Assembly (NCBI GenBank): GCA_025449975.1
Contig: JANWIG010000007.1
Coordinates: forward strand, 1 to 37,987
Length of the DNA: 37,987 bases
Direction: 5' to 3'
Source: Thermoactinomycetaceae bacterium
Lineage (GTDB): Bacteria > Bacillota > Bacilli > Thermoactinomycetales > Thermoactinomycetaceae
Of the stretch, positions 1-37,987 are shown one piece after another (position 1 is the first letter of the stretch; each line of letters begins with the position of its first letter). The notes beneath the pieces were generated by a model. It had not been told where the DNA came from and made no database searches. It was given only the letters and a program-made list of their open reading frames with translations. The position numbers and the translations under genes were made by a program.

Positions 1-1008
1 CTTTAACAACTGAAGCTTTTTCACTTCGCAATCTGCCGCTCGTTTAATATGCGATTCTGCTTCTTGAATATCCAATTTTTGTTCGCCATAGACCGCATGT
101 AAAACACGATACAGCTGCTCAGGAAAGAGCAGTCGGACATAAACGAGTGCATAATCCATTTCGGTCAGTGGATGAATTTCGTTATAACTGCTGATGATTT
201 CCATCAGAAGATGGGCACTTCCTGTCTTCCCATAAGCATAGTAGAGCCATTTAGCTAATTCAGCAGACCGAATATCGAGATGAATATCATTCCAGTCAAC
301 AAAATAGATTTGCTCGGTATGATCCGCCAAGATATTTTGCCGATGTAAATTCCCATGGCAGACCTTCCCTTCCTCCATGGCCGTTTTATAAGCTTGATCT
401 CCTCCTATTTTTTCATAATAAGTCAAAACGTTTTCCATGAGGCTTCTTGTATACGTCGCATAATCTAGCCAAGTAAGATCCGCACCCGCTGGAATGGTGG
501 TCCACTTTGCTGCCAATTGAAACAATTCTAGCTGCCGATTGACAATCTTAAAATAACTCATCCATTTTCCTTTGAGTCGCAGCTTAAAAAAGGATCCTCT
601 AGGAACAAAATCTTTAGTGCTGAGATGAAAAAAAGCCAAAGCTCGACTGATTTGTTGCCATTCTTCTAACGAATGAAGTTTCACTGGCTTGGCATCTATA
701 TAAGGAAGCAACACATATCGGTTTTGATAACCCTCAAAAAATAACTTTTTATTTCGCGTCAGAATCGGGGCAGGTAGAAAGAGATCTTTTTTGGTAACAT
801 GGTCATTTAACTCACTCAGCATCTCCCAACGATCTTTGGTCCCCTTTTTCACTCTTTTTAAAATATATGAATCCTGATCCGTTTGTAGATATAAAACGCC
901 TCCGAGAGGCTTCGCTTGTTGAATAGTGATCCCATAATAATGATGTAAGTATTCTTGTAAATGAACCTCCCCCGTAAGCCGACTCACTTCTTCTCCACTC
1001 ATAAACAT
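1..1008 (-). CDS. yutH: YutH/CotS-type spore coat protein with kinase-like fold (3' end cut by window edge)
   Basis: The frame is open from an ATG at 1008 to the window edge, giving 336 residues without a stop, so it is almost full length for this family (about 340). The protein resembles CotS/YutH/YsxE spore-coat proteins, which have an aminoglycoside-phosphotransferase-like fold. The catalytic-loop region reads CHGNLHRQN, followed by FVDWND, the usual metal-binding Asp segment. In phosphotransferases the loop is HGDxxxxN, so the catalytic Asp is Asn here and the protein may be a pseudokinase. The ATG at 1008 was chosen because AGAGGTG lies 7 nt upstream; a second ATG at 1002 is possible. 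The neighbours yutF, yutE, yutD, lipA and lytH match the B. subtilis yut/yun cluster and support the YutH assignment over other CotS paralogs. A sigma-K type promoter lies just upstream. Confidence 0.8.
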   Translation of the reverse strand, partial: MFMSGEEVSRLTGEVHLQEYLHHYYGITIQQAKPLGGVLYLQTDQDSYILKRVKKGTKDRWEMLSELNDHVTKKDLFLPAPILTRNKKLFFEGYQNRYVLLPYIDAKPVKLHSLEEWQQISRALAFFHLSTKDFVPRGSFFKLRLKGKWMSYFKIVNRQLELFQLAAKWTTIPAGADLTWLDYATYTRSLMENVLTYYEKIGGDQAYKTAMEEGKVCHGNLHRQNILADHTEQIYFVDWNDIHLDIRSAELAKWLYYAYGKTGSAHLLMEIISSYNEIHPLTEMDYALVYVRLLFPEQLYRVLHAVYGEQKLDIQEAESHIKRAADCEVKKLQLLK

Positions 1009-1027
1009 CTGGCTTCACCTCTGTGTT

Positions 1028-1056
1028 TAGCCTATGAGTCGCGCACAGTAGGTGTG
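1028..1056 (-). promoter_or_regulatory. Sigma-K type promoter of the yutH-like gene
   Basis: Read on the minus strand, CACA (1056-1053) is followed by 16 nt and then CATAGGCTA (1036-1028). This fits the B. subtilis sigma-K consensus mACm-16-CATANNNTA at every defined position. Late mother-cell expression suits a spore-coat gene. One caution is that the predicted start of transcription lies only about 13-15 nt before the ATG at 1008. Confidence 0.6.
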
Positions 1057-1268
1057 CCTAGGAAAAAATAAAATAGCCAATGTTCTTGTTCTTAAACAGA
1101 AACATCGGCTGTCAAAAAAGCTATTAATTGGTCAAATATGCCCATTTGAGGCTATAAGCTGCACCAAACGGATACCAGATCAAATCGTGGACACCCTTTT
1201 TTTGTATATAACTTTTCCTATTTTACAGATTTCTATTTAAGCTTTTACATACCATTCAAAAATACTAA

Positions 1269-1302
1269 AACATGGCTTACTCGATGATCGAGTCGCCATG
1301 TT
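1269..1302 (-). terminator. Rho-independent terminator of the SDR operon
   Basis: AACATGGC (1269-1276) pairs with GCCATGTT (1295-1302), and an inner ACTCGA/TCGAGT helix extends the stem. Read on the minus strand it is followed by a T-rich tail. It begins 2 nt after the stop codon of the SDR gene. Confidence 0.75.
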
Positions 1303-1304
1303 GC

Positions 1305-2153
1305 TTAACAAGGATCAGGATGGATATTCTTTTTTTTGGATGTTTTTCGGTGTCTTTTGGAAGTGGGGTGGATCACATCCAATCCTCCCGTCACTTGAAT
1401 GATATTTCCTGTTAGAAAGTCAGATTCATCTTGACACAAAAAATGAATGACCCGTGACACATCTTCTCCTGAACCTGAACGACCTCGTGGTGTCTCATGG
1501 TCAGGCAAATGCTGAACATCTTCGATGCGCAACTCTTTTCTCTCTCCGACAATATCTCCTGGACAAATCATATTTACGGTTATGCCATAGGGAGCTTCTT
1601 CCACAGCCAACGACTTTGTAAATGAAACAAGTGCTGTCTTAGCAGCCGCATATACTGAACGGTCAGGCCATGCAGGCGCTTCACCAGCCCGTCCAAAACC
1701 AAAAGTAATGATTCGTCCCCATTTTTGCTGACGCATATAAGGTAAAACCGCATGAATGGTCCAAAGAGCACTATATAAATTGCCGGTAATCATTTGTTCA
1801 ATCTCTGAAATCCGATGTTCATAAAACAACTTACGCTCACGAATAAAGGGACCGACCGTATGGATGAGTGCATCAATCCTTCCAAAGCGTTGATAGACAT
1901 CTTCAATTAATTGAGTCGCTTCTTCCTGTTTTGTTACATCGGCAAGGAAAAATTCAGCAATCTGATCTGGCTTCGCTTGCTTTTTTAGCCACTCCATGAC
2001 TTCAGGGTGTTCCCTCCAACCATTGACAGCCAGATGCCAATTGTTTTCCAACATCCAAATAGCTGCTAGTTTCCCGAGTCCACTCGTTCCTCCAGCAATT
2101 AAAGCAACACGCTTTTGTTTCAACCGCGCATTCATCCTTTCTAATCGAGACAC
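1305..2153 (-). CDS. Short-chain dehydrogenase/reductase (SDR) family protein
   Basis: This is a classical SDR fold of about 280 residues. GGTSGLG (residues 21-27) is the NAD(P)-binding glycine motif and YAAAK (168-172) is the Tyr/Lys catalytic pair. Two features are unusual: the NNAG-type strand motif reads HTVG (98-101), and no Ser stands at the usual place about 13 residues before the Tyr, where the sequence is FGFGRAG. The C-terminus is a Lys/Arg-rich tail. It is the last gene of a four-gene minus-strand operon, 7 nt after the metallo-hydrolase stop. The start is uncertain. GTG at 2153 and ATG at 2135 are both in frame and neither has a well-spaced Shine-Dalgarno. The substrate cannot be told from sequence. 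Confidence 0.85.
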   Translation of the reverse strand: MSRLERMNARLKQKRVALIAGGTSGLGKLAAIWMLENNWHLAVNGWREHPEVMEWLKKQAKPDQIAEFFLADVTKQEEATQLIEDVYQRFGRIDALIHTVGPFIRERKLFYEHRISEIEQMITGNLYSALWTIHAVLPYMRQQKWGRIITFGFGRAGEAPAWPDRSVYAAAKTALVSFTKSLAVEEAPYGITVNMICPGDIVGERKELRIEDVQHLPDHETPRGRSGSGEDVSRVIHFLCQDESDFLTGNIIQVTGGLDVIHPTSKRHRKTSKKKNIHPDPC

Positions 2154-2160
2154 CCTTTGA

Positions 2161-3123
2161 TCATTTTGTCCACAGATACGTATCGTTTTTTTCTATTGTA
2201 TTTATTTTCTTTTGTCTATACAGATATTGTAGATGAGCCATCGATTCAGCCATGGCAAACCGCAAATTATGAATGGATAAATCGGTTCCAAATAAATGGA
2301 AACAAACTTCAGCTGCCGTTACTTCTCCTTTTTCCGCCACAAATCGGGTAATCGCCTCTAAACGTTGATGATGATGAGCGATTAATTCTTCGATCCTTTC
2401 TACGTAATGGGTAAATACCGGACCATGTGCTGGATAAACCATGTTGACCGGAACCTTTTTCATTCTCTCCAATGTTTCAAAGAAAAGAGCAAGTGGGTTG
2501 GGATAGCATTTCGGCCATAAACTGATATTCGGCGAAATCTTTGGTAACAGAAAATCACCTGCGATCATGATTCTTCGCTCTGGTTGATAAAAACTAAGAT
2601 GACCGTCGGCATGACCCGGTGTATGGTAAATTTGATAACGATGATTTCCTAGTCGGATCATCTCACCCGCTTGCAAAAACTTAACTTGCGGATGCGGTTC
2701 AACCCATTTACGAAATCCCTTCAAATGCTCGGGAATCTGTCTGATCCATTCTTTAGGAAGCCCATGCTTACTATAATAACTAGCCATAAATTCAGGCATA
2801 TGACTATCTCTAGCAAAAAACATCTGGGCTTGCTTCCAATCGGTTTCAGATAGATAGACAGGGGCTTGTGTCATTTCCTGTAACCGACCAGCCATTCCGT
2901 AATGATCAGGATGATAATGGGTGATTACAATCTTCTCAACATCTTCCCAGGCAAAGCCAATCTCCTTTCGGGCTTGTTCCCATCTTTGTAAACTGGCTTC
3001 TGTATGTAAGCCACAATCGATGATCGTATAACCATGATCTCCTTTGATCAAATACGCATTGATAATCCTTAAAGCAAAAGGTAGAGGCAACGGCACCTCT
3101 ATAATATCATCCCATCGTTCCAT
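2161..3123 (-). CDS. Metallo-beta-lactamase fold hydrolase
   Basis: This 320-residue protein has the MBL metal-binding motif THYHPDH (H69, H71, D73, H74). It is followed by HTPGH (H171), AGD (D190) and PAHGP (H233), so all five expected metal-ligand regions are present and a dinuclear zinc enzyme is likely. The segment after residue 250 is mostly helical and resembles the winged-helix tail of LACTB2-like and glyoxalase-like MBL proteins. The ATG at 3123 is preceded by AGGAGG at good spacing. It lies 15 nt after yutF and 7 nt before the SDR gene, within one operon. No specific substrate is recognised; hydrolysis of a thioester or ester is the family norm. Confidence 0.88.
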   Translation of the reverse strand: MERWDDIIEVPLPLPFALRIINAYLIKGDHGYTIIDCGLHTEASLQRWEQARKEIGFAWEDVEKIVITHYHPDHYGMAGRLQEMTQAPVYLSETDWKQAQMFFARDSHMPEFMASYYSKHGLPKEWIRQIPEHLKGFRKWVEPHPQVKFLQAGEMIRLGNHRYQIYHTPGHADGHLSFYQPERRIMIAGDFLLPKISPNISLWPKCYPNPLALFFETLERMKKVPVNMVYPAHGPVFTHYVERIEELIAHHHQRLEAITRFVAEKGEVTAAEVCFHLFGTDLSIHNLRFAMAESMAHLQYLYRQKKINTIEKNDTYLWTK

Positions 3124-3138
3124 CTGCTTTCCTCCTGA

Positions 3139-3903
3139 TCATATCTCCCATTGTTGTAGTGATTCCACGTGGTACGTTGCCTTTATGTTTGAATGTTGAT
3201 ACATCGCCGGTGTCGTTACACCAGTAAACACCAGCAATGTATCGATTCTCATTTTATTCCCCACCAAAATATCCGTTGCTAGGTTGTCGCCGATGATTAA
3301 TGTCTCTTCTGCTTTCACTCCTAAGCGAGTTAAGGCATACTGAATCATAATTGTCTCAGGTTTACCGATGATCACTGGCTCCTGATTCGTCGAACTGGCA
3401 ATCCCACGAAGGAGTGAACCGGCTCCCGGACAGAGCCCTTCTTCGGTAGGCAGCACCAGATCAGGATTTGTTCCAATGAACCTCGCTCCTTGTCGAATAT
3501 AAAGACAAGCTTTTTTCATTTTCTCATAAGTAAATTGGCGATCAATACCGACCACCACTGCTTCAGGTGCTTCTTGATCCAAGCGGCAATCTGTTTGCTC
3601 AATCGCTTTTTGCAATCCTTCTTCTCCAATTACATAAACAGATGGAGAAGAAAGCTCTTCTTGAAGATAACGAGCAGTCGCCAAGGCGGATGTATAAACG
3701 TGGTCAGGAATAGCAGGGAAACCGAGGAGTCTTAAATGCTCGGCGATCTGTTCAGGCAAACGGGAAGAGTTATTGGTTACATACAGATAGGGAACTCCCT
3801 CTTTTTGTAAGCGCTTTACAAAATCTAACGCTTCTGGAATCACTTGAGCTCCGCGATAAAGAGTACCATCCAAATCGATGATATACCCTTGATAACGCTT
3901 CAT
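3139..3903 (-). CDS. yutF: HAD superfamily phosphatase, YutF/NagD type
   Basis: This 254-residue HAD-IIA hydrolase belongs to the NagD/p-nitrophenylphosphatase group. Motif I is DLDGTLYRG (nucleophile D10, acid D12), motif II is TNNSS (from residue 43), the Lys of motif III lies in IIGKPE, and motif IV is IIGDNLATD. A C2-type cap sits between motifs II and III. Length, motifs and position in the yut cluster fit B. subtilis YutF, an HAD phosphatase that acts on small phosphorylated metabolites. The ATG at 3903 overlaps the methyltransferase stop codon (ATGA), and GGTGGAGG lies directly upstream, so the two genes are translationally coupled. Confidence 0.88.
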   Translation of the reverse strand: MKRYQGYIIDLDGTLYRGAQVIPEALDFVKRLQKEGVPYLYVTNNSSRLPEQIAEHLRLLGFPAIPDHVYTSALATARYLQEELSSPSVYVIGEEGLQKAIEQTDCRLDQEAPEAVVVGIDRQFTYEKMKKACLYIRQGARFIGTNPDLVLPTEEGLCPGAGSLLRGIASSTNQEPVIIGKPETIMIQYALTRLGVKAEETLIIGDNLATDILVGNKMRIDTLLVFTGVTTPAMYQHSNIKATYHVESLQQWEI

Positions 3904-4640
3904 ACCTCCACCTTACCTATAATCATCATTCGCTCACTATCCTCGCTATATGGATCTCCATGGAAATTCCCATAAGCCTTGATCGGTCTTAAACCGGATT
4001 GGGTTAGGAGATCACACATCTGCTCAAATGTATACATCTTGACTCGCTCATGATAGACTCGCTCACCACTCCCATCACGTACGCGAATCTTTTTGCAAAC
4101 AAAATCCCCATCGATCCATCGTTGCTCATAAATTGCCACATCTTGAATGAATCGCTGACTTTCCGGAACCAGTGTTTCTACGACTCTTTTTCGATTAAGA
4201 AAATCGATAAAAAAGCGACCGCTCGTTCGCAAAACTCGAGAAACTTCTGCTAACACCTGACGATTCTCATCATCTTCCGGAAAATAACCAAATGAAGTAA
4301 AGAGGTTGAGAACGACATCAAAAGAATTCTCTACAAAGGGGAGCTTTCTCATGTCACCATGAATAAAAGGAACCCATAACCCTTCTTGGTATGCTAATGA
4401 GTTGGCTTTCCGTAAGAGCACCTCTGATAAATCCAGCCCGAGTACTTGTAAGCCTCTCTTTGCCAATGTGATCGAATGACGCCCCATTCCACAACACAAA
4501 TCCAAAATTCGATCCTCTTTAGATAAATCCAACCACGTCAACAATTGATCTACTTCTTGATCAGCCATCGTTCGATTACGATGTTGGTAAACTAACAAAT
4601 AGTCGTCTCCAAAGCTTTCCTGATACCACTGGTTGCTCAT
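3900..4640 (-). CDS. Class I SAM-dependent methyltransferase
   Basis: The 246-residue protein has motif I LDLCCGMGRHS near residue 47, an acidic GLDLS at the end of strand 2, and DVVLNLFTSFGYF as motif IV. This is a Rossmann-type methyltransferase of the Methyltransf_25/11 kind found in small-molecule metabolism. Residues after about 150 form an antiparallel substrate domain. It is the first gene of the operon leading to yutF, the MBL hydrolase and the SDR. The ATG at 4640 has only a poor Shine-Dalgarno (GGGAG about 13 nt away), but no other in-frame start fits better. The acceptor substrate is unknown. Confidence 0.85.
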   Translation of the reverse strand: MSNQWYQESFGDDYLLVYQHRNRTMADQEVDQLLTWLDLSKEDRILDLCCGMGRHSITLAKRGLQVLGLDLSEVLLRKANSLAYQEGLWVPFIHGDMRKLPFVENSFDVVLNLFTSFGYFPEDDENRQVLAEVSRVLRTSGRFFIDFLNRKRVVETLVPESQRFIQDVAIYEQRWIDGDFVCKKIRVRDGSGERVYHERVKMYTFEQMCDLLTQSGLRPIKAYGNFHGDPYSEDSERMMIIGKVEV

Positions 4641-4705
4641 GAATTAAGGAACGCTCCCTTCTCCCATGAATACTTTATCGTGATGACTGATGGGGGCCGC
4701 ATCCG

Positions 4706-4755
4706 AAATCACTTAAGAGTGGTTCATCACTCCTAAGTGATTTCTCTCTTTTTTT
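4706..4755 (+). terminator. Strong hairpin with plus-strand T tract, no plus-strand gene upstream
   Basis: AAATCACTTAAGAGTG (4706-4721) pairs with CACTCCTAAGTGATTT (4728-4743) around a 6-nt loop. On the plus strand it is followed by a long T-rich run ending at 4755. The T tract defines an intrinsic terminator on the plus strand, yet every flanking gene is on the minus strand. Confidence 0.55.
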
Positions 4756-4782
4756 CTGGGACTTTTCCTCTCCTTTCTCTCT

Positions 4783-4799
4783 TTTGAACCGCGTTCAAA
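4783..4799. promoter_or_regulatory. Operator-like palindrome before the methyltransferase operon
   Basis: TTTGAAC-CGC-GTTCAAA is a perfect inverted repeat with 7-bp arms, placed about 16 bp downstream of a candidate minus-strand -10 box. The binding protein is unknown. Confidence 0.35.
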
Positions 4800-4904
4800 G
4801 CAATTGTCCATGTTATTGTATCATACCTTTAACTACATCGAAAAAATGGGTGGATAAATATTAGAAATTTATTAATATTCTCAATCACATTCAAAAAATT
4901 TGCA

Positions 4905-4965
4905 AAAAGACCGGGACAAGTCCTCCTAAATGTTATCCCAGTATGTCACCTAGAAGTACTTGCCC
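4905..4965 (-). terminator. Terminator of the SufR-like regulator gene
   Basis: Read on the minus strand, GGGCAAGT (4965-4958) pairs with ACTTGTCCC (4921-4913), allowing a G-T pair. An inner CTTCTA/TAGGAG helix extends it and a CTTTTT run follows. It lies about 10 nt after the stop codon at 4975. Confidence 0.6.
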
Positions 4966-4974
4966 ATCCTCTCT

Positions 4975-5640
4975 TTATCCTTCTTTCTCTTCTTGTTCTT
5001 CCTTTTTATCATCTTTCTTGGCCCGAATCAAATAAACACAATGTGGACCACCTTTGGCTGCGCATAGCTGTTGCTCAACATCTGCTTCTAAAATACTACG
5101 GAACAAATTAAGCTCACAAGCGCACGCTTGATCAAAACGGCTGGAGACTTGAGCAATTGGACAATTATGTTCAATCAACGCAAAGGTATCTTCATTAATC
5201 TCCTCCAGCTTAACCATATATCCTTTTCCTTCTTGCATCTTAGCCAGTGTCTCTACACGATCACGGAGTGTTTTTTTCGTTTTAAAACTACTTTGATAAG
5301 ATTCAATTAATCTCTTTTCACGATTTCGAAACAGTTGATCGATCACTTCAGTTCCTTGTGTTCGCTCTAGATCTTCCAAAATATCAAGAGTAAATGAATG
5401 ATAATTTTTTGGGAAAAAGTCATCTGACTTCTCAGTTAAAAAATATTGACTTGTGGGACGACCCATCGCCTGACGCAACAACTGTGAGCTAACCATTTGG
5501 TCCCGTTCTAACGTATTTAAATGGCGTCGTACCGCCATCTCTGTCACACCTAGGTGCGCAGCCATCTCACTAACAGTTAAAGGACCTTTTGTCTTAAGCA
5601 GAATGAGGATTTGATTGCGGGTGGAACCGTTTCCTCTCAT
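4975..5640 (-). CDS. SufR-like winged-helix transcriptional regulator with putative Fe-S ligands
   Basis: The 221-residue protein starts with a winged helix-turn-helix of the DeoR/ArsR kind (residues 5-65, with SEMAAHLGVTEMAVRRHLNTLE as the HTH). A helical middle part follows, then a Cys-rich C-terminal region with C160 (HNCP), C173, C175, C193 and C201. This arrangement resembles SufR-type regulators, which bind an iron-sulfur cluster and control Fe-S assembly genes. The exact ligands cannot be fixed from one sequence. The tail is a Lys/Glu-rich disordered stretch. The ATG at 5640 has AAGGTGA 6 nt upstream. It is transcribed in the same direction as yutE and followed by its own terminator. 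An inverted repeat in its promoter region may be an autoregulatory site. Confidence 0.75.
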   Translation of the reverse strand: MRGNGSTRNQILILLKTKGPLTVSEMAAHLGVTEMAVRRHLNTLERDQMVSSQLLRQAMGRPTSQYFLTEKSDDFFPKNYHSFTLDILEDLERTQGTEVIDQLFRNREKRLIESYQSSFKTKKTLRDRVETLAKMQEGKGYMVKLEEINEDTFALIEHNCPIAQVSSRFDQACACELNLFRSILEADVEQQLCAAKGGPHCVYLIRAKKDDKKEEQEEKEG

Positions 5641-5678
5641 CCAGCTTCACCTTCCTTCTCTCTATATATAATAATCAT

Positions 5679-5705
5679 AGTACTTTCTATTAATTTGAAA
5701 GCACT
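5679..5705. promoter_or_regulatory. Inverted repeat in the promoter of the SufR-like gene
   Basis: AGTACTTTC (5679-5687) and GAAAGCACT (5697-5705) form a 9-bp inverted repeat with one mismatch and a 9-nt AT-rich spacer. It lies 39-65 bp upstream of the ATG at 5640, next to AT-rich -10-like sequence. Autoregulation by the adjacent regulator is an inference. Confidence 0.45.
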
Positions 5706-5716
5706 ATGTAATTCCT

Positions 5717-6151
5717 TTACTCAATGTTTCCGGCCGCTCGTTCCTTTGCAAGATAGGATTCTACTGCGTCAATAAAGCGCCGAAATAATTCTATATCTAT
5801 ACTAAAGTTTTTCAGCTCTTCAGCAGTGACTTCATTATAGTATCGAACGAGTTTATCACGAAAATGAACATGTTCTTTCACTTTATCTGCTATATGTTTA
5901 TCTATGACCTGTTCATCCTCTAAAATATCGACGATATCCGAATATCCGCCGGGATCTCGCATAATAAATCCATCAATAATCACACTGCCCACATCGATCA
6001 TGCACTCAGTCGCTAGATGAAGGGCACGTGCGACAGCAAAGCCTTCCACACTATTGGGTTTCTCAACACCAGCTTGTTCCAAAACCTTCACACACTGCTC
6101 TAAATAACGAAGTTGCTGATCAATCCGTTTCGTATTCACCTCATAGATCAC
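5717..6151 (-). CDS. yutE: YutE, HepT-like DUF86 protein
   Basis: This 144-residue all-helical protein is of the DUF86/HepT family. It contains the conserved helix with VDVGSVIIDGFIMRDPGG-like sequence (residues 54-71). HepT toxins carry RNase motif RX4HXY; here the equivalent is RDKLVRYY (residues 98-105), with Arg in place of the catalytic His. No MntA antitoxin nucleotidyltransferase is adjacent, so a toxin role is unlikely and a housekeeping YutE function, still unknown, fits better. GTG at 6151 is the start, with GAGGAAG 7 nt upstream. Gene order (yutF, regulator, yutE) supports orthology with B. subtilis YutE. A palindromic promoter element lies just upstream. Confidence 0.82.
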   Translation of the reverse strand: MIYEVNTKRIDQQLRYLEQCVKVLEQAGVEKPNSVEGFAVARALHLATECMIDVGSVIIDGFIMRDPGGYSDIVDILEDEQVIDKHIADKVKEHVHFRDKLVRYYNEVTAEELKNFSIDIELFRRFIDAVESYLAKERAAGNIE

Positions 6152-6165
6152 TGAAAATCTTCCTC

Positions 6166-6208
6166 TCGTATAAATTACTGTAATTATTATACGATATTTG
6201 ATATCAAA
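6166..6208. promoter_or_regulatory. Palindromic promoter region of yutE
   Basis: TCGTATAA (6166-6173) and TTATACGA (6187-6194) form an imperfect palindrome extended inward by ATTAC/GTAAT. On the minus strand it contains a perfect -10 TATAAT (6191-6186). A separate perfect 12-bp palindrome, TTTGATATCAAA, sits at 6197-6208. Both are in the place expected for operators; no recognised consensus fits. Confidence 0.4.
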
Positions 6209-6842
6209 ACTATAGATCTTTCATATGTTTCAATACTTTGAGATGAATACGGACATCATCTTTTCCCTACTCATCAAGCACAAAACACAAAATTTTATGA
6301 CTGTTGGCAACGTCTTACAAACAAAAAGGGATTCCTTTTCATTTTACACATAAGATTCCTTTAAATAAAGTATTTATCAACAATGGTGATGTAGTCATTT
6401 ATTTAAGATTGTTATCCAATGAATGGGTGCCACAGAGCACTTTAACAATCTGCATATATATATTATATATAATTATGCGAATGTAGTGGTAACATTTTAT
6501 TTTATTTATTGGACAAATCATCATAACTAATGAACATATTTATATTAAATTAACTTCTACCCTTTTGTAAAAGATTGTTTAAACACTTTAAGAAACGAAA
6601 AGACTACCTTTCTGTATCTTTCTTTCGCTGCTTCAAACGGAAGCACTCCCCTCACAATTTTCCAATCCATTCAACTTGCCTGATAAAAGGATTAAAGGCA
6701 GATTTTAGCGAAACTCTTACAGAAATATTTATCTTTATCATTCTTCTCATCTTTTGTATTATTTTGGCTTCCTTTGTCAAAGCAGCAGGATTGCGCTTTC
6801 TTTTCCAGAAGTTGTAAATATACACAAGAAGGGAGGAAAACA
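6209..6842. other. AT-rich intergenic region upstream of the RacA-like gene
   Basis: About 630 bp without a convincing gene. It contains a 27-nt AT-rich near-palindrome at about 6451-6478 (GCATA...TATGC ends) and a perfect small hairpin TGCTTC-AAACG-GAAGCA at 6629-6645. A TTG-started frame at 6575-6817 encodes one hydrophobic segment but has no Shine-Dalgarno. The last 20 nt carry the strong ribosome-binding site of the next gene. Confidence 0.5.
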
Positions 6843-7430
6843 ATGTTGTTTACGACTCGAGAAGCAGCAGAACGGTTACAAGTCCATGCCCGAACTGTCC
6901 GGAAATGGATTGACACTTTTGAAGACTATATTTGTCCAGAATCCAATGAGCGCGGTCATTACTTACTGACGGAAGAAAGTCTCCATTGCTTAGCAGATAT
7001 CAAAGAGCGCTTAAAAGAGCCAAATAAATCGATGAAACAGATCCGAGATGATTTGATCAAAGAAGGAAAAATAATCAAAGATTTTACCAGAAATCAGATT
7101 GACTCTGAGCAAACCATTCGTTATATATCGGATAATATGGAGAATATGATCGATATGGTTGAAGAACTTTTTACACGAATGGAAAGATTGGAAAGCCACC
7201 TCTTTTCCCTTTTTGCCGCCATGGAAAATTTAGAGCAACAAATTGCTACTCTCTCTTATGACAACATTTCAGCTAGCGAAATCCACCAAATGTTTGAAGA
7301 GATTCGTAAAAAACAGGAGCACTTAAAATTCGAATTGCGCAATGCTCACTTTACACAACGCTTGATCTCGGCAACACGCTCTACCTCTTTTCCTCCACGA
7401 CGAAAAAAGAAAACCTTCCTTTTCTTCTAA
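6843..7430 (+). CDS. MerR-like DNA-binding protein resembling RacA (chromosome anchoring)
   Basis: The 195-residue protein begins with a MerR/excisionase-type helix-turn-helix (TTREAAERLQVHARTVRKWID, residues 4-24) and the wing segment ERGHYLLTEESL. A long coiled-coil-rich region follows (about residues 60-170, with repeated Met/Leu/Glu heptads), then a strongly basic C-terminal tail. This layout matches B. subtilis RacA (184 residues), which binds near the origin and anchors the chromosome at the cell pole during sporulation. A paralogous MerR-like protein with another role is possible, so no symbol is given. The ATG at 6843 was chosen because GGGAGG lies 7 nt upstream; a longer frame from 6774 lacks a Shine-Dalgarno. 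Confidence 0.72.
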   Translation: MLFTTREAAERLQVHARTVRKWIDTFEDYICPESNERGHYLLTEESLHCLADIKERLKEPNKSMKQIRDDLIKEGKIIKDFTRNQIDSEQTIRYISDNMENMIDMVEELFTRMERLESHLFSLFAAMENLEQQIATLSYDNISASEIHQMFEEIRKKQEHLKFELRNAHFTQRLISATRSTSFPPRRKKKTFLFF

Positions 7431-7440
7431 AAACTCCTTC

Positions 7441-7473
7441 GATGAACACCCAAACTGCGGTTTGGTTTTCATC
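7441..7473 (+). terminator. Hairpin after the RacA-like gene
   Basis: GATGAA/TTCATC and CCAAAC/GTTTGG arms around TGCG form a clear hairpin 10 nt after the stop codon. It lacks a T tract, so termination would be weak. Confidence 0.35.
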
Positions 7474-7550
7474 TGCTGGACATTCACTAAAAATCATGCC
7501 AAACTGTTGGTAAGATCTTTTTTAATTATCGGTGTTAGGAGTTATGTTCA

Positions 7551-7823
7551 GTGGAAAAAAACGATACAACCTTTCTATATGATGACATCGAAAAGACACG
7601 AACCCGTTTCGTTAGTTTTATTGGCGAAGCCAATCGATTTGATCTAGCGATCATCTCAACAGACCGATTTTATGGAAAAGTCATCGTTCTCGATTTACAA
7701 TCCCATCGCTATGCCATCATCGGACAAGATGATTTGGATGAGCCTGGTTACCTTGAACATATATATCAGCTTTCTGAAGAAGATGCAGATGAACTACGCA
7801 ACTTTTTATATACAGTTGTATAA
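7551..7823 (+). CDS. Small conserved Firmicutes protein, DUF3055/SAV0927 type
   Basis: The 90-residue acidic protein has the pattern FLYDD-x-E-x-TRTRFVSFIGEANRFDLAI followed by RYAIIGQDDL and a Glu-rich helical end. From memory this resembles DUF3055 (SAV0927-like) proteins, whose function is unknown. In several Bacillales they lie near yutE/yutF/yutD. The start is GTG at 7551, with TTAGGAG 9 nt upstream; the ATG at 7544 is out of frame. It has no signal peptide or membrane segment. It ends in a strong terminator, which makes it a probable single-gene unit. Confidence 0.7.
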   Translation: MEKNDTTFLYDDIEKTRTRFVSFIGEANRFDLAIISTDRFYGKVIVLDLQSHRYAIIGQDDLDEPGYLEHIYQLSEEDADELRNFLYTVV

Positions 7824-7855
7824 AAATACCCACCGCAGAGCTGGTGGGTATTTTT
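7822..7855 (+). terminator. Terminator of the DUF3055-type gene
   Basis: AAAAATACCCACC (7822-7834) and GGTGGGTATTTTT (7843-7855) form a perfect 13-bp stem with an 8-nt loop and a T tract. It starts inside the TAA stop codon. Confidence 0.9.
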
Positions 7856-7922
7856 CGTCATCAGACAAACACTTCCAGTATAGCTCTGGCTGATCCGGAC
7901 AGGTTAGAAGTGAGGTGATAGC

Positions 7923-8168
7923 ATGGGAAAACAACCGGACTATAAGGAGCTAAAAACGGTTGAATCACAGCGAAACGAAATCATTCCTGAAGAGTTTGCC
8001 GAGGGTCCCTACGGTTCCCCGACGAACAAAAAACTAGGAAAAACGTCACCATGGGAAGCGGATCAGTTCAGTATTTCCGGTTTTACTTATGAGAATCGGG
8101 AATTCCATGAAGACTTAGACAGGAGAGTGCCTGGAAGCCACCCCATCCACGACGATCCTGATCATTAA
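7923..8168 (+). CDS. Small conserved hydrophilic protein of unknown function
   Basis: An 81-residue, proline- and charge-rich protein with the segment PEEFAEGPYGSPTNKKLG followed by TSPWE and a C-terminal HPIHDDPDH. Similar short proteins, annotated only as cytosolic protein, occur near yutF/yutD in other Bacillales (recalled, not checked). The ATG at 7923 has GAGGTGA 4 nt upstream. It probably lacks a stable globular fold. It is convergent with yutD, and the two stop codons overlap within TTAA at 8165-8168. Confidence 0.72.
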   Translation: MGKQPDYKELKTVESQRNEIIPEEFAEGPYGSPTNKKLGKTSPWEADQFSISGFTYENREFHEDLDRRVPGSHPIHDDPDH

Positions 8169-8449
8169 TGTTGTTGGACCTTCCGCAATACAAAATAAGA
8201 ACAACCAAAATTGCAGTATTCATTGAGGTATTCTTCTAAAAAGCTGATTTTGGTATCCGAGGTTGCTCGGACATGATGATCATGAAAGAAACCTTTTAAG
8301 CGAAGTTGAGAATAACCCCAATCACCAACAATAAAATCGTATTTATTTAAAATTTCACTATATCTCTTCCGAAATTCTTCTGGCTTCCAACCATCTCGAT
8401 GATTTGTGATCACTTCAAAGGTCATTCCATTTATTTCTACCTTTTTCAT
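8165..8449 (-). CDS. yutD: YutD family protein (DUF1027)
   Basis: This 94-residue protein contains YutD hallmarks: ILNKYDFIVGDWGYSQLRLKGFF (about residues 33-55) and EEYLNEYCNFGCSYFVLR near the C-terminus, including the conserved C-x-x-x-C. Function is unknown; the family is widespread in Firmicutes. The ATG at 8449 (MKKVEING) matches the usual start of the family, but it has no Shine-Dalgarno nearby. The only good one (AAAGGAGG, 8483-8490) is 33 nt upstream and serves a 5-codon frame that ends 2 nt before this ATG (see findings). A TTG at 8455 is another possible start. Confidence 0.88.
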   Translation of the reverse strand: MKKVEINGMTFEVITNHRDGWKPEEFRKRYSEILNKYDFIVGDWGYSQLRLKGFFHDHHVRATSDTKISFLEEYLNEYCNFGCSYFVLRKVQQH

Positions 8450-8451
8450 GG

Positions 8452-8469
8452 TCAATTGGTGCAGTCCAT
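8452..8469 (-). other. Possible five-codon leader frame coupled to yutD
   Basis: ATG-GAC-TGC-ACC-AAT-TGA (8469-8452) lies 13 nt after the AGGAGG at 8488-8483, and its TGA ends 2 nt before the yutD ATG. Terminating ribosomes could reinitiate on yutD. The SD spacing is longer than ideal. Confidence 0.3.
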
Positions 8470-8665
8470 CTTCGCACCCAATCCTCCTTTATCAAACAAA
8501 TGCATGACTGTTTTATCGAATTATTTCCAGACAAATATAGGATAGACTCTTTTTTCTAGTCTGATATGTACTATGGTAACACAACTATGATTTCCTCACT
8601 ATGTTTTTATTGGAAGCGTATTCATTTTAAAAGCGGGACAACCTAAGAGAAGGAGGTGTTTGCGA

Positions 8666-9331
8666 TTGAAAAAGATCGTAATGGGTTTAGTCTGCTTGAC
8701 TTTGACCTTTGCTCCAGCTTGTACCACAAATGATGAAGCAGCGCAGGAACTTGGAAATGGTCCTCAAGATCCTTTATATCGTGAGACCAATCATCCCAGT
8801 CGTATGGGGGCAGCCCGACGCGATAATAACGAAATAAATGGTCATGAACATGCTGCCAGCGGTGGACAAAACGAGATTGGATATTTCCGTTATAACCCAG
8901 CCAATTATCGGGATAAAGTTGGAACAGATCCCACAACCCACAAAGTGTATGTGGATCGTCCGATTTTGGCCAAGTACATTGCCCAGTTGGTAACTGTATT
9001 ACCCAATGTAAAAGATGCAACTGCTTTAGTTACCGATGACCACGTCTTTATTGGGGTACGAACCAAAAACGGCAAGCCGGATGCCAAAGTACGTAAGGAA
9101 GCCAAGCGAACAGCCGAAGCGGTCACTCCTCGTTATTACAAGGTTCATGTGACCGACAGCGAAGAACTAGAAAAACGGATCAATGCGATCGGCATGCGCA
9201 TGCGGACCAACCATGATGTAGAAGGTGTAAAAGGCGATTTGGAACAGCTTCTTCGCCAAATGGGCGACGATACTCCGCCGAATGTAAATGAAAATATCGA
9301 ACCGAATAGTAAAATTCAAATCGGTTATTAG
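8666..9331 (+). CDS. yutC: YhcN/YlaJ-family sporulation lipoprotein (YutC)
   Basis: The 221-residue protein has a short signal peptide (MKKIVMGLVCLTLTFAP) ending in APAC, so Cys 19 is the likely lipidated residue; the lipobox is atypical, with Ala at -3. The mature part contains the YhcN/YlaJ domain: an N-terminal Asn/Asp-rich linker, then VDRPILAKYIAQLVTVLPNVKDATALVTDDHVFIGV and a basic helix, then YYKVHVTD. These lipoproteins are found on spores or in the forespore of bacilli. TTG at 8666 is chosen because AAGGAGGTG lies 9 nt upstream; TTG at 8660 is too close. Position between yutD and lipA matches B. subtilis yutC. Confidence 0.82.
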   Translation: MKKIVMGLVCLTLTFAPACTTNDEAAQELGNGPQDPLYRETNHPSRMGAARRDNNEINGHEHAASGGQNEIGYFRYNPANYRDKVGTDPTTHKVYVDRPILAKYIAQLVTVLPNVKDATALVTDDHVFIGVRTKNGKPDAKVRKEAKRTAEAVTPRYYKVHVTDSEELEKRINAIGMRMRTNHDVEGVKGDLEQLLRQMGDDTPPNVNENIEPNSKIQIGY

Positions 9332-9337
9332 TTGTTA

Positions 9338-9383
9338 AAGACAACCCATAGCAAGGGGTTCCCTTGTTAGGTTGTCTTTTTTT
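9338..9383 (+). terminator. Terminator between convergent yutC and lipA
   Basis: AAAGACAACC/GGTTGTCTTT with an inner CAAGGG/CCCTTG helix and a 7-T tail on the plus strand. It begins 7 nt after the yutC stop. The A-rich 5' side could also serve lipA in the other direction. Confidence 0.88.
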
Positions 9384-9384
9384 C

Positions 9385-10284
9385 TCAATTCGTATGAGAA
9401 GGATCGGCACTTTTCATCGCGCTCTTGGCCGACTTCACTTGTTCATGAGCATGATAGGAACTACGCACCAACGGTCCCGACTCAACATGAGAAAATCCAA
9501 GTTTTAAACCTTCCTGGCGTAAAGATTGAAATTCCTCTGGAGTATAGTACCGTTCGATTTTCATGTGTTTTTTGGTAGGTTGCAAATATTGACCGATCGT
9601 TACAATATCCACTTCATGTTCCCTTAAATCCCTCATCGCTTCGATCACTTCTTCGTATCTCTCACCTACACCAACCATAATGCTCGATTTTGTAGGAACA
9701 TGCGCTTGCATCTGCTTCGCTTTTTTTAGCAGCAATAGCGAACGATCATATTTGGCTTTTGCCCGTACACGATCCGATAAACGACGAACGGTTTCGATAT
9801 TGTGATTTAAAATATCCGGTTTGGCATCCATCACGGTTTGAAGAGCATCCCAATTTCCTTGAAAATCGGGAATCAACACTTCGACACTGGTCAATGGATT
9901 CCGTTTGCGAATCGCCCGAATCGTCGCAGCAAAAATCGCAGCTCCGCCATCAGCTAAATCATCTCGTGCCACCGAAGTGACCACCGCATGCCGCACTCCC
10001 ATTTGTTCTACCGCTTCTGCCACTCTTTCCGGCTCAGCCCAATCCAGCTCGGTTGGCATCCCTGTCTTCACCGCACAAAAACGGCAAGCCCGGGTACAGA
10101 TTTCGCCTAGAATCATAAAAGTGGCCGTCCGGTTAGCCCAACACTCATAAATATTGGGACAACGTGCTTCCTCACAAACCGTATGCAACGTTTTACTGCG
10201 CACCATTTTCTTTATTTCTTGATAGTTTTCCCCGGTTGCCAATTTAACTTTTAACCAATCTGGTTTGCGTTCAATGGTTGTCAA
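9385..10284 (-). CDS. lipA: Lipoyl synthase
   Basis: This radical-SAM enzyme inserts two sulfur atoms into protein-bound octanoyl groups to make lipoyl cofactor. Both iron-sulfur sites are visible: the auxiliary cluster Cys in [12 protein letters not shown] and the radical-SAM CTRACRFC. The C-terminal RSSYHA carries the Ser ligand of the auxiliary cluster. [11 protein letters not shown] and IGQYLQPT are typical LipA strands. The start is uncertain. The longest frame begins at TTG 10326 without a Shine-Dalgarno. TTG at 10284 gives 299 residues, close to the usual length, and has GGAAGG 12 nt upstream, so it is preferred. The gene ends at the shared yutC terminator and is divergent from lytH. 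Confidence 0.95.
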
Positions 10285-10407
10285 TGCTTGATCCAACCTT
10301 CCACTTAGTGATTCATCTTTTAGCAAGATGGATTCTGTCTATTGACTTATTATTTTACCACAACTCTCCTTACTTCCAATAACCTCCACTTATGAACCCA
10401 TCACCCT

Positions 10408-10450
10408 TTTATCATACTAATAAAGAATTTATCGATGATCAGGTGATAAT
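10408..10450 (+). promoter_or_regulatory. Possible sporulation-type promoter and RBS of lytH
   Basis: CATACTA at about 10413 resembles a sigma-F/G -10 element, and the -35 side is weak (TTATGA about 17 nt upstream). B. subtilis lytH is mother-cell (sigma-K) expressed, and CATANNNTA does not fit exactly here. AGGTGA lies 5 nt before the ATG. Confidence 0.22.
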
Positions 10451-11470
10451 ATGGCGCGAAACATAATACTTTCTTGTCTAATCTTTCTTTTTCTTTCGCA
10501 TTCTTCCTCCTCGGTCTATGGGATAACTGAGTCGCCTGACGTCACTCGTAAACATTTGTTTGAGAGCATGGAAGTGCTAACCGGAGTTCCTTGGACCTAT
10601 CTGGCTGCTATGGACCAATATGAAAAGAATATTCACCGTTTAAAAAAGGATTCTTCTTCAGATAAACGAATGACTTCCATTAAGATTCCCGAACCGCTTT
10701 GGGTTGGTTTCTCCAATCCCAATTTAGATGATGAGCATCTGGCGTCGATTCTCTTCTTTCAAGGGATCGGTCGAGATGGAAACGGTGATCAGCTCGCCAA
10801 GCGAACCGATGATATCGATGTGCTGTATTCGATCGCCCTCTATTTAGCTCGGAATGGGACAGATGAAGATAGTATTCGTGAACAGCTGTGGAGATATTAT
10901 AAACATTCTATACCAGTCGATATCATTACTCATATCGCTAAGATATTTAAGAAGTTTGATCGAATCGATCTCCAAGGATCTGCTTTTCCCATTCCTCTGT
11001 CCTACAATTACACTTATCGGAGTACATGGGGAGATCGCAGAGGTTGGGGCGGTTTACGCATCCATGAAGGGACAGATATTTTTGCCGATTATGGTACTCC
11101 TGTTCGCAGTACCTGCTATGGCTATGTCGAACTAAAAGGCTGGAATCGCTACGGTGGTTGGCGCATTGGTATTCGCGATCTTCATAACAATTACCACTAT
11201 TTTGCCCATTTGTCCGGCTTTCGCAAAGGACTAAAACAAGGGGATATCGTTCAGCCAGGGGAAGTCATCGGATCTGTCGGTTCTACCGGCTATGGTCCTC
11301 CAGGCACTTCAGGAAAGTTTCCCCCCCATTTACACTACGGGTTATATAAATTTAATGGTCGAAACACTTATTCTTACGATCCCTATCCTTTACTAAAAAA
11401 GTGGGAACGCCAAGCAAAAGAAAAACGAAAATTAAAGAAACAAAACAAAAGAAATGCTACAAAACAGTAA
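10451..11470 (+). CDS. lytH: LytH-like spore peptidoglycan L-Ala-D-Glu peptidase (M23)
   Basis: A 339-residue protein with a signal peptide (residues 1-24) and a C-terminal M23 (LytM-type) zinc peptidase domain from about residue 175. Zinc ligands are H205 and D209 in IHEGTD and H295 in HLH (293-295); H253 in YFAHLSG is the other catalytic His. B. subtilis LytH trims spore peptidoglycan peptides to single L-Ala, needed for cortex structure. The N-terminal 150 residues match the LytH-specific region rather than other M23 proteins. The C-terminal tail is Lys/Arg/Asn-rich. The ATG at 10451 has AGGTGA 5 nt upstream. The gene follows lipA divergently, as in the yut/yun order. Confidence 0.85.
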   Translation: MARNIILSCLIFLFLSHSSSSVYGITESPDVTRKHLFESMEVLTGVPWTYLAAMDQYEKNIHRLKKDSSSDKRMTSIKIPEPLWVGFSNPNLDDEHLASILFFQGIGRDGNGDQLAKRTDDIDVLYSIALYLARNGTDEDSIREQLWRYYKHSIPVDIITHIAKIFKKFDRIDLQGSAFPIPLSYNYTYRSTWGDRRGWGGLRIHEGTDIFADYGTPVRSTCYGYVELKGWNRYGGWRIGIRDLHNNYHYFAHLSGFRKGLKQGDIVQPGEVIGSVGSTGYGPPGTSGKFPPHLHYGLYKFNGRNTYSYDPYPLLKKWERQAKEKRKLKKQNKRNATKQ

Positions 11471-11494
11471 GGGGATGAAATCACCCCCTTTTTT
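11469..11494 (+). terminator. Terminator of lytH
   Basis: AAGGGG/CCCCTT with an inner TGA/TCA helix and a T tract. It overlaps the lytH stop codon and extends over the last codon of the convergent APC permease gene (stop at 11481-11483). Confidence 0.8.
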
Positions 11495-12902
11495 CTTTGC
11501 TCCTAGATGCATTCAACTTTGAATTTCGATAAGAATAGGCAAAATAAAAAGCAATTCCAATCGCCAACCAAATACCAAAACGGATCCACGTTTGCATTGG
11601 CAATTGGGACATCAAGAAACCGCAAAATAGAACCGCTAAAACAGGGAGATAAGGAACTCCTGGACAACGAAATTTCCGTTCCATCTCCGGTTGTGTGTAA
11701 CGTAAGACAATCACCGCAATGGAGATCACAACAAAGGCAGTCAATGTTCCTAGGTTGACGAGCTCTACCAACTGACCGAGTGGCACAAACGCCCCCAATA
11801 ACGCACAGATCATACCGTACAACCACGTAGCCCCGTAAGGGGTACGATACTTGGGATGGACTGTCGAGAATCGTTTGAATAATAACCCGTCCCTAGACAT
11901 CGAAAAGCCGATGCGAATTTGTCCATACAACATAACTAACATTACGGTTGTCATTCCTAAGATGGCGCCAATATCGATGATTCCAGCCACCCAATCTTGC
12001 CCAATAAAGGTCATCACATAGGAAACAGGAGCGCTTTCATGCCCTTTAAAATGAGCAAAAGGCATCACCCCTGTTACAACCAAGGTAACGAGAACATAAC
12101 AAGTTGTACAAATTCCTAAAGACCACAAAATCCCTCTCGGGAGATCTTTACCAGGATCACGTGTTTCCTCTGCCGCTGAACTAACCGCATCAAAACCGAG
12201 ATAGGCAAAGAAAACAAGTGCCGCGGCAGTAAAAACACCTGACCAGCCAAATGGCATAAACGGTGACCAGTTAGCCGGTTTCACATAAAAAACTCCCACC
12301 AAAATAACGAGCAATACCACTGCTACTTTTAAAAAAACCAACAGATTATTTACCCACTTTGACTCTCGAATTCCAAGCGATAATAACCAAGTGATCAACA
12401 TCACGATAACAAATGCGGGGAGATTCATAAATGTCCCCTGGGTAGCATCATACGCCGCAGTAAATGCCTTGGGCAGTTCTACCCCTATTCCTTGCAAAAA
12501 AGATTGAAAATAACCTGACCAACCGCTCGAAACCGCACTAACTGCTAACATATATTCCAACATCAGATCCCAACCGATGATCCACGCAAAAAACTCTCCT
12601 AATGTGACATAAGTATACGTATAGACTGAACCAGAAACCGGCACCATCGAGGCAAACTCCGCATAAGAAAAAGCGGCAAGAACACAGGCAATTCCAGCAA
12701 TAATAAAAGATAAAATCAGTGCAGGTCCAGCATCCAGTGCCCCTTTTCCCGTCAAAACGAAAATACCTGTTCCGATAATCGCCCCAATCCCCAAAAATGT
12801 AAGATCCAAAGCGGTTAAATTTCTTCGTAAAGTCACTCCTTTCATGCCTTGTTCACTTTCCTGCATCAGTTGACGAACGCTCTTTTTCCTTAATAATTTC
12901 AC
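11481..12902 (-). CDS. APC-family cationic amino acid transporter (YfnA/CAT type)
   Basis: This 473-residue protein has 12 predicted membrane segments. The unwound TM1 motif GIGAIIGTGIFVLTG (residues 37-51) binds the amino-acid backbone in APC transporters. FFAYLGFDAVSSAAEETRDPGKDLPRGI (TM6 and following loop) is typical of the CAT subgroup, which includes B. subtilis YfnA and GkApcT. The C-terminus after TM12 is short and charged. The start is GTG at 12902, with GGTGA about 9 nt upstream. It is a single-gene unit, convergent with lytH. Substrate within the cationic/neutral amino acids cannot be set from sequence. Confidence 0.88.
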   Translation of the reverse strand: MKLLRKKSVRQLMQESEQGMKGVTLRRNLTALDLTFLGIGAIIGTGIFVLTGKGALDAGPALILSFIIAGIACVLAAFSYAEFASMVPVSGSVYTYTYVTLGEFFAWIIGWDLMLEYMLAVSAVSSGWSGYFQSFLQGIGVELPKAFTAAYDATQGTFMNLPAFVIVMLITWLLSLGIRESKWVNNLLVFLKVAVVLLVILVGVFYVKPANWSPFMPFGWSGVFTAAALVFFAYLGFDAVSSAAEETRDPGKDLPRGILWSLGICTTCYVLVTLVVTGVMPFAHFKGHESAPVSYVMTFIGQDWVAGIIDIGAILGMTTVMLVMLYGQIRIGFSMSRDGLLFKRFSTVHPKYRTPYGATWLYGMICALLGAFVPLGQLVELVNLGTLTAFVVISIAVIVLRYTQPEMERKFRCPGVPYLPVLAVLFCGFLMSQLPMQTWIRFGIWLAIGIAFYFAYSYRNSKLNASRSKEKRG

Positions 12903-13054
12903 TTCCCTGAATCACCCCAATATTCGCTCTATAACCTTATTATATACGACAAATACAACACAATAAACACAATTTTATAAATATTAATAATAAATAATAT
13001 ATATTAAAATATTTTTATTCATCTATTTTATTATTCGCCAACTCAAGATAAAAC

Positions 13055-13088
13055 AAAAAAGCTTAGGAAATCCAAATATTTCCTAAGC
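13055..13088 (-). terminator. Terminator of the glutaredoxin-like gene
   Basis: GCTTAGGAAAT (13061-13071) and ATTTCCTAAGC (13078-13088) form an 11-bp perfect stem. On the minus strand TTTTTTG follows. Confidence 0.88.
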
Positions 13089-13122
13089 ATGGTTTCTTAT
13101 CACTCTACTATGTACCAAAATT

Positions 13123-13353
13123 CTAATTGCGACCGAGAGCCTCCAAAATCAGATCTGGCTGTAAACCTTGAATGGCCTTCTTTCCGATCACTGTAACAGG
13201 GACACCGAGAAAGCCCATTTCTTTAATTTCTTCGAGATAGGCTGGATTACTGGCACAATCTTTCACTTCATATGGAATCTGATAATCAGATAAAAACCGC
13301 TTTAACACATTGCATTCCAAGCAATGCGGTCTTGAATAAACAACCACGTTCAC
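13123..13353 (-). CDS. Glutaredoxin/NrdH-like thiol protein
   Basis: A 76-residue thioredoxin-fold protein. CLEC near residue 11-14 is the CxxC redox site, and GVPVTVIG carries the conserved cis-Pro. AIQGLQPDLI follows, as in glutaredoxins and NrdH-redoxins. It is the minimal single-domain size. GTG at 13353 (8 nt after GGGGG) is preferred over the adjacent TTG at 13356, and the two differ by one residue. It is divergent from the UbiD-family gene and has its own terminator. The partner protein is unknown. Confidence 0.85.
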   Translation of the reverse strand: MNVVVYSRPHCLECNVLKRFLSDYQIPYEVKDCASNPAYLEEIKEMGFLGVPVTVIGKKAIQGLQPDLILEALGRN

Positions 13354-13398
13354 CAAGAATTCCCCCTTTTTTCATTTATTATATCGCTTTTCATTCGC

Positions 13399-13425
13399 TA
13401 TAATAGAGTGGGATAGAACGGGAGG
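13399..13425 (+). promoter_or_regulatory. -10 box and RBS of the UbiD-family gene
   Basis: TATAAT at 13399-13404 followed by GGGAGG at 13420-13425, 9 nt before the TTG start at 13435. The -35 is not clear. Confidence 0.5.
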
Positions 13426-13434
13426 TTATTTATT

Positions 13435-15192
13435 TTGTATAAAAATTTACGTTCTTTTATCAACCAACTACGTCAAGACAAAGATCTCGTCGAAATTGAC
13501 GCTCCAGTTGATCCTTACCTTGAGCTAGCTGAAATTCACCGGCGGGTTATTGCTGAAGAGGGACCAGCTTTGTTGTTTACCAATGTGAAAGGTAGTAATT
13601 TTCCCGTTGTTACGAATCTATTTGGTACACCACGCCGGGTAGAACTTGCTTTTGGGTCTAGACCGGAGCAATTGATGAAACAAATCGTTGATTTATCTCA
13701 TAAATTGATGCCACCTACCCCAAAAGCATTGTGGGGAGAAAGGAAATTGCTTGGTGAGTTATTTAAAATCGGGCTCCAATCCGTTCCACCGAGCAAAGCA
13801 CCCGTCCTTGAATCTCGCCAAGAGAAAGTCGATGTGACCAAATTACCTGTGATTACCTCATGGCAAGAAGATGGTGGACCTTTTTTCACCCTGCCTTTGG
13901 TTTATACACAGCATCCCGAAACAAAGCAACACAATCTTGGGATGTACCGAATGCAAGTATTTGATCGACAAACTACTGGCATGCACTGGCAAATTCACAA
14001 AGGCGGAGGATTCCATCATTATGAAGCGGAAAAACGAAATCAGCCATTGCCGGTCCGTGTCTTTTTAGGAGGACCTCCAGCCTTAATCGTCTCAGCGATT
14101 GCTCCGGTTCCCGAGTTTTTGCCTGAACTGATGCTCACCTCACTCATCTTAGGTGAAAAGCTTCCCGTTGTGAAGCCAGATGGAGAATATCCGATTGTTG
14201 CTGAAGCTGAATTTGTGATTTCTGGAAAGGTTCCTCCCCATGAAAGACGTTTGGAAGGACCTTTTGGTGATCATTACGGTTACTACTCGCTTGCTCATGA
14301 TTTTCCTGTCTTCCATATTGATCAGATCTATCATCGCAAAGATGCCATTTATCCAGCTACCATTGTCGGTAAACCAAAACAAGAGGATTATTACCTCGGT
14401 GAGTTCCTACAAAAGCTGCTATCGCCTGCATATCCCATGGCTATGCCAGGTATTCGCGATCTCTGGGCTTATCCAGAAACAGGCGTTCATGCCTTAGCTG
14501 CTGCTGTGGTACGGGAAAGTTATCAACGGGAAGCTTTGGTCAATGCTTTCCGGATCTTAGGAGAAGGTCAGCTCACACTTACCAAGTTCTTAATTGTGAC
14601 GGATCAATCGGTTTCTCTTGAAGACTTCCCACGCCTCTTCGAAACGGTATTAGAACGTTTTGATCCAGCCACTGATCTTTTTATCATTAATCACACTTCG
14701 ATGGATACACTTGATTATACCGGTCGCAGACTCAATCATGGCAGCAAGGGAATTCTCTTGGGGACAGGTGATCCTGTTCGCCAACTTCCTAGCCGTTATG
14801 TCGGACCGGACATGGATGGTATTCGACAAGCAGCTACTTACTGTAAAGGGGCTCTTGTTCTCGAAGCAGCACCTTTCACCCAACGCCCTCAACTTGCAGA
14901 GGAGCTGTTGCAGCATTATCATGAACCACTCGCCGAATGGCCCATGGTTTTCCTTGTCGATGACATCGAAGCGGCGTCGGGACAATCTCCTTTCTTATGG
15001 ACGATTTTCACTCGTTTTGATCCTGCTCATGATATTTATGCGAAAACAAATCTCATTCATCATCATCCCAGCTACCAGTTCCCCATCATTGTCGATGCGC
15101 GGATGAAGCCAGGATATCCGGACGAGCTAGTGGTCGATCCCGATATCGAAAAACGAGTGAATGAGCGTTGGAATGAATACTTTAAAAAATAA
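13435..15192 (+). CDS. UbiD-family (prenylated-FMN) decarboxylase, long form
   Basis: This 585-residue protein belongs to the UbiD family, which reversibly decarboxylates aromatic or unsaturated acids with prenylated FMN. The core segment EGPFGDHYGYYS (about residues 278-289) is a family signature, and LGMYRMQVFD with HWQIHKGGG lies in the cofactor and substrate region. It is about 100 residues longer than YclC/UbiD (around 475-495) and closer in length to the decarboxylases of futalosine-dependent menaquinone synthesis (MqnL group). That assignment is inferred from length only, as no mqn genes are adjacent. The start is TTG at 13435 with GGGAGG 9 nt upstream. No UbiX-type prenyltransferase is in the window. 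Confidence 0.85.
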   Translation: MYKNLRSFINQLRQDKDLVEIDAPVDPYLELAEIHRRVIAEEGPALLFTNVKGSNFPVVTNLFGTPRRVELAFGSRPEQLMKQIVDLSHKLMPPTPKALWGERKLLGELFKIGLQSVPPSKAPVLESRQEKVDVTKLPVITSWQEDGGPFFTLPLVYTQHPETKQHNLGMYRMQVFDRQTTGMHWQIHKGGGFHHYEAEKRNQPLPVRVFLGGPPALIVSAIAPVPEFLPELMLTSLILGEKLPVVKPDGEYPIVAEAEFVISGKVPPHERRLEGPFGDHYGYYSLAHDFPVFHIDQIYHRKDAIYPATIVGKPKQEDYYLGEFLQKLLSPAYPMAMPGIRDLWAYPETGVHALAAAVVRESYQREALVNAFRILGEGQLTLTKFLIVTDQSVSLEDFPRLFETVLERFDPATDLFIINHTSMDTLDYTGRRLNHGSKGILLGTGDPVRQLPSRYVGPDMDGIRQAATYCKGALVLEAAPFTQRPQLAEELLQHYHEPLAEWPMVFLVDDIEAASGQSPFLWTIFTRFDPAHDIYAKTNLIHHHPSYQFPIIVDARMKPGYPDELVVDPDIEKRVNERWNEYFKK

Positions 15193-15202
15193 TGTGATAG
15201 AG

Positions 15203-15244
15203 AAAGAACCTTTCGTCGGCGAAGGATGACGAAAGGTTCTTTTT
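15203..15244. terminator. Bidirectional terminator between ubiD-like gene and appC
   Basis: AAAGAACCTTTCGTC (15203-15217) pairs with GACGAAAGGTTCTTT (15228-15242). T tracts lie on both sides, so it can end both convergent transcripts. Confidence 0.9.
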
Positions 15245-15249
15245 ACTCT

Positions 15250-16149
15250 TTATCGTCTCGTCGCTTTGGTATCAAATGCGTCACGAAGACCATCACCGAT
15301 AAAGTTAATCGACAACACTGTCAACGTGACCAACAAACCTGGTGGAATCCATAACCAAGGTTGATCTGTCAGCACAGAGATATCTTGCGCTTCTTTTAAC
15401 ATATTGCCCCAAGTAGGAACCGTGGGTGGAACACCAAAGCCTAAAAAGCTAAGAGCTGACTCGACGGTAATCATCACCGCTACTAATAGCGTGGCATTCA
15501 CTACCAGAGGAGCCAATGTGTTGGGCAACATATGGCGAAAAATGATCCTGGTTCCGGAGCAACCGATCGCTTTGGCACTTAAAATATATTCCTGTTCCCG
15601 CAAGGAGAGAAACTCCCCACGGATAATTCGCGCGGTGTTGGGCCAAGTCGTCACAGCAAGAGCGATGATCAATACCCACTCATCGGTTTGAAAGATGGCG
15701 GTGAGAAACAACACAGTAAGTGTCGTCGGCAAGGTTAACAAAATATCTGTCACCCGCATCACAATCATATCCAGCCAACCACCATAATAACCAGCTAATG
15801 CCCCCAAAAAGCCGCCGATTGCGACTGTTAAAAGCATTGTGATAAAACCGATCAACAATGAAATACGTCCACCATATAGCAAACGAGCAAACACATCTTG
15901 TCCAGAATCATTGGTTCCCAGCAAATGGGTGGAGCTTGGTTCGGCATCGACGTTATACAAATCGGAATAGCTCGGATCGTGATCAGTAAACAATGGCGCT
16001 CCGACACTCACAAAGATAATTAGAATAAGAAAGCCAAGTCCAACTAACGCCATTTTATTTTTCATAAATCTTTTTAACGCCAATTGAAAAGGAGATTGCC
16101 CTTTACGAACAGTTTGAACAGCTTTCTTAGTTTCAATCGCTGGCTGCAT
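15250..16149 (-). CDS. appC: Oligopeptide ABC transporter permease AppC
   Basis: The 299-residue protein has an N-terminal cytoplasmic segment, TM1 (about residues 32-52), an extracellular loop with the OppC-typical HLLGTNDSGQDVFARLLYG, then five more membrane segments. The EAA loop with the coupling helix reads SAKAIGCSGTRIIFRHMLPN. It is the last gene of the appDFABC-ordered operon. The ATG at 16149 has GGGGG 7 nt upstream and lies 11 nt after the appB stop. B. subtilis AppC has about 303 residues. It pairs with AppB to form the membrane channel. Confidence 0.88.
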   Translation of the reverse strand: MQPAIETKKAVQTVRKGQSPFQLALKRFMKNKMALVGLGFLILIIFVSVGAPLFTDHDPSYSDLYNVDAEPSSTHLLGTNDSGQDVFARLLYGGRISLLIGFITMLLTVAIGGFLGALAGYYGGWLDMIVMRVTDILLTLPTTLTVLFLTAIFQTDEWVLIIALAVTTWPNTARIIRGEFLSLREQEYILSAKAIGCSGTRIIFRHMLPNTLAPLVVNATLLVAVMITVESALSFLGFGVPPTVPTWGNMLKEAQDISVLTDQPWLWIPPGLLVTLTVLSINFIGDGLRDAFDTKATRR

Positions 16150-16160
16150 ATCACTTCCCC

Positions 16161-17123
16161 CTAGTCATAACGAACCCGCGGGTCCACAACGGAGTATAAG
16201 ATATCAGCAATGATGCTTCCCAAAATTGTAAACACGCCGATCATCATTGTTCCTGCCATTAAAATGGGATAATCACGATTTTGAGCTGCTTCAAATAAAA
16301 ATTGTCCCAAACCGGGCCAAGTAAAAATCGTTTCCGTAATAATCGCTCCGGAAAAGATCATGCCAATATCCATCCCAAATAAAGTGATCAAAGGCAACAA
16401 AGAATTTCGTAACACATGTTTCCGCATCACCAGATTGTGGGACAAACCCTTGGCTAAAGCCGTCCGGACATAATCCATTTTTTTCGTCTCCAACACTTGT
16501 GCTCGCACATAACGACTATACCCAGCAATATTGATGATCGATAAGACAAAAGCGGGCAGAATCACATGATGCAATCGATCGAGCAGCGCGCGGATCCCTG
16601 TATAATCCGCCCCAGCTGTCTCCGTACCACCAGCAGGAAAGAGATCCAACATAAAAGAAAAAAGATAGATTGCCAACAAGCCTGCAAAAAAAGATGGCAA
16701 GGAGAGTCCAACAAAGGAAAGACCGGTTACCGTGTAATCCAACTTGGAATAAGGACGTTGTGCCGAGTAGACTCCGAGCAATATGGCGAGGAAGTAAGTA
16801 ATGATAATGGAAGTAACGGCTAAAAAGAAGGTATTCATGATTCGTTCCCCAATTAGATCCTGAACGGGAATCTTATAGACAAAAGAAATCCCAAACTCGC
16901 CTTTGATGAAATTTTCTGCCCAGATAAAATATTGCTCAACCGGTCCTTTGTCCAGTCCAAATTTCTTCCTCATCTGTTCATGATATTCTGGGTCTATCCG
17001 AGGATCAATTTGGGAAGTAAAAGCATCCCCTGGTACAAATTGAATCATGGAAAATAAGAGAATGGAAATAATGAGCAAAATGGGTATAGCAATCAATAGC
17101 CGCCGAATCACATATGTGATCAT
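16161..17123 (-). CDS. appB: Oligopeptide ABC transporter permease AppB
   Basis: This 320-residue OppB/DppB-type permease begins with TM1 (residues 9-29) followed by the characteristic FVPGDAF...KFGLDKGPVEQYFIWAENFIKGEFGIS loop. Five further TM segments carry the EAA-like motif RTALAKGLSHNLVMRKHVLRN. It lies downstream of appA, after a terminator-like hairpin, and 11 nt before appC. The ATG at 17123 is preceded by GAGGTGA almost adjacent and AAAGGA further upstream. Order and size match B. subtilis appB. Confidence 0.88.
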   Translation of the reverse strand: MITYVIRRLLIAIPILLIISILLFSMIQFVPGDAFTSQIDPRIDPEYHEQMRKKFGLDKGPVEQYFIWAENFIKGEFGISFVYKIPVQDLIGERIMNTFFLAVTSIIITYFLAILLGVYSAQRPYSKLDYTVTGLSFVGLSLPSFFAGLLAIYLFSFMLDLFPAGGTETAGADYTGIRALLDRLHHVILPAFVLSIINIAGYSRYVRAQVLETKKMDYVRTALAKGLSHNLVMRKHVLRNSLLPLITLFGMDIGMIFSGAIITETIFTWPGLGQFLFEAAQNRDYPILMAGTMMIGVFTILGSIIADILYSVVDPRVRYD

Positions 17124-17146
17124 TCACCTCGACATCCTTTCTCTTG

Positions 17147-17184
17147 AAAAAATAGGACGTGTAAGAGCTTACACGCCCTATTTT
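17147..17184 (-). terminator. Internal terminator/processing hairpin between appA and appB
   Basis: On the minus strand AAAATAGG-CGTGTAAG pairs with CTTACACG-CCTATTTT, with one G/T position, and runs into TTTTTT. It lies 6 nt after the appA stop. Partial read-through would give more binding protein than permease. Confidence 0.8.
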
Positions 17185-17190
17185 GGGGAT

Positions 17191-18834
17191 TTATTCAACT
17201 GTCCAATCGATTACATCATGACTCTCAATCGCACCCATCGGTCCTTGCTTCACATTTTTCACCCGTTTGGTAAATGCTTCAATTTTATTCATCGAATAAA
17301 GGAAAACGATCGGCTGATCTTCAGCAATCAATTTCGTCCATTCAGCGTAAATCTTTTTCCGTTTATCCAAGTCAAACGATTCTGGCGAGGTGACCGCTTT
17401 ATCCAATAGCTCATCTGATTTGGGATTTTTGTATTTTGGATAGTTGTAGATCACATCACTGCGCCAAATCTGTGCGGGATCTGGTTCAACCGAGAGACTC
17501 CAACCGCCTAAATACAATTCAAAATCTCCTCGTTCCACCATATCAAACATGGCATTTAGATCACGCGGCTGCTTTAAATCAATTTTAATTCCTGCTTTTT
17601 CGATGTTCTGTTTAATTATCGGAGCAGATTTCACGCGAACAGGGTTACCTGTGGGATAATCCAATTTCAAGACAAATGGTTTTCCTTGGGGATCCTCGAC
17701 AAAGCCATCATTGTTCACATCTTGATACCCCATCTCAGCCAATAACTGTTTGGCTTTGTTTACATCATAAGGGTAAGCATCTTCTAACTCTTCATTGTAC
17801 GCCCAGCTTTCTTTGACAATCGACTGATTAATGACATAGCCATGCCCATCCATCAGCCCACTAACCAATGCCTGGCGGTCAATCGCATAGGCTAGCGCCT
17901 GACGCATCCGCTTATCTTGAAGCTTCGGACTTTCATTATTAATTCCGAGGTATTGATAAGATAGATCCGATTTTTCTAGGATCTGTACATTATTACTTTT
18001 TCTCAATTTTTTGAAATGACTTGGCGAGAGATCAGCAACTCCATCGACATCCCCTTTGATCAAAGCGCCTACCGCAACATCTTGGTTCATCACTTTCCAA
18101 ATGATCTGATCAAGGTGGGGTTTTCCTTTGATATAATATTCCTTATTTTTTTCCAAAACATAGTACTCGTTGTTTTTTGACTCCTTTAATTTAAATGGAC
18201 CCGTTCCGACTGGCTTTTTCATCGTCGCATCTGCTCGATGCATATTTTTTACGGGAATTCCTTCATAGACATGTTTGGCTATTGGTTTCGACCATAGCTT
18301 TCCTAATGTATTGGAATACGGTTTCTCCAATTCAATTCGGATGGTATGTGGATCGATAATCGTAATTCCTGCAATATTTTTTGTTTTTTTCTCTTTCTTA
18401 TCTTTGGCTCCTTGAATGAGCTCAACGGTTTCAAAATACTTTCCTTGATAATCTGGATCAGCTATCACTTCCCAAGTAAATGCAACATCCTCAGCAGTAA
18501 ACGGTTTTCCATCATGCCATTTGACGTCTTTACGCAGATAGAAGGTTAGAGATCTCTTATCTTCGGAAAACTCCCATCTCTCTGCAATCTGGGGCACTGG
18601 AACCATTTTTTCATTAAAATCCCATAAAGAGTCATACAGATATTTTAAGATATAGGCATCATACTGGTTGTCATAAAAAGGATAAGCAAAAGAGTTCGTC
18701 GGTTTACTAAACATCGCCAATGTTACTGAATTCTTCTGTTCTTTCGCTGAGTCTGCCCCGCCGCCACATGCAGTCAGAAAAATGGAGAACACCAACATCA
18801 TTGCCACACTGATCACACTGAGCCGTCGTTTCAT
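17191..18834 (-). CDS. appA: Oligopeptide-binding lipoprotein AppA
   Basis: This 547-residue family-5 extracellular solute-binding protein has a signal peptide with lipobox LTAC (residues 20-23), so Cys 23 is lipidated and the protein anchored outside the membrane. AERWEFSEDKRSLTFYLRKDVKWHDGKPFTAEDV-type sequence is the SBP_bac_5 signature, and PVGTGPFKL is another family landmark. The ATG at 18834 has AAAGGAGGAG 7 nt upstream. Its length is close to B. subtilis AppA (543). The preceding genes encode the two ATPases and the following ones the two permeases, so this is a full importer. The ligand is probably an oligopeptide. Confidence 0.88.
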   Translation of the reverse strand: MKRRLSVISVAMMLVFSIFLTACGGGADSAKEQKNSVTLAMFSKPTNSFAYPFYDNQYDAYILKYLYDSLWDFNEKMVPVPQIAERWEFSEDKRSLTFYLRKDVKWHDGKPFTAEDVAFTWEVIADPDYQGKYFETVELIQGAKDKKEKKTKNIAGITIIDPHTIRIELEKPYSNTLGKLWSKPIAKHVYEGIPVKNMHRADATMKKPVGTGPFKLKESKNNEYYVLEKNKEYYIKGKPHLDQIIWKVMNQDVAVGALIKGDVDGVADLSPSHFKKLRKSNNVQILEKSDLSYQYLGINNESPKLQDKRMRQALAYAIDRQALVSGLMDGHGYVINQSIVKESWAYNEELEDAYPYDVNKAKQLLAEMGYQDVNNDGFVEDPQGKPFVLKLDYPTGNPVRVKSAPIIKQNIEKAGIKIDLKQPRDLNAMFDMVERGDFELYLGGWSLSVEPDPAQIWRSDVIYNYPKYKNPKSDELLDKAVTSPESFDLDKRKKIYAEWTKLIAEDQPIVFLYSMNKIEAFTKRVKNVKQGPMGAIESHDVIDWTVE

Positions 18835-18933
18835 TTATTAACTCCTCCTTTTGGTTATTTGCTTTCGACCAAATCATTCTTCAATACTGAAAATAAATAG
18901 AGTCTCTACCTTTGATCCATCCCTCCTTCCAAA

Positions 18934-19911
18934 CTATGAAGGCGAATAAAGATGACAGGAAACAAAATGTTCCTCTTCCCATTCAATCAGCTCGGGGCGA
19001 ACTTCTTTACAAATCTTCATCACTTTGGGACAACGTGGATGAAAAGCACACCCCTTGGGGGGATTGGCTGGACTCGGCAACTCTCCCTGTAAAATGATCC
19101 TCTCCCGCTTCACTTGAGGATTGGGAATCGGAACAGCAGATAAAAGCGCTTCTGTATAAGGATGTCTGGGATTGCGATATAAACTTTTCTTGGGGGCAAT
19201 TTCCACCATTCTGCCTAAATACATCACGCCAACGCGGTCAGAGATCTGTTTGACTACACTTAAATCGTGGGCGATAAAAATATAGGTTAGCTGAAACTTT
19301 TCTTGTAAATCAGCTAGCAGGTTCACAACTTGGGCTTGAATCGACACATCTAGCGCCGAAACAGGTTCATCGGCCACGATCAACTTCGGACGTAAAGCGA
19401 GCGCACGAGCAATCCCAATCCGTTGACGTTGTCCTCCAGAAAACTCATGGGGGTATCTTTCTCGCCAATGGTGATTTAAGCCAACCGTTTCGAGCAACTC
19501 TTTGACCATTTCCTTTTGTTCTTCGGCATCATACAACCGATGTACTTTCAGTGGCTCAGAAACAATCTGACCTACCGTCATTTGCGGATTTAACGAAGCA
19601 TAAGGATCTTGAAAAATCATCTGCAAGTTGCGTCGGATCTTGCGCATCTTTTTCTTCCCATATTGGGTGATATCTTCACCTTCAAACAGGATTTTTCCAT
19701 CCGTCGGCTCTAACAATCTTAAAATCATCCGTCCTGTCGTGGATTTTCCACAACCAGATTCTCCAACTAAACCAAATGTCTCACCCTTTTTAATCCGGAA
19801 ACTAACTTGGTCGACAGCTTTGACAAAGCCAACTGTTCGCCGAAATATTCCTCTTTTAATCGGAAAGTATTTGGCTAAGTTCTGCACCTCAAGTAAATAG
19901 TGAGTCATCAT
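18934..19911 (-). CDS. appF: Oligopeptide ABC transporter ATPase AppF
   Basis: This 325-residue ATPase has Walker A GESGCGKS (about residues 53-60), a Q-loop MIFQDPYASLNP, signature FSGGQRQRIGIARAL, Walker B LIVADEP and the H-loop IAHDLS. The C-terminal OppF/DppF extension contains CAFHPRCP and later Cys (CKEV, CHLY), which bind a [4Fe-4S] cluster in related transporters. The ATG at 19911 overlaps the appD stop (ATGA), with AAGGGGA 6 nt upstream. It is the typical F subunit that pairs with AppD. A 99-nt gap separates it from appA. Confidence 0.9.
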   Translation of the reverse strand: MMTHYLLEVQNLAKYFPIKRGIFRRTVGFVKAVDQVSFRIKKGETFGLVGESGCGKSTTGRMILRLLEPTDGKILFEGEDITQYGKKKMRKIRRNLQMIFQDPYASLNPQMTVGQIVSEPLKVHRLYDAEEQKEMVKELLETVGLNHHWRERYPHEFSGGQRQRIGIARALALRPKLIVADEPVSALDVSIQAQVVNLLADLQEKFQLTYIFIAHDLSVVKQISDRVGVMYLGRMVEIAPKKSLYRNPRHPYTEALLSAVPIPNPQVKRERIILQGELPSPANPPKGCAFHPRCPKVMKICKEVRPELIEWEEEHFVSCHLYSPS

Positions 19912-20897
19912 CGCTTGTCCCCTTCGAATGGATTTTCATATAAAAAACAACGAGCATAGTGGTTTTCATGTACTTGAAATAGCTTTGGTTCCGCTTGTAA
20001 GCATTTCTCCATCACCCGTTGACATCGCGGGGCAAAACGGCATCCCGTAGGCAAATCACTCATCAGAGGAACCGTACCGCTGATCGAATAGAGGCGCGTT
20101 TGCTCTTCTTCTAAGCTCGGAACTGCCTTCAACAAGCCATCCGTATAGGGATGACTCGGATGAAGAAACAACTCTTTTACATCGGCCTCTTCCACAATTT
20201 GTCCAGCATACATCACAACGACACGATCTGCCATCTCAGCTACCACGCCTAAATCATGTGTAATCAATAAAATCGATGTCTCCAAATCCTCTTTCACTTT
20301 TCGCATTAACTCTAAAATCTGCGCTTGAATCGTCACATCCAGTGCAGTCGTCGGTTCATCGGCAATGAGTACTTTCGGATTCATCACCATCGCCATAGCA
20401 ATCATCACCCTCTGTCGCATCCCTCCCGAAAGTTGATGAGGATATTCCTTCATCATCTCTTTTGCTCGAGGAAAACCAACCAACTCCAGTGCTTTTATCG
20501 CTTCTTGATCGGCTTTTTGTCTACTCATTTTGCGATGCTTACGCAACCCTTCTGTCATCTGTTCACCAATGCTTAAGACGGGATTGAGCGATGTCATCGG
20601 CTCCTGAAAAATCATCGCAATCTCATTTCCCCTTACTTTCATCCACTCCGTTTCGGAATTTTTACATAAATCTTTTCCTCCTAAAAGAATCTCTCCGGTA
20701 GCTATTCGCCCATGTTCAGGTAATAAACCCATAATAGAGAGCGACGTGACACTCTTCCCACAACCGGACTCTCCGACCAAAGCCAACGTCTCCCCTCTGT
20801 TCAGCCGCCAAGTAATTCCATCTACTGCTGGAATCGCCCCATCTTCGGTAAGGAATTCGGTTCTTAGATTTTTTACTTCCAGAATCCAACCAGACAA
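19908..20897 (-). CDS. appD: Oligopeptide ABC transporter ATPase AppD
   Basis: The 329-residue D-type ATPase has Walker A GESGCGKSV, signature LSGGMRQRVMIAMAM, Walker B LIADEP, and the C-terminal CRFAPRCQRVMEKC Cys motif. The start is TTG at 20897 (protein start LSGWILEVKNL), which has GGGGAG 8 nt upstream. An upstream in-frame start at 21014 would add 39 residues with no homology to the family and no Shine-Dalgarno. It is the first gene of a D-F-A-B-C order identical to the B. subtilis app operon. A CodY-like box lies 78-92 nt upstream of the start. Confidence 0.9.
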   Translation of the reverse strand: MSGWILEVKNLRTEFLTEDGAIPAVDGITWRLNRGETLALVGESGCGKSVTSLSIMGLLPEHGRIATGEILLGGKDLCKNSETEWMKVRGNEIAMIFQEPMTSLNPVLSIGEQMTEGLRKHRKMSRQKADQEAIKALELVGFPRAKEMMKEYPHQLSGGMRQRVMIAMAMVMNPKVLIADEPTTALDVTIQAQILELMRKVKEDLETSILLITHDLGVVAEMADRVVVMYAGQIVEEADVKELFLHPSHPYTDGLLKAVPSLEEEQTRLYSISGTVPLMSDLPTGCRFAPRCQRVMEKCLQAEPKLFQVHENHYARCFLYENPFEGDKR

Positions 20898-21342
20898 CTT
20901 CCCCTCTCCCCTTCCACCCAGTTCACAACTTCTATTTAAAATATAAAACTTTATATTTAGAAATATAACATCCAAAAATTCAGAAATATATTTATGCAGC
21001 ATTCTTACTGACATACAAAAAGTGAATTCTTCCTAAAAATATCCCTTTCTTCCCGGTCCAGACGGACTCATCTCGACCTATGAATAGAGGATTGTCCCCT
21101 TTTTAAATCGCCTTACTATAAATAAAAAATTGTATATTCATTTTTATTATATCACGTCTTTCATCTTCAAAAAATATTTGTTTGATCCGACTAAATCCGT
21201 AGGCTCTCAGTATCAAAAAAGTATAATTAAACGCCTATTCCGTAGACGAAACGGGAATATAATAAATAATACGTCAATCTGTAACCCCTTGCTTTTAAAT
21301 GGTGTGACAAACAAATGCAAACAATGAAATGGGGGGAATGCT
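20898..21342. other. Divergent control region of the app operon and the NERD-like gene
   Basis: About 445 bp without a gene. Minus strand: a perfect -10 TATAAT (21151-21146) with a T-rich -35 would give the app operon a leader of about 240 nt. The leader has a GTCC/GGAC mini-hairpin in 21060-21085 and a CodY-like box. Plus strand: TATAAT at 21258-21263 could serve the gene at 21343, though its -35 is poor. Confidence 0.4.
20975..20989. promoter_or_regulatory. CodY-like box in the app leader
   Basis: The 15-mer AAAATTCAGAAATAT matches the CodY consensus AATTTTCWGAAAATT at 11 of 15 positions, including the central TTCWGAAA core. Peptide transport operons are common CodY targets. In an AT-rich region a 4-mismatch hit is weak evidence. 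Confidence 0.3.
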
Positions 21343-21912
21343 TTGGCTTATTGCATTTCGGAGAATTTTCCAGGACAAAAGGATATTGAAGGAAAGTTAT
21401 TATTCCAAATATTATGCGAATATTTACCAAATAACTATACCGTTTTTTATCGACCGAATATCGCAGGCTATCAACCTGATTTTTTAATAATCGGTCCTTT
21501 TCTCGGCTATATCGTTCTACAAATTGAGCATCTCACCTCTTTGACTCACACGATGCCAGCAAGGAAACAGACGAATCTGATTCCCAGTCTTTTACGTGCC
21601 CAAAATTTTGCTAATCAAATTTCCCGTATTTTGCAAGATCCAGATATCCCATTTGGTTATGCGATTGTTCTACCTCAAATCTATCAAGTCGATTTGCAGC
21701 AAAAAGGCTTTCTTCATCATTCCCCTTACATGCTAACGCGTGATGATATTGACCCCTATCACATCGACGAACAACAACTGATTCACCGTTTAAGCAAACT
21801 CGTCGTAAAAACAGCCCCCTTCTCAGAAAATAAAAAGCAAGCCTTATTAACACAACTATTCAGCCTCCTTCTGCCATCTAAAAAAAATCCCTTATCCTTC
21901 AAATATAGATAG
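21343..21912 (+). CDS. Orphan NERD-like protein with degenerate nuclease motif
   Basis: A 189-residue protein whose first 115 residues resemble the NERD (nuclease-related) domain. E16 precedes a helix (GKLLFQILCEYLPNNYTVFY), QPDFLIIGPFLGYIVLQIE covers the two core strands, and a later strand reads FGYAIVLP. In NERD and PD-(D/E)xK nucleases the second strand carries E-x-K; here it is Q60-I-E62 without Lys, while D46 is kept. The C-terminal 70 residues are unrecognised. NERD domains of this type usually precede a superfamily I helicase, and none follows here. The start is TTG at 21343 with GGGGGG 6 nt upstream. Neighbours (app operon, AIM24 protein) are unrelated in function. Confidence 0.6.
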   Translation: MAYCISENFPGQKDIEGKLLFQILCEYLPNNYTVFYRPNIAGYQPDFLIIGPFLGYIVLQIEHLTSLTHTMPARKQTNLIPSLLRAQNFANQISRILQDPDIPFGYAIVLPQIYQVDLQQKGFLHHSPYMLTRDDIDPYHIDEQQLIHRLSKLVVKTAPFSENKKQALLTQLFSLLLPSKKNPLSFKYR

Positions 21913-21980
21913 AGATCGAGAAAAAACCCCTTTTTTGGAGTGATGATTCCCGTTGTAGCTCAAAAAGACATATACACACG

Positions 21981-22038
21981 AAGCAATTAGGGCTGAAATC
22001 CCCTCGCCTAAAGAGACTGGAGTTTAGCCCTAATTGCT
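21981..22038. repeat. 58-nt near-palindromic element
   Basis: AGCAATTAGGGCT (21981-21993 region) is repeated inverted as AGCCCTAATTGCT at the other end. The interior (GAAATCCCC...GGAGTTTA) is also nearly self-complementary, so most of the 58 nt folds into one hairpin. There is no T tract on either strand. The sequence style is like IS200/IS605-type subterminal hairpins or a palindromic repeat family. Confidence 0.5.
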
Positions 22039-22049
22039 AATTCAATCCA

Positions 22050-22814
22050 TTAGTCATCGATCAGATCCAAGTCAGTAGTATGTCTCTCACTTCCTACTTC
22101 ATCATAAACTTTTTTCGCTAAGCGTCGCAAAGGCAGGGATTGAACCCAGACGGTTCCTGGTCCCGTTAATTCCGTGATGTACAATTCATCTTCACCAGAT
22201 AAAGTCGCTTTGATGCTTCCTACATATTCCGTACGATACAAGACATTTTTAGTCATCGCTACCAGACAACTTTGTTCAATTCGCAATTGTTCATCGGGAA
22301 ATAAATTCTTTTTATATAAAGCACCACCCGAATGGATAAATACCAGACCATCCCCTTCTAATTTTTGCAAAATAATACTCTTTTCCTTAAAAATCTTCTT
22401 CGCCTTTTTATACTCAATCCCAATCGATACTCCCTTAGTGGCACATAGAAAGGAATCCTTTTGACAAATGATCTTACCGCCTAACTCCGAAAGATCCAAA
22501 GGGATAATTTTTCCGGGATATGGAGCAGAAAAAAAAACACGCCGTTTCTCCGGCTGATCAGAAAGATTGGTAAACAGTGTTAAATAAACTCCTTCACCGG
22601 ATAACAACCGTTTCCCCGCTGACACCAGCTTTCCAAATAAACCACTGTGGACATCACTTCCATCCCCCAAAATCGTCTCCATATGGATCTCGCTCTCCAT
22701 CAACATCAAATGACCTGCTTCGGCAACTACACTTTCATTTGGTCCTAATCCGATTTCAACATACTGGAGATCATCACCGCAAATACGAAACTCAATTTCA
22801 TGTTGATTTCTCAT
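22050..22814 (-). CDS. AIM24/TIGR00266 family protein
   Basis: The 254-residue protein is an all-beta AIM24-family protein. Typical elements are VVAEAGHLMLMESEIHMET, then a glycine-rich KLVSAGKRLLSGEG loop, FFSAPYPGKIIPLDL, and GLVFIHSGGALYKKNL. Bacterial members are cytoplasmic proteins of unknown biochemical role; the yeast member affects mitochondrial membrane organisation. The ATG at 22814 has a GGTGG about 4 nt upstream. It is a single gene between the NERD-like gene and the dipeptide permeases. Confidence 0.82.
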   Translation of the reverse strand: MRNQHEIEFRICGDDLQYVEIGLGPNESVVAEAGHLMLMESEIHMETILGDGSDVHSGLFGKLVSAGKRLLSGEGVYLTLFTNLSDQPEKRRVFFSAPYPGKIIPLDLSELGGKIICQKDSFLCATKGVSIGIEYKKAKKIFKEKSIILQKLEGDGLVFIHSGGALYKKNLFPDEQLRIEQSCLVAMTKNVLYRTEYVGSIKATLSGEDELYITELTGPGTVWVQSLPLRRLAKKVYDEVGSERHTTDLDLIDD

Positions 22815-22912
22815 CTCTCCACCATCCGAGCACTATTTATGGATCACATTAAGAACCGAGTATATCTTAACATGAACCAATCTTTCTGGATCTTTTCTTA
22901 AAAATAGATCGA

Positions 22913-23779
22913 TCATTTCCGATCAAACATATCACGTAAGCCATCACCGATCAGATTAAATCCCAAAACAGTAAACAAAATGAAAATCCCCGGAAAAATC
23001 ATTAACCATGGAGCTGTCTGAATAAATGGTCGTGAGTCAGCTAACATTGTCCCCCATTCCGGAATCGGTGGCTCTGCTCCCAAACCCAAAAACCCAAGTG
23101 CCGCTGCTTCAATCACTGCGGTCGCAAAACTAAGCGAACCTTGTACAATCAACGGAGTCCAACAGTTAGGTAAGATATGTTGAAAGATGATCCGCTCAGT
23201 TGATGCACCAATGGCCTTCGCAGACACAATATAATCTTCCTCTTTCACGCGTAAAACGCTGGATCGCATCAAGCGACCAAAGATAGGAACATTGATGATC
23301 GAGATCGCGAGCAAAGCATGATTTAACCCCGGTCCTAGAATCGTAACAATCGCAATCGCTAGTAAAATACCCGGAAAGGCTAACAGAATATCAAACAAAC
23401 GGGATATCAACATATCCCATCTTCCCCCAAAATAACCGGCTACAAGCCCCAATAAACCGCCTAAAATCAATGAACCCGTCACAGCAACAAAGCCAATCCA
23501 TAAAGAGATCCTTGCACCAAAAAGTACTCGTGTAAAAAGATCACGTCCCATCTCATCTGTGCCAAACCAATGGGTCCCAGAAGGCGCTTGCATTAAATCA
23601 TCCGACTTTTCGGAAAAGGTATATGGAGTCACTAGTGGAGCGAGCAAAGCGAGTAAGAGCAAAAATAAAATCATCATGCTACCAAACAAGGCAGAACGAT
23701 GCCGAAAAAATCGGCGAATCATCTTTTTCCTCTTTTTTCGGTTTAAAATGATCTCTGATCGAGCTCTCTCTAACTCCAT
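22913..23779 (-). CDS. Dipeptide-type ABC transporter permease (DppC-like)
   Basis: This OppC/DppC-type permease has about 288 residues, with TM1 near residues 27-50, the HWFGTDEMGRDLFTRVLFGARISL loop and five more membrane segments. The EAA motif is SAKAIGASTERIIFQHILPN. It is the third gene of a binding protein-B-C set. The ATG at 23779 was chosen because GGGAG lies 8 nt upstream; a GTG at 23797, overlapping the upstream stop as GTGA, would add six residues. No ATPase gene follows: the next gene downstream is the AIM24 protein on the same strand. Confidence 0.88.
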   Translation of the reverse strand: MELERARSEIILNRKKRKKMIRRFFRHRSALFGSMMILFLLLLALLAPLVTPYTFSEKSDDLMQAPSGTHWFGTDEMGRDLFTRVLFGARISLWIGFVAVTGSLILGGLLGLVAGYFGGRWDMLISRLFDILLAFPGILLAIAIVTILGPGLNHALLAISIINVPIFGRLMRSSVLRVKEEDYIVSAKAIGASTERIIFQHILPNCWTPLIVQGSLSFATAVIEAAALGFLGLGAEPPIPEWGTMLADSRPFIQTAPWLMIFPGIFILFTVLGFNLIGDGLRDMFDRK

Positions 23780-23793
23780 TCCTCCTTCTCCCT

Positions 23794-24804
23794 TCACTTT
23801 CTCTCATACTGAATTCGCGGATCAAGACAGGTATACAACAAATCGACAAGTAAATTAACGAGAACAAAAAGAGTGGCGACGATCAAAATTCCTGATTGGA
23901 CCACCGTATAATCTCGTTCACTAATCGCCGTATATAAATACCTTCCCATCCCGGGCCAACTAAAAATCGTTTCTGTTAAAACGGCTCCTCCTAGCAAAGT
24001 TCCTGTCTGAAGTCCGATTACAGTCAAAATCGGAATAAATGCATTTTTTAAGGTATGTTTATAGATAACTGTAAATTCAGATAATCCTTTCGCCTTTGCC
24101 GTTCGAACATAATCCGCTCGCATCACTTCTAGCATACTAGACCGCGTAATTCGAGCAATGATCGCCATCGGGACTGTCGACAGAGCGATTGCAGGCAAGA
24201 TTAAATGTTTCAGCACATCCCATAGCACTTCAAGATCACCATATAAAATAGTATCTACGACATAAAAATGCGTAATCGGCTCCATCCCAATCCGTGGATC
24301 CATCCGCCCATTGGATGGCAGCCAATCCAATGTTTGAGCAAACAGCCATTGCTCCATAAGCCCCAGCCAAAAAACTGGAATGGAAATTCCCAATAGAGCA
24401 ATGATCATCGCGAAAAAATCCCAAGCCGAATGGTGACGCCATGCCGAAAAAATTCCCAAATTCACGCCCCAAAAAACGGCAATCAACATACTTGCAACCA
24501 CCAACTCAATCGTTGCCGCCAAATAAGGAACCACTTCCTCAACAATGGGGCGATTCGTCACAAGTGAATCGCCCAAATCCCCTTGAAGCAAATTTCCCAT
24601 ATACTGTACATATTGCCGATACAACGGCTGATCTAAACCCAACTCCTTGCGAATCTCTTCCACTCGTTCTGGTGTCGCTTTTTCACCAGCAATCGTCTGC
24701 GCTGGATCTCCAGGGATGAAATGAACCACAGCAAAGGTTACGATCGTCATGCCAATTAAAACAGGAACCAGCTGCAATAGTCGACGCAATAAATAGGCAC
24801 CCAT
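23794..24804 (-). CDS. Dipeptide-type ABC transporter permease (DppB-like)
   Basis: A 336-residue DppB-type permease with TM1 at 10-30, the FIPGDPAQ...ELGLDQPLYRQYVQYMGNLLQGDLGDSLVTNRPI loop, and the EAA loop RTAKAKGLSEFTVIYKHTLKN. E. coli DppB has 339 residues. The ATG at 24804 has AGGTGAG at normal distance. It overlaps the GTG of the DppC-like frame by 4 nt and follows the binding-protein gene by 67 nt. Confidence 0.88.
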   Translation of the reverse strand: MGAYLLRRLLQLVPVLIGMTIVTFAVVHFIPGDPAQTIAGEKATPERVEEIRKELGLDQPLYRQYVQYMGNLLQGDLGDSLVTNRPIVEEVVPYLAATIELVVASMLIAVFWGVNLGIFSAWRHHSAWDFFAMIIALLGISIPVFWLGLMEQWLFAQTLDWLPSNGRMDPRIGMEPITHFYVVDTILYGDLEVLWDVLKHLILPAIALSTVPMAIIARITRSSMLEVMRADYVRTAKAKGLSEFTVIYKHTLKNAFIPILTVIGLQTGTLLGGAVLTETIFSWPGMGRYLYTAISERDYTVVQSGILIVATLFVLVNLLVDLLYTCLDPRIQYERK

Positions 24805-24871
24805 TTGACTCTCACCTACATAAACGATAGTAAATGATCATCATTCACAATACACCTGCTGATAGACATAA

Positions 24872-26488
24872 CTACTTCTCGATGATCTCCACCTGATCCA
24901 GCTTATAGCCACCTGTTGGATGGGGGTAAAATCCTCGAATGGAAGCTTTTCCGGCGATTGGAACAGTGGCATGCACCAGAGGCACCCACGGATTTTCTTT
25001 TTTAATAATCGCTTGTGCCTGCCGGTATAGTTGCTCTCTTTTCGTACGATCCACTGTACTTTGCGCTTTAATTAACAACTGATGGACCTCTTCGTTTGTA
25101 TAAAAAGCGATATTGGAAGAGTTTTGCTCACGAGCATTGGTTTTGTCTAACAATACATATAAGAAGTTATCTGGATCCCCATTGTCACCATTCCATCCAA
25201 ATAAAGCCATATCATGTTCTCCAGACTTTACTTTATCTAAATACGTCTTCCATTCAAAAGTAACAATCTCTACTTGGACTCCGATTTTTTTAAAATCCTC
25301 TTTTAAAAATTCAGCAATCTTTTTTCCATTGGGCATATACGGACGAGGATCTTGAGGAGTGTATAGTTTAAGCTTGACTCCTTTTAATCCAGCTTCTTCA
25401 ATTAATCTTTTGGCTTTACCTAGATCAAAAGAATGATCTTTTAACTCGTCGTTATATCCCAACATAAACGGTGGATAGGGATTGACGGCAGGCTCTGCTA
25501 AATTTGCATAAAAGTTGCTAATTAAGCGCTTCTTATCTACAGCGTGGTTGATCGCTAGCCGAAATTGGGGATGATCAAGTGGTTTTTTCCTCATATTGAA
25601 TGCTAAATAGGCGACATTCATCCCTTGCTGCTTAAAAAGCTGCAGTTTAGGATCCTTTTCTACTTGAATGGCATCACTGGGATTCATGCCATCCATTAGA
25701 TCAATATCTCCCGATTTTAGAGCTGTAAATCGGGCTGCATTATCCGGAATCGATTTGAAAATGATTTTATCGGTTTTAGGAAAACCTTTTTTCCAATAGT
25801 CTTCGTTTCTTTCAACGGTGATCATGTCATTTTTCTTCCATTCCCTTAGCTTATAGGGACCTGTCCCCACTGGTTTCTCACCAAACTGCACCGGATCTTT
25901 TTTAATCGCTGTCGGTGAGCCGATTCCAAAAGGGGGCATCGCTAGATTGGCCAAAAAGGGTCCCAAAGGCCGATTTAAAACAAACTTGACCGTATATTCG
26001 TCTATGGCTGTTACACTTTGAATCACATGATTGGGATCCCCTTTAAATCCAGCAAACATATCTGGATAATACGTAAAGGCGATGGCTCCCTTATGTTGGG
26101 GATGCTCTCGATCCATCCATCGCTTAAAGTTAAAGACCACCGCTTCAGCATTAAATGGCGTTCCATCGTGAAATTTTACATTTTTACGCAGATAAAAGAT
26201 CCATTCTTTTCCATCAGGACTACTCTCCCACTTTTCTGCTAAGCATGGCTGAATCTCCGTATTTTGATCCTTGTACTCTACAAGTGTGTCAAAGATCATC
26301 TGAGTCACCCGAAATGACTCACCATCTGTCACCTGACTCGGATCAAGGCTTTTGGCATCTGCTCCCCTCCCATAGATCAGCATGCTTCCTTGATCTTTCT
26401 GAATGCTTCCTGAATGGCAACTGACAATGAGAGAGAAACAGAGAAAAAGCATCACCCATGATGACCATCTCATAAGTCTTTTCTCCAT
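24872..26488 (-). CDS. Dipeptide-binding lipoprotein (DppA-like)
   Basis: This 538-residue SBP_bac_5 protein has a signal peptide ending in lipobox IVSC (Cys 24). SLDPSQVTDGESFRVTQMIFDTLVEY, then AEKWESSPDGKEWIFYLRKNVKFHDGTPF, then FGWNGDNGDPDNFLY, resemble E. coli DppA and HbpA rather than AppA. The C-terminal VPLVHATVPIA is also typical of DppA. ATG at 26488 or ATG at 26473 (M6) may be the start. The second is served by GGAGA 9 nt upstream, the first by little, so the first six codons may lie within the SD region of the second. Either start leaves a working signal peptide. An unusual structured leader precedes the gene. Confidence 0.85.
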   Translation of the reverse strand: MEKRLMRWSSWVMLFLCFSLIVSCHSGSIQKDQGSMLIYGRGADAKSLDPSQVTDGESFRVTQMIFDTLVEYKDQNTEIQPCLAEKWESSPDGKEWIFYLRKNVKFHDGTPFNAEAVVFNFKRWMDREHPQHKGAIAFTYYPDMFAGFKGDPNHVIQSVTAIDEYTVKFVLNRPLGPFLANLAMPPFGIGSPTAIKKDPVQFGEKPVGTGPYKLREWKKNDMITVERNEDYWKKGFPKTDKIIFKSIPDNAARFTALKSGDIDLMDGMNPSDAIQVEKDPKLQLFKQQGMNVAYLAFNMRKKPLDHPQFRLAINHAVDKKRLISNFYANLAEPAVNPYPPFMLGYNDELKDHSFDLGKAKRLIEEAGLKGVKLKLYTPQDPRPYMPNGKKIAEFLKEDFKKIGVQVEIVTFEWKTYLDKVKSGEHDMALFGWNGDNGDPDNFLYVLLDKTNAREQNSSNIAFYTNEEVHQLLIKAQSTVDRTKREQLYRQAQAIIKKENPWVPLVHATVPIAGKASIRGFYPHPTGGYKLDQVEIIEK

Positions 26489-26695
26489 AAAACAAGCCTG
26501 CTCTGAAAGCGGATCTTCCTTTCTACCCGTTTTGCTTAAACGTTCTTACCGGATCCATTCCATCCTTTTCATAGCAGGCCTTTCACCTCTTTTCTCCATC
26601 ATTTCTGAACAACGCCGTCATTTGCGACAAATGATGTAACTGGGTGATCATTCTTCTTTTGTTTTTCATTTTATTCCATGATTTGGTATATTATA
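26489..26695 (-). promoter_or_regulatory. Structured leader of the dipeptide operon with possible attenuator
   Basis: A promoter TTCATA (26718-26713), 17 nt, TATAAT (26695-26690) would start a leader of about 195 nt. It contains a 7-bp hairpin TCATTTG/CAAATGA (26618-26634). A long stem then pairs minus-strand GCCTGCTATGAAA (26579-26567) with TTTCAGAGCAGGC (26508-26496), with one mismatch. The stem's 3' side runs directly into TTGTTTT and then the dppA ATG. Inner helices GGATC/GATCC and CGTTT/AAACG lie inside. Confidence 0.45.
26546..26572 (-). CDS. Possible leader peptide MKRMEWIR in the dipeptide operon leader
   Basis: ATG at 26572 to TAA at 26548-26546 encodes eight residues. AAAGG stands 6 nt upstream, within AGAGGTGAAAGG. 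Its start codon lies inside the 5' arm of the long leader stem, so translation would prevent the stem from forming. No codon run in it suggests a particular amino acid sensor. It may be chance. Confidence 0.25.
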   Translation of the reverse strand: MKRMEWIR

Positions 26696-26760
26696 ATAAT
26701 TTCACCATCCATTATGAATTTCCCTCCTAAAAATTAAATGATTTCTAAATATAACAGGAT

Positions 26761-27489
26761 TTATTTGGGTGGTTGGGTTGGAATGGGAAGAGTGATATTT
26801 TGATCTTTTGTCCCATTTTGAAAATAATATTGTGGTACCTCTCCTACGACAACCGCTTGGGCAATCGGATATTCCGAATCAATGCTTACCACTTCTTCCG
26901 AAAATGGAACAAGAACCCCCATCTCCATTTGGACATGCATATGTAAAGTGATCATTACCATGTTGATCCCGCGCGACTCAGACTTGGGAACAAGAGTAAC
27001 CTTTGGTGCGCCCTTCGGCCAAATTTCTAGGGGAATAAAAGGACCTTTATTCGCAAACAATTCACTTTGGAAAATTTGTCCAATACTCACTTGGATTGGG
27101 CGATCTTTCAATTTGCTCAACTTTTTATATATGGCCGAAACAGTATGTGTATAGATCTCAGCTTGAATTTTTGAATCGATCTGGAAAAAGGAAGTAGAGC
27201 CATCCCCTCGTTTATCGATCCGAATGAGGTTGTTAAGATCATTGCCCAGCTCCTTATGTTCTTTAATTCCTTCCAATATGGCTTCCAGCGCCACTTTTCT
27301 CACCTCTGTTTTTGCAATCTGCACCATGACAGGATGTACTTTTTCTTCAACTATTCCTAAAAAAACAGTAACAATCAGCATAACAAATCCACCAATGAGT
27401 AAACTCCATAAAATCTTTGGATGAATACGAAGACGAATCGCCGGTAACCTGAGTGGTCGTCGACGTCGTATCCTTCGGCGATAGCGCAT
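26761..27489 (-). CDS. yunB: Sporulation protein YunB
   Basis: The 242-residue protein has a very basic N-terminus (RYRRRIRRRRPLRL), one membrane segment at about residues 28-48, and an extracytoplasmic domain. The EEKVHPVMVQIAKTEVRKVALEAI segment and the GQIFQSELFANKGPFIPLEIWPKG region are YunB landmarks. B. subtilis YunB is a mother-cell sporulation protein needed for proper spore formation. The ATG at 27489 has AGGAGGGG 5 nt upstream. In B. subtilis yunB follows lytH directly, but here 15 kb of transporter genes and others are inserted between them. Confidence 0.9.
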   Translation of the reverse strand: MRYRRRIRRRRPLRLPAIRLRIHPKILWSLLIGGFVMLIVTVFLGIVEEKVHPVMVQIAKTEVRKVALEAILEGIKEHKELGNDLNNLIRIDKRGDGSTSFFQIDSKIQAEIYTHTVSAIYKKLSKLKDRPIQVSIGQIFQSELFANKGPFIPLEIWPKGAPKVTLVPKSESRGINMVMITLHMHVQMEMGVLVPFSEEVVSIDSEYPIAQAVVVGEVPQYYFQNGTKDQNITLPIPTQPPK

Positions 27490-27572
27490 GCAATCCCCTC
27501 CTTTTACTTACAACCTATGTAAAGCGAACTATGAAATTGAGCAAAATATTGATACAATCGGAAGGAATTGGG

Positions 27573-29057
27573 GTGATTTCATTGACAATCGATCTATCAA
27601 AATATGTGTCAAATCTCGATAAAAACGTTTATGCGATCTACAATCTACCTGAGGAAGTGATCGCCGTTATTTTTGCTTATGTAAGTCGCAGCCCTTTAAG
27701 CTTCCGCGATAATTTAGCAAAATTACTAGCTGATGAAGAACTTGCAATGACCATGTCCGATCACTTCTCCGCCACTACTTTCTCGCATAAAGCAGCTCGT
27801 TTTCATGAAAAATGGGTAGTGGGTTATGGACATAGCAGTGTCGCAGAACATGCTGTCGCGCACATCGGTATTGAAAAAATCAGCCGTTTGGCTTCAGCTG
27901 AATTGGAATTAGCCAATACATTTAATAGCTTTACGGAATATAGTCAACGCTATCAGCGACCACAGCGAGGAGATTTCTACCTCCCTGTCGAGCTGCAACG
28001 GCAAGCCGAACTAAAAACCATTTATCTTTCGTTTCATAAAGAGGTTTACGACTGCTATGAAGAACTATTGGAGGGGCTACGTACATATCTGCGCAAACAG
28101 ATCCCTAAAAAATCACATGAAACGGATCGACAGTTTGCGATCCGTATTGAAAAAATCGCTTTTGAAGATGCACGCTATGTACTGCCACTTTCTGTTTTAA
28201 CCAACTTGGGGATGACAGGAAACGGACGGGCTCTCCGGGATACCTTGGTACGACTATTATCCAGTCCTTATTTGGAATGTCATCAACTAGCTAAACAAAT
28301 CGAAACCGAAGCTTCCAAGGTAATCCCTACGCTCTTAAAATATGTTCGACCAAGTGAATATCTGCTAATCACCAATCGGATGCTAACCGAGCGATTTAAG
28401 CAGCTAACGCCGAAGGAAGCTCACCCGAGTGAAGGACCAAGGGCCCAGTTTGTGGCACTTCCCGATTATAAGGAAACTCTTCAGCAGCTAGCTACTGCTC
28501 TCCTACTCCGTCAGCTTCCAATCTCTTTTACCGAAGCAGAACAGCTCGTCCGCTCATACACACTGCCTGAACTGGAACAAATAGCGACAGACGCATTATC
28601 AGAGCTACGCTTTTTTGATAATCCGATCGATGAGCTAGCCCATCTTACCTATCAAATGGTGATTACTGTTTCGGAAGCAAATTGGCATCAGCTTCTGCGT
28701 CATAATCGCAAAACCCATTTCACCTATACACGACCAACGATCCGCTTTGGCTATACCATTCCCCCGCGAATCCGTGAAGCGGGCTTAACAGAGTCATTTG
28801 AGCGGATCATCGAGGAGTCAGAGGAAGTTTATCGAAAAATCGCTGCCTTCCAACCAAACTTAGCTGCCTACTGTGTAACCAACGCGCATCATCGACAAAT
28901 TTTTGCCACCGCTTCGCTATGGGAGTTGTATCATTTGATCAACTTACGTACCTCCTCCGAAGCACAATGGGATATTCGCCAAACTTTTACACAACTTCAT
29001 CAGTCACTGGAGGAGCATCATCCTGTATTCGCTCGCTATGCTGCACGTCGGTTTTAA
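27573..29057 (+). CDS. Two-domain ThyX-like (FAD-dependent thymidylate synthase family) protein
   Basis: A 494-residue protein of two ThyX-like halves. The N-half has GHSSVAEHA (86-94) and SFTEYSQRY (119-127), which matches the SxNExSxRY part of the ThyX signature, but ANT stands where RHR should be. The C-half has RHN (376-378), then THFTYTRPT, where ExSxRY is lost, and ends with N437, R441 and LRTSSEAQWDIR (458-469), the family's nucleotide-binding end. The two halves are therefore complementary, suggesting one composite site. ThyX normally makes dTMP from dUMP with FAD as a homotetramer of about 220-250 residues. Whether this protein is an active synthase is open. GTG at 27573 has GGAAGGA 6 nt upstream; TTG 27582 and ATG 27531 are alternatives. 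Confidence 0.75.
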   Translation: MISLTIDLSKYVSNLDKNVYAIYNLPEEVIAVIFAYVSRSPLSFRDNLAKLLADEELAMTMSDHFSATTFSHKAARFHEKWVVGYGHSSVAEHAVAHIGIEKISRLASAELELANTFNSFTEYSQRYQRPQRGDFYLPVELQRQAELKTIYLSFHKEVYDCYEELLEGLRTYLRKQIPKKSHETDRQFAIRIEKIAFEDARYVLPLSVLTNLGMTGNGRALRDTLVRLLSSPYLECHQLAKQIETEASKVIPTLLKYVRPSEYLLITNRMLTERFKQLTPKEAHPSEGPRAQFVALPDYKETLQQLATALLLRQLPISFTEAEQLVRSYTLPELEQIATDALSELRFFDNPIDELAHLTYQMVITVSEANWHQLLRHNRKTHFTYTRPTIRFGYTIPPRIREAGLTESFERIIEESEEVYRKIAAFQPNLAAYCVTNAHHRQIFATASLWELYHLINLRTSSEAQWDIRQTFTQLHQSLEEHHPVFARYAARRF

Positions 29058-29059
29058 AA

Positions 29060-29082
29060 AAGGCAAGGCACCTAATGCCTTG
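29060..29082. terminator. Hairpin after the ThyX-like gene
   Basis: GGCAAGGCA pairs with TGCCTTGCC around a short loop right after the stop codon. The best T tract lies on the minus strand (A run before the stem on the plus strand); the plus side has only TAAAAAATAATTTT. Confidence 0.55.
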
Positions 29083-29210
29083 CCTAAAAAATAATTTTAG
29101 AGTATTCAAAAATATATGATTAAATAGTATAATATTAATAGGTTCGTTTGTTTATACAAATCTTATTTTGCTTAATATAATATAAATACTAGATAGAAAG
29201 GAGGAATCCG
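29083..29210 (+). promoter_or_regulatory. Promoter region of the interrupted frame and amidase
   Basis: TTCAAA (29105-29110), 17 nt, TATAAT (29128-29133) is a good housekeeping-type promoter. A second TATAAT lies at 29176-29181. A strong Shine-Dalgarno GAAAGGAGG is centred near 29201, before a TTG at 29211. No CATANNNTA sigma-K element is seen, although CwlC-type genes often use one. Confidence 0.45.
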
Positions 29211-29375
29211 TTGACGAAAAACGAGCTATCTTATTTCTAAAAACCATCTCATCGATTACAAACGCTACAAGAACAACCATCAGAAGATACCTTCTACACC
29301 TGTCGGGATCAGACACAACCTAAAACCTCTTCCAAAGGTTTTATCGTTTTTCGCAACGGTATCTCACATGACTAA
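29211..29375 (+). pseudogene. Small reading frame with one in-frame stop, coupled to the amidase gene
   Basis: TTG at 29211, 7-8 nt after AAAGGAGG, opens a frame MTKNELSYF. It is stopped by TAA at 29238-29240, then continues open for 44 codons (KPSHRLQTLQEQP...) to TAA at 29373-29375, which overlaps the amidase ATG. Apart from one stop it is a complete 54-codon gene with a strong ribosome-binding site. The amidase has none of its own. A nonsense-mutated small gene, a short 9-residue leader peptide, or a sequencing error are the options. The product is not recognised. Confidence 0.45.
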
Positions 29376-30153
29376 ATTAGTGATCGATCCAGGACATGGT
29401 GGAAGTGATCCTGGTGCGACCAATGGTAGCTTTATGGAAAAAAATTTTAATTTAGACATTGCTCTGCACGTGAGAGACTACCTTCAACAACGGTACATCG
29501 TGGATATTTTGATGACCCGTTCCACTGATATCTACCTCAGTCTTGCCGCCCGCACGAACTTCGCCAACCAGCAAAACGCCGATTACTTTATCTCCATCCA
29601 CATCAACGCTGGAGGAGGAACGGGATGGGAAAGCTTTATTTGGAATGGTCCAGTGAACCAACAAACGATCCAAGCTCAAAATAAGATTCACCAAACGGTG
29701 ATCAACACCATCAAGTCAAAGTATAACGTCGTAGATCGAGGTAAAAAACGGGCCAATTTCCATGTGCTACGAGAAACCAGAATGCCCGCGATCCTTCTAG
29801 AAAATCTCTTTATTGATCGTTCCAGTGACTTGAATTTACTGCGAAACCCGCAATTTATTGACGACTTATCTAATTCGATTGGGGAAGGATTGGCACAAGC
29901 TTTGTCTTTGCCGCCCAAGTTAAAACAATACAAAGTGATTGCCGGCTCTTTTCAGAATAGGGCGAATGCTGAAAACCGACAACAATTGTTAAAAAGTAAA
30001 AACTTTGATTCCATCATCGAAGAAAAAGTGATCAATGGAGTTACTTGGTATCGCGTACAAGCAGGTGCCTTTTCAACCCAAGCGGAGGCTGAACAGCGGA
30101 AAACAGAACTGATAAACGCGGGGATCAGCGACGCATTTGTAATCAACGAATAG
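29368..30153 (+). CDS. N-acetylmuramoyl-L-alanine amidase with SPOR domain (CwlC-like)
   Basis: The 261-residue protein has an Amidase_3 domain (residues 1-175) and a C-terminal SPOR domain (about 188-260). Zinc-site residues are H10 in DPGHGG, E24 in MEKNFN and H78 in SIHINAG; the catalytic Glu lies in LLENLFI. The SPOR part (YKVIAGSFQNRANAENR...WYRVQAGAF) binds denuded glycan strands. The architecture, length and lack of a signal peptide match B. subtilis CwlC, the late-sporulation amidase that lyses the mother cell. The ATG at 29368 has no Shine-Dalgarno, so translation is probably coupled to the interrupted frame upstream. It is convergent with the bpsB gene. Confidence 0.85.
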   Translation: MTKLVIDPGHGGSDPGATNGSFMEKNFNLDIALHVRDYLQQRYIVDILMTRSTDIYLSLAARTNFANQQNADYFISIHINAGGGTGWESFIWNGPVNQQTIQAQNKIHQTVINTIKSKYNVVDRGKKRANFHVLRETRMPAILLENLFIDRSSDLNLLRNPQFIDDLSNSIGEGLAQALSLPPKLKQYKVIAGSFQNRANAENRQQLLKSKNFDSIIEEKVINGVTWYRVQAGAFSTQAEAEQRKTELINAGISDAFVINE

Positions 30154-30177
30154 AGAAAACAAAGACCATCATGGATT

Positions 30178-30744
30178 TCATGCTTCCTTTCTCGGTAAAA
30201 AGCGAGCTTTTCCACCCATCAATTGTTGGTATGAGGTGACCTCTGCAAGAGCTCGCTCTTCTGTCGGAATCCTCAAGAGAAGGAGAACACCCATATTTAG
30301 TAAGCTAACCACAATCGCTGTGATCCAAGCACCATAAATCAGTGGAAAGGTTAGTAATTCAATAAAGACGACCACATAATTTGGATGACGTAAATATCGA
30401 TAAGGCCCTTCTACTTGCGGTGGATGACCAGGTATAATGATAATCCTTGTATTCCAATAACGTCCTAAAGAACGAATACACCATAGCCGCAATCCCTGTG
30501 CTAGTAAAAATAGCGCAAAAGGCCACCGCCACCAAGCCGGAACCGTCGCTCCAAACAGGGAGACTTCTAGTAAAATTCCTCCAAAAAACAAAATATGGAC
30601 CAAGACCACAAAGGGATAATGCTCTTTACCTACTTCATATCCCCCCTGTGCTTCCGCCCATCTCCGATTCTTCTTAGCGATTCGCAATTCAAACAAACGT
30701 TGGATCACCACGATCAACCATAATCCCCATCCAAATTCCGTCAC
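30178..30744 (-). CDS. bpsB: Isoprenylcysteine methyltransferase-like protein (BpsB/YpbQ)
   Basis: The 188-residue integral membrane protein has five hydrophobic segments and the ICMT-type motif GPYRYLRHPNYVVVFIE followed by a C-terminal RIPTEERAL, which form the SAM site. In B. subtilis, BpsB (YpbQ) O-methylates the alkylpyrones made by BpsA, and the two genes are adjacent. Here bpsA lies just upstream, 6 nt away, on the same strand. The start is GTG at 30744, with AGGAGTG 7-8 nt upstream inside the end of bpsA. The products are probably membrane-associated alkylpyrone methyl ethers. Confidence 0.85.
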   Translation of the reverse strand: MTEFGWGLWLIVVIQRLFELRIAKKNRRWAEAQGGYEVGKEHYPFVVLVHILFFGGILLEVSLFGATVPAWWRWPFALFLLAQGLRLWCIRSLGRYWNTRIIIIPGHPPQVEGPYRYLRHPNYVVVFIELLTFPLIYGAWITAIVVSLLNMGVLLLLRIPTEERALAEVTSYQQLMGGKARFLPRKEA

Positions 30745-30750
30745 TTCTAT

Positions 30751-31812
30751 TCACTCCTGATCCCAATATAGTAGTGCCAGCTCAGAACTAAATCCAGGAC
30801 CTAACGCCGTCATTAAACCATAGCTGCCTTTGCGATGAGGCTTTTCTAACTCTTTTTTTAATACAAACAGCACCGTTGCTGAAGACATATTGCCATAATC
30901 ACGAAGCACCTCATAAGCATGATGAAACTTTTCCTCGGGAACTTCGAGCGCCTTCTGATACGCTTCCAACACTTTTCTCCCCCCTGGATGGGAGATAAAA
31001 TAATCGATTTGCCCTAGTTGGAGATTCTTTTTTTGTAAAAAACGATCGACTACAGGACGAACTTCCCGCTTAACGATCGTCGGAATATCCTTTGAAAAAA
31101 TGACTTTTAATCCATCGTCTTCCACTCCCCATCCCATTACATCCGTTGAGCGGGGCCAGATCATACTTTCTGTCGCGAGAATGCTGGGGTGATTCTTTTT
31201 TTTGTCTTTCTCTCCTGTAATCAACACCGCAGCAGCTCCATCCGAAAACAGCGAAGTAGCCACAAAATTGCTTTTGGAGTGATCCGATTGTCGAAAAGTT
31301 AAACCGCACAACTCCAAAGCCACCAATAAAACGGTTTGTTCTGGAAACGCTTTTACATATTCAAAAGCCCGCGCTAGTCCAGCAACTCCACCCGCACACC
31401 CCAATCCCCAAATCGGGGTTCGTTTAATATGGGGAGACATTTGTAATCGATTAATTAAATATGCATCCAAGCTGGGAGTGGCCAGTCCTGTTGTGGAAAC
31501 AAAAATCAAATGGTCCACTTGCTGCGGAGAGATCTCCGTTTGGGTTAGACAGCGGCGCACCGCTTCTTCACCAATCTGACAACCTATTTCCAAATATGCT
31601 TGATTTCGTTCGCGAAAGCTCCGCTTTTCAATCAACCAATCGGTAGGTTTACTAAAATGGCGGCATTTGATTGCCGTTGAGTCAAAAATAGTTAATAATC
31701 GATCCAGTTGTGGAATAGATCCAGCAAATATTTTTCTACTAAAATCACGCACTTCATCTTGCTCGTAGGCATATGGAGGTACAGCTGTTCCAATTGCAAC
31801 AATTCGAGCCAT
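30751..31812 (-). CDS. bpsA: Type III polyketide synthase (BpsA, alkylpyrone synthase)
   Basis: The 353-residue protein has a chalcone-synthase fold. The catalytic triad is C139 in GLGCAGG, H275 in FISHPGG and N308 in DYGNMSSATV. GLATPSLDAYLI and MTALGPGF are family landmarks. B. subtilis BpsA makes alkylpyrones from fatty acyl-CoA and malonyl-CoA. The ATG at 31812 has GGAGG 7 nt upstream. It is the first gene of a two-gene operon with bpsB, with a promoter TTGAAA-17-TAGAAA upstream. It is divergent from the SPOR lipoprotein gene. Confidence 0.9.
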   Translation of the reverse strand: MARIVAIGTAVPPYAYEQDEVRDFSRKIFAGSIPQLDRLLTIFDSTAIKCRHFSKPTDWLIEKRSFRERNQAYLEIGCQIGEEAVRRCLTQTEISPQQVDHLIFVSTTGLATPSLDAYLINRLQMSPHIKRTPIWGLGCAGGVAGLARAFEYVKAFPEQTVLLVALELCGLTFRQSDHSKSNFVATSLFSDGAAAVLITGEKDKKKNHPSILATESMIWPRSTDVMGWGVEDDGLKVIFSKDIPTIVKREVRPVVDRFLQKKNLQLGQIDYFISHPGGRKVLEAYQKALEVPEEKFHHAYEVLRDYGNMSSATVLFVLKKELEKPHRKGSYGLMTALGPGFSSELALLYWDQE

Positions 31813-31859
31813 CTTTTTTCCTCCGCACTCTTTTTTCCTATCTTTCCCAGTCCATAAGC

Positions 31860-31888
31860 TTTCTATCCACGGATCAATCGCTTTTCAA
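31860..31888 (-). promoter_or_regulatory. Promoter of bpsA-bpsB
   Basis: On the minus strand TTGAAA (31888-31883), 17 nt, TAGAAA (31865-31860) upstream of the bpsA ATG. The -10 has 4 of 6 consensus bases. The spacing to the ATG is about 45 nt. Confidence 0.45.
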
Positions 31889-32002
31889 GTTTCTTAATAA
31901 ATTGGACAAATCAGGTTCCCTAATATTCGTATAAAATAGATAATGGATGGACCCTTTTTCCCCGCTCAATCATTGCTACTAAATCGGATAGGATGAGATC
32001 TT

Positions 32003-32803
32003 ATGAAACGATGGCTCCTTTTTCTCTTTTCCTTTATTTTCTTGATCTCTGGATGCACCACCATCAACATAGAAAATAGTTCTCCAAATGTAAAAAAAGA
32101 AGTCATACAATTAGAAAAGAAACCCAAAGAAGAAACAAAAGCCGAAGTAGAAACAAAGCCGAAAAAGAACACGGAAACCCCAACTCCTTCTACTCCATCT
32201 ACCATACCAAAAACGGACAGCAACACAGACAGCCAAAGGATCCAGCAAATACCCTCTTATCCTTCCATAATGAAATACAATGTCTTTTCTGGATCTTATA
32301 CCCATCCAACGGGTGCTTTTTCCAAGGTAAACACACTAAAAAACCACCAGATTCCAAGCACAGTGGTGGAAGCTTATGTACACGGGCGAAAATGGTACCG
32401 CGTCTATGTGGGTAGTTTTGATGATAAAGCAAGTGCTCAACAATATCTCAATACACTAACTCAAAAGGGATTTACGGACTCCTTTATGATCTATGAATCA
32501 CCACCTACAACACAAGTCCCTCCTCCTTCGCCCACCCCACCTGTGAATCAAGAAGAACCCGTTCAAACAGGAAAATTATACTATGTCTATTCAGGCTCCT
32601 TTGAAACCTACACAAATGCGCAAGCTAGGGTGGAGCTACTTAAGACAAAGCAGATAAATAGTATGATTACAGAAGCCTATGTACACGGACGAAAATGGTA
32701 TCGTGTTTATGTAGGGAGCTTTCATGATAAAACGTCAGCACAGCAATACCTCGATTATTTCAAAAATCTCGGCTTTACTGACACCTTTATGATCCATGAG
32801 TAA
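32003..32803 (+). CDS. Lipoprotein with two SPOR domains
   Basis: The 266-residue protein starts with a signal peptide and lipobox ISGC (Cys 18). A Lys/Glu/Thr/Pro-rich linker (about residues 25-80) would cross the outer wall layer. Two SPOR domains follow, at about 88-162 and 188-266, joined by a Pro-rich linker. Both contain EAYVHGRKWYRVYVGSF, an intragenic duplication with silent differences between copies at DNA level. SPOR domains bind glycan strands stripped of peptides. The ATG at 32003 is preceded by AGGATGAG. It lies across from bpsA, about 1.8 kb from the CwlC-like SPOR amidase. It has no catalytic domain, so it may recruit or guide other cell-wall enzymes. Confidence 0.82.
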   Translation: MKRWLLFLFSFIFLISGCTTINIENSSPNVKKEVIQLEKKPKEETKAEVETKPKKNTETPTPSTPSTIPKTDSNTDSQRIQQIPSYPSIMKYNVFSGSYTHPTGAFSKVNTLKNHQIPSTVVEAYVHGRKWYRVYVGSFDDKASAQQYLNTLTQKGFTDSFMIYESPPTTQVPPPSPTPPVNQEEPVQTGKLYYVYSGSFETYTNAQARVELLKTKQINSMITEAYVHGRKWYRVYVGSFHDKTSAQQYLDYFKNLGFTDTFMIHE

Positions 32804-32880
32804 TACGCCCTCGACTTAAGAGGACCAGATGGATCAGTCCGCTTTCTACCGACTGGAAATTTATCAAGATTAGACCAAAA

Positions 32881-32925
32881 AGTGTCGGACAAGGAAAAGA
32901 TAAGAACCTTCTCTTGTCCGACACT
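32881..32925 (-). terminator. Terminator of the Bce-type permease gene
   Basis: AGTGTCGGACAAG (32881-32893) and CTTGTCCGACACT (32913-32925) form a perfect 13-bp stem with a 19-nt loop. On the minus strand TTTTTGG follows. It also separates the convergent SPOR gene. Confidence 0.8.
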
Positions 32926-32974
32926 CGTGATCCTCCTACGATTGAAACCTTGGATTTCCTCATTGTCCGTTCTA

Positions 32975-34882
32975 TCATTTTGGATTGTAATGGATTCCAC
33001 GTAGTACATTTTGTATATACATTCGCTGCGTCCATACATAATAGAATCCATAGACAATCAAGTAGACCAACACGGCAAATCCAAAAAGATCCCACACTGT
33101 CTTCTTAAAAAGAGAACTAAACATATGCATCGCTACCGTGGCATGGCAAACACCGATGATAAATGGCGAAAAAAACAAAATACGAATTTGTGACCGAATC
33201 ATCTTGATCGCCTCTCTTCGCTGAATCCCTAGTTTGGTTAGTACTCTCATCTGCTTTAGATCACTTGATAATTCAGTAAACAAACGAAAGTATAAAATAC
33301 TACCGGAAGCAAGGAAAAACAAAATCCCAATAAAAAGGCTCACAAACATTAGCGGAGCAAAAATCCCTTTCATCACCTCGGCAATTACAGCAATGTTCCG
33401 GATATAAAACGGATCCATCCCTGTGGTGATCTCTTCCAATTGAAGCAAAAAATCTTTTCCTTGTTTCCAATCAGCAAAACGATAAGCATACACTGTTATT
33501 TGCTCCGAATGAGAGAGCTGTTGCTTCATTTCGCTGAATAATGGATCATTGACAACGAGCAAATGCATCGTATCGGGATGGTCATTTAAAACGCGACGGA
33601 AAATTTGTTTGGTTATGGTGAGATCAAACTGCTGATTGCCAATCTTTACTTCGCTTTGTTTCGTTAACTTTTCAATGCGATCTTTAAACACTCCGGTCTC
33701 ATTGATCATGACCCCTTCGTTTGCCTGTAGCTTCAGTTGGTATTCCTTCTCTTTTACGAGCCGATTGTAATCACTTTGCGCCATTACTGATAATTGATTT
33801 GCCTCTTCATCGACAGGAAGTAAAACAATCTGTTCTTTTTCAGTTACTTTCAGTCCAGCACGCTTAAACTGTGACTCTAGCTCCGCTGGTCTTAAACCAG
33901 GATGCTCTCCTTGAATGCTTAAATCAAAGGGAGACATATCTTTTGCAACCCGATCGACTTCAACATAATACGTTAGAGTAACACCGACGGAAGCCATGAC
34001 AACACTACTGAGGATCGAAACCATGAATAAAATACGGGAATGATCCCTTAGACGAAATCGTAATCCGGCTAATAAAGGAAGATTGCTTCCCCGATAATAA
34101 AACTTTTTTCTTTTTTGCAATGCATCGATGATCAAAATTCCTAACTGCGAAAATAATCCTTTTGTACCAATCAAAATGCATAACAAGAGGGCTAGCCAAT
34201 ACTGGAACAACAGCAGCTTTTGAAAGTCAGCTTTCCAAGCCAAATAATAGGCACTCCCAATCAAAAGGAGGGAAATGATCACTTTCCACGTAGAAAAGGT
34301 AGGGGTCGGCTTTTCTTTGACGGATTCCCGAAACAATTCCGCAATCGTAAGTTTACGGATCGTAAAACGGCTCCACCAAGACAAAAAACTAAAAATAAGC
34401 AAAAAAAGAATCGCTGTTAAAAAGATGGCTGGATAAGAAAAGACAAATTGAATCGGTGTCGTTAAATCCAAAATAAGCGAAACAGCTAGGAAAAAGAATT
34501 TGGAAAAGATTAGCCCAAATCCAATCCCCAATACGATGGCTAAACTCCCAACCAATAAATTTTCCCAAAAGATGATTCGTGTAACATGTCGAACAGATAT
34601 TCCCAAACATTGTAACAAGCCCAGATCTTGCTTTCGATTGCGCAAAAAGGCGGATTGTGAGTAACCGATGAATAAAATCGCAAACACAACGATCATGATC
34701 GCGACTACCATCATCAGCATTTGAAACTGACTTGGAATTTGTTTGGATTTCATTATGGGATGAAACAACAGGGATAAGAATAGGTAAAATAGCCACACCG
34801 CAAATGTACAGCTTAAAAAATAGGCAAGATAACTTCGCGCATGAAATTTAGTATTTTTGACTGCTAGACTGCGTAAGTTCAT
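32975..34882 (-). CDS. Bce-type ABC transporter permease (BceB-like)
   Basis: The 635-residue protein has the BceB layout: about ten membrane segments with a large extracytoplasmic domain between TM7 (around 284-305) and TM8 (around 522-545). The FtsX-like repeats RKQDLGLLQCLGISVRHVTRI and LKQMRVLTKLGIQRREAIKMI flank the core. Such permeases sense and remove cell-wall-targeting peptides from lipid intermediates and signal to a partner kinase. The ATG at 34882 has GGAGGAG 6 nt upstream and overlaps the ATPase gene by 35 nt. The specific peptide cannot be told from sequence. Confidence 0.85.
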   Translation of the reverse strand: MNLRSLAVKNTKFHARSYLAYFLSCTFAVWLFYLFLSLLFHPIMKSKQIPSQFQMLMMVVAIMIVVFAILFIGYSQSAFLRNRKQDLGLLQCLGISVRHVTRIIFWENLLVGSLAIVLGIGFGLIFSKFFFLAVSLILDLTTPIQFVFSYPAIFLTAILFLLIFSFLSWWSRFTIRKLTIAELFRESVKEKPTPTFSTWKVIISLLLIGSAYYLAWKADFQKLLLFQYWLALLLCILIGTKGLFSQLGILIIDALQKRKKFYYRGSNLPLLAGLRFRLRDHSRILFMVSILSSVVMASVGVTLTYYVEVDRVAKDMSPFDLSIQGEHPGLRPAELESQFKRAGLKVTEKEQIVLLPVDEEANQLSVMAQSDYNRLVKEKEYQLKLQANEGVMINETGVFKDRIEKLTKQSEVKIGNQQFDLTITKQIFRRVLNDHPDTMHLLVVNDPLFSEMKQQLSHSEQITVYAYRFADWKQGKDFLLQLEEITTGMDPFYIRNIAVIAEVMKGIFAPLMFVSLFIGILFFLASGSILYFRLFTELSSDLKQMRVLTKLGIQRREAIKMIRSQIRILFFSPFIIGVCHATVAMHMFSSLFKKTVWDLFGFAVLVYLIVYGFYYVWTQRMYIQNVLRGIHYNPK

Positions 34883-35636
34883 ACGATTCTCCTCCCAATG
34901 CTGTTGTCACATGCATGATTTGTTCAAAAAAGGATTGTCTCGATGAACCACGACGAATTTCCGTAAAAAAACGACCGTCTTTTATAAAAATAACTCGTTT
35001 GCAGTAGCTAGCTGTAAACGGATCATGGGTTACAGTCAAAATCGTTGCTTTCTCCTCTTCATTTAAGCCAGCCAACGATTCCATCAAAGCTTTTGCCGAA
35101 GTCGAATCCAAATTGCCTGTTGGTTCATCAGCCAAAATCAAAGCAGGAGTATGAACCAACGCGCGGGCAGCTGCTGCTCTTTGCTTCTGACCACCTGAGA
35201 CCTCGTAAGGTCGATGATCAAGAACATCATGAATTCCCAGATATTCAGCCAATTCATCCACACGCTTTTCCATCTCAGCGATGGATCGTTTCTCTAAAAC
35301 CAATGGGATCAAAATATTTTCTTTTAAGGTTAATGAATCTAACAAATGAAACTCTTGAAAAATAAACCCCAACCTTGTTCGACGAAAATCGGCTAGCTCT
35401 TGATCATTCATCTGAGCTACATCCTGTCCGGCGATCCAAATCTGTCCCGAAGTAGCCCGATCAATCGTTCCCAGCAATTGCAATAGGGTTGTTTTGCCGC
35501 TACCTGACGGTCCCATAATGCCAACAAACTCGCCTTGTTCAACCGTTAAATCAAATTGGGTCAGCGCTTGATGAGTCGCACCTTGCCCCTCCCGCCCGTA
35601 AATTTTCGTCACCTGTTTTGCTTCTAAAATCTTCAT
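34848..35636 (-). CDS. Bce-type ABC transporter ATPase (BceA-like)
   Basis: The 262-residue MacB/LolD-type ATPase has Walker A GPSGSGKT (residues 41-48), Q-loop FIFQEFHLLDSL, signature VSGGQKQRAAAARAL, Walker B LILADEP and H-loop VTHD. It is followed by the permease gene with a 35-nt overlap. The ATG at 35636 has GGAGGG 9 nt upstream. A perfect BceR-type box lies about 95-110 nt upstream, so this two-gene transporter unit is probably induced by the adjacent two-component system. Confidence 0.9.
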   Translation of the reverse strand: MKILEAKQVTKIYGREGQGATHQALTQFDLTVEQGEFVGIMGPSGSGKTTLLQLLGTIDRATSGQIWIAGQDVAQMNDQELADFRRTRLGFIFQEFHLLDSLTLKENILIPLVLEKRSIAEMEKRVDELAEYLGIHDVLDHRPYEVSGGQKQRAAAARALVHTPALILADEPTGNLDSTSAKALMESLAGLNEEEKATILTVTHDPFTASYCKRVIFIKDGRFFTEIRRGSSRQSFFEQIMHVTTALGGESYELTQSSSQKY

Positions 35637-35729
35637 CCTGCTTTTCCCTCCGTCTTTCCTTGTTAGGTTTAGTTTACGCGGTTTAGAAAATCTCTCCCAT
35701 CGATTTGGCTTTCAATTTCCCACTCAAAC

Positions 35730-35745
35730 CTTACAAAACTGTAAG
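35730..35745. promoter_or_regulatory. BceR-type operator upstream of the transporter genes
   Basis: CTTACAAAACTGTAAG is a perfect inverted repeat and matches the known BceR-like binding consensus TNACA-N4-TGTAA (TTACA-AAAC-TGTAA). It stands about 94 nt before the ATPase ATG, between the kinase and ATPase genes. This is where Bce-type target promoters carry it. Confidence 0.8.
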
Positions 35746-35831
35746 AAAAGGATTATCCATAATATTCTGTTAATCATTTCGCTGTCGATCTAAGTGGATC
35801 AGTCTCTCCTCCACTTAAAACAACAGACCAC

Positions 35832-36890
35832 TTACTCAGAAAGAGGATAAAAAATAGAAACGGTCGTTCCTTGCCCTTCCGTTGATTCTACCTTGATTTG
35901 TTGCCCCAATGCGGTGCATACCTTTTTAACTAGTGGTAAACCCATTCCTGTGGCTCCTGGATACCGTCTTCCATTTTCCCCTGTAAAAAATGGATCAAAG
36001 ATCCGCGGGAGATCTTGAATAGGAATACCTGGTCCCTGATCCGCAATCCTTAAAACAATCTGCTTAGGTTCTCGTGTTAGATCAAACGTCAAATAACTCG
36101 ATTTCTCCAGCTGAGAAGCGTATTTTAATGCATTCTGGACAATCTGTTCGATCACAAAACGATTCCATTTACTATCTGTCAATACTTTCCAATGAATGGT
36201 CTGATCCATCGTCATTTTAGGAAAAACTCTCCGGCGAATAAATTCTCTTTTTTTCTGATGAATGACGGAACGAATATCTTCCACTAAATCCACAGGCTTA
36301 ATCTGATAATCCAATGAAAAACCACTTAATCTCGTCATCTGTAAAACCTGATCCAGCCCATCCCTAAGCCGATCTAGCTCTTCATCCATACTTTTTCTCT
36401 GCTCGATTAACCCATCATGATCCGACGAACGACTCATTTTATTTACGAGCAATAAGAGCGAAGAGAGCGGAATCTTCATTTGATGCACCCACAAATTCAT
36501 ATATTCCAAATGTTGCTGATGCGCTTGTGTATATTTTTGACGTTCCGTCATAGCCAGTCGTAAGATTCGCTCCACCATTTCCCGATTGATTTCTTTTTGG
36601 CTTGTAGAAGACAACTTAGCGGCGAGCTGATCAAGACTTTGGCTACTTTGAACCTGTTCTAGCTCACGAAAGCGAGGATACCAACGAAAAAATTGGATAG
36701 CCAGAAAAGAGAATAGCAAACAGACTGATAAAAGCAATGGATAAAACCACTCTGCTTGTAGAAGTTGCCGCGCATTCGGATGAAACGAAGAAGCGAGCCA
36801 ATAATAGGCAAACACCAGAAAAACCTGCAGCAAAAATAGGATCATCCAGCCCATTTGTTTACGTAGAAAATAGACGATTGCTCGTTTCAC
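35832..36890 (-). CDS. Intramembrane-sensing histidine kinase (BceS-like)
   Basis: The 352-residue kinase has two membrane segments (about 14-34 and 50-68) with an extracytoplasmic loop of only about 15 residues, typical of intramembrane-sensing kinases that rely on a Bce transporter as sensor. The phospho-acceptor is H136 in WVHQMKIPLS. The ATPase domain has the N box QNALKYA, G1 box DQGPGIP, F box and G2 box GMGLPL. GTG at 36890 overlaps the regulator stop codon (GTGA). It is translated from the same operon as the regulator. Confidence 0.9.
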   Translation of the reverse strand: MKRAIVYFLRKQMGWMILFLLQVFLVFAYYWLASSFHPNARQLLQAEWFYPLLLSVCLLFSFLAIQFFRWYPRFRELEQVQSSQSLDQLAAKLSSTSQKEINREMVERILRLAMTERQKYTQAHQQHLEYMNLWVHQMKIPLSSLLLLVNKMSRSSDHDGLIEQRKSMDEELDRLRDGLDQVLQMTRLSGFSLDYQIKPVDLVEDIRSVIHQKKREFIRRRVFPKMTMDQTIHWKVLTDSKWNRFVIEQIVQNALKYASQLEKSSYLTFDLTREPKQIVLRIADQGPGIPIQDLPRIFDPFFTGENGRRYPGATGMGLPLVKKVCTALGQQIKVESTEGQGTTVSIFYPLSE

Positions 36891-37603
36891 TTTCCCTTCT
36901 CACCTCTCAAACGGCTAGGATTAAAGCGATAACCCACCCCTCGCTTCGTTTCGATTAAATCATCCAAATTCCATTGGGACAATTTTTTGCGGACCCTCGC
37001 AATATTGACTGTTAATGTATTATCGTCAACAAAATCGATTTCATCCCATAGCGCTTCCAAACAATCTTCACGTGTTACCACTCTTCCCGCTTGTTCGAAA
37101 AGAAGATGAAGCAGCTTTACCTCATTCTTTGTCAACGACTGTTTAGTATCCCGAAATAATAGCGCCATTTGATCGATTTGTAAGACAAGATCACCGATTA
37201 CGATGGTGTGGTCCATTTTCCCTTTTTTCGCATACTCCCCATACACTCGGCGAAAAATCGCCTTCACCTTGGCCGCCAAAACCTCGATATCAAATGGTTT
37301 CGTGATATAATCATCTCCTCCGCTTTCAATCCCCATGATCTGTTCCATCTCTGATTTACGGGCAGATAAAAACAGAATAGGGACTGCAGACAACTGGCGT
37401 ATTCTACGACAAAGATAATAACCATCTTGATAAGGAAGATGGATATCTAAAATAACCAGATGTGGTTGCCAAGCAGTAAATTCTTCCATCACTCGAGTAA
37501 AATCTTCGATGATTTTTACCCGATAGCCGTATTGTTCCAAATAATCCCTTACCAGCTCCGCGATTTTCCGTTCATCTTCAATCAGCAGAATTCGTTTGTC
37601 CAC
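36887..37603 (-). CDS. OmpR-family response regulator (BceR-like)
   Basis: The 238-residue protein has a receiver domain with acidic pocket D10/E11, phospho-acceptor D53 in LVILDIHLP and the conserved Lys in DYITKPF. A C-terminal winged helix follows (about 140-232, with LTKNEVKLLHLLF and GVGYRF). The start is GTG at 37603 with AAGGAG 7 nt upstream. The kinase overlaps its 3' end by 4 nt. The DNA target is very likely the TTACA-N4-TGTAA box at 35730-35745. Confidence 0.92.
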   Translation of the reverse strand: MDKRILLIEDERKIAELVRDYLEQYGYRVKIIEDFTRVMEEFTAWQPHLVILDIHLPYQDGYYLCRRIRQLSAVPILFLSARKSEMEQIMGIESGGDDYITKPFDIEVLAAKVKAIFRRVYGEYAKKGKMDHTIVIGDLVLQIDQMALLFRDTKQSLTKNEVKLLHLLFEQAGRVVTREDCLEALWDEIDFVDDNTLTVNIARVRKKLSQWNLDDLIETKRGVGYRFNPSRLRGEKGK

Positions 37604-37636
37604 TTTATAGCTCCTTTCTTTTTTAACAGAAATAAG

Positions 37637-37673
37637 AAAGGATCATCATTTGGATATCCAAATATGACCCTTT
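37637..37673 (-). terminator. Hairpin between the membrane-protein gene and the BceR-like gene
   Basis: AAAGG.TCAT and ATTTGG/CCAAAT with ATGA.CCTTT form a nearly continuous palindrome centred on GGATATCC. On the minus strand only a short T-rich tail follows. It probably ends the gene from the right edge. Confidence 0.5.
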
Positions 37674-37684
37674 ATCACTCGCAT

Positions 37685-37987
37685 TTAACTTAAATTGTGA
37701 TAAAAAAGAAGGAGAAATAGGATAAAAACAACCGAAAATAGTAACAGCGCAGCCACATATATATAGATACTAGTAAAGACTCGGAATCGAATTTTTTCGG
37801 TCATCATCCCTCGTAATTTGCGAATCAAGGCGAGAAAGCTTTGTGTAAACAAAAGAAAAGCAAAGACAATCACCCATGTCAATAAAATTTGTGGGCCTGG
37901 TGAAATCGGATTTTCAGAGGCAAGCTGATAATGATGAATAATCCACCAACGTCCAATACCGAAAATGAGGACACAAAAGAAATAGTA
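37685..37987 (-). CDS. Small multi-pass membrane protein (5' end cut by window edge)
   Basis: The frame is open from the window edge to the stop at 37685. It has at least three hydrophobic segments: YYFFCVLIFGIG near the edge, TWVIVFAFLLFTQSFLALI, and YIYVAALLLFSVVFILFLLLFYHNLS at the C-terminus. A short basic cytoplasmic loop RKLRGMMTEKIRFR joins the last two. No family was recognised. It lies upstream of the Bce-type module on the same strand but is separated from it by a hairpin. Confidence 0.6.
   Translation of the reverse strand, partial: YYFFCVLIFGIGRWWIIHHYQLASENPISPGPQILLTWVIVFAFLLFTQSFLALIRKLRGMMTEKIRFRVFTSIYIYVAALLLFSVVFILFLLLFYHNLS

Follow-up and report, generated by a model that had tools for sequence, protein, structure and literature searches.

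The DNA analysed here, a stretch of 37,987 nucleotides from a Thermoactinomycetaceae bacterium (hereafter the window), contains a gene (27573–29057; forward strand, as are all features of this gene given below) whose product carries two ThyX-like domains, neither of them with the full ThyX signature. This raises the question of whether such a protein could serve as a thymidylate synthase and, if so, how its active site would be built. The frame is open and encodes 494 amino acids plus a stop codon, and its assignment as a two-domain ThyX gene is based on the ORF, the Pfam and NCBIfam matches, and conservation along the full length in relatives. It starts with a GTG codon, 7 nt after a probable ribosome-binding site, GGAAGG (27560–27565), which was read directly from the sequence; an alternative, longer open frame for the same ORF begins at 27453. 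The GTG lies 11 residues before a conserved VSN, and homologues with a single possible start (L005, L010, L022, L024, and L029) start 10–14 residues before it. The Pfam profile Thy1 (PF02511) matched twice, at 27786–28331 with 111.2 bits and at 28635–29027 with 66.3 bits (cut-off 24.8), and the whole protein scored 98.4 against NCBIfam thyX (TIGR02170), above the cut-off of 87.9. Thy1 was the only family matched in the Pfam scan of the protein, in which the ThyA profile (PF00303) gave no match. A contiguous RHR…SxRY stretch within one domain was not found, as the N-half has ANT in place of RHR, and the C-half has no SxRY at the motif position. Because the contiguous signature is missing, the protein was filed as a ThyX variant and not as an ordinary ThyX; its dUMP and FAD contact residues are those of ThyX only when both halves are taken together. 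A single ORF created by an assembly error was rejected as an explanation, since the protein (P0001) and 28 homologues, 43–68% identical to it, align end to end. A ThyX split by an intein was rejected as well, since the two Thy1 matches are two separate domains, not the two halves of one.

How canonical ThyX builds its site bears on the reading of these motifs. In an active site of M. tuberculosis ThyX, one subunit (A) provides R95-H96-R97, which contact FAD, and R199; another (B) provides S71 and R190 at the FAD phosphates; and a third (C) provides R87, S105, R107, and the lid residue Y108 for dUMP (PMC6514825, section 9). Hence, a given canonical site receives its RHR and its SxRY from different subunits (PMC6514825, section 9). 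We refer to these three contributions as roles A, B, and C. The excerpt used here on PBCV-1 ThyX agrees with this, in that Gln75 and Arg182 come from one monomer and Ser88/Gln89 from another (PMC3498832). Similarly excerpted sources assign roles in catalysis to R174, S88, R90, and Y91 of T. maritima ThyX (PMC8316439), and locate H53, which matches the H of the GHSS motif, on a third monomer (PMC11940539). The initial annotation had described RHRx5SxNExSxRY as a contiguous signature of a homotetrameric enzyme. The signature is indeed contiguous in the chain, but the RHR and SxRY of one chain serve different sites. Since the contiguous stretch thus serves two sites of the tetramer, its separation onto two domains need not break a site.

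When placed in aligned columns with M. tuberculosis ThyX, the residues of the window's protein divided between the halves according to these roles. The N-half (27573–28427, residues 1–285) is a Thy1 domain with roles B and C. Role B is represented by H87-x-S89 of a GHSS motif (27831–27839), equivalent to H69 and S71, of which S71 acts at the FAD phosphate side (PMC6514825), and by N217-G-R219 (28221–28229), equivalent to N188 and R190, of which R190 belongs to role B. Role C is represented by R105 (27885–27887), the counterpart of the dUMP-contacting R87, and by S119–Y127 (SFTEYSQRY, 27927–27953), in which S124, R126, and Y127 correspond to S105, R107, and Y108. Role A is lost from this half, which has A114-N115-T116 (27912–27920) instead of RHR. 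The C-half (28428–29054, residues 286–494), in which the ThyX fold was recognised by VIA-align, carries role A: Q373-L-L-R376-H377-N378 (28689–28706) matches Q, R95, and H96, with Asn as the third RHR residue, and R459, within L458-R459…R469 (LRTSSEAQWDIR, residues 458–469, 28944–28979), matches R199. At the position of R87, the C-half has E368 (28674–28676). In the window's protein and its 28 homologues, S119, E122, S124, R126, Y127, R376, H377, N437, R441, and R459 are invariant, A114, N115, T121, and N378 occur in at least 90%, and T116 is variable. The initial annotation was right that each of the two Thy1 domains lacks a different part of the ThyX signature, as seen from the double Pfam match and the aligned motif columns, and it had correctly placed S119–Y127, A114–T116 for RHR, R376-H377-N378, N437, R441, and LRTSSEAQWDIR.

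The same partition was found throughout the closest group of proteins. The halves of 60 two-domain proteins were aligned together with 34 single-domain ThyX controls. Class I comprised 49 of the two-domain proteins, 38 cellular, with the window's protein among them, and 11 on viral contigs; L078 and L080 were counted though lacking N-termini as matched, and L030 (at a contig end), L032 of genome G009 (frame broken in the linker), and L033–L038 (from the same genomes as L005, L007, L010, L011, L017, and L016) were dropped from the count. The Q before RHR, R95, H96, and R199 were present in 49/49 C-halves, whereas R95, H96, and R199 were present in none of the N-halves, and Q in one of them. Conversely, R87, S105, R107, and Y108 were present in all 49 N-halves, whereas R87, R107, and Y108 occurred in no C-half, and S105 in one. 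The position of R87 was occupied by Glu in every C-half. As for role B, S71 was found in 49/49 N-halves and R190 in 45/49, with neither in any C-half; the four members without R190 (L114–L117) have Leu instead. R172 and N188 were present in all 49 N-halves and H69 in 47, the other two being truncated, and these residues recurred sporadically in C-halves (H69 in 3, R172 in 2, and N188 in 4 of 49). When text patterns were searched for anywhere in a half, RH-type strings appeared in 11 class I N-halves and SxRY in three C-halves; as the aligned columns place R95/H96 in no N-half and R107/Y108 in no C-half, we relied on the columns and not on the patterns. In the single-domain controls, all role residues were present (34/34), the backbone contact at 103 excepted, with the controls standing for typical ThyX: 30 of them had the best PF02511 scores, frames were picked by the RH…SxRY plus AQxE pattern, and all 34 control loci tried yielded such a frame. 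Another single-domain Thy1 type, outside the controls (L044, L046, L047, L049, L055, and L057), has RQWWKY or RQHWKY for RHR, so RHR is not universal in Thy1; this type occurs mostly in genomes that also have ThyA.

RHR and SxRY are about 10 residues apart and yet are found in opposite halves, and RHR and R199 are about 80–100 residues apart and yet are found together, in agreement with the canonical structure. Such a separation by role, and not by sequence distance, is the pattern that would be expected if selection had preserved one composite site, a reading that the alignments support. One could suppose instead that catalysis takes place in one half only, or in N/N or C/C pairs, with the other half as a structural or regulatory remnant, given that enzymes with one dead domain are generally known to be common. 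However, in none of the 49 class I proteins does either half alone have the full residue set, and each half by itself would be deprived of dUMP or FAD contacts, which makes this supposition very improbable.

Structure prediction is compatible with two halves acting together. AlphaFold modelled the full chain with a pLDDT of 84.3 and a pTM of 0.85 (19 sequences), with the halves packed together with confidence, and the N-half alone with a pLDDT of 60.0 and a pTM of 0.45 (17 sequences). In Foldseek, T. maritima ThyX ranked first, and VIA-align superposed the C-half on T. maritima ThyX 1o26_C with Z 15.1 and rmsd 2.5 over 190 residues. The listed structure matches cover the C-half only, and the N-half was assigned to ThyX by its sequence (phmmer E 6.4e-7 and profile E 1e-14 against M. 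tuberculosis ThyX). Prediction of the monomer, a check suggested in the initial annotation, thus gave confidently packed halves and a C-half matching T. maritima ThyX, but an N-half that folds poorly alone. The latter is in keeping with a need for the C-half, though not proof of it. Compared with canonical ThyX (T. maritima TM0449 and M. tuberculosis), the window's protein has in common the Thy1 profile, the fold of the C-half, and nearly all FAD and dUMP contacts, spread over two halves. However, canonical ThyX is a single-domain protein (PDB chains of 232 and 258 residues) that forms a homotetramer with four equal sites, whereas the window's protein has two diverged domains per chain, neither with the full signature.

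On these grounds, we propose that the chain would pair as a homodimer imitating the D2 tetramer of ThyX. The C-half would give role A (RHR and Arg199, for FAD and dUMP activation), and the N-half would give both role B (Ser71 and Arg190, for the FAD phosphates) and role C (Arg87, Ser105, Arg107, and the Tyr108 lid, for dUMP). In a D2 tetramer, one two-fold axis maps A to B and another maps A to C; with the C-halves as A and D and the N-halves as B and C, each live site would consist of one C-half and both N-halves. There would then be two live sites per dimer, and the remaining two sites, having lost every one of the three roles, would be dead. The chemistry would be canonical, with the methylene passing from CH2-THF via FAD to dUMP. 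Consistency with D2 was rejected as evidence for this scheme, because D2 accommodates the three roles however they are divided between two sides, and the D2 geometry is thus a description and not a test. We infer that the cell's thymidylate synthase is very probably such a homodimeric pseudo-tetramer, in which two composite sites are live and the other two sites dead. Both E368 and W450 (28920–28922), the latter at the position of R190 and Trp in 47/49 C-halves, are conserved although located in the presumed dead sites.

The genomic context bears on whether thymidylate is indeed the product. In the host genome (97.7% complete), profile searches found no ThyA (PF00303), no second Thy1 gene, no DHFR_1, and no TK, the latter being the profile to which the search among deoxynucleoside kinases was limited. 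None of the ten neighbouring ORFs scanned is concerned with nucleotides; they include a peptide-type transporter, YunB (sporulation), a SPOR-domain amidase, ICMT, a type III polyketide synthase, a second SPOR protein, FtsX, and an ABC ATPase. At 30178–31812, on the reverse strand, the ICMT-type methyltransferase adjoins the type III (chalcone synthase-like) polyketide synthase.

Among 61 genomes, that of the host and 60 relatives, 31 have a match to the window's protein; 30 of these matches belong to class I, among them a gene with a broken frame (G009) and another truncated by the end of its contig (G034), and the remaining one (G052) belongs to class IV. ThyA was found in 2/31 genomes with the match and in 22/30 without it (Fisher 5e-8), and DHFR_1 above cut-off in 4/31 and 23/30, respectively (Fisher 5e-7; sub-cut-off DHFR matches in G002 and G058 left out), values that overstate independence because the genomes are related. 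Within the host's own taxonomic family, ThyA was present in 1/14 genomes with the match versus 9/9 without. One of the two exceptions with ThyA among the 31, G012, has a divergent ThyA-like protein (a 101-bit match), and the other, G052, has a full-length ThyA alongside a degenerate class IV protein that lacks S105, R107, and Y108 in both halves. Single-domain ThyX also occurs in three class I genomes (G016, G025, and G041). Neither ThyA nor Thy1 was matched in four of the 61 genomes (G026, G042, G047, and G060; 98–99% complete, same order or class), so absence by search is not proof. In a set of 28 hand-picked genomes, mostly ones with two Thy1 matches though not all of class I, and sharing G051, G052, and G054 with the 61, ThyA was found in two, G052 and, as a 38-bit partial match, G099. 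The absence of DHFR fits a pattern described in the portion consulted of PMC1971073, according to which a recognisable DHFR is missing in many bacteria, most of which use ThyX. Indirectly, these gene contents point to dTMP formation by the window's protein, which would be the sole candidate found in its genome and would replace ThyA among the relatives.

It has to be weighed whether the protein might instead be a ThyX superfamily flavoenzyme that acts on a different substrate or catalyses a different reaction, for instance a methylase of UMP or a modified nucleotide like PolB, with thymidylate coming from elsewhere. Relatives of ThyX with other roles do exist: PolB, known here from titles and the opening lines of an abstract, has the ThyX fold and is a UMP/dUMP methylase (4p5a/4p5b; PMC5003785), and a thaumarchaeal ThyX–MSRB fusion is, in the excerpt of PMC6211008, not predicted to make dTMP. 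The loss of S105, R107, and Y108 in the class IV protein (L120) points the same way; with ThyA and DHFR present in G052, it is a candidate for a new flavin function. In the window's protein, however, every FAD and dUMP side-chain contact listed in PMC6514825, section 9, is kept across the halves, except for the third RHR residue. Moreover, ThyA was not matched in 29/30 class I genomes, all except G012, and the host has no TK match either. Such a change of reaction is thus quite unlikely. The initial annotation had left the choice between duplication followed by subfunctionalisation into one composite site and a flavoprotein with a new reaction. The former is supported by the partition in 49/49 class I proteins, which matches the canonical subunit roles, and is backed by the failure of profile searches to find ThyA or a canonical ThyX elsewhere in the host genome, a check the annotation had named, or DHFR_1 or TK. 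The latter is disfavoured, since most of the 31 matching genomes yielded no thymidylate synthase candidate other than this gene.

A TK match was present in 27 of the 31 genomes with the two-domain protein, which would be in line with the gene being a decaying duplicate in organisms living on imported thymidine. However, the four genomes without a TK match (G000, G009, G046, and G056) have no ThyA match either, even at about 39% identity the catalytic residues show strict conservation, and the gene is carried by large phage-like contigs and plasmids. Decay is therefore extremely improbable. Class I genes were found on eleven IMG/VR contigs (L070–L080; ten of 93–229 kb and one of 17 kb) and on seven plasmids of Bacillus and Paenibacillus (201–229 kb; H16–H22), in which they are named only 'FAD-dependent thymidylate synthase'. 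One of these contigs and one of the plasmids, both 228841 long, are probably one element. Bacillus hosts usually have ThyA. The phage collection contained 19 matching records, none covering over 80% of the query. The collection of genome contigs yielded the protein in six thermoactinomycetes and one Symbiobacterium, plus one ordinary ThyX, and class I proteins were present in 9 more of 51 hand-picked genomes.

Several departures from the common architecture were seen. In L032 of G009, a genome with neither a ThyA nor a TK match, the frame of the class I gene is broken in the linker between the two domains, at 11 consecutive G (positions 2316–2326 of the reverse complement); this is probably an assembly indel, but may be a natural two-subunit form. 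L112, L113, L118, and L119 have long inserts rich in Ala, Gly, and Pro, both in the linker and ahead of the GHxS helix, with frames of 658–699 aa. In five genomes of the same phylum (G306, G138, G174, G207, and G283), single-domain ThyX proteins (L135–L139; frames of 387–432 aa) with the full RHR…SxRY have an insert of about 150 aa, which in L137 and L138 holds a LAGLIDADG-like stretch, LRGLFDADG, and may be a relic, now fixed, of an intein or homing endonuclease.

The two-domain proteins outside class I were assigned to class II (L127, L128, L132, and L133), class III (L134), class IV (L120), and class V (L121, L141, L142, L143, and L145). As in class I, all ten proteins of classes II, III, and V have R95, H96, and R199 in the C-half and S105, R107, and Y108 in the N-half. 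Contrary to class I, classes II and V have R87 in neither half. In class II, R190 is kept in both halves, and three of the four C-halves have Ser at 105; in class V, role B cannot be allotted cleanly to either half, with R190 in 2/5 N-halves and 3/5 C-halves. The one example of class III (L134 of G148) has RHR, R199, GHxS, and NxR, i.e., roles A and B, in its C-half, and SxRY and R87, i.e., role C, in its N-half. Class V members occur on Parabacteroides, Miltoncostaea, and Euzebya plasmids and in phage Tunturi_5. The more distant two-domain ThyX of this phage adjoins dCMP deaminase, with dUTPase two genes further, and dcd lies near the Euzebya locus.

In a tree of 26 two-domain proteins and 14 controls, in which C_IV_L120, both halves of L134, and C_I_L111 were flagged for long end branches, N-halves of classes I, IV, and V formed one supported group and their C-halves another, which fits one old duplication. 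In a second tree, without classes III and IV (19 proteins, 13 controls) and with 67 role-motif columns removed, classes I and V behaved in the same way, and all C-halves grouped together with weak support (85/58). For class II, AU tests gave p values of 0.26 for its own halves together, 0.40 for the halves of classes I and V together, and 0.63 for all N-halves together. Independent duplications proved by phylogeny were thus rejected as a claim. The trees leave class II undecided, and convergence is not claimed for it.

That duplicated ThyX exists is already known: domain duplication of ThyX in Chloroflexi was noted in 2009 by Valas and Bourne. The passage of their paper used here presents the duplicated ThyX as the only thymidylate synthase of these bacteria and as uncharacterised (PMC3224940). 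Duplication and the apparent status of sole thymidylate synthase are common to both cases; the passage is without residue analysis. In the open-access literature searched, outside which most subscription papers lie, no account of a split active site in a duplicated ThyX was found, and the excerpts used of PMC9931769, PMC10733785, PMC5954106, and PMC4913046 make no mention of duplicated ThyX. What is new, as far as the literature was searched, is that the residues are partitioned role by role, that this partition is strictly conserved and linked with missing ThyA, DHFR, and sometimes TK, and that at least one other way of partitioning occurs. The wider reading, that two fused ThyX domains have divided the roles of the active site among themselves in an obligate pseudo-tetramer with two live and two dead sites, with a similar division in other lineages and a different geometry in class III, has in our judgement about an even chance of being correct.

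If this wider reading is true, the ThyX tetramer would have been split along more than one symmetry axis. Two-domain ThyX would then be a clear example from nature of a homo-oligomeric enzyme that became a pseudo-hetero-oligomer whose shared active site is divided according to subunit role, and motif-based annotation could misjudge it as inactive. The presumed dead sites, with their conserved E368 and W450, would be worth examining for a regulatory or scaffolding function. For the organisms themselves, two-domain ThyX appears to be the thymidylate synthase of many thermoactinomycetes.
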